22,432 bases of DNA. It comes from a virus. Location of the stretch: IMG/VR virus record IMGVR_UViG_3300032213_000378, positions 1 to 22,432 of that record; one strand, given 5' to 3'. Position numbers and translations under genes: made by a program. How positions within the stretch are numbered: the first letter of the stretch is position 1; each line of letters begins with the position of its first letter. Positions 1 through 22,432 of this stretch are shown in pieces. The notes beneath the pieces were generated by a model. It was not told the origin of the DNA, ran no database searches, and saw only the letters and a program-made list of their open reading frames with translations.

Positions 1-942
1 AACGGCTTGGGTTATGAGTACGCCTACATTGACGTACCCAACATGGACTTGGGCGACATTGCCATGCCGGTAATCGACCACGACTCCAAGACTACCCGCT
101 ACTATCCTAACGCTAGGTTCAAGATTCATGAAGGCAAGCCCCTTGTCATCATGCTTGACGAATTTTCAAAGGGCGCAGACCCAGTGAAGAACATGCTTCA
201 CCCTATGCTAGAGAAGGCTAACCCTAGACTAGGTGACATACCATTGCCGACCGATGGAGACAGACAGACCATTGTGTTTCTAACAGGCAACCTATCGACT
301 GATGGTGTGGGCGATAACCTAAAAGCACATAGCCGTAACCGCTTAGTGCCCGTGACGATCAGCAAACCCGATGCCGAGCAATGGATTGAGTGGGCGATCA
401 ACAAGGGTATCGAGCCCGAGGTGATTGCGTGGGTGAATCGTTTCCCTCATGCAATGGCTAGCTACACAGACGCAGGGCAAGGCGACAACCCCTACATCTT
501 TAACCCTAAGAACTCTCAGAAGGCTTTCGTATCACCACGCTCGTTGGAGACAGCGTCTAACATTGTTAGGTCTCGTAAAGATAACGACCCTGAGACTGTG
601 ATTGCGGCTTTGTCAGGTGCGGTGGGTGAATCAGCGGCTCGGGATATGCAAGCATACATAGAGTTCTCAGATCAATTGCCAACGTGGGAGTCAACGATCA
701 CGCATCCCAAGACCACGGCAATACCTACGTCAGCCGGTGCATGTGCCATTGTTGTATTCGGTGCTATTGCTAGGGTGGACAAGACAACGATTGCCCCATT
801 CATGGAGTACTTGGAGAGGTTCGATGCCGAGTGGCAAGCGGTGTTCGCTATCAACATAGCCAAGACACCAAGCAAACAGAGCATTGCGTTCAGTTGCAAG
901 GCGTTCGCTGATTGGGTTGCCAAGAACCATGACTTACTCTGA
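1..942 (+). CDS. MoxR/CbbQ-like AAA+ ATPase, 5'-truncated by the window edge
   Basis: The frame is open from base 1, so the gene starts upstream; the TTG at 7 is not a credible start. 313 residues are visible. Numbered from base 1, they show a Walker B motif (VIMLDEFSK, D53-E54), a sensor-1 segment ending TGN (N97), and an arginine-finger-like RNR (R112, R114). The Walker A loop must lie off the left edge. This pattern fits MoxR/CbbQ-type AAA+ ATPases, which form hexamers and work with VWA-domain partners to remodel target proteins. The partner is probably the VWA-metallopeptidase protein starting at 1356, with a DUF3150-like gene further on. The C-terminal third has no recognised motif. The 13-bp palindrome CTAACATTGTTAG lies inside the gene at 557-569. 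The ATPase family is fairly secure; the phage target is unknown. Confidence 0.82.
   Translation, partial: NGLGYEYAYIDVPNMDLGDIAMPVIDHDSKTTRYYPNARFKIHEGKPLVIMLDEFSKGADPVKNMLHPMLEKANPRLGDIPLPTDGDRQTIVFLTGNLSTDGVGDNLKAHSRNRLVPVTISKPDAEQWIEWAINKGIEPEVIAWVNRFPHAMASYTDAGQGDNPYIFNPKNSQKAFVSPRSLETASNIVRSRKDNDPETVIAALSGAVGESAARDMQAYIEFSDQLPTWESTITHPKTTAIPTSAGACAIVVFGAIARVDKTTIAPFMEYLERFDAEWQAVFAINIAKTPSKQSIAFSCKAFADWVAKNHDLL
557..569. repeat. 13-bp palindrome copy 1 (CTAACATTGTTAG), exact
   Basis: An odd-centred perfect inverted repeat of 6-bp arms inside the MoxR-like ATPase gene. It is the reverse complement of the CTAACAATGTTAG form; as the centre base is the only asymmetry, both forms are the same site. 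Here it encodes S-N-I-V. Confidence 0.85.
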
Positions 943-1162
943 ACCCGAAGATGGTTGGCTTGAGTCTGACCCGTTTACCTATACCAAGCTACATGAAGCG
1001 GGTTATGCGGTGGGTGGGTATCAGGATGACGATGACAAGCAACGATACGTACTGTACCAAGTGGGGCGTGGCAAGAATGGCGACTTCCGCAAGGTGCATG
1101 ACTTTGCAACTTTACAGGAGTTACAACTTATGGCTAGGTTACTAATCGAAGGAGGTATGTGA
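929..1162 (+). CDS. Small acidic phage protein of unknown function (77 aa)
   Basis: I do not recognise this family. The ATG at 929 is chosen because it overlaps the preceding ATPase gene by only 14 bases; the open frame extends to 884, but that stretch reads the ATPase gene in another frame. The protein begins MTYSEPEDGWL and has an acidic stretch (QDDDDK) followed by YVLYQVGRGKNG and an amphipathic leucine-rich C-terminus (LQELQLMARLL). It has no signal peptide or membrane segment. Its position between the MoxR ATPase and its presumed VWA partner, on the same strand with tight overlaps, implies cotranscription and possibly an accessory role. Function is unassigned. Confidence 0.62.
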   Translation: MTYSEPEDGWLESDPFTYTKLHEAGYAVGGYQDDDDKQRYVLYQVGRGKNGDFRKVHDFATLQELQLMARLLIEGGM

Positions 1163-1353
1163 TGACGTTCAATGGAACTGCGGCTACCGATTTCAGAAGG
1201 TACTACGCTAGATGGGTGACTACTTATCTTGACGGCAACCTAGCAGTCACGGGTTACTGTGTATATGACGGGCAGGATTGCAAGACTTTGTTCGAGCATG
1301 AGAGCCGAGAGGTGTGTGAAAAGTTAGCGAATATATTAAACGAAAGGACATAA
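1162..1353 (+). CDS. Small phage protein of unknown function (63 aa)
   Basis: The ATG at 1162 follows a strong Shine-Dalgarno (AAGGAGG, 1149-1155) and shares one base with the preceding stop, so translational coupling is likely. A GTG at 1159 is a possible alternative but sits closer to the SD. The protein is mixed-charge and soluble-looking, with two aromatic stretches (FRRYYARWVTTYL and GYCVYDGQDC), and ends in a short helix-like segment. No family is recognised. Its TAA stop (1351-1353) falls inside the near-perfect palindrome copy at 1350-1362, which also contains the start codon of the next gene. Confidence 0.6.
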   Translation: MTFNGTAATDFRRYYARWVTTYLDGNLAVTGYCVYDGQDCKTLFEHESREVCEKLANILNERT

Positions 1354-1362
1354 CAATGTTAG
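1350..1362. repeat. 13-bp palindrome copy 2 (ATAACAATGTTAG), 12/13 match
   Basis: It spans the stop of the 63-aa gene (1351-1353) and the start codon of the VWA-metallopeptidase gene (1356-1358). Only the first base differs from the consensus. Confidence 0.7.
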
Positions 1363-2543
1363 AAGAACGTAAATTGCAGAAGGCCAAGATCACGCTTATG
1401 CGTAACCCCAAGTTCGCCTTACTCCAAGGTGTAATGATGGTTGGTCGTACGAGCGTAGTGGATGACATACCCACTGCGTGTACCAACGGACGAGACGAGA
1501 AGTATGGGCGTAAGTTCGTGGCGATGCTAACCGATAAGGAACTGGCATTTCTTGTGGCGCATGAGGTGTCACACAAAATGTATCGGCATTTGACTACATG
1601 GAAAAAACTCCATGACCAAGACTCAAGCCGTGCCAACAAAGCTTGTGACTACGTTATTAACTACATGCTCAAGGAACTCGACCCCAACGAGGATGTGATT
1701 GCCATGCCCAAGTACAAGGATGGTAAGCATAAGGGTGAGCGCATGGGACTGTATGACGCACAGTACAAGGGCATGAACTCCAAGCAAGTGTTCGACTTAC
1801 TCAAAGATGAGGAAGAGGGCGGTGGCGATGGTGACGGGCTTGATGAGCATGATTGGGATGGCGCAGATAAGCTAAGCGAGGAAGAGAAGAAAACCCTTGA
1901 GCGTGAGATCGACCAAGCTATTCGTCAGGGTGTCATGGCGCATGAGAAAGCACACGGCAAAGGTGCGGGTGGTGTGGGGCGTGAGATTGATGAACACTTG
2001 CAACCCAAGATCAACTGGCGTGAAGAACTACGTGAGTATGTGAAAGCTACATGCCACAACAAGGACACATCATCGTGGCGCAGAGTCAACCGCAGATACA
2101 TATCTAGCGGTGTGTATATGCCTAGCATGATAGGTGAGAAGGTGGGGCATATCGTAGTAGGCATAGACACATCGGGCTCCATCGGTGGGAAAGAACTCGA
2201 TGAATTCTTAGCCGAGGTGAAAGGTGTGGCCGAGGAAGTTAGCCCCGAGATGGTTGATCTTATCTATTGGGATGGTGCAGTGGCAGGGCATGAGAAGTAT
2301 GAGGGTGCGGAAGTATCTAACATTGTTAGCTCGACCAAACCAAGCGGAGGTGGGGGCACTGACCCTAGTTGCGTATCTCAATACTTGCGTGACGAAGCTA
2401 TCAAGCCCGAGTGCATCATTATCTTGACCGATGGTTATGTACCCAACTGGGGTAGTGAATGGACAGCGCCAACTATGTGGGTAGTAGTAGGAGGTAATGA
2501 TGCGATTTCTGACAATGGCAGAACGATTCATATTCAAGATTAA
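1356..2543 (+). CDS. HExxH metallopeptidase-like plus VWA-domain protein (MoxR partner)
   Basis: This 395-aa protein matches the architecture of the predicted metal-dependent peptidases of the DUF2201/COG3864 type. The N-terminal half carries a zinc-binding motif HEVSH (H69-E70...H73) followed by a conserved-looking ACDYVIN segment. A charged linker (about 145-200) precedes a C-terminal VWA-like domain with a complete MIDAS: DTSGS (D271, S273, S275), T335 in a GGGGTD loop, and D359 in LTDGY. Such proteins are usually encoded beside MoxR/CbbQ ATPases, as here, and the VWA is expected to bridge target and ATPase. Whether the HExxH site cuts protein or is structural is not known. The ATG at 1356 follows AAAGGA and lies inside a palindrome copy. 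A second exact copy is within the gene at 2317-2329. Confidence 0.85.
   Translation: MLEERKLQKAKITLMRNPKFALLQGVMMVGRTSVVDDIPTACTNGRDEKYGRKFVAMLTDKELAFLVAHEVSHKMYRHLTTWKKLHDQDSSRANKACDYVINYMLKELDPNEDVIAMPKYKDGKHKGERMGLYDAQYKGMNSKQVFDLLKDEEEGGGDGDGLDEHDWDGADKLSEEEKKTLEREIDQAIRQGVMAHEKAHGKGAGGVGREIDEHLQPKINWREELREYVKATCHNKDTSSWRRVNRRYISSGVYMPSMIGEKVGHIVVGIDTSGSIGGKELDEFLAEVKGVAEEVSPEMVDLIYWDGAVAGHEKYEGAEVSNIVSSTKPSGGGGTDPSCVSQYLRDEAIKPECIIILTDGYVPNWGSEWTAPTMWVVVGGNDAISDNGRTIHIQD
2317..2329. repeat. 13-bp palindrome copy 3 (CTAACATTGTTAG), exact
   Basis: It lies inside the VWA-metallopeptidase gene, between the MIDAS DTSGS and GGGGTD motifs. It encodes S-N-I-V in the same codon phase as copy 1, so chance amino-acid overlap must be considered for these two copies. 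Confidence 0.82.
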
Positions 2544-2559
2544 AGTAAGGAGGAACAAA

Positions 2560-2811
2560 ATGATCGTGATTGACTTAGGCTACCGCAAGGTAGTGCTTAC
2601 TAAAGAAAAGGCAATGCTGTTAATGGATTGCTTAGAGAGCGCAGAAGTATATGAAGAAAAGTACTGGGGTGAGGAAAAGCGCAAAGAGTTAGGCATGACT
2701 GAAACGTACACACACCATGTGTACCCAAACGATAACAATTTCAGTATGCAGATTATGAGTGACAGTAAATATCAAATGGCTAAGTTAGCCGGTAAACCAC
2801 AGGAGAAATGA
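2560..2811 (+). CDS. Conserved small phage protein, unknown function (83 aa)
   Basis: The ATG at 2560 is chosen for its strong Shine-Dalgarno (AAGGAGG, ending about 2553) just after the preceding stop. The frame runs back to 2497, but that part overlaps the VWA gene and lacks an SD. The protein starts with a beta-like segment (MIVIDLGYRKVVLT), then a helix (KAMLLMDCLESAEVYEEKYW), and ends in a lysine-rich tail. It resembles small hypothetical proteins seen in phage accessory clusters, but I cannot assign a function. It sits between the VWA-metallopeptidase and DUF3150-like genes, so it is likely part of the same transcript. Confidence 0.66.
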   Translation: MIVIDLGYRKVVLTKEKAMLLMDCLESAEVYEEKYWGEEKRKELGMTETYTHHVYPNDNNFSMQIMSDSKYQMAKLAGKPQEK

Positions 2812-2812
2812 A

Positions 2813-3661
2813 ATGAGTATTAGTGCATCAGCAGTGTTAGTGGAATTGAACATAAGCGTGTGGCCTGCATCAAAGCTAGACCGCGATACAACAGCGCAAG
2901 TGAATACTGACGCATCAGCAGTCGTAGACGCGGCGCGTGTCCATAAGAATCTATTTGCAGGCACTAGCTTGCGTAAAGAGATCGAGAACTTTGCCGCCAA
3001 GGTTAGGCTTTATCACAATCAGCGAACCCTGCCATGGGCAGACAAAGGCGAGCGTATGTTGCCGACTGCATTGTTTATGGAATACAAGCAGACCATGAAC
3101 GCATACGAGCAGACGTTCGACACAATGTGTAGCTCATTCTTTCACGCATACCCTGAACTAGTGAAGGATGCGCCTACGCACCTAGGCAAGATGTACAAGG
3201 CCGAGGACTACCCCGAGCTTGAAGATGTAAAGTTGAAGTTTGGGTTTCGCAGAACTGTGAAGCCTGTACCCGAGGCGGGTGACTTTCGCTTAGACATACC
3301 TGCGAATGACTTAGAGGAGATGCGAGCTGAGTTCAATGCACAACAAGACAACAAGCTAGCTGACGCTATGCGTGAGCCATGGGAACGCTTACATGAAATG
3401 CTAGTAGGCATGTCTAAGAAGCTCGACGATACATCGGGTGGTAAGAAGCGGTATCACGATACGTTAGTAAGTAACCCGCTAGAGCTATGCGCCTTGCTTA
3501 CTAAGATGAACATTACCAACGACCCCAAGTTGGAGGAAGCACGCAAGGAACTAGAGCTAACAATGTTAGGTACTAACATAGAAGCAATCAAGGAAGACGA
3601 GCATCATCGCACCGAGGTGAAAGCCAAGGTAGATGCAATCATTAAAAAGTTTGAATGGTAA
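2813..3661 (+). CDS. DUF3150-like phage protein (282 aa)
   Basis: This is a largely alpha-helical, charged protein starting at ATG 2813 with AGGAG at 2801-2805. Recognisable stretches are an N-terminal VWPASKLDRD region, a helix leading to LYHNQRTLPWADKGERMLP, a central EDYPELEDVKLKFGFRR, and a C-terminal LVSNPLELCALLTKMNI segment. This layout resembles a phage family often annotated as DUF3150, which tends to be encoded near MoxR-type ATPases. I make that match by eye, so it is moderate. No catalytic motif is visible; a structural or adaptor role with the ATPase/VWA pair is an inference from position. An exact 13-bp palindrome lies inside the gene at 3557-3569 and continues into a second inverted repeat (3564-3578). 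Confidence 0.7.
   Translation: MSISASAVLVELNISVWPASKLDRDTTAQVNTDASAVVDAARVHKNLFAGTSLRKEIENFAAKVRLYHNQRTLPWADKGERMLPTALFMEYKQTMNAYEQTFDTMCSSFFHAYPELVKDAPTHLGKMYKAEDYPELEDVKLKFGFRRTVKPVPEAGDFRLDIPANDLEEMRAEFNAQQDNKLADAMREPWERLHEMLVGMSKKLDDTSGGKKRYHDTLVSNPLELCALLTKMNITNDPKLEEARKELELTMLGTNIEAIKEDEHHRTEVKAKVDAIIKKFEW
3557..3569. repeat. 13-bp palindrome copy 4 (CTAACAATGTTAG), exact
   Basis: It lies inside the DUF3150-like gene in a different codon phase (L-T-M-L) from copies 1 and 3. Its right arm also forms TGTTAG-GTA-CTAACA with a further CTAACA, giving a nested inverted repeat through 3578. Confidence 0.85.
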
Positions 3662-3671
3662 GGAGTAGATC

Positions 3672-4559
3672 ATGGATGCAAGCACCGCAATGACATTGAG
3701 TAACGTCACCTTTAGCGAGAAGCTATTGAATGGTAGGCGTAAGACCGACTTTGATTTCGTGGTGGAGAAACCGCTTAATGAGATCATGTGGAAGGTCATC
3801 ACTGAGAACCCGTCATGGGAGTTCCGAGTGCTAGAGTATTACGGACAAATCAAGAGTGAGACTGCGGATACCCGTCCACGTTTGACTATTGGTAAGTTCG
3901 CAGTATTCAAAGATGGGGAAGAGATTGGCAAGATCGACCGAGACTATCGGTACGATGCGGGTGGTCACATATTCTCTATCTCTAGCAACGCCATTAGGCA
4001 CGAGCGCGAGCGTGTGGGCGCGTATCGCACTAAGGATGCTAAGAAAGCCCTAGCCGCTATCAAGAAAACATTCAGCAACAAGAGCGTAGCTGAGCGTATG
4101 AATGATGCGTTGGGAGAAGCTAATCGAGTTGTTAGTAGGCAAACAAGTCAGAAGCGTGGTAACCATCAGAGCGCCTTGCATAGCCTCATACCGCTTATGA
4201 AAGCCTTTGCGTTTGTGCAACATGCAGAGGACTTCAAAAAATATGCGATAGTCAATGGACAAGCGCATCAACTAGCGAAGATACGAGAGGCGGAGGCTGA
4301 GATGCTAACTGTTACTGACATAGAAGCTAAGTTCAAAGCCGATAAGGGTACGAGCCTAGTGTTGTTATCTAATGGAAAGTACGTAGTTAAAACAGGTGAC
4401 GAAGTACAACTTTACGATGATAATACGCTCCCGCTTGATATGAGAGGTAAGTTAGGTATGTTGAAGTTAGTAGAGCCTGAGCAGATGATCGAAGGTGTGG
4501 GTTGCCGAGCCACTACCGAAGTCTTTGTTTTACTTACCGCAGAGCGGGAACTGGCATAA
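3672..4559 (+). CDS. Unknown phage protein, possible accessory-cluster component (295 aa)
   Basis: I do not recognise this protein. It starts at ATG 3672 after AAGGAG (about 3660-3665). The N-terminal part alternates short beta-like stretches (FRVLEYYGQIKSE, RLTIGKFAVFKDGEEIGKI) around a Tyr/Arg-rich segment (RDYRYDAGGHIFSISS). The middle is helical and basic (TKDAKKALAAIKKTFSNK). The C-terminal third has further beta-like pieces (TSLVLLSNGKYVVKTGDEV). There is no signal peptide, membrane segment or obvious catalytic motif. It is the last large gene of the MoxR/VWA/DUF3150-like group and probably shares its transcript. Confidence 0.68.
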   Translation: MDASTAMTLSNVTFSEKLLNGRRKTDFDFVVEKPLNEIMWKVITENPSWEFRVLEYYGQIKSETADTRPRLTIGKFAVFKDGEEIGKIDRDYRYDAGGHIFSISSNAIRHERERVGAYRTKDAKKALAAIKKTFSNKSVAERMNDALGEANRVVSRQTSQKRGNHQSALHSLIPLMKAFAFVQHAEDFKKYAIVNGQAHQLAKIREAEAEMLTVTDIEAKFKADKGTSLVLLSNGKYVVKTGDEVQLYDDNTLPLDMRGKLGMLKLVEPEQMIEGVGCRATTEVFVLLTAERELA

Positions 4560-4567
4560 CAAACAGG

Positions 4568-4580
4568 CTAACAATGTTAG
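4568..4580. repeat. 13-bp palindrome copy 5 (CTAACAATGTTAG), exact
   Basis: It lies in the 31-base gap before the 55-aa gene, and its last two bases are the first two of that gene's Shine-Dalgarno (AGGAG, 4579-4583). Confidence 0.88.
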
Positions 4581-4590
4581 GAGAATCCAA

Positions 4591-4758
4591 ATGAAAGATG
4601 AAATGAAATACCAATCAAAAGCAATCCCACTGCGGTTGTGTACCGACCCAAAGTTTAAATACCGCAACGCTTCACAAACGGACGTACGTAGAACATGGCG
4701 CAAGGCCCGCCTACTTATGTTGCTGACAAATGGAGCCGCTTATGAAAGCCGTACTTGA
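4591..4758 (+). CDS. Small basic conserved phage protein (55 aa)
   Basis: The ATG at 4591 is preceded by AGGAG (4579-4583). The first two bases of that SD are the last two bases of an exact 13-bp palindrome (4568-4580), so a protein bound there would cover the ribosome-binding region in the DNA. The frame extends upstream to 4495 but would overlap the previous gene. The core FKYRNASQTDVRRTWRKAR resembles a short phage family with a conserved TDVR-TW core and no known function. The protein is rich in Arg and Lys, so nucleic-acid contact is possible but unproven. Confidence 0.58.
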   Translation: MKDEMKYQSKAIPLRLCTDPKFKYRNASQTDVRRTWRKARLLMLLTNGAAYESRT

Positions 4759-4924
4759 GTTTGAGTACCCCGATGACGAATACAAACTACAACATGCAAT
4801 GCGAGGTACTGAGTACTACGATGCGTTGTGTGAAATAGATAACATATTGGCGATGCCGTATACCAAAGCAGACGCATACGGCAGGATTAAAAAAGTAATT
4901 TTTGAAGTATTGGAGGGAACATGA
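4742..4924 (+). CDS. Small conserved phage protein, unknown function (60 aa)
   Basis: The ATG at 4742 is preferred over the one at 4730 because GGAG (4733-4736) is correctly spaced only for the former. It overlaps the preceding gene by 17 bases. The protein has a beta-like start (MKAVLEFEYPDDEYKLQHAM) followed by two helices. This resembles a common small phage family that begins MKA(I/V)LEF and then has an acidic 'PDDE' turn and an alanine/tyrosine helix; its function is unknown. The stop overlaps the next start as ATGA, implying coupled translation. Confidence 0.68.
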   Translation: MKAVLEFEYPDDEYKLQHAMRGTEYYDALCEIDNILAMPYTKADAYGRIKKVIFEVLEGT

Positions 4925-5121
4925 AAGAAGATGACGATGACATTCAAGAATATGAATCAGGATGGCGTAAGAGACAGATTGCTATGGGAAAAGAATACAA
5001 CTACGAACGTGATATGCGTAATCGAACGCTAGAAGAAGTAGCCCTTGAGTTTGACAAGATGAAAAACTTTGGGGATACGTCAGCATCCTTTGCAGTATAC
5101 GTACGGGGGATGAAAAGATAA
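4921..5121 (+). CDS. Small charged phage protein, unknown function (66 aa)
   Basis: It starts at ATG 4921 in an ATGA overlap with the previous gene, with GGAGGG about six bases upstream. The first residues are very acidic (KEDDDDIQEYE), followed by an Arg/Lys-rich middle and a short C-terminal FAVYVRGMKR. No domain is recognised. Its TAA stop shares its last base with the next ATG (TAATG), so it lies in a translationally coupled chain of small genes. Confidence 0.6.
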   Translation: MKEDDDDIQEYESGWRKRQIAMGKEYNYERDMRNRTLEEVALEFDKMKNFGDTSASFAVYVRGMKR

Positions 5122-5381
5122 TGCCGAGACCTAAACCGCCCGAGCCACTTAAAGGTCGCAACATGCGAATGTCTGATATTGAGTGGCTTATGTTTAAAGA
5201 ATTAGGAGGAGCCGACTGGCTAAGAAAGTATGTTAAGCAAAAAGCAAAGTACCCAAAAGGATACTACGAAGCCCTTGTCAAACAAGGTGCTGACTCAGGA
5301 AGAGCTAATGGCGTGGTGGCCGTTCACACGGCTAGACCCGAAGCGATTCCCCAAACCAAAGAAGCCACAACAGGATTATGA
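5121..5381 (+). CDS. Small basic phage protein, possibly DNA-binding (86 aa)
   Basis: It starts at ATG 5121, overlapping the upstream stop by one base. The N-terminus is proline- and arginine-rich (PRPKPPEPLKGRN). It is followed by MRMSDIEWLMFKELGGADWLRKYV, in which the MSDIEW-helix-GGADWLR pattern resembles small phage DNA-binding or homing-associated segments, though no standard HTH can be fixed by eye. The last 30 residues look disordered. The role is unknown; a nucleic-acid-binding role is a weak inference from charge. Confidence 0.6.
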   Translation: MPRPKPPEPLKGRNMRMSDIEWLMFKELGGADWLRKYVKQKAKYPKGYYEALVKQGADSGRANGVVAVHTARPEAIPQTKEATTGL

Positions 5382-5393
5382 GGAGGCAACATT

Positions 5394-5615
5394 TTGATTG
5401 CAAATAAAGAATGCTATGAGAGAGGATGCGCTTGCTACGACAGCCGAGTGGATGGTGAGGGTATTGAAGTAGTAGCAAAGCATGAGACAACAATGAAACC
5501 ATTAGCATGGTATGACCCAACTAACCGCATGGTCAGCACAGACAAAGACAGCCATTTGTTTACACCGCTTGGTCAGGTGTGGCCTTTGTATACAAAACAA
5601 GGAGAAGAACAGTGA
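5394..5615 (+). CDS. Small phage protein with TTG start, unknown function (73 aa)
   Basis: The only start consistent with the strong SD (GAGGAGG, about 5380-5386) is the TTG at 5394; no in-frame ATG lies near the N-terminus. The protein has three cysteines near its start (CYERGCACYD), which could bind metal, and a conserved-looking C-terminal part, KPLAWYDPTNRMVSTD followed by QVWPLYT. A PLxWYD-(x)n-WPLY pattern of this kind occurs in small phage proteins of unknown function. Its stop overlaps the next start as GTGA. Confidence 0.58.
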   Translation: MIANKECYERGCACYDSRVDGEGIEVVAKHETTMKPLAWYDPTNRMVSTDKDSHLFTPLGQVWPLYTKQGEEQ

Positions 5616-5818
5616 CCACAGGAATTGAGTATTTGAAAGTAGAGAAGAAACGCAAGGGGCGGGGGCTTGGTAAGAAACCCGCTTTAGCTTGCACGAGCTT
5701 GCGACTACCGAAGGAGGTGATGGATTATTTCGACACCAACCATCGAATGTCAAAGCAAGCCAAAATGAGAGAAGTTCTTACCGAGTACGTTAATAAACAA
5801 ACAGGAGTTAAACCATGA
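5612..5818 (+). CDS. Ribbon-helix-helix candidate regulator (68 aa)
   Basis: The GTG at 5612 is chosen because AAGGAG (5599-5604) is correctly spaced and it overlaps the previous stop as GTGA; the longer frame from 5579 has no SD. A basic, glycine-rich N-terminal arm (KKRKGRGLGKK) precedes SLRLPKEVMDYFDTN and KMREVLTEYV. That is the short strand, helix, turn, helix layout of Arc/MetJ-type ribbon-helix-helix proteins, which bind DNA as dimers at inverted repeats. It lies in the part of the window rich in the 13-bp palindrome, so it is one candidate to bind it, but nothing here proves the link. It could instead be a small antitoxin-like protein without a toxin. Confidence 0.6.
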   Translation: MTTGIEYLKVEKKRKGRGLGKKPALACTSLRLPKEVMDYFDTNHRMSKQAKMREVLTEYVNKQTGVKP

Positions 5819-6372
5819 TTAAAAAAGTAACCAAAGCCGCACAAGTGCGTAGCTACGTAGCCGCAAACCCTAAAGCTAAACCCGCAGAGGTAGCGAAAGC
5901 TATAGGTGTTGGGCTTCAGTACGTATACACAGTGCTGTGGAACGCAAAGAAGAAGGCGGGAGTTAAAAAGAAAGCTACGCTTACATTGCCCAAAATCAAG
6001 AAGGCTATGGCAGAGCATAAAAAAGTAATGGATGACACGATAAAAGGTTGGAAGAATCTTTCGGTTGGTACAACGGAAATTCCAATGTTTGAAGGTACAT
6101 CCAGTAGACTTGCTGAACTTTCAATTCGACCTAAGATGCGTATGCAAAGTAGCGATGGAACACAACGTGAATTGTTTGACGCAGTAGATCACCCTGCCCA
6201 TTACAAGGTAGGTGGAATCGAGACCATTGATTTTATCGAAGCAAAGAAGTTGGGGTACAACCTTGGCAACGTGGTGAAGTATCTGACTCGTGCTGACTAC
6301 AAAGGCAACAAGTTGGAAGACTTGCGCAAAGCTCAGTGGTATCTGACACGCGAGATTAGCGCACTGAAGTAA
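5815..6372 (+). CDS. HTH plus DUF3310-domain protein (185 aa)
   Basis: It starts at ATG 5815 in an ATGA overlap. Residues about 8-48 (VRSYVAANPKAKPAEVAKA then IGVGLQYVYTVLWNAKKK) look like a helix-turn-helix. A lysine-rich linker follows. The C-terminus, about residues 125-183, begins DHPAHYKVGGIETIDFI and contains NVVKYLTRADYKGNKLEDL and a WYLTREI ending, which is the recognisable DUF3310 pattern found in many phages. Some DUF3310 proteins are annotated as nucleotide kinases, but the biochemical role is not clear to me. It is the last gene of the first transcript, followed by a palindrome copy (6379-6391) and an intrinsic terminator. Confidence 0.8.
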   Translation: MIKKVTKAAQVRSYVAANPKAKPAEVAKAIGVGLQYVYTVLWNAKKKAGVKKKATLTLPKIKKAMAEHKKVMDDTIKGWKNLSVGTTEIPMFEGTSSRLAELSIRPKMRMQSSDGTQRELFDAVDHPAHYKVGGIETIDFIEAKKLGYNLGNVVKYLTRADYKGNKLEDLRKAQWYLTREISALK

Positions 6373-6378
6373 AACGAC

Positions 6379-6391
6379 CTAACAATGTTAG
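6379..6391. repeat. 13-bp palindrome copy 6 (CTAACAATGTTAG), exact
   Basis: It lies six bases after the stop of the DUF3310 gene and ten bases before the terminator stem, in non-coding DNA at the end of the first transcript. It is the last strong copy in the window. Confidence 0.88.
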
Positions 6392-6401
6392 GGTATATCC
6401 T

Positions 6402-6424
6402 AGCCGCCTACGGGCGGCTTTTTT
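6402..6424 (+). terminator. Intrinsic terminator with UACG tetraloop
   Basis: A 7-bp stem AGCCGCC/GGCGGCT encloses the loop TACG, closed by C-G, which is the very stable cUACGg tetraloop. Six T residues (6419-6424) follow. It ends the first transcript after the DUF3310 gene, and the next promoter begins 13 bases later. Confidence 0.92.
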
Positions 6425-6436
6425 ACGTCTGTACTA

Positions 6437-6464
6437 TTGACAAAGTCAAACAAGGTGCTATATT
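6437..6464 (+). promoter_or_regulatory. Sigma70-type promoter with overlapping palindrome
   Basis: TTGACA (6437-6442) and extended TGC-TATATT (-10 at 6459-6464) are 16 bp apart. The -35 is the left arm of the 13-bp palindrome TTGACAAAGTCAA (6437-6449). It lies between a terminator and the VRR-NUC gene, 26 bases from its ATG. A dimeric repressor bound at this inverted repeat would block the -35. Confidence 0.82.
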
Positions 6465-6480
6465 CACTCCATAAATAACT

Positions 6481-6494
6481 GGAGTATTAGATGG
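6481..6494 (+). promoter_or_regulatory. Conserved leader and ribosome-binding site of the VRR-NUC gene
   Basis: GGAGTATTAGATGG, with SD GGAG and ATG at 6491-6493. It differs from the leader at 12037-12050 only in one base, so the promoter, spacing and translation start look copied as one unit. Confidence 0.7.
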
Positions 6495-6790
6495 CAACCA
6501 CACCCGAGGCCAAGGTCAAAGCAAAGATCAAGGCAATCCTCAAAGCCTACAGAGCTTACTACGCCATGCCCATCGGTACGGGCTACGGAAGCAGTGGCGT
6601 CCCCGATTTTTTAGTTTGTCTCAATGGAGAGTTCTTGGCTATCGAAGCCAAGGCAGGCAAAGGCGTGCCCACTGCATTGCAAGAAAAAAACCTTAAACAA
6701 ATAAAAGAAGCAGGGGGCAGGGCTTTAGTCATCAACGAAGAAGACCTTGAACTAAACATACTTGAAGCCATATTAGACAACATGCTATGA
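6491..6790 (+). CDS. VRR-NUC / PD-(D/E)XK nuclease (99 aa)
   Basis: A stand-alone VRR-NUC-type nuclease. The visible catalytic set is D39 in GVPDFL and E52-x-K54 in LAIEAKAGKG, followed by the typical LQEKNLKQIKEAGGRALVI segment. Proteins of this family are structure-specific nucleases related to Holliday-junction resolvases, and phage versions usually sit in replication/recombination modules. The ATG at 6491 follows GGAG (6481-6484) and is the first gene after the promoter at 6437-6464, with a leader (GGAGTATTAGATGG) nearly identical to that of the gene at 12047. It overlaps the polymerase start as ATGA. Length is normal for the short phage members. Confidence 0.87.
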   Translation: MATTPEAKVKAKIKAILKAYRAYYAMPIGTGYGSSGVPDFLVCLNGEFLAIEAKAGKGVPTALQEKNLKQIKEAGGRALVINEEDLELNILEAILDNML

Positions 6791-8604
6791 AAATAATCAC
6801 AGTAGACTTTGAAACCTTTTACTCACGCGAGGTAGGGTTTGCAAAGCAGACTACCGAAGAGTACATTCGTGACCCGCAGTTCCATGTCGTAGGGGTATCA
6901 GTGCAGGTAGATGACGGAGAGCCAGAATGGTTCAGCGGAACGATGGTTCAGACTGCCGAGTACCTTAAACAATTCGATTGGGCAAATTCACTGGCACTAG
7001 CCCACAACGCCATATTTGATGGGGCAATCCTGAGTTGGCATTTCAACATTAAACCAAAGGGTTGGTTGGACACACTCTCCATGGGCAGAGCATTGCATGG
7101 CACTAACGTAGGGGGCAGTCTCAAGGTGCTAGCGCAGTACTACGGCATTGGTGAGAAGGGCACAGAAGTTGAGAACGCCCTTGGTTTGAGACGGATCGAC
7201 TTTCCCCCCGAACAGTTATTAAGGTATGGGGAATACTGCATGAACGATGTAGCCCTGACATGGGAATTGTTTGGCAATATGAGCGCAGGGTTTCCACAAG
7301 TAGAGCTGCGGCTAATTGACTTAACCATACGCATGTTCACAGAACCGTCTTTGGCGCTGGACTTGCAAGTACTCGGTGACCACTTGGAGTCAGTAAAAGA
7401 TTTGAAGGCAATGGCACTAGGGGCTTACGAAAAAGAAGACATGATGAGCAACCAAAAGTTTGCCATTATGTTGCAAGCCGCAGGCGCTACACCGCCAATG
7501 AAGATCAGCCCCGCCACAGGCAGAGAGACTTACGCATTCTCTAAGACGGACGAAGAGTTTAAGGCATTGCTAGAACACAACAGCCCCGCAGTACAAGCGT
7601 TGGTATCCGCACGCCTAGGTACTAAGTCGACCATTGAGGAGACGCGAACCGAAAGGTTTATTGGGATTGCCAAGCGAGGACTTATGCCAGTTCCCCTGCG
7701 ATACTATGCGGCTCACACAGGGCGATGGGGCGGTGATGACAAGCTCAACCTACAAAACATCCCACGCAACTCCCCCCTGAAAAGCGCTATCTTTGCGCCA
7801 ACAGGATACGTGATGATCGACTCAGACTCATCACAGATTGAAGCACGTACGCTAGCATGGCTTGCGGAACAGAACGACTTAGTGGAGGCATTTGATCGTG
7901 GCGAAGACGTATACAAAATCATGGCATCTGCTATCTATGGCAAGGACGTCTCGCAGATTACAAAGGACGAGAGATTCGTTGGTAAGACCACTATCCTTGG
8001 CTGTGGGTACGGGATGGGCGCGGCAAAGTTCCAAGCTCAACTCAAGAACTTTAATGTGGCGATTGAACTGGATGAAGCCAAGAGGATTATCAACACTTAC
8101 CGCGAAACGTATCCGAAAATTACTGCGCTTTGGAAGAAAGCGGGCCTAGCCCTTGAAGCCGTACTGCGTAATAGCGCAATGGGATTGGGCAGGGACAGTG
8201 TCCTTAAGATCGAGGGAAACAACGGCATCCTTTTACCAAATGGTTTGTACCTGCGTTATCCGAACCTGCGCATACTTCAGAGTGACGAAGGTAAGGCCGA
8301 GATGGTGTATGACACCAAGCGGGGCAAAGCTACTATCCCTAACCGAATCTATGGCGGCAAGGTCATTGAGAATGTCTGCCAAGCCTTAGCCCGTATCGTG
8401 ATCGGTGAGCAGATGCTATTGATCGCCAAGAAGTACAAGGTTGTGATGACTGTGCATGATGCGATTGCTTGTATTGCGCCGACACCCGAGGCTCAGACTG
8501 CGCAAGAATACGTAGAGATGTGTATGCGCGTGCGTCCCAAGTGGGCACTTGACCTACCACTTAATTGCGAGGCCGGATACGGCAAAAATTATGGCTCTTG
8601 CTAA
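6787..8604 (+). CDS. polA: Family A DNA polymerase with 3'-5' exonuclease domain
   Basis: This 605-aa replicative polymerase starts at ATG 6787 (ATGA overlap). The N-terminal exonuclease shows VDFETF (D7, E9), AHNAIFDG and YCMNDVALTWE. There is no 5'-3' exonuclease domain, as is usual in phage Pol A. Polymerase motif A is DSSQIEAR (D347, E352). The O-helix is R396-x3-K400-x3-L404-x3-Y408, so the position matching E. coli F762 is leucine. Motif C is VHDAIA (H557, D558, A559): the catalytic aspartate is kept but the usual glutamate is alanine. Leu762-type polymerases are known from many environmental phages and have been linked in the literature to temperate or slower-replicating lifestyles. 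It presumably works with the primase-helicase at 13651. Confidence 0.95.
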   Translation: MKIITVDFETFYSREVGFAKQTTEEYIRDPQFHVVGVSVQVDDGEPEWFSGTMVQTAEYLKQFDWANSLALAHNAIFDGAILSWHFNIKPKGWLDTLSMGRALHGTNVGGSLKVLAQYYGIGEKGTEVENALGLRRIDFPPEQLLRYGEYCMNDVALTWELFGNMSAGFPQVELRLIDLTIRMFTEPSLALDLQVLGDHLESVKDLKAMALGAYEKEDMMSNQKFAIMLQAAGATPPMKISPATGRETYAFSKTDEEFKALLEHNSPAVQALVSARLGTKSTIEETRTERFIGIAKRGLMPVPLRYYAAHTGRWGGDDKLNLQNIPRNSPLKSAIFAPTGYVMIDSDSSQIEARTLAWLAEQNDLVEAFDRGEDVYKIMASAIYGKDVSQITKDERFVGKTTILGCGYGMGAAKFQAQLKNFNVAIELDEAKRIINTYRETYPKITALWKKAGLALEAVLRNSAMGLGRDSVLKIEGNNGILLPNGLYLRYPNLRILQSDEGKAEMVYDTKRGKATIPNRIYGGKVIENVCQALARIVIGEQMLLIAKKYKVVMTVHDAIACIAPTPEAQTAQEYVEMCMRVRPKWALDLPLNCEAGYGKNYGSC

Positions 8605-9313
8605 ATCTAACAGGCCGTACGGCAAAATAAACAAAGGGCAGACCATACCCTACGGCACGATGGTAGGCGCAAGCAAAGAACTGCGTGAAACGTATTACTT
8701 TTACGGATACAAAGAAGACTCGATGTTGCCTGAGCTACCCTGCCCACCCGAGGAAGAACAATACATTGACCCCGACTACGAGATATACAAGAAAGAGTTA
8801 GCCGAGCAAGTCAAAGATATGTTGGATAGCCTTACACCGAGGGAAGCTAAAGTATTGCGTATGAGGTATGGGATTGAGTTGGACTGCGACTACACCCTAG
8901 AAGAAGTTGGCAAAAGGTTTGCAGTCACACGCGAGCGCATTAGGCAGATTGAAGCTAGAGCAATGCGTAAAATGTTTAACCCCTTCCGTAATTCAGTGTT
9001 GAGAAGCGTGTGGATGCCCGAGCAGTACTACGAGACAACCGAGGACAAAAGGCGCGAGATTGAATCGCGGCAAAGAGAATGGCAAGACGCTAGAGAAAGA
9101 CAACAACGTATTCACTACAGAGAAAAAACCATGCCCCCTGAGCAGAAGGGTTTGTGGGGGGAACTTAAACCCGCGCTTGAAGATGCGGCATGGGTTAGGG
9201 GTTTAAAAATATCAAAGCCCGACATGTACCAAGAATTAAAGGAATTGGTAGGCGATCTGTGGGGTATGAGCGCAAAAGACATTTGGAAGAAGTACACAAA
9301 GGAAGACTTATGA
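8591..9313 (+). CDS. Sigma-70 region 4-like HTH protein (240 aa)
   Basis: The ATG at 8591 is preferred; the open frame goes back to 8549 but only into the polymerase gene. No good SD is visible, so translation may depend on coupling with the polymerase. Residues about 81-128 match sigma-70 region 4: LTPREAKVLRMRYG, then YTLEEVGKRFAVTRERIRQIE, then ARAMRKM. Region 2, which binds the -10 element and core RNA polymerase, is absent, so this is not a complete sigma factor. The C-terminal half is highly charged and helical (KRREIESRQREWQDARERQQ). Possible roles are transcriptional activation by contacting the -35 region, redirecting host polymerase, or simple DNA binding. It overlaps the next gene as ATGA. 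Confidence 0.85.
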   Translation: MALAKSNRPYGKINKGQTIPYGTMVGASKELRETYYFYGYKEDSMLPELPCPPEEEQYIDPDYEIYKKELAEQVKDMLDSLTPREAKVLRMRYGIELDCDYTLEEVGKRFAVTRERIRQIEARAMRKMFNPFRNSVLRSVWMPEQYYETTEDKRREIESRQREWQDARERQQRIHYREKTMPPEQKGLWGELKPALEDAAWVRGLKISKPDMYQELKELVGDLWGMSAKDIWKKYTKEDL

Positions 9314-9975
9314 AGCAGTTAATTTGGTCGTTCAGCAGTCTCAAGACTTTTCAGCAGTGCCCTAAGAAGTACTATCACACCAAGGTTGCCAAGGATGTAG
9401 TCGAGGGCGATACAACCGCTACGTTGTACGGCAAGGAGATGCACACAGTTGCCGAGGAATACATCCGAGATAGCACGCCCATACCTGAGAAGTTTGCGTA
9501 CATTAAGTCTTCTCTAGATAGACTAAACGCCATCCCCGGGGAGAAGCATTGCGAGGTAAAGCTAGGGCTAACCAAAGACCTAGAACCCTGCGAGTTCTCA
9601 GCCGAGGGCGTGTGGTGGCATGGGATTGCCGACTTGGTTATCTTAGACCGCGAGAAGAAGCTGGCCTACTCGGTTGACTACAAGACAAGTAAGAACGCAC
9701 GCTATGCCGACATGGGTCAGCTAGACCTGATTGCCGCCGCCTTGTTTGCCAAGTACCCTGAGATCGAGCGTGTTAAGTCTGCGCTTATGTTCGTAGTCAG
9801 TAAAGAATTCGTCAAGGCCGAGCATGACGCCAAGATGAAGTCAGTGTATGTGCAACGAGTACTGCCCGACATTGAGCGGCTCGAAGGCGCATTCATGAGC
9901 GGGGTGTGGAACCCCAAAACAGGGCCACTTTGCAAGTGGTGTTCAGTAAAGCAATGTGAATACAACAAAGGATAA
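9310..9975 (+). CDS. RecB/Cas4-like PD-(D/E)XK nuclease with Fe-S cysteines
   Basis: This 221-aa protein starts at ATG 9310 (ATGA overlap; AAGGA about 9299-9303). It has the RecB-family nuclease layout: SFSSLKTFQQCPKKYY near the N-terminus, H45, D108 in GIADLVI, then D123-x-K125 in VDYKTSK, and the downstream glutamine in GQLDLIAAAL. Four cysteines are placed as in Cas4/AddB-type enzymes: C17 and a C-terminal trio C208-x2-C211-x4-C216. They probably hold a 4Fe-4S cluster. Such phage nucleases resect DNA ends for recombination or packaging. No CRISPR genes are nearby, so a replication/recombination role with the helicase at 10615 is more likely than adaptation. Confidence 0.87.
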   Translation: MKQLIWSFSSLKTFQQCPKKYYHTKVAKDVVEGDTTATLYGKEMHTVAEEYIRDSTPIPEKFAYIKSSLDRLNAIPGEKHCEVKLGLTKDLEPCEFSAEGVWWHGIADLVILDREKKLAYSVDYKTSKNARYADMGQLDLIAAALFAKYPEIERVKSALMFVVSKEFVKAEHDAKMKSVYVQRVLPDIERLEGAFMSGVWNPKTGPLCKWCSVKQCEYNKG

Positions 9976-9978
9976 ATC

Positions 9979-10335
9979 ATGTCAGATGATTATGTACGCG
10001 CACGTAATACAGACCCCTCGACAAGTCACGAGGCGGCAGATAAAGTAGAGGGGTTCGCCCATGCCCATTACTATCAAATACTTCAAGCTCTGCTAGACCA
10101 TGGCCCGCTTGGTAAGGATGGTATTGCTAAGGCGGCAAATATGAATAGTCGTGAAGATGGCGTTGCTGTATCCCGCCGACTGCCTGAGTTGCAAAAGATG
10201 GGTTTAGTATCTCCCACAGGCGAGAAAGTTCAGTCGCGTAGCGGATGTAGCGAACGTGAATGGGCTATTAACGAAGCCGTATACCAAGAAAGAGTTAAAC
10301 AAAATGCCTTACGTAAACAAACCAAGACCCTATAA
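9979..10335 (+). CDS. Winged-helix DNA-binding protein candidate (118 aa)
   Basis: It starts at ATG 9979, right after the nuclease gene. The N-terminal RARNTDPSTSHEAADKV is a common phage signature. A winged-helix-like segment follows: helix YYQILQALLDHGPL, then KDGIAKAANM as the first HTH helix, and EDGVAVSRRLPELQKMGLV as a recognition helix and wing. The last 25 residues are basic. This looks like a phage regulator or replication accessory of the MarR-like winged-helix type. It has no visible enzymatic motif. Its 3' end overlaps the HNH-like gene by 32 bases. Confidence 0.74.
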   Translation: MSDDYVRARNTDPSTSHEAADKVEGFAHAHYYQILQALLDHGPLGKDGIAKAANMNSREDGVAVSRRLPELQKMGLVSPTGEKVQSRSGCSEREWAINEAVYQERVKQNALRKQTKTL

Positions 10336-10618
10336 AAAAGAGTATCAGCAACAAGTTGCCCGTGGTGAGTTGCCTGACCGGATGGAGCGTCAGCGTGCCC
10401 GTAATGAGTACGACAAGAAGCACCCCGACAAGAACAATGATGGCACTGCCGATTCTAGGGAGGGCAAAGATATTGCCCACGTCAAGGCGTTGAGCAAAGG
10501 TGGCGCTAACAAGGATGGCACGAAGGTGCAGTCCCCAACGGCCAACCGATCATTCAAGCGTAACTCACAGCACAAGTTGGTGACTGAAACAAGCACCAAA
10601 GAACGTAAGAAGAAATGA
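10304..10618 (+). CDS. HNH endonuclease-like protein with EF-hand-like loop (104 aa)
   Basis: The ATG at 10304 begins a small, very basic protein; the frame's longer version from 10256 would lie inside the previous gene. There is no clear SD. The core AHVKALSKGGANKDGT followed by SPTANRSFKRNSQHK is HNH-like: H59, N69 and a later NxxxKRN. The usual DH pair is AH here, so one metal-binding residue differs from textbook HNH motifs and activity is uncertain. Just before it is a loop starting at D42 (D-x-N-x-D-G-x-x-D-x-x-E) that matches EF-hand calcium-binding spacing. It ends in an ATGA overlap with the helicase. Confidence 0.66.
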   Translation: MPYVNKPRPYKKEYQQQVARGELPDRMERQRARNEYDKKHPDKNNDGTADSREGKDIAHVKALSKGGANKDGTKVQSPTANRSFKRNSQHKLVTETSTKERKKK

Positions 10619-12000
10619 AACTATCAGAGTATGACTGGCCGCGACCACACGGCTTCACCCCGTTCGATCATCAGAAGACCACCGCCGAGTTTTTAATCGG
10701 TAACCGCAAGAGCTTTTGCTTTAATGAGCAGGGCACAGGCAAGACCGCATCAGTGATTTGGGCGGTGGATTATTTGATGAAAGTTGGAGTAATTAGCCGA
10801 GTGCTTATTGTCTGCCCACTGTCGGTGATGAAGGCCGCATGGCAAGAAGATCTCTTTAAGTTTGCTCTGCATCGCACAGTAGCCGTAGCACACGGTGGAA
10901 GAGAGAAGCGCAAAGAAATCATTAACGGACTTGCCGAGTTTGTCATCATTAACTTTGATGGCGTTGAGATCGTTAAGAAAGAAATCATGGCGGGTGGGTT
11001 TGATCTCATCGTGATTGATGAAGCGTCTGCATATAAGAACGCACAGACCGACAGATGGAGAACCATGCGGGACATTACCAAAGTGGTCAAGGGTCTGTGG
11101 ATGTTGACGGGAACTCCGGCGGCTCAGTCGCCTGTGGATGCTTACGGATTGGCAAAGCTTGTAAACCCCAAAGGTGTGTCACCTTTCTTTGGTCAGTTCC
11201 GCGACACAGTCATGCACAAAATCAGCGACTATCGTTGGATACCTAAGCCCACTGCGGAAGCAACTGTACACAAGATACTTCAACCCGCTATCCGGTTTGA
11301 GAAAGCTGACTGCCTTGACTTGCCCGAGGTTACAGCAGTTGACAGAGAGGCTCCACTCTCACCACAGCAGATGAAGTACTACAACATACTCAAGAAACAG
11401 ATGTTAATTGAGGCAGCAGGAGAAGAGATTACAGCTATCAACGCCGCAGTAAAGCTCAATAAACTCTTGCAAATCTCAGGCGGCGCAGTGTATTCAGACA
11501 ACAAAGAAGTGATTGAGTTTGACGTAACCGACCGGCTCAAAGTTATTAAAGAAGTAATTGACGAGTCAAACCACAAGGTGTTGGTGTTTGTTCCATTCAC
11601 GCACACGATTGAGTTGTTAACCAAATACTTAGTTAAGAACGGCATTACATGCGATGTCATTAACGGGGCTGTGTCTGCTAACAGACGTGCAGAGATCGTC
11701 AAAGAGTTTCAAACACGCACTGACCCCAAGGTGCTTGTCATCCAACCGCAAGCGGCATCACACGGGTTAACACTGACTGCGGCTAACACTGTTATTTGGT
11801 ACGCTCCCACCTCCAGTGTTGAAACGTATCTGCAAGCAAACGCACGCATCGACAGGCCCGGCCAACGCAACCCAATGACTATCGTACACATACACGGAAG
11901 CCCAACGGAGAAGCGTTTATATGCTTTGTTGCGTAACAACGTAGCGAACCATAACAAAATAATTGATTTGTACAGAGAAGAATTTCTAGACACCCCTTGA
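10615..12000 (+). CDS. SNF2/DEAD-type superfamily 2 helicase (461 aa)
   Basis: The ATG at 10615 overlaps the previous stop as ATGA. Both RecA-like lobes are complete: Walker A NEQGTGKT (K43), motif II VIDEASAYKN (D135), motif III LTGTP (164-168), and motif VI QANARIDRPGQ (from Q407, with R411 and R414). The motif VI form and the QAASHGLTLTAAN stretch point to the SNF2/Rad54-like group common in phages. The length is that of a core enzyme without added domains. It probably remodels or translocates DNA during replication or recombination, near the VRR-NUC and Cas4-like nucleases. Its TGA stop (11998-12000) lies inside the -35 element of the promoter for the next transcript. Confidence 0.93.
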   Translation: MKLSEYDWPRPHGFTPFDHQKTTAEFLIGNRKSFCFNEQGTGKTASVIWAVDYLMKVGVISRVLIVCPLSVMKAAWQEDLFKFALHRTVAVAHGGREKRKEIINGLAEFVIINFDGVEIVKKEIMAGGFDLIVIDEASAYKNAQTDRWRTMRDITKVVKGLWMLTGTPAAQSPVDAYGLAKLVNPKGVSPFFGQFRDTVMHKISDYRWIPKPTAEATVHKILQPAIRFEKADCLDLPEVTAVDREAPLSPQQMKYYNILKKQMLIEAAGEEITAINAAVKLNKLLQISGGAVYSDNKEVIEFDVTDRLKVIKEVIDESNHKVLVFVPFTHTIELLTKYLVKNGITCDVINGAVSANRRAEIVKEFQTRTDPKVLVIQPQAASHGLTLTAANTVIWYAPTSSVETYLQANARIDRPGQRNPMTIVHIHGSPTEKRLYALLRNNVANHNKIIDLYREEFLDTP

Positions 12001-12024
12001 CAATGTCAAATGTTGTGTTATATT
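11997..12024 (+). promoter_or_regulatory. Sigma70-type promoter with overlapping palindrome
   Basis: TTGACA (11997-12002), 16-bp spacer and extended TGT-TATATT (-10 at 12019-12024). The -35 is the left arm of TTGACAATGTCAA (11997-12009). It starts inside the stop codon of the helicase gene and drives the coiled-coil/SSB/primase-helicase genes. Over 29 bases from the -35 it matches the promoter at 6437 at 23 positions. Confidence 0.82.
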
Positions 12025-12036
12025 CGAGTTTTATAA

Positions 12037-12050
12037 GGAGCATTAGATGG
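12037..12050 (+). promoter_or_regulatory. Conserved leader and ribosome-binding site of the 140-aa gene
   Basis: GGAGCATTAGATGG, with SD GGAG and ATG at 12047-12049. It is the partner of the leader at 6481-6494, differing only at one base. Confidence 0.7.
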
Positions 12051-12469
12051 AAGAAGTTGAAGACAAAGTCACCTCCGTAGACTTGGACAGATTGACAGCA
12101 ATCTATATCAAGATACGCGACAAGCGGGCGGCAAACAAGAAAGTGTTTGAAGCCGAAGATCAAGACCTCGAAGAGCAGATGAAAGTGTTAGCACAAGAAA
12201 TGCTCGACGTATGCAAAGACATGAATGCCGACAGCATTCGCACCCCACATGGCACGATCATGCGTTCAATTAAGTCACGGTATTGGACGAACGATTGGGA
12301 TTCAATCTACGGTTTCATTGAAGAGACCGGAGCATTTGGCCTGTTAGAGAAACGACTTCATCAAACAAACATGAAGGACTTTCTTGCTGAGAATCCAGAC
12401 CTTTACCCCAAGGGGCTAAATGTCGAAAGTGAATACACCGTGGTAGTTAGACGTTCTAAAGAAAGCTGA
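12047..12469 (+). CDS. Coiled-coil phage replication-region protein, unknown function (140 aa)
   Basis: The start at ATG 12047 is supported by AAGGAG (12035-12040) and the conserved leader GGAGCATTAGATGG. The N-terminal 70 residues are strongly charged and helical (IYIKIRDKRAANKKVFEAED), probably a coiled coil. The C-terminal half has RTPHGTIMRSIKSRYWTNDW and EKRLHQTNMKDFL. This arrangement is familiar from a phage family that lies directly upstream of SSB-like genes in several genomes, but I know of no assigned function. It is the first gene of the second replication transcript. Confidence 0.72.
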   Translation: MEEVEDKVTSVDLDRLTAIYIKIRDKRAANKKVFEAEDQDLEEQMKVLAQEMLDVCKDMNADSIRTPHGTIMRSIKSRYWTNDWDSIYGFIEETGAFGLLEKRLHQTNMKDFLAENPDLYPKGLNVESEYTVVVRRSKES

Positions 12470-12471
12470 AA

Positions 12472-13389
12472 ATGAGTAACATTACAATTCTCAACGAAGA
12501 CCTCCCCGATTTCTTGCAAACCGCAGGAGTTAGCGACCTTACACGACAACTTGCGGGTCGTACCGGAGTTAAGCGCATCGTGCCTAAGAATGGCATTTTC
12601 CGTAAGACAGTCGGCGGCGAAGAGATGGGCAAGGTTAAAGGTAACTTACATGCCGTCATTGTTAACGCATCCCCTGCTGTGGGTCGTATCTTCTACGCTA
12701 AACAGTGGAGCCCCGATGCCGAGCCAACTGCGCCTGATTGCTTCTCTAACGATGGACGTGCTCCCGATGCGGGATCAACAAACCCACAGGCAGATCGTTG
12801 CGACAGTTGCCAACAGAATATTAAAGGCTCAGGCCAAGGTAACTCTAAGGCTTGCCGCTACTCACGTCGCATTGCGCTCGTGTTAGAAGAGGACTTCGGT
12901 ACATCCCTTGAAGGTTCAGTCTATCAAATGAACTTGGCGTCCAAGTCTTTGTTTGGCGATAGCGTTGGTGATAACACGCACACGTTTGAAAACTACTCCA
13001 AGTATTTGTCTAACAACGGCAAGAGCTTGGACTACGTTGTAACGCAGATCAGTTTCAACGAAGACAATGACAACCAGTCTGTGTTGTTTACGCCGACTAA
13101 GTACATTAACAAGACACAGTATGCTGTGACTAGCAAAGTGGCTAACACTCCTGAAGTGCAGAAGATGGTCGTTATGACACCATACCAAGCAGACATGTCA
13201 GGTAAGCCCAAGTTGGAAGCGCCTACGCCCATGGGTAAGATGCTTGATGAAGACGAAGAGAAGGCAATGGCTAAAGTAAAAGCTAGCCCTATTGACGAAC
13301 CAATTAAGCGCCCCGCTAAGACCGCGCCAATACCTGTGACCAAGAAGGATTTGGATTCCGTGGTTAAGGCTTGGAGCGACGAGGAATAA
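12472..13389 (+). CDS. Probable phage ssDNA-binding protein with Cys4 insert (305 aa)
   Basis: It starts at ATG 12472, two bases after the previous stop. The N-terminal region (RIVPKNGIFRKTVGGEEMGK, then AVIVNASPAVGRIFY) has beta-rich stretches. A four-cysteine set (C90, C110-x2-C113, C128) is spaced as a zinc-ribbon-like module, and beta segments follow around YVVTQISFNED. The tail ends KAWSDEE, an acidic C-terminus typical of SSBs that recruit partners. The family is commonly placed with phage ssDNA-binding proteins; I identify it by architecture rather than by a decisive motif. It lies between the coiled-coil gene and the primase-helicase, which fits the role. Confidence 0.62.
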   Translation: MSNITILNEDLPDFLQTAGVSDLTRQLAGRTGVKRIVPKNGIFRKTVGGEEMGKVKGNLHAVIVNASPAVGRIFYAKQWSPDAEPTAPDCFSNDGRAPDAGSTNPQADRCDSCQQNIKGSGQGNSKACRYSRRIALVLEEDFGTSLEGSVYQMNLASKSLFGDSVGDNTHTFENYSKYLSNNGKSLDYVVTQISFNEDNDNQSVLFTPTKYINKTQYAVTSKVANTPEVQKMVVMTPYQADMSGKPKLEAPTPMGKMLDEDEEKAMAKVKASPIDEPIKRPAKTAPIPVTKKDLDSVVKAWSDEE

Positions 13390-13391
13390 TT

Positions 13392-13664
13392 ATGTCCTAT
13401 GGTTACAGCCAACGCTTAGTAGACGCAATCCAAAACGATACTTCTTCTAAGTCGTTGGATGTGGCTTTAGGAAAGTTCCTACTCCGTAACAATATTCCGG
13501 TTGCCGAAGCATCAGAAGCTTTAGGGGTAAGTCGAATGACGATTTACAACTGGCTGATGGGGGAGACCCACCCCTCAAGAGAAAACGGTACTCGGATTAT
13601 TGGATGGATGAGAACTTACAAAAAAGCCCAAAGAAACGCAAAAACAAAAAATGTCCCACTTTGA
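13392..13664 (+). CDS. Cro/XRE-type helix-turn-helix protein (90 aa)
   Basis: The ATG at 13392 is used; the open frame from 13371 would run into the SSB-like gene. No strong SD is visible. The HTH is VAEASEALGVSRMTIYNWLMG followed by ETHPSRENG, a clear Cro/XRE-like DNA-binding fold. The C-terminal tail is lysine-rich. In phages such proteins act as Cro-like repressors or transcription switches and bind palindromic operators as dimers. It is a candidate reader of either palindrome class described here, but this is an inference. It overlaps the primase-helicase start by 14 bases. Confidence 0.8.
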   Translation: MSYGYSQRLVDAIQNDTSSKSLDVALGKFLLRNNIPVAEASEALGVSRMTIYNWLMGETHPSRENGTRIIGWMRTYKKAQRNAKTKNVPL

Positions 13665-16491
13665 CCTACTAGACGCAGTACTACCCACAGAAGGTCGGTA
13701 CTGTGTGTTTGGGCTAGGGAAGTATCCAGATCAGAAGTTTTACGATACAAGAGCAGAAGTAGATGAGCAGATTGAGACGCTAGTACAGGCTAAGTTTGAT
13801 GTGTTTTTTGGCTGTGCCAAGTTTGGCCCACTCAACAACCGCACACATGAAAATGTAGCGCATGTTCGCGCACTGTGGATGGATATTGATTGCGGCCCCA
13901 CAAAGGCCGTACCCGATGAAAAGGGAGTTATCAAAGGTTATATTGACCAAGCCACAGGTCTTGCCGAGTTTAAAAAGTTCTGCAAAAACGTAGGGTTACC
14001 GCAACCAATTTTGGTTAGTTCAGGCTACGGCATCCACGCATACTGGTTGCTTGAAGAGACCTTAACTCGCACAGATTGGGAACCCCTTGCAAACCGCCTT
14101 CGTGAGTTGTGCGTAGAGCAAGGATTCATTGTCGACCCTGCTGTATTTGAAGCATCCAGAGTACTGCGTGTCCCCGGCACATACAACTTTAAAGCTGAAC
14201 CAGTAGAAGTAACGGTTCTCAACGAAGTCACTCAGCGTATGACCTACGCACAAGTGAAAGAGCTACTCGGCGCACCCGACCCTGAACCGGAAGACGAGCG
14301 GCCAGACTTTATCCCGCGCACCATGAGTCCTTTGATGGAATCAGTGATGCAGAATAAAGTTAAGCGATTCAAAACAATAATGATGAAGTCAGCGCAGGGT
14401 GAAGGTTGTAACCAACTTCTGCACTGCTACGAAAATCAAGCCACACTCGACTACAACTTATGGCGCTCAGCGCTTTCAATTGCAACTTTTTGCATTGACC
14501 GAGATTCCGCAATACATAAAATGTCTGCGGAGCATCCCGACTACGACCGATTTAAAACTGAATATAAAGTTGACGATCTGCAACGCACGGGTGGGCCGCA
14601 TCACTGCGCTACCTTTGAGAAGCAGAACCCCACAGGTTGTGAAGGGTGTAAACACAAGGGCAAGATCAAGTCACCAATCATGCTTGGTGTGGAGATTGAA
14701 GAAGCCGAAGACGAAGATTACGATGTTGTAATCGAAGCCGAGGATGGTGAGGTTGAGACTGTACGCATACCTGAGTACCCATTCCCATTTTTCAGGGGTA
14801 AAAACGGCGGCATTTACCGCAGGCCCGCAACTGACGAAGCAGAACCAGACCTTGTGTATGAGCATGATCTATACATCATCAAGCGGCTAACCGACCCCGA
14901 TATTGGGGAGACATTGCTATTCCGATTGCACCTACCCATGGATGGCATGAAAGAGTTTGCAATCCCACTCGGAGTCCTTTCATCAAAAGACAAACTGCGG
15001 GAAGCATTAGCGGCCAAGGGTGTGGGCTTGTTTAGTAAGCAAGTTGACCTCATGTGCGTGTATGTGATTACGGCAGTTAAAAATTTACAAGTTATGCGGA
15101 GAGCAGATATTATGAGAACACAATTTGGTTGGGTTGATAACGACAGCAAGTTTATTCTTGGCGATAGAGAGATCACAAAAGACGGCGTGTATTACAGCCC
15201 GCCCTCACACATTACAAAGTCGGTAGCTGAACACCTTAACGAACATGGCGACTTTGATAAGTGGAAAGAAGTCTTCAACATGTACGCACAGCCCGGCCTT
15301 GAGCCACATGCTTTTGCGGCACTGACAGCGTTTGGTTCACCACTGTTGAAATTTACAGGTATGTCTGGCGCAATCATTAATTTGATCCACAGTAGCTCAG
15401 GCTCAGGTAAGTCGACAGCCTTGTTTATGTGTAACAGCGTATGGGGCCACCCAGTTAAGAACGCCTCGATCTGGAAGGATACGTTCAACGCAAAGATGCA
15501 CAGGCTTGGTGTGATGAACAACCTGCCTAATACCATTGACGAGATTACGAACACCAGCCCTACGGAGTTCTCTGATTTGTCGTACAGCATTTCGCAGGGT
15601 CGGGGCAAGAACAAGATGCGTGGCTCGGTCAACGAGGAGCGTGTCAATTTGACTAGCTGGAATGGCATGACTTTAACGTCCTCAAACGCTAGCTTCTACC
15701 AAAAGCTTGGCGCGGCCAAGGATTCCCCCGATGGTGAGTCTATGCGTCTACTTGAGTATGAGATCAAGCCTAACAACCTGATTGATGTGCAGGTAGGTAA
15801 GCAGATGTTTGACCACCAACTGCGTGAGAACTATGGGTTTGCCGGTGAGATTTATGCCCAGTGGCTTGTCAACAACTTGGAAGACGCCAAAGACTTGGTG
15901 CGTCAGATTCAGGCCAAACTCGATAAGGAAGTTAAGTTCACACAGCGTGAGCGTTTCTGGTCAGCCGTAGCCGCATGTAACATTGCCGGTGGTTTGATTG
16001 CCAAGAACTTGCAACTGCACGACTATGATATGAAGCTAGTCTACACATGGTTAGTGGGTATGCTTGGCGAGATGCGTGAAGACGTAAAGCCACCAATCAG
16101 CAACCCCGCCTCTACCCTTGGCGAATTCATCAACGGCAACATGAACCACGCTTTGGTTGTGAACGGCGAGAATGACGCACGAAGCAACATGATCCCTATG
16201 CCGACTATGGAGCCACGAGGCGAGTTGTTCATACGCTACGAGCCAGACACCAAGCTGTTATGGATTGCGGCCAAATCATTTAAAGACTTTTGCGTTGAGC
16301 GCCAGATTAACTACAAAGATATACTCCGCGAGTTAAAAGAAGCCAATGTATTTAAAGAAGCAGTCAACAAGCGTATGGCTAAGGGTATGAAAGTTGTGTC
16401 CCCCGCAGTACGTGCCCTGATGTTTGATGCGTCTCAAGCTGATTTTATTCACATAGAAACCCCCGATGAAAATCGAGACAGTTCACTATGA
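13651..16491 (+). CDS. AEP-type primase fused to DUF927-like helicase (946 aa)
   Basis: This is the largest replication protein, from ATG 13651; no clear SD is present. The N-terminal part has archaeo-eukaryotic-type primase signatures: LWMDIDCG (D78, D80), SGYGIHAYW (H129) and RVLRVPGTYNF. A cysteine cluster follows around HHCATFEKQNPTGCEGCKHK, probably zinc-binding. The C-terminal half carries a Walker A (SSGSGKST, K587) and Walker B (IDEITN, D630-E631) in a context matching DUF927-type helicase ATPases. Together it can make primers and unwind DNA, so it would take the place of separate DnaG- and DnaB-like proteins, none of which appear in this window. It likely partners with the Leu762-type polymerase. 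Confidence 0.88.
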   Translation: MSHFDLLDAVLPTEGRYCVFGLGKYPDQKFYDTRAEVDEQIETLVQAKFDVFFGCAKFGPLNNRTHENVAHVRALWMDIDCGPTKAVPDEKGVIKGYIDQATGLAEFKKFCKNVGLPQPILVSSGYGIHAYWLLEETLTRTDWEPLANRLRELCVEQGFIVDPAVFEASRVLRVPGTYNFKAEPVEVTVLNEVTQRMTYAQVKELLGAPDPEPEDERPDFIPRTMSPLMESVMQNKVKRFKTIMMKSAQGEGCNQLLHCYENQATLDYNLWRSALSIATFCIDRDSAIHKMSAEHPDYDRFKTEYKVDDLQRTGGPHHCATFEKQNPTGCEGCKHKGKIKSPIMLGVEIEEAEDEDYDVVIEAEDGEVETVRIPEYPFPFFRGKNGGIYRRPATDEAEPDLVYEHDLYIIKRLTDPDIGETLLFRLHLPMDGMKEFAIPLGVLSSKDKLREALAAKGVGLFSKQVDLMCVYVITAVKNLQVMRRADIMRTQFGWVDNDSKFILGDREITKDGVYYSPPSHITKSVAEHLNEHGDFDKWKEVFNMYAQPGLEPHAFAALTAFGSPLLKFTGMSGAIINLIHSSSGSGKSTALFMCNSVWGHPVKNASIWKDTFNAKMHRLGVMNNLPNTIDEITNTSPTEFSDLSYSISQGRGKNKMRGSVNEERVNLTSWNGMTLTSSNASFYQKLGAAKDSPDGESMRLLEYEIKPNNLIDVQVGKQMFDHQLRENYGFAGEIYAQWLVNNLEDAKDLVRQIQAKLDKEVKFTQRERFWSAVAACNIAGGLIAKNLQLHDYDMKLVYTWLVGMLGEMREDVKPPISNPASTLGEFINGNMNHALVVNGENDARSNMIPMPTMEPRGELFIRYEPDTKLLWIAAKSFKDFCVERQINYKDILRELKEANVFKEAVNKRMAKGMKVVSPAVRALMFDASQADFIHIETPDENRDSSL

Positions 16492-16660
16492 GGTTAACTG
16501 GGCTAAGTTCCGCAAAGGGTACTCGTTTTTTGTACCCTGCATTGATACGGCAAAAGCTAAATCAGAACTTAACCGAGTAGCCCGCCGGTTAAAAATGAAT
16601 TTACTTACCAAAGTAGTCATAGAAGACGGCATAAAAGGTTTGCGAGTGTGGAGGCTTTAA
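16466..16660 (+). CDS. Small conserved phage protein, unknown function (64 aa)
   Basis: It starts at ATG 16466, overlapping the primase-helicase gene by 26 bases, with no strong SD. The sequence VNWAKFRKGYSFFVPCIDT and KVVIEDGIKGLRVWR resembles a short family found after phage replicative genes, which begins with a WxKFxxGxSFF(I/V)PC core. The function is not known. It is the last plus-strand gene and is followed by two terminators. Confidence 0.7.
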   Translation: MKIETVHYEVNWAKFRKGYSFFVPCIDTAKAKSELNRVARRLKMNLLTKVVIEDGIKGLRVWRL

Positions 16661-16672
16661 GCTAAACTCAAG

Positions 16673-16703
16673 TTGTCGGGAAGCAGTTGCCGACGATTTT
16701 TTT
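16673..16703 (+). terminator. Intrinsic terminator 1 of the plus-strand replication transcript
   Basis: GTCGG (16675-16679) pairs with CCGAC (16690-16694), extendable by two weaker pairs (T-G, T-A). The 10-base loop is followed by seven T residues (16697-16703). It lies 13 bases after the last plus-strand stop. Confidence 0.78.
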
Positions 16704-16719
16704 GGTTGCCCTCCTTTTA

Positions 16720-16747
16720 CCCCCGGCTAATCCCCGGGGGTTTTTTT
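16720..16747 (+). terminator. Intrinsic terminator 2 of the plus-strand replication transcript
   Basis: A strong 7-bp stem CCCCCGG/CCGGGGG with a 7-base loop, then seven T residues (16741-16747). The T-run enters the stop codon of the convergent minus-strand gene. On the minus strand neither hairpin is followed by a T-tract, so these work mainly for plus-strand transcription. Confidence 0.86.
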
Positions 16748-19700
16748 ATTTCCTATTAGAGGCCATGTTTTCTAAGTTTATTTTGCGCACTTCTTCTTCA
16801 CGCTTACGCAAATCTTCTCTAGATTTAAGCATACCCTTGCTAATTAGCGCATCATTGTGTTTGTCAAGTTCAATACCACGCCAAGATTTGTCTCTAGCTT
16901 TATCGCGTGTTTGGAGGGATTGAGCTACTTGTGAAAGGTCAATGCGCATTGTTGGATACATTGTGTTAAACGTATCAACTTCTTTCTCAACCTTCTTGTA
17001 GCCTTCCAAATCATTTTTGCGGTGGTAGCGATCAAGGTCGTTTAACAAACCAGTGCGTTCGTTTTCAACACGTTTCATCACTGCTGTTAGCTTAAAGTTA
17101 ACTGCTTGTGCATTAGCTAATGGAGCCGACCGCAACCCAATTGCTTGCGCATACAAGTCCCATTTAGAAAACGCTTCTTTACTTGCAATCTCAGTACCTT
17201 TGTTATCTTTAGCGCCTTCTTCACTGTACCGTTGAGCAACTAAGATGTTACGAGCAATGGCAGGGGCCACTTTTTCTAAGCCCTTTTGCGAATCGCCATG
17301 GGCAAACGCATCATACGCATCCATCCAGCTTAGAACCATGTTTGCAGCAGGGCCAGCACGCTCCAACGCCCGCGCTAAAAATTCTTCACGGGAAGTTTGA
17401 GTTTCTTTTACGTCACGGAAGAACATGTTGTTCAAAGATAGACGGCTAGAGAAATCAACACCCGTTAACTTATTGAGTACACCTTTAGCCGCCAGATCAC
17501 TTAAGTCGCCAAGGTTGTACCCGCCAATAGTTACATTGCCCAACTGTTCTGGCAAATAGATTTGCGTAAACCATGTGTCGCGGTCAAGGTCTTTAAGTTC
17601 TTGTGGGCGCTTTTTATCTTCCCATGCAAAACTTAGCAACGCCATAACAACGCTATACATAGGCAGTGCGGTAATGCCGCCAAGCAGTGCAGTACTGCTT
17701 AATGTGCCAAAGAAAATCTTAAAGGCTTCTAACCTACCCGCACCATCCAACCCAGCAATCATGCGGTAGAAGTTACGGATTAACAACGTCATAATATTTA
17801 TTGCATACGTCGTAAACTGCAATGCAAGCCTACCACCGGGGGCTTTCATCAACGGAGACTTAGCGTAGTCGGCAAAGTTACCTTGCGATTCGTTGGTATC
17901 AAGAACAGCGTTATCTACGGACTGCTCAGGCGATCTACCCTTCTTGCGGTTAAGGCGGTACGAAGCAATCCAAACAACTTCGCGTGCAATGCGGTCGGCA
18001 GAGTGAAGCAAACCAAAAGTCATGGATGCAGCCGCAACTTTAACTTTTTCTGTCTTAGACATTACCTCTTCGGTAGACTTAACATTGAACTCAAATAACT
18101 CACTTGCGTAAGTAGATGACGTTACCGCCCGCAGTCGCATCTGTTTGACCGCCCACTTTTCTTCTTCATTAAGATTAAGTGCTTTTGAGTTTTCAATGGT
18201 TGGCATTACCCATGCCGTAGAACCATCAAGGCGTTTTTTAGTGACCGCGTACTCATCCCAAAACGCCGACATCTTGCCAAGCTCGTAGGCAGATTCCTTA
18301 TAGCCGTACCTTGCCCCCAAAATAACAGCGCCCGTTTGAACAATACTAATTGGTTGGATAAGTGCGGTAGAAGGGCCAGACAAATAAGTAATAGCCGACA
18401 ACCTATTCATAATGGTTGCAAACGTATCAAACCCACCACGCTCTCTTGGGTTTAGTTCCGATACAACTCGACGCTCCATGTCGTCAATAAACACTTCAAC
18501 TTCAGGTCTGCCTTTAGCCGAATCCCTTGCAGCAGAAATAGAAAGGCGTAATTGAGGGCCATACTTTAGCCTTGACAGTTGCACTGCCATCTTGACGGAA
18601 GTTTCATTAAAGCCACGCAATACGTCCGTGCTAAAACCCGTAATGTTTTGACGTTCAACAAACTGCCCACGGAAAGAATTCTCTGGCATTGTGCGCAGGT
18701 ACAACTCGTATACGGAGTCTTTTAAATTCTCTTTAGCTTTGGGGTCAGTGTCTTTAACGGCTTCGATTGCGGCAAACACATCTTTAAGCAAGTCACTCTT
18801 TTGGTAGGTAGTCTTGCGCAAATCAGCAATGTTGTTGCCGGTAATAATGTCGCCTTTGGGGATGCCATCCGCTACAAACTGTTCAGCCAATGCGTCCCGC
18901 TCAGTCATAGATGGGCGCATCCAAAACTCTCGTTCACCGCCTAATCCTTTTTTAACCGATAGAAAATATGGGCCTTCGCGGGTCAAAGCAAAGTACGGCG
19001 TAATACGTTTGCTGGCTTCATAGATTTGTTTAATCCGCGCCATAATGAGCGCTTTGCCGTCTTCTGGAATGTTCTCGGCATTGATACTTTCTTCAAGCAA
19101 AAACATGTAGTAGTCGGTCATGTCGTTGAGGTGATCGCGCATCTCTGTGTACACACGTTTACCGTCGGATGTTAAACCGTTAAACATCTTGTCTAGGGTT
19201 GCGCTGCGGCGAGTAGCGCTCTTGTCGGCGGGGTCAATTCTTTGCAATGTTGACGCAAGGGCTACGTCTTGAATTCTCTTCATCTCACCGGGGTGCTTTG
19301 CAAATACGCGCATAGCATCAGTGCTTATATCCGCAGCGGCTTCCATAAGAATCTGTGTCATACCCGTCATTTTTTGCATTAATACATTTGTATTGGCTAG
19401 CTCAGGTACATAGTAGGAACCCCAACTTGCGGCAACATCAATATGCAACGGCACTAACACCGCTTGCATTTGCTTCCTGTCCATGGATTTCCATAGACGA
19501 TTAAGCGCTGGCAAAATCTTTTTAGGATCACGCAATGAGTTAAGTAGAGAAGCGTTTTTAGCAATCTCTTCTGCATCCCTGCTTCTTTGTATTTGGTCAA
19601 GGTGGTATTGCACCCGCTCTTCAATGTCGGCTTGTGTTTCCTGTATCACATTAGTGGATTCCACCGGCATCTTAGGCGTCTGAGTGTAGATTTTGCCGAC

Positions 19701-22432
19701 ACGGGCTTCACGCACTGCGTTGGCTTTGTCAGCCTTAGCAATCATCTTCATTGTGGGCGTCAGTTTAGAAGACACAAGTTTGTCGGTAACCACAATCAAG
19801 TCTGACAACGCATTAACGGTGTCAGTAGCCATGCCAAGCATTTCACGAAGCGCATCTACAAAGCGGTTAAAGAAACCTGTCTCTTCTTCAAAACCATAAG
19901 CCCCCATCAGGAACTTTTGGAAGAAGGGGTCGGTCATGCCATAGGAAACAAACTCGTGCGGATTGCTGAACACACCAGACACGGTCTTTAGGTAGAACAT
20001 TTCTGCGGGCAACTCACCTAAATTAGCTAGGCGGTTGTACTCATCCTTAGCGTTGTTCATCACCGCAAGAAGATCGTTATACGCACGAGTTAGTTTGGCA
20101 TCACTTGAGAACCCACGTTGAACCGCAAGAAGGGCCAACTCAAGTTTTTGTTGCAATGCAGCATGAAGTGCTTCGTGTAATACTGTAGTGTTATTAATAC
20201 CTTGGAAGCTACCTGCACTAGCGCCACGCACAAAAATAGTACGTTCGCCAGTAGCTGTATTTTCAAAGTAAACGCCACGAGCGCGGGAGTCTTCATTGCC
20301 CCATGCTTCTTGGTGACGAGCTAATTGCTCCGGCAGCGGGTCGCTTTCTTCAACTACAACAAAGTTAACACCAGCTACCAATGCGCGGAGGCGCTTAGCC
20401 AAGAACTTTTGAAAGCCAGTTCCCGTTTTAATAACTCTAGTTAAGGCTTGCGCGGCGTTCTTTGCGTTCTTAAACCCTTCATCTGCGGCTTCAACTTCGT
20501 CGTTGCTTGCAGTGCTTTTGTTTACTCGCTCTTTTGCTAAATATTTACGGCCAGCCGTTACATCATCAATTTCTTTCTGTGAAATCTTTGAACGATCAGC
20601 AAGGGCGGCTTTAACACGATTACCCAAGGCAGTGCCACGGTGCTTAGTTTCTAAGTCCATTAACGCATTTATATGCGCACGCTTATGCGCACGCTTTTCG
20701 TTTTCTGCGTCCCTTAAACCTTCTTCATCGGCAATATTGGTTTCGTCAATGGGCGCATTGGCTTCGTCTAATTTAGTTTGGAGCGCAGCCAGCGCACGCT
20801 CGCCCTTCATGTAGTCGGCACGGCCTTCGGTGCGGGCTTTCTCTTTTTCCGCACGTTGTTCTTCGGTGATTGCAGCCTTTGGCCGACCACGTTTACCTTT
20901 GCTTACTCCTGCGGCTGTTGATGCCGCTTGTCCTTCTTGCGTTGTTTGCTGGGTTTGAGAGGTCTTAGTGCCAACGTCGGCTCCTTTAGTTTCTACAGGG
21001 GTTTTCCTTGCTACTTCTCTAGCTGCATCAAGTTCATCAAGTTGTTTAATAATGGCGTCAAATTTAGCTGAAGCCTCCTTGCGCTTGGCTTCTAAAGCCT
21101 TTACAGCTTCGTATTTTTTGTCTGAATCATAGTTACCGTTTTCATCAAGCACTAACGGTTTGCCATTGTCGTCTAAAACGTCCGCTGCGCGAATACTATC
21201 TAAGTCAATTAGTTTGTCTAATAAAACCGAGCTTTCTTCGCTTGCTTCATCAAGCTGTTTAAGAAGTTCGTTGCGTTTTTCAAAATACTTTACGGTGTCT
21301 GTTATGTCTGCGTCTGTTATCGGAGCGGGCTTAGCTCGTTCTTTGAGTGTTTGGTCTTGGTCAATTTCTAGCCCTGCTGTTTCTTCATAACTAGGGCGAC
21401 GTTTATTTGGTATGTTGCGAACCAACATAGCCATACCTGTATCACCCGCTTGTTCATACCGGTCGGCGACACGTTTAATACGGGCATCAGTATCGTTATA
21501 TGCAGGGGCTGTTGGGTCGTCTTTGGTACGCTTGGCGTATGCTTCTTCGTCGGTTACTGCAACGGGCTCAGTTCTTTTTCCTTCAACAGGCTCTGTAACA
21601 TCCGTTCCAGCAAGAACCACTCCATCTCGTTCAGCTTCTCTAACTCCTGTGGTGGTGGAAACGTCGTCGGTTGATTGTGCAGATAGCGCAGAGCTCTCTC
21701 CATCTGCTTCACTGATAGGTTTTGTAACATCTTCTGTTCCCTCTTGAGTAGACGCATTTGTTTCTGTAACCTCTGGTGTTCCGCCAAGTCTAGCGGTTGC
21801 AATGCGTAGCGCATCAGCAGGGTCAATACCACGACGCTCTAATATAGCGGCTGCTTCTTTAATTTGTTCTGGTGTTACTTGTTCTTTAATAGGAGCAGCT
21901 TCCGAAGCTACCGTAGCGGGCGCAGATTGTTCTTCAGCCGCAGGTTTTCTACGCTTAGCTAAGGCGTCTTTAAGTATTTGGCGCTTGTCCGCAGGAGGTG
22001 CAGGTTGTTCCTGTTCTGGCTCAAGCGTCGGTTCAATCTTTGGCGCTTCTTCTACAGTTGCTTTTTCAGCGCCGGGTGTTCTGGCTATGCGAATAGCGCC
22101 CATACCTGCGGTTGGGCCAAGAGAGCCAGCGGCTTCTGCTGCGCCAGATTCAAACATTTCTTTGGCGGTTTCGGCGGTAGCAAACTTTTTACGCTCACCT
22201 GTTTGAACTTTACCCGCAGCCTGCGCACCTTCTTGCAAACTACCCGCCACAAATTCTTCAGTACCTTGTTTGGGTAATTCTTTAAGCGCTTCTTTAGTCG
22301 CGCCTTTTTTACCCATTGCTTGAATAGAACCTTTTACGCCTTGTTTAACAAGAGACGCGGCAGGGCCAAGCACTGTGTCTAACGCACCAGAAGCAATAGC
22401 AACAGCTACGTTAACGTCGTCGGTTTCTTGTA
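16746..22432 (-). CDS. Giant large-polyvalent / internal virion protein, 5'-truncated
   Basis: The minus-strand frame is open from the right edge to its TAA at 16746-16748: 1894 residues are visible and the start lies outside. The GTG at 22371-22373 is only the first in-window start-like codon. The N-terminal visible third is Pro/Glu/Ala-rich and disordered with coiled-coil stretches (about 21000-21300) and an AT-hook-like KRGRPK (20880-20891). A zincin motif HEALH lies at 20163-20177, with a possible third ligand glutamate in HEFVSYG at 19953-19955. The C-terminal part has an LPD38-like segment and a strongly hydrophobic stretch (about 17625-17730). This is the pattern of giant phage proteins packed in the capsid and ejected with DNA. 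No MuF, lytic transglycosylase or polymerase domain is seen. Confidence 0.83.
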   Translation of the reverse strand, partial: QETDDVNVAVAIASGALDTVLGPAASLVKQGVKGSIQAMGKKGATKEALKELPKQGTEEFVAGSLQEGAQAAGKVQTGERKKFATAETAKEMFESGAAEAAGSLGPTAGMGAIRIARTPGAEKATVEEAPKIEPTLEPEQEQPAPPADKRQILKDALAKRRKPAAEEQSAPATVASEAAPIKEQVTPEQIKEAAAILERRGIDPADALRIATARLGGTPEVTETNASTQEGTEDVTKPISEADGESSALSAQSTDDVSTTTGVREAERDGVVLAGTDVTEPVEGKRTEPVAVTDEEAYAKRTKDDPTAPAYNDTDARIKRVADRYEQAGDTGMAMLVRNIPNKRRPSYEETAGLEIDQDQTLKERAKPAPITDADITDTVKYFEKRNELLKQLDEASEESSVLLDKLIDLDSIRAADVLDDNGKPLVLDENGNYDSDKKYEAVKALEAKRKEASAKFDAIIKQLDELDAAREVARKTPVETKGADVGTKTSQTQQTTQEGQAASTAAGVSKGKRGRPKAAITEEQRAEKEKARTEGRADYMKGERALAALQTKLDEANAPIDETNIADEEGLRDAENEKRAHKRAHINALMDLETKHRGTALGNRVKAALADRSKISQKEIDDVTAGRKYLAKERVNKSTASNDEVEAADEGFKNAKNAAQALTRVIKTGTGFQKFLAKRLRALVAGVNFVVVEESDPLPEQLARHQEAWGNEDSRARGVYFENTATGERTIFVRGASAGSFQGINNTTVLHEALHAALQQKLELALLAVQRGFSSDAKLTRAYNDLLAVMNNAKDEYNRLANLGELPAEMFYLKTVSGVFSNPHEFVSYGMTDPFFQKFLMGAYGFEEETGFFNRFVDALREMLGMATDTVNALSDLIVVTDKLVSSKLTPTMKMIAKADKANAVREARVGKIYTQTPKMPVESTNVIQETQADIEERVQYHLDQIQRSRDAEEIAKNASLLNSLRDPKKILPALNRLWKSMDRKQMQAVLVPLHIDVAASWGSYYVPELANTNVLMQKMTGMTQILMEAAADISTDAMRVFAKHPGEMKRIQDVALASTLQRIDPADKSATRRSATLDKMFNGLTSDGKRVYTEMRDHLNDMTDYYMFLLEESINAENIPEDGKALIMARIKQIYEASKRITPYFALTREGPYFLSVKKGLGGEREFWMRPSMTERDALAEQFVADGIPKGDIITGNNIADLRKTTYQKSDLLKDVFAAIEAVKDTDPKAKENLKDSVYELYLRTMPENSFRGQFVERQNITGFSTDVLRGFNETSVKMAVQLSRLKYGPQLRLSISAARDSAKGRPEVEVFIDDMERRVVSELNPRERGGFDTFATIMNRLSAITYLSGPSTALIQPISIVQTGAVILGARYGYKESAYELGKMSAFWDEYAVTKKRLDGSTAWVMPTIENSKALNLNEEEKWAVKQMRLRAVTSSTYASELFEFNVKSTEEVMSKTEKVKVAAASMTFGLLHSADRIAREVVWIASYRLNRKKGRSPEQSVDNAVLDTNESQGNFADYAKSPLMKAPGGRLALQFTTYAINIMTLLIRNFYRMIAGLDGAGRLEAFKIFFGTLSSTALLGGITALPMYSVVMALLSFAWEDKKRPQELKDLDRDTWFTQIYLPEQLGNVTIGGYNLGDLSDLAAKGVLNKLTGVDFSSRLSLNNMFFRDVKETQTSREEFLARALERAGPAANMVLSWMDAYDAFAHGDSQKGLEKVAPAIARNILVAQRYSEEGAKDNKGTEIASKEAFSKWDLYAQAIGLRSAPLANAQAVNFKLTAVMKRVENERTGLLNDLDRYHRKNDLEGYKKVEKEVDTFNTMYPTMRIDLSQVAQSLQTRDKARDKSWRGIELDKHNDALISKGMLKSREDLRKREEEVRKINLENMASNRK

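Follow-up and report, generated by a model that had tools for sequence, protein, structure and literature searches.

Results

The window analyzed here is the whole 22,432-nucleotide stretch of IMG/VR virus record IMGVR_UViG_3300032213_000378, and its left end carries a series of plus-strand genes, which lie where an initial annotation, made from the sequence alone, had placed them. The first (1–942) encodes a MoxR/midasin-like AAA+ ATPase (phrog_1297 ATPase, E 2e-40) whose 5′ end is cut by the contig edge. It is followed by ORFs of 77 aa (929–1162) and 63 aa (1162–1353), a gene for a 395-aa DUF2201 protein with an N-terminal zincin and a C-terminal VWA domain (1356–2543), an 83-aa ORF (2560–2811), a gene for a 282-aa DUF3150-related protein (2813–3661) and, finally, a gene for a 295-aa protein, p295 (3672–4559), to which no Pfam or PHROG family could be matched. 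The ATPase, the DUF2201 protein, the DUF3150-related protein and p295 form one gene block. When loci were fetched by the DUF3150-like gene alone, all 35 with enough flanking sequence contained the four genes in this order.

Gene presence was counted across 78 loci, some of them incomplete. The DUF3150-related gene was found in 74, and p295, which is fast-evolving, in 71. The latter is consistently the next gene after the DUF3150-like gene, with a median gap of 11 bp, and is the fourth member of the block in this phage group. The small neighbors and the 295-aa protein had been put forward together as possible adaptors or substrates, and here they part company. The weakly conserved 77-aa ORF (17/78; dN/dS 0.25–0.68) and the partly conserved 63-aa ORF (36/78) are not generally retained; they are therefore unlikely to be essential parts and are poor candidates. 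The 83-aa ORF (55/78; dN/dS 0.08–0.18) and, above all, p295 are better ones.

The ATPase reading frame is already open at base 1 and the window starts about 42 residues into the gene, leaving the last 313 of approximately 355 amino acids. The Walker A motif is absent from the window because the contig cut removes the 5′ end of the gene. A full-length relative, L002, which is 97% identical to the window ATPase, has both GxxGxGKS, as GEPGIGKSS, and the DE of Walker B, which in the window is encoded at 157–162. The L002 protein matches PF07728 (AAA_5) with 29.1 bits against a cut-off of 22, the best match among solved sequences is Midasin (E 1e-19), and linkage and whole-genome co-occurrence pair the ATPase with a gene for a MIDAS VWA partner. 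The ATPase and the DUF2201 protein have the features of a MoxR/midasin-type AAA+ protein and its MIDAS partner, as first proposed.

The 395-aa protein matches PF13203 (DUF2201_N, "putative metallopeptidase"; 95.8 bits, cut-off 23.2, E 4e-27) and PF09967 ("VWA-like"; 55.4 bits, cut-off 26.4, E 8e-15). The zincin residues H69, E70 and H73 (encoded at 1560–1574) and the MIDAS residues D271 (2166–2168), S273, S275, T335 (2358–2360) and D359 (2430–2432) all occur at the positions originally claimed for them, and they proved invariant first in 16 diverse homologues and then in 37. D98 (1647–1649), N94, N102 and H78 are likewise invariant in the homologue alignment, and D98 is the probable third zinc ligand. 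In a predicted model the HExxH motif lies on a helix spanning residues 60–77 and D98 on the following helix, 90–108, a placement compatible with, rather than proof of, a zinc metallopeptidase; the top PDB match of the model is the MIDAS domain of human MDN1 (E 4e-5). The HExxH, D and MIDAS residues are retained in phages of Escherichia, Pseudomonas, Bacillus, Thermus, Rhizobium and cyanobacteria, as well as on plasmids; the sequence in LIT1 is DLSAS.

A non-catalytic zinc domain explains these data equally well as a proteolytic one. An alternative is that the block encodes a metal or cofactor insertase resembling NorQD or CobST, in which HExxH handles metal and is not a peptidase motif. MoxR–VWA pairs do insert metals in NorQD and the chelatases (PMC13036017), and the conserved H/E/D cluster could bind a metal. 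We nevertheless judge an insertase improbable: none of the genes regularly found with the module encodes a metalloenzyme, and the glutamate of HExxH never varies, as is usual in a catalytic zincin.

The description of the 282-aa protein as DUF3150-like held by way of its relatives, but not as a direct Pfam assignment: the window protein has no Pfam match at E 1 and does not reach the PF11348 cut-off. A homologue, L069, which is 37% identical to it, passes (31.7 versus 24.9 bits), and a BFVD search with the predicted fold matched a viral "DUF3150 domain-containing protein" (E 2e-17). We therefore call it DUF3150-related and not a strict member of PF11348, which is too narrow to detect these proteins in whole records. 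The gene is present in at least 594 IMG/VR stretches. Its predicted model (pLDDT 82) has a small N-terminal beta part and is otherwise mostly helical, and a search against the PDB gave no match at E ≤ 0.001. Two candidate relatives were set aside. VIA hits were confined to the C-terminal helical bundle, and their Z scores, at most 10.7, are no higher than helical proteins can reach by chance. A mycobacteriophage protein from cluster O gave a weak fold match (E 0.02) which a profile comparison with Catdawg proteins did not confirm.

Distribution in phages and plasmids

Linkage of the module genes far exceeds chance. Where the initial annotation had allowed that the ATPase and VWA genes might not be conserved together, both were found in eight of nine whole phage genomes and neither in the ninth, and co-conservation of the three large genes was borne out at all 35 DUF3150-anchored loci with sufficient flank. 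In divergent phages the gene order is shuffled and the linkage retained (DUF3150–ATPase–VWA, or ATPase–DUF3150–VWA in MinM2), and contiguous ATPase–DUF3150–VWA triplets occur on plasmids of Rhodovastum, Cupriavidus, Burkholderia, Paraburkholderia and Variovorax. Nearly all genes are syntenic within the close group, as would be expected if these were mere neighbors in one phage lineage. That reading is already contradicted, and we give it almost no weight, by the survival of the linkage through changes of order in distant phages and plasmids where the other neighbors differ, and by the joint presence or joint absence of the ATPase and VWA genes.

DUF3150 is dispensable alongside the ATPase–VWA pair, a point against the machine proposed below. 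It is missing from N4, LIT1, phage G, phiFa, a Rhizobium phage, Kc283 and several plasmids, all of which carry the pair, and Tunturi_3 has DUF3150 without the pair. A profile–profile search beside the pair in those six phages recovered its positive controls and found no equivalent of DUF3150 or p295. When a plasmid sequence was used as query in a scan of a genome collection, only three Burkholderia relatives were returned. Among 369 genomes from the same class as G001, two matched, one being G001 itself; within that sample, therefore, the module is rare in cells.

Genome context and selection

The module lies on the same strand as genes for PolA, a helicase and a primase, and the portal, terminase and virion genes lie on the opposite strand. 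Among the other genes of the phage is one for a DarB-like antirestriction protein, and a separate, dispersed palindrome array is present in the same phages. In a 63.4-kb relative, G374, no ORF exceeds 2031 aa, as compared with the approximately 3500 aa of the giant Schitoviridae virion RNA polymerase, a comparison of ORF lengths only.

Maturation of a virion part had been suggested as one role for the module, and a chaperone for virion assembly or maturation does have a viral precedent in the MoxR p618 and VWA p892 of the archaeal virus ATV (PMC4124505); homologues of N4 gp24/25 in RPP1 also have virion protein genes nearby (PMC4193335). Here, the module is opposite in strand to the virion genes and adjoins the replication genes, and the plasmids with the same triplet make no virions. 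Because of this position and the presence on plasmids, a virion role is less likely than first allowed. The 13 virion proteins identified by mass spectrometry in RPP1/RLP1 also exclude the gp24/25 homologues (PMC4193335), and we consider this explanation unlikely.

The module genes are under strong purifying selection. dN/dS is 0.01–0.09 for the ATPase and 0.03–0.07 for DUF3150, as strict as for DNA polymerase. Evolutionary distances of VWA, DUF3150 and p295 correlate with one another (partial r 0.56–0.68 after removal of PolA and VRR-Nuc), a correlation that physical linkage alone could yield; the corresponding values with the ATPase are weak (0.20–0.34).

These rates also bear on a role in counter-defense or host takeover, in which the machine would unfold or degrade a host defense or regulatory protein, and phages and conjugative plasmids would both carry the module because that protein is the target. 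Its occurrence in lytic-type phages and conjugative or mobilizable plasmids, its early/middle gene position and the DarB-like protein encoded alongside are consistent with this idea. An ATPase and a DUF3150 protein evolving at the pace of a DNA polymerase would be unusual for arms-race genes, however, and the module is core in N4-like phages of many hosts. PADLOC and NCBIfam gave weak P-loop matches for the ATPase only and none for the other proteins. Counter-defense is a possibility that we hold to be rather unlikely.

Discussion

The module looks like a machine for reshaping or cutting one particular protein. Starting from what was observed directly, namely the identity and position of the genes, their co-conservation, their conserved motifs and the strong purifying selection on them, we favor, with somewhat more confidence than doubt, a dedicated midasin/NorQD-like remodeling machine that would act in the early/replication phase on a conserved client, either a phage protein or a slowly evolving host protein. 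Judging from the families named above, the ATPase would assemble into a MoxR-type ring, the DUF2201 protein would bind to the ring by way of its VWA domain, and the MIDAS metal would grip an acidic residue of the client, which ATP turnover would pull or twist in the manner of midasin and NorQD. Cleavage of the client might then fall to the zinc domain of the same polypeptide, or this domain might serve a structural or metal-handling role; the putative machine is probably proteolytic. The DUF3150-related protein would join them as a third subunit, probably acting as adaptor or client-holding scaffold, and p295 may be a partner or client specific to this phage group. More tentatively, and against the balance of probability, the module may represent a new, three-part class of AAA+ protease that phages and conjugative plasmids have in common, in which a midasin-like ring works with a single grip-and-cut polypeptide (MIDAS plus zincin) and DUF3150 chooses a conserved client on which mobile elements depend across many hosts.

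The ATPase and VWA genes are a core pair in a large phage family for which N4 and LIT1/PEV2 serve as laboratory models; the VWA gene is often mislabeled "HNH endonuclease" in public databases, which hides it. None of the papers searched mentions DUF3150; that it is a third partner, and that phages and plasmids share the module, seem to be unreported. Together, DUF3150 and the plasmid link define a gene set testable in E. coli, and its study could reveal either a targeted protease of a new kind or a step common to mobile elements in their dealings with the host.

The closest solved relatives of the ATPase and VWA domain are the AAA ring and MIDAS domain of Midasin/Rea1, which, unlike the module, is one giant eukaryotic polypeptide without a zincin domain and acts on pre-60S ribosomes. 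We know of no DUF2201 HExxH domain in the MIDAS partners of NorQD, CbbQO or RavA–ViaA, systems that act on NOR, Rubisco and LdcI/Frd and have no DUF3150. They resemble the module in having a separate MoxR-type ATPase and MIDAS partner (PMC13036017). The p618–p892 pair of ATV, whose interaction was shown by experiment (PMC4124505), can be likened to the module by description; it belongs to an archaeal virus, as a virion component with a role in tail development. The MoxR–vWA ternary conflict systems (VMAP, iSTAND, FtsH, beta-propeller) add a third component to MoxR and vWA (PMC7159879), but their third components and effector domains are different, they come mostly from multicellular bacteria, and DUF2201 is not mentioned in the paper describing them. 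In the module the third component is DUF3150-related, and one homologue gave a weak bpMoxR match (0.018).

The nearest counterpart among phages is the adjacent gp24/gp25 pair of N4, Schitoviridae core genes (PHROG 1297 and 1314) that encode a homologous ATPase and DUF2201 VWA protein with intact zinc and MIDAS motifs, near replication genes, as here. With this two-gene core already known, and relatives of the pair in approximately 600 annotated phage records, the pair, first taken for part of a candidate undescribed system, is not undescribed. N4 gp24/25 are middle genes (PMC4193335); our literature search found no functional study of them, and in the passages found in the CRISPRi-ART paper N4 comes up solely in connection with rII and phage preparation. 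The Schitoviridae relatives are only about 21–32% identical to the module, and unlike it N4, LIT1 and Kc283 yielded no DUF3150 or p295 homologue. The plasmid triplets of the Burkholderiales and Rhodovastum have all three components contiguous and with the same motifs; they differ in their order, ATPase–DUF3150–VWA, in lacking p295 and in sequence, with roughly 22–30% identity, and several of them have PRTRC and type IV secretion genes in their vicinity.

Organization of the Module and Its Flanking Genes

On the linear, 22.4 kb IMG/VR virus record, the module lies on the plus strand and begins with an AAA+ ATPase gene (1-942) whose 5′ end is lost at the contig edge. Two small plus-strand ORFs of 77 and 63 aa separate it from the gene for a 395-aa DUF2201 protein (1356-2543, plus strand), which is followed on the same strand by an 83-aa ORF and by genes for a DUF3150-related protein of 282 aa (2813-3661) and for p295, a 295-aa protein (3672-4559). 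Beyond p295 are several small ORFs and genes for a DUF3310 protein, a VRR-nuclease, a family A DNA polymerase, a sigma-70 region 4 protein, a PD-(D/E)XK exonuclease, a SNF2-type helicase and a DUF927/primase-like protein. The sigma-70 region 4 protein (8549-9313; clear match, E 1e-18) is possibly a phage-encoded transcription factor. On the minus strand, an ORF of at least 1894 aa, cut by the contig edge (16746-22430), has a DarB-like antirestriction match (E 1e-52) and probably encodes a large polyvalent protein. G374, a near-complete relative of 63.4 kb, carries the module and replication genes on its plus strand and portal, large terminase and virion genes on its minus strand.

Identity of the Module Proteins

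Both Walker A and Walker B are present in a full-length ATPase homologue (L002, 97% identical), which passes the AAA_5 cut-off, and midasins are the nearest solved sequences to the ATPase family profile (E 1e-19). The 395-aa protein exceeds both DUF2201 Pfam cut-offs. The initial annotation had described its zinc and MIDAS motifs as intact, and this was borne out: HExxH (69-73), D98 and the five MIDAS residues (D271, S273, S275, T335, D359) are invariant among 37 homologues from the window's phage group. The same residues are kept in N4, LIT1, Kc283, phage G, Thermus phage phiFa, a Rhizobium phage, cyanophage MinM2 and three plasmids, the sole variant in this distant set being DLSAS in LIT1, which retains the metal-binding positions. 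In an AlphaFold2 model (mean pLDDT 79), HExxH lies on helix 60-77 and D98, a probable third zinc ligand, on helix 90-108; the top PDB match to the VWA domain model (Foldseek) is the midasin MIDAS domain. The label "HNH endonuclease", carried by phrog_1314, N4 gp25 (NC_008720), LIT1 gp35 and many RefSeq phage records, is supported by none of the domain searches run.

The 282-aa protein itself has no Pfam match. We call it DUF3150-related on two grounds: a homologue with the same gene linkage exceeds the DUF3150 cut-off, and the model of the 282-aa protein (pLDDT 82) finds viral DUF3150 proteins as matches; against the PDB, that model matched nothing at E ≤ 0.001. Pfam and PHROG searches placed p295 in no known family. 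Tunturi_3 (L081; gp96, gp103) has DUF3150 without the ATPase-VWA pair, yet encodes a 531-aa AAA protein akin to the cluster O AAA ATPase Catdawg gp97 (E 1e-16). DUF3150-like proteins may have a second AAA partner, but for Catdawg (L183; gp95, gp97), profile comparison failed to confirm a DUF3150 link.

Linkage and Evolution of the Module

Among 78 sources, comprising 74 viral loci fetched by the VWA protein plus reference loci, several of them incomplete, the ATPase, DUF3150-like and p295 genes were found in 67, 74 and 71, respectively. The 77-aa and 63-aa ORFs (17/78 and 36/78 loci) are optional and so make weak candidates for general adaptors. In an independent test, the DUF3150-like profile retrieved at least 594 relatives, and all 35 loci with sufficient flank had the four genes in identical order. 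As synteny is general within the window's phage group, linkage that is rearranged or crosses replicon types is the strong evidence. The DUF3150 gene is upstream of the ATPase in nine divergent loci and between ATPase and VWA in MinM2, and consecutive ATPase, DUF3150-related and VWA genes occur on Rhodovastum, Cupriavidus, Burkholderia, Paraburkholderia and Variovorax plasmids. The originally suggested association of the three genes thus stands. In whole-record profile searches of nine phages, eight had both ATPase and VWA and one had neither of them; DUF3150 was found in MinM2 and Tunturi_3 only, the latter lacking the pair. Sphaerotilus, Synechocystis and Rhodococcus plasmids have the pair without DUF3150. 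From these counts, conservation is nested: an ATPase-VWA core, DUF3150 as a frequent third partner, and p295 as a partner in the window's phage group.

Some loci have further features. The ATPase and VWA genes of L161 and the DUF3150-like gene of L107 are each broken into several ORFs, as if by frameshifts or assembly errors. On three Burkholderiales plasmids (L079, L080, L181), a ThiF-family gene lies ~5-6 kb upstream of the triplet; in L079 and L181 this gene is annotated as PRTRC system. Type IV secretion genes also adjoin the triplet in L080 and L181. A DUF262 gene is near the MoxR-DUF2201 pairs of the Sphaerotilus (L177) and Synechocystis pSYSA (L178) plasmids, as in defence islands.

In comparisons of the window genes with seven relatives, dN/dS spanned 0.01-0.09 (ATPase), 0.03-0.07 (DUF3150-like gene), 0.10-0.20 (VWA) and 0.09-0.30 (p295); the polymerase gave 0.07-0.13. 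This slow evolution favors a conserved client over an arms-race target. Protein distances of VWA, DUF3150 and p295 remained correlated once PolA and VRR-nuclease were removed (partial r 0.56-0.68; lower, 0.20-0.34, for the ATPase), and such correlation could stem from linkage alone.

Dispersed Palindromes in the Early Region

The 13-bp palindrome CTAACA-W-TGTTAG occurs six times in the window (557-569, 1350-1362, 2317-2329, 3557-3569, 4568-4580 and 6379-6391; one copy mismatched) vs 0.05 expected between 557 and 6391. G374 (L167/L168) has 13 copies, all of them in its early region, and in the window's phage group the palindromes are restricted to the early gene region. Other lineages with the module have different dispersed palindromes, as spacer or sequence variants (L071, L063, L067, L039, L076); MinM2 has 21 copies of GTTCAG-N-CTGAAC, mostly 31-41 bp ahead of start codons in the stretch examined. 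No such array was found in the stretches examined of plasmid loci and of phages that have the pair and lack DUF3150. These palindromes resemble those of cluster O mycobacteriophages and stoperator-like arrays (PMC4351075), and suggest an array of the operator or stoperator type. A candidate for binding them is a 79-aa protein (5579-5818), kept in 58/78 loci, which weakly resembles antitoxins (phrog_4692, E 0.007) and has a ribbon-helix-helix-like appearance by eye.

Discussion

The ATPase-VWA pair is N4 gp24/gp25, given as "unknown" and "vWFA domain" in the core-gene list of N4-like phages; for Delftia phage RG-2014, earlier work had listed the AAA and VWFA/DUF2201_N domains. Relatives of the VWA protein, often named HNH endonuclease, occur in 589 phage-collection records, or in 637 when the MinM2 protein is the query. 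DUF3150 was not mentioned in the literature searched (preprints and most subscription journals fell outside the search). Apparently new here are DUF3150 as a partner of the pair, a module common to phages and plasmids, retention of zinc and MIDAS residues in every phage and plasmid compared, and correction of the HNH label.

The mode of action proposed for the window's module follows NorQD and midasin (PMC13036017): a VWA partner would bind to a MoxR-type hexamer and grip a client with its MIDAS metal, and the client would be pulled or twisted by ATP turnover. The VWA protein of the module could combine grip (MIDAS) and cut (the intact zincin-like site) in one chain. It is probable that ATPase and VWA act together, and we lean toward a dedicated remodelling machine; for proteolysis, suggested by motif content, the case is evenly balanced, and a target in the DNA metabolism of phage or host is proposed tentatively. 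A purely structural role is disfavored by the position of the module with replication genes, by the middle-gene status of N4 gp24/25 (PMC4193335) and by occurrence on plasmids. ATV p618/p892 (PMC4124505) exemplify such a structural role, from which the evidence for the window's module points away.
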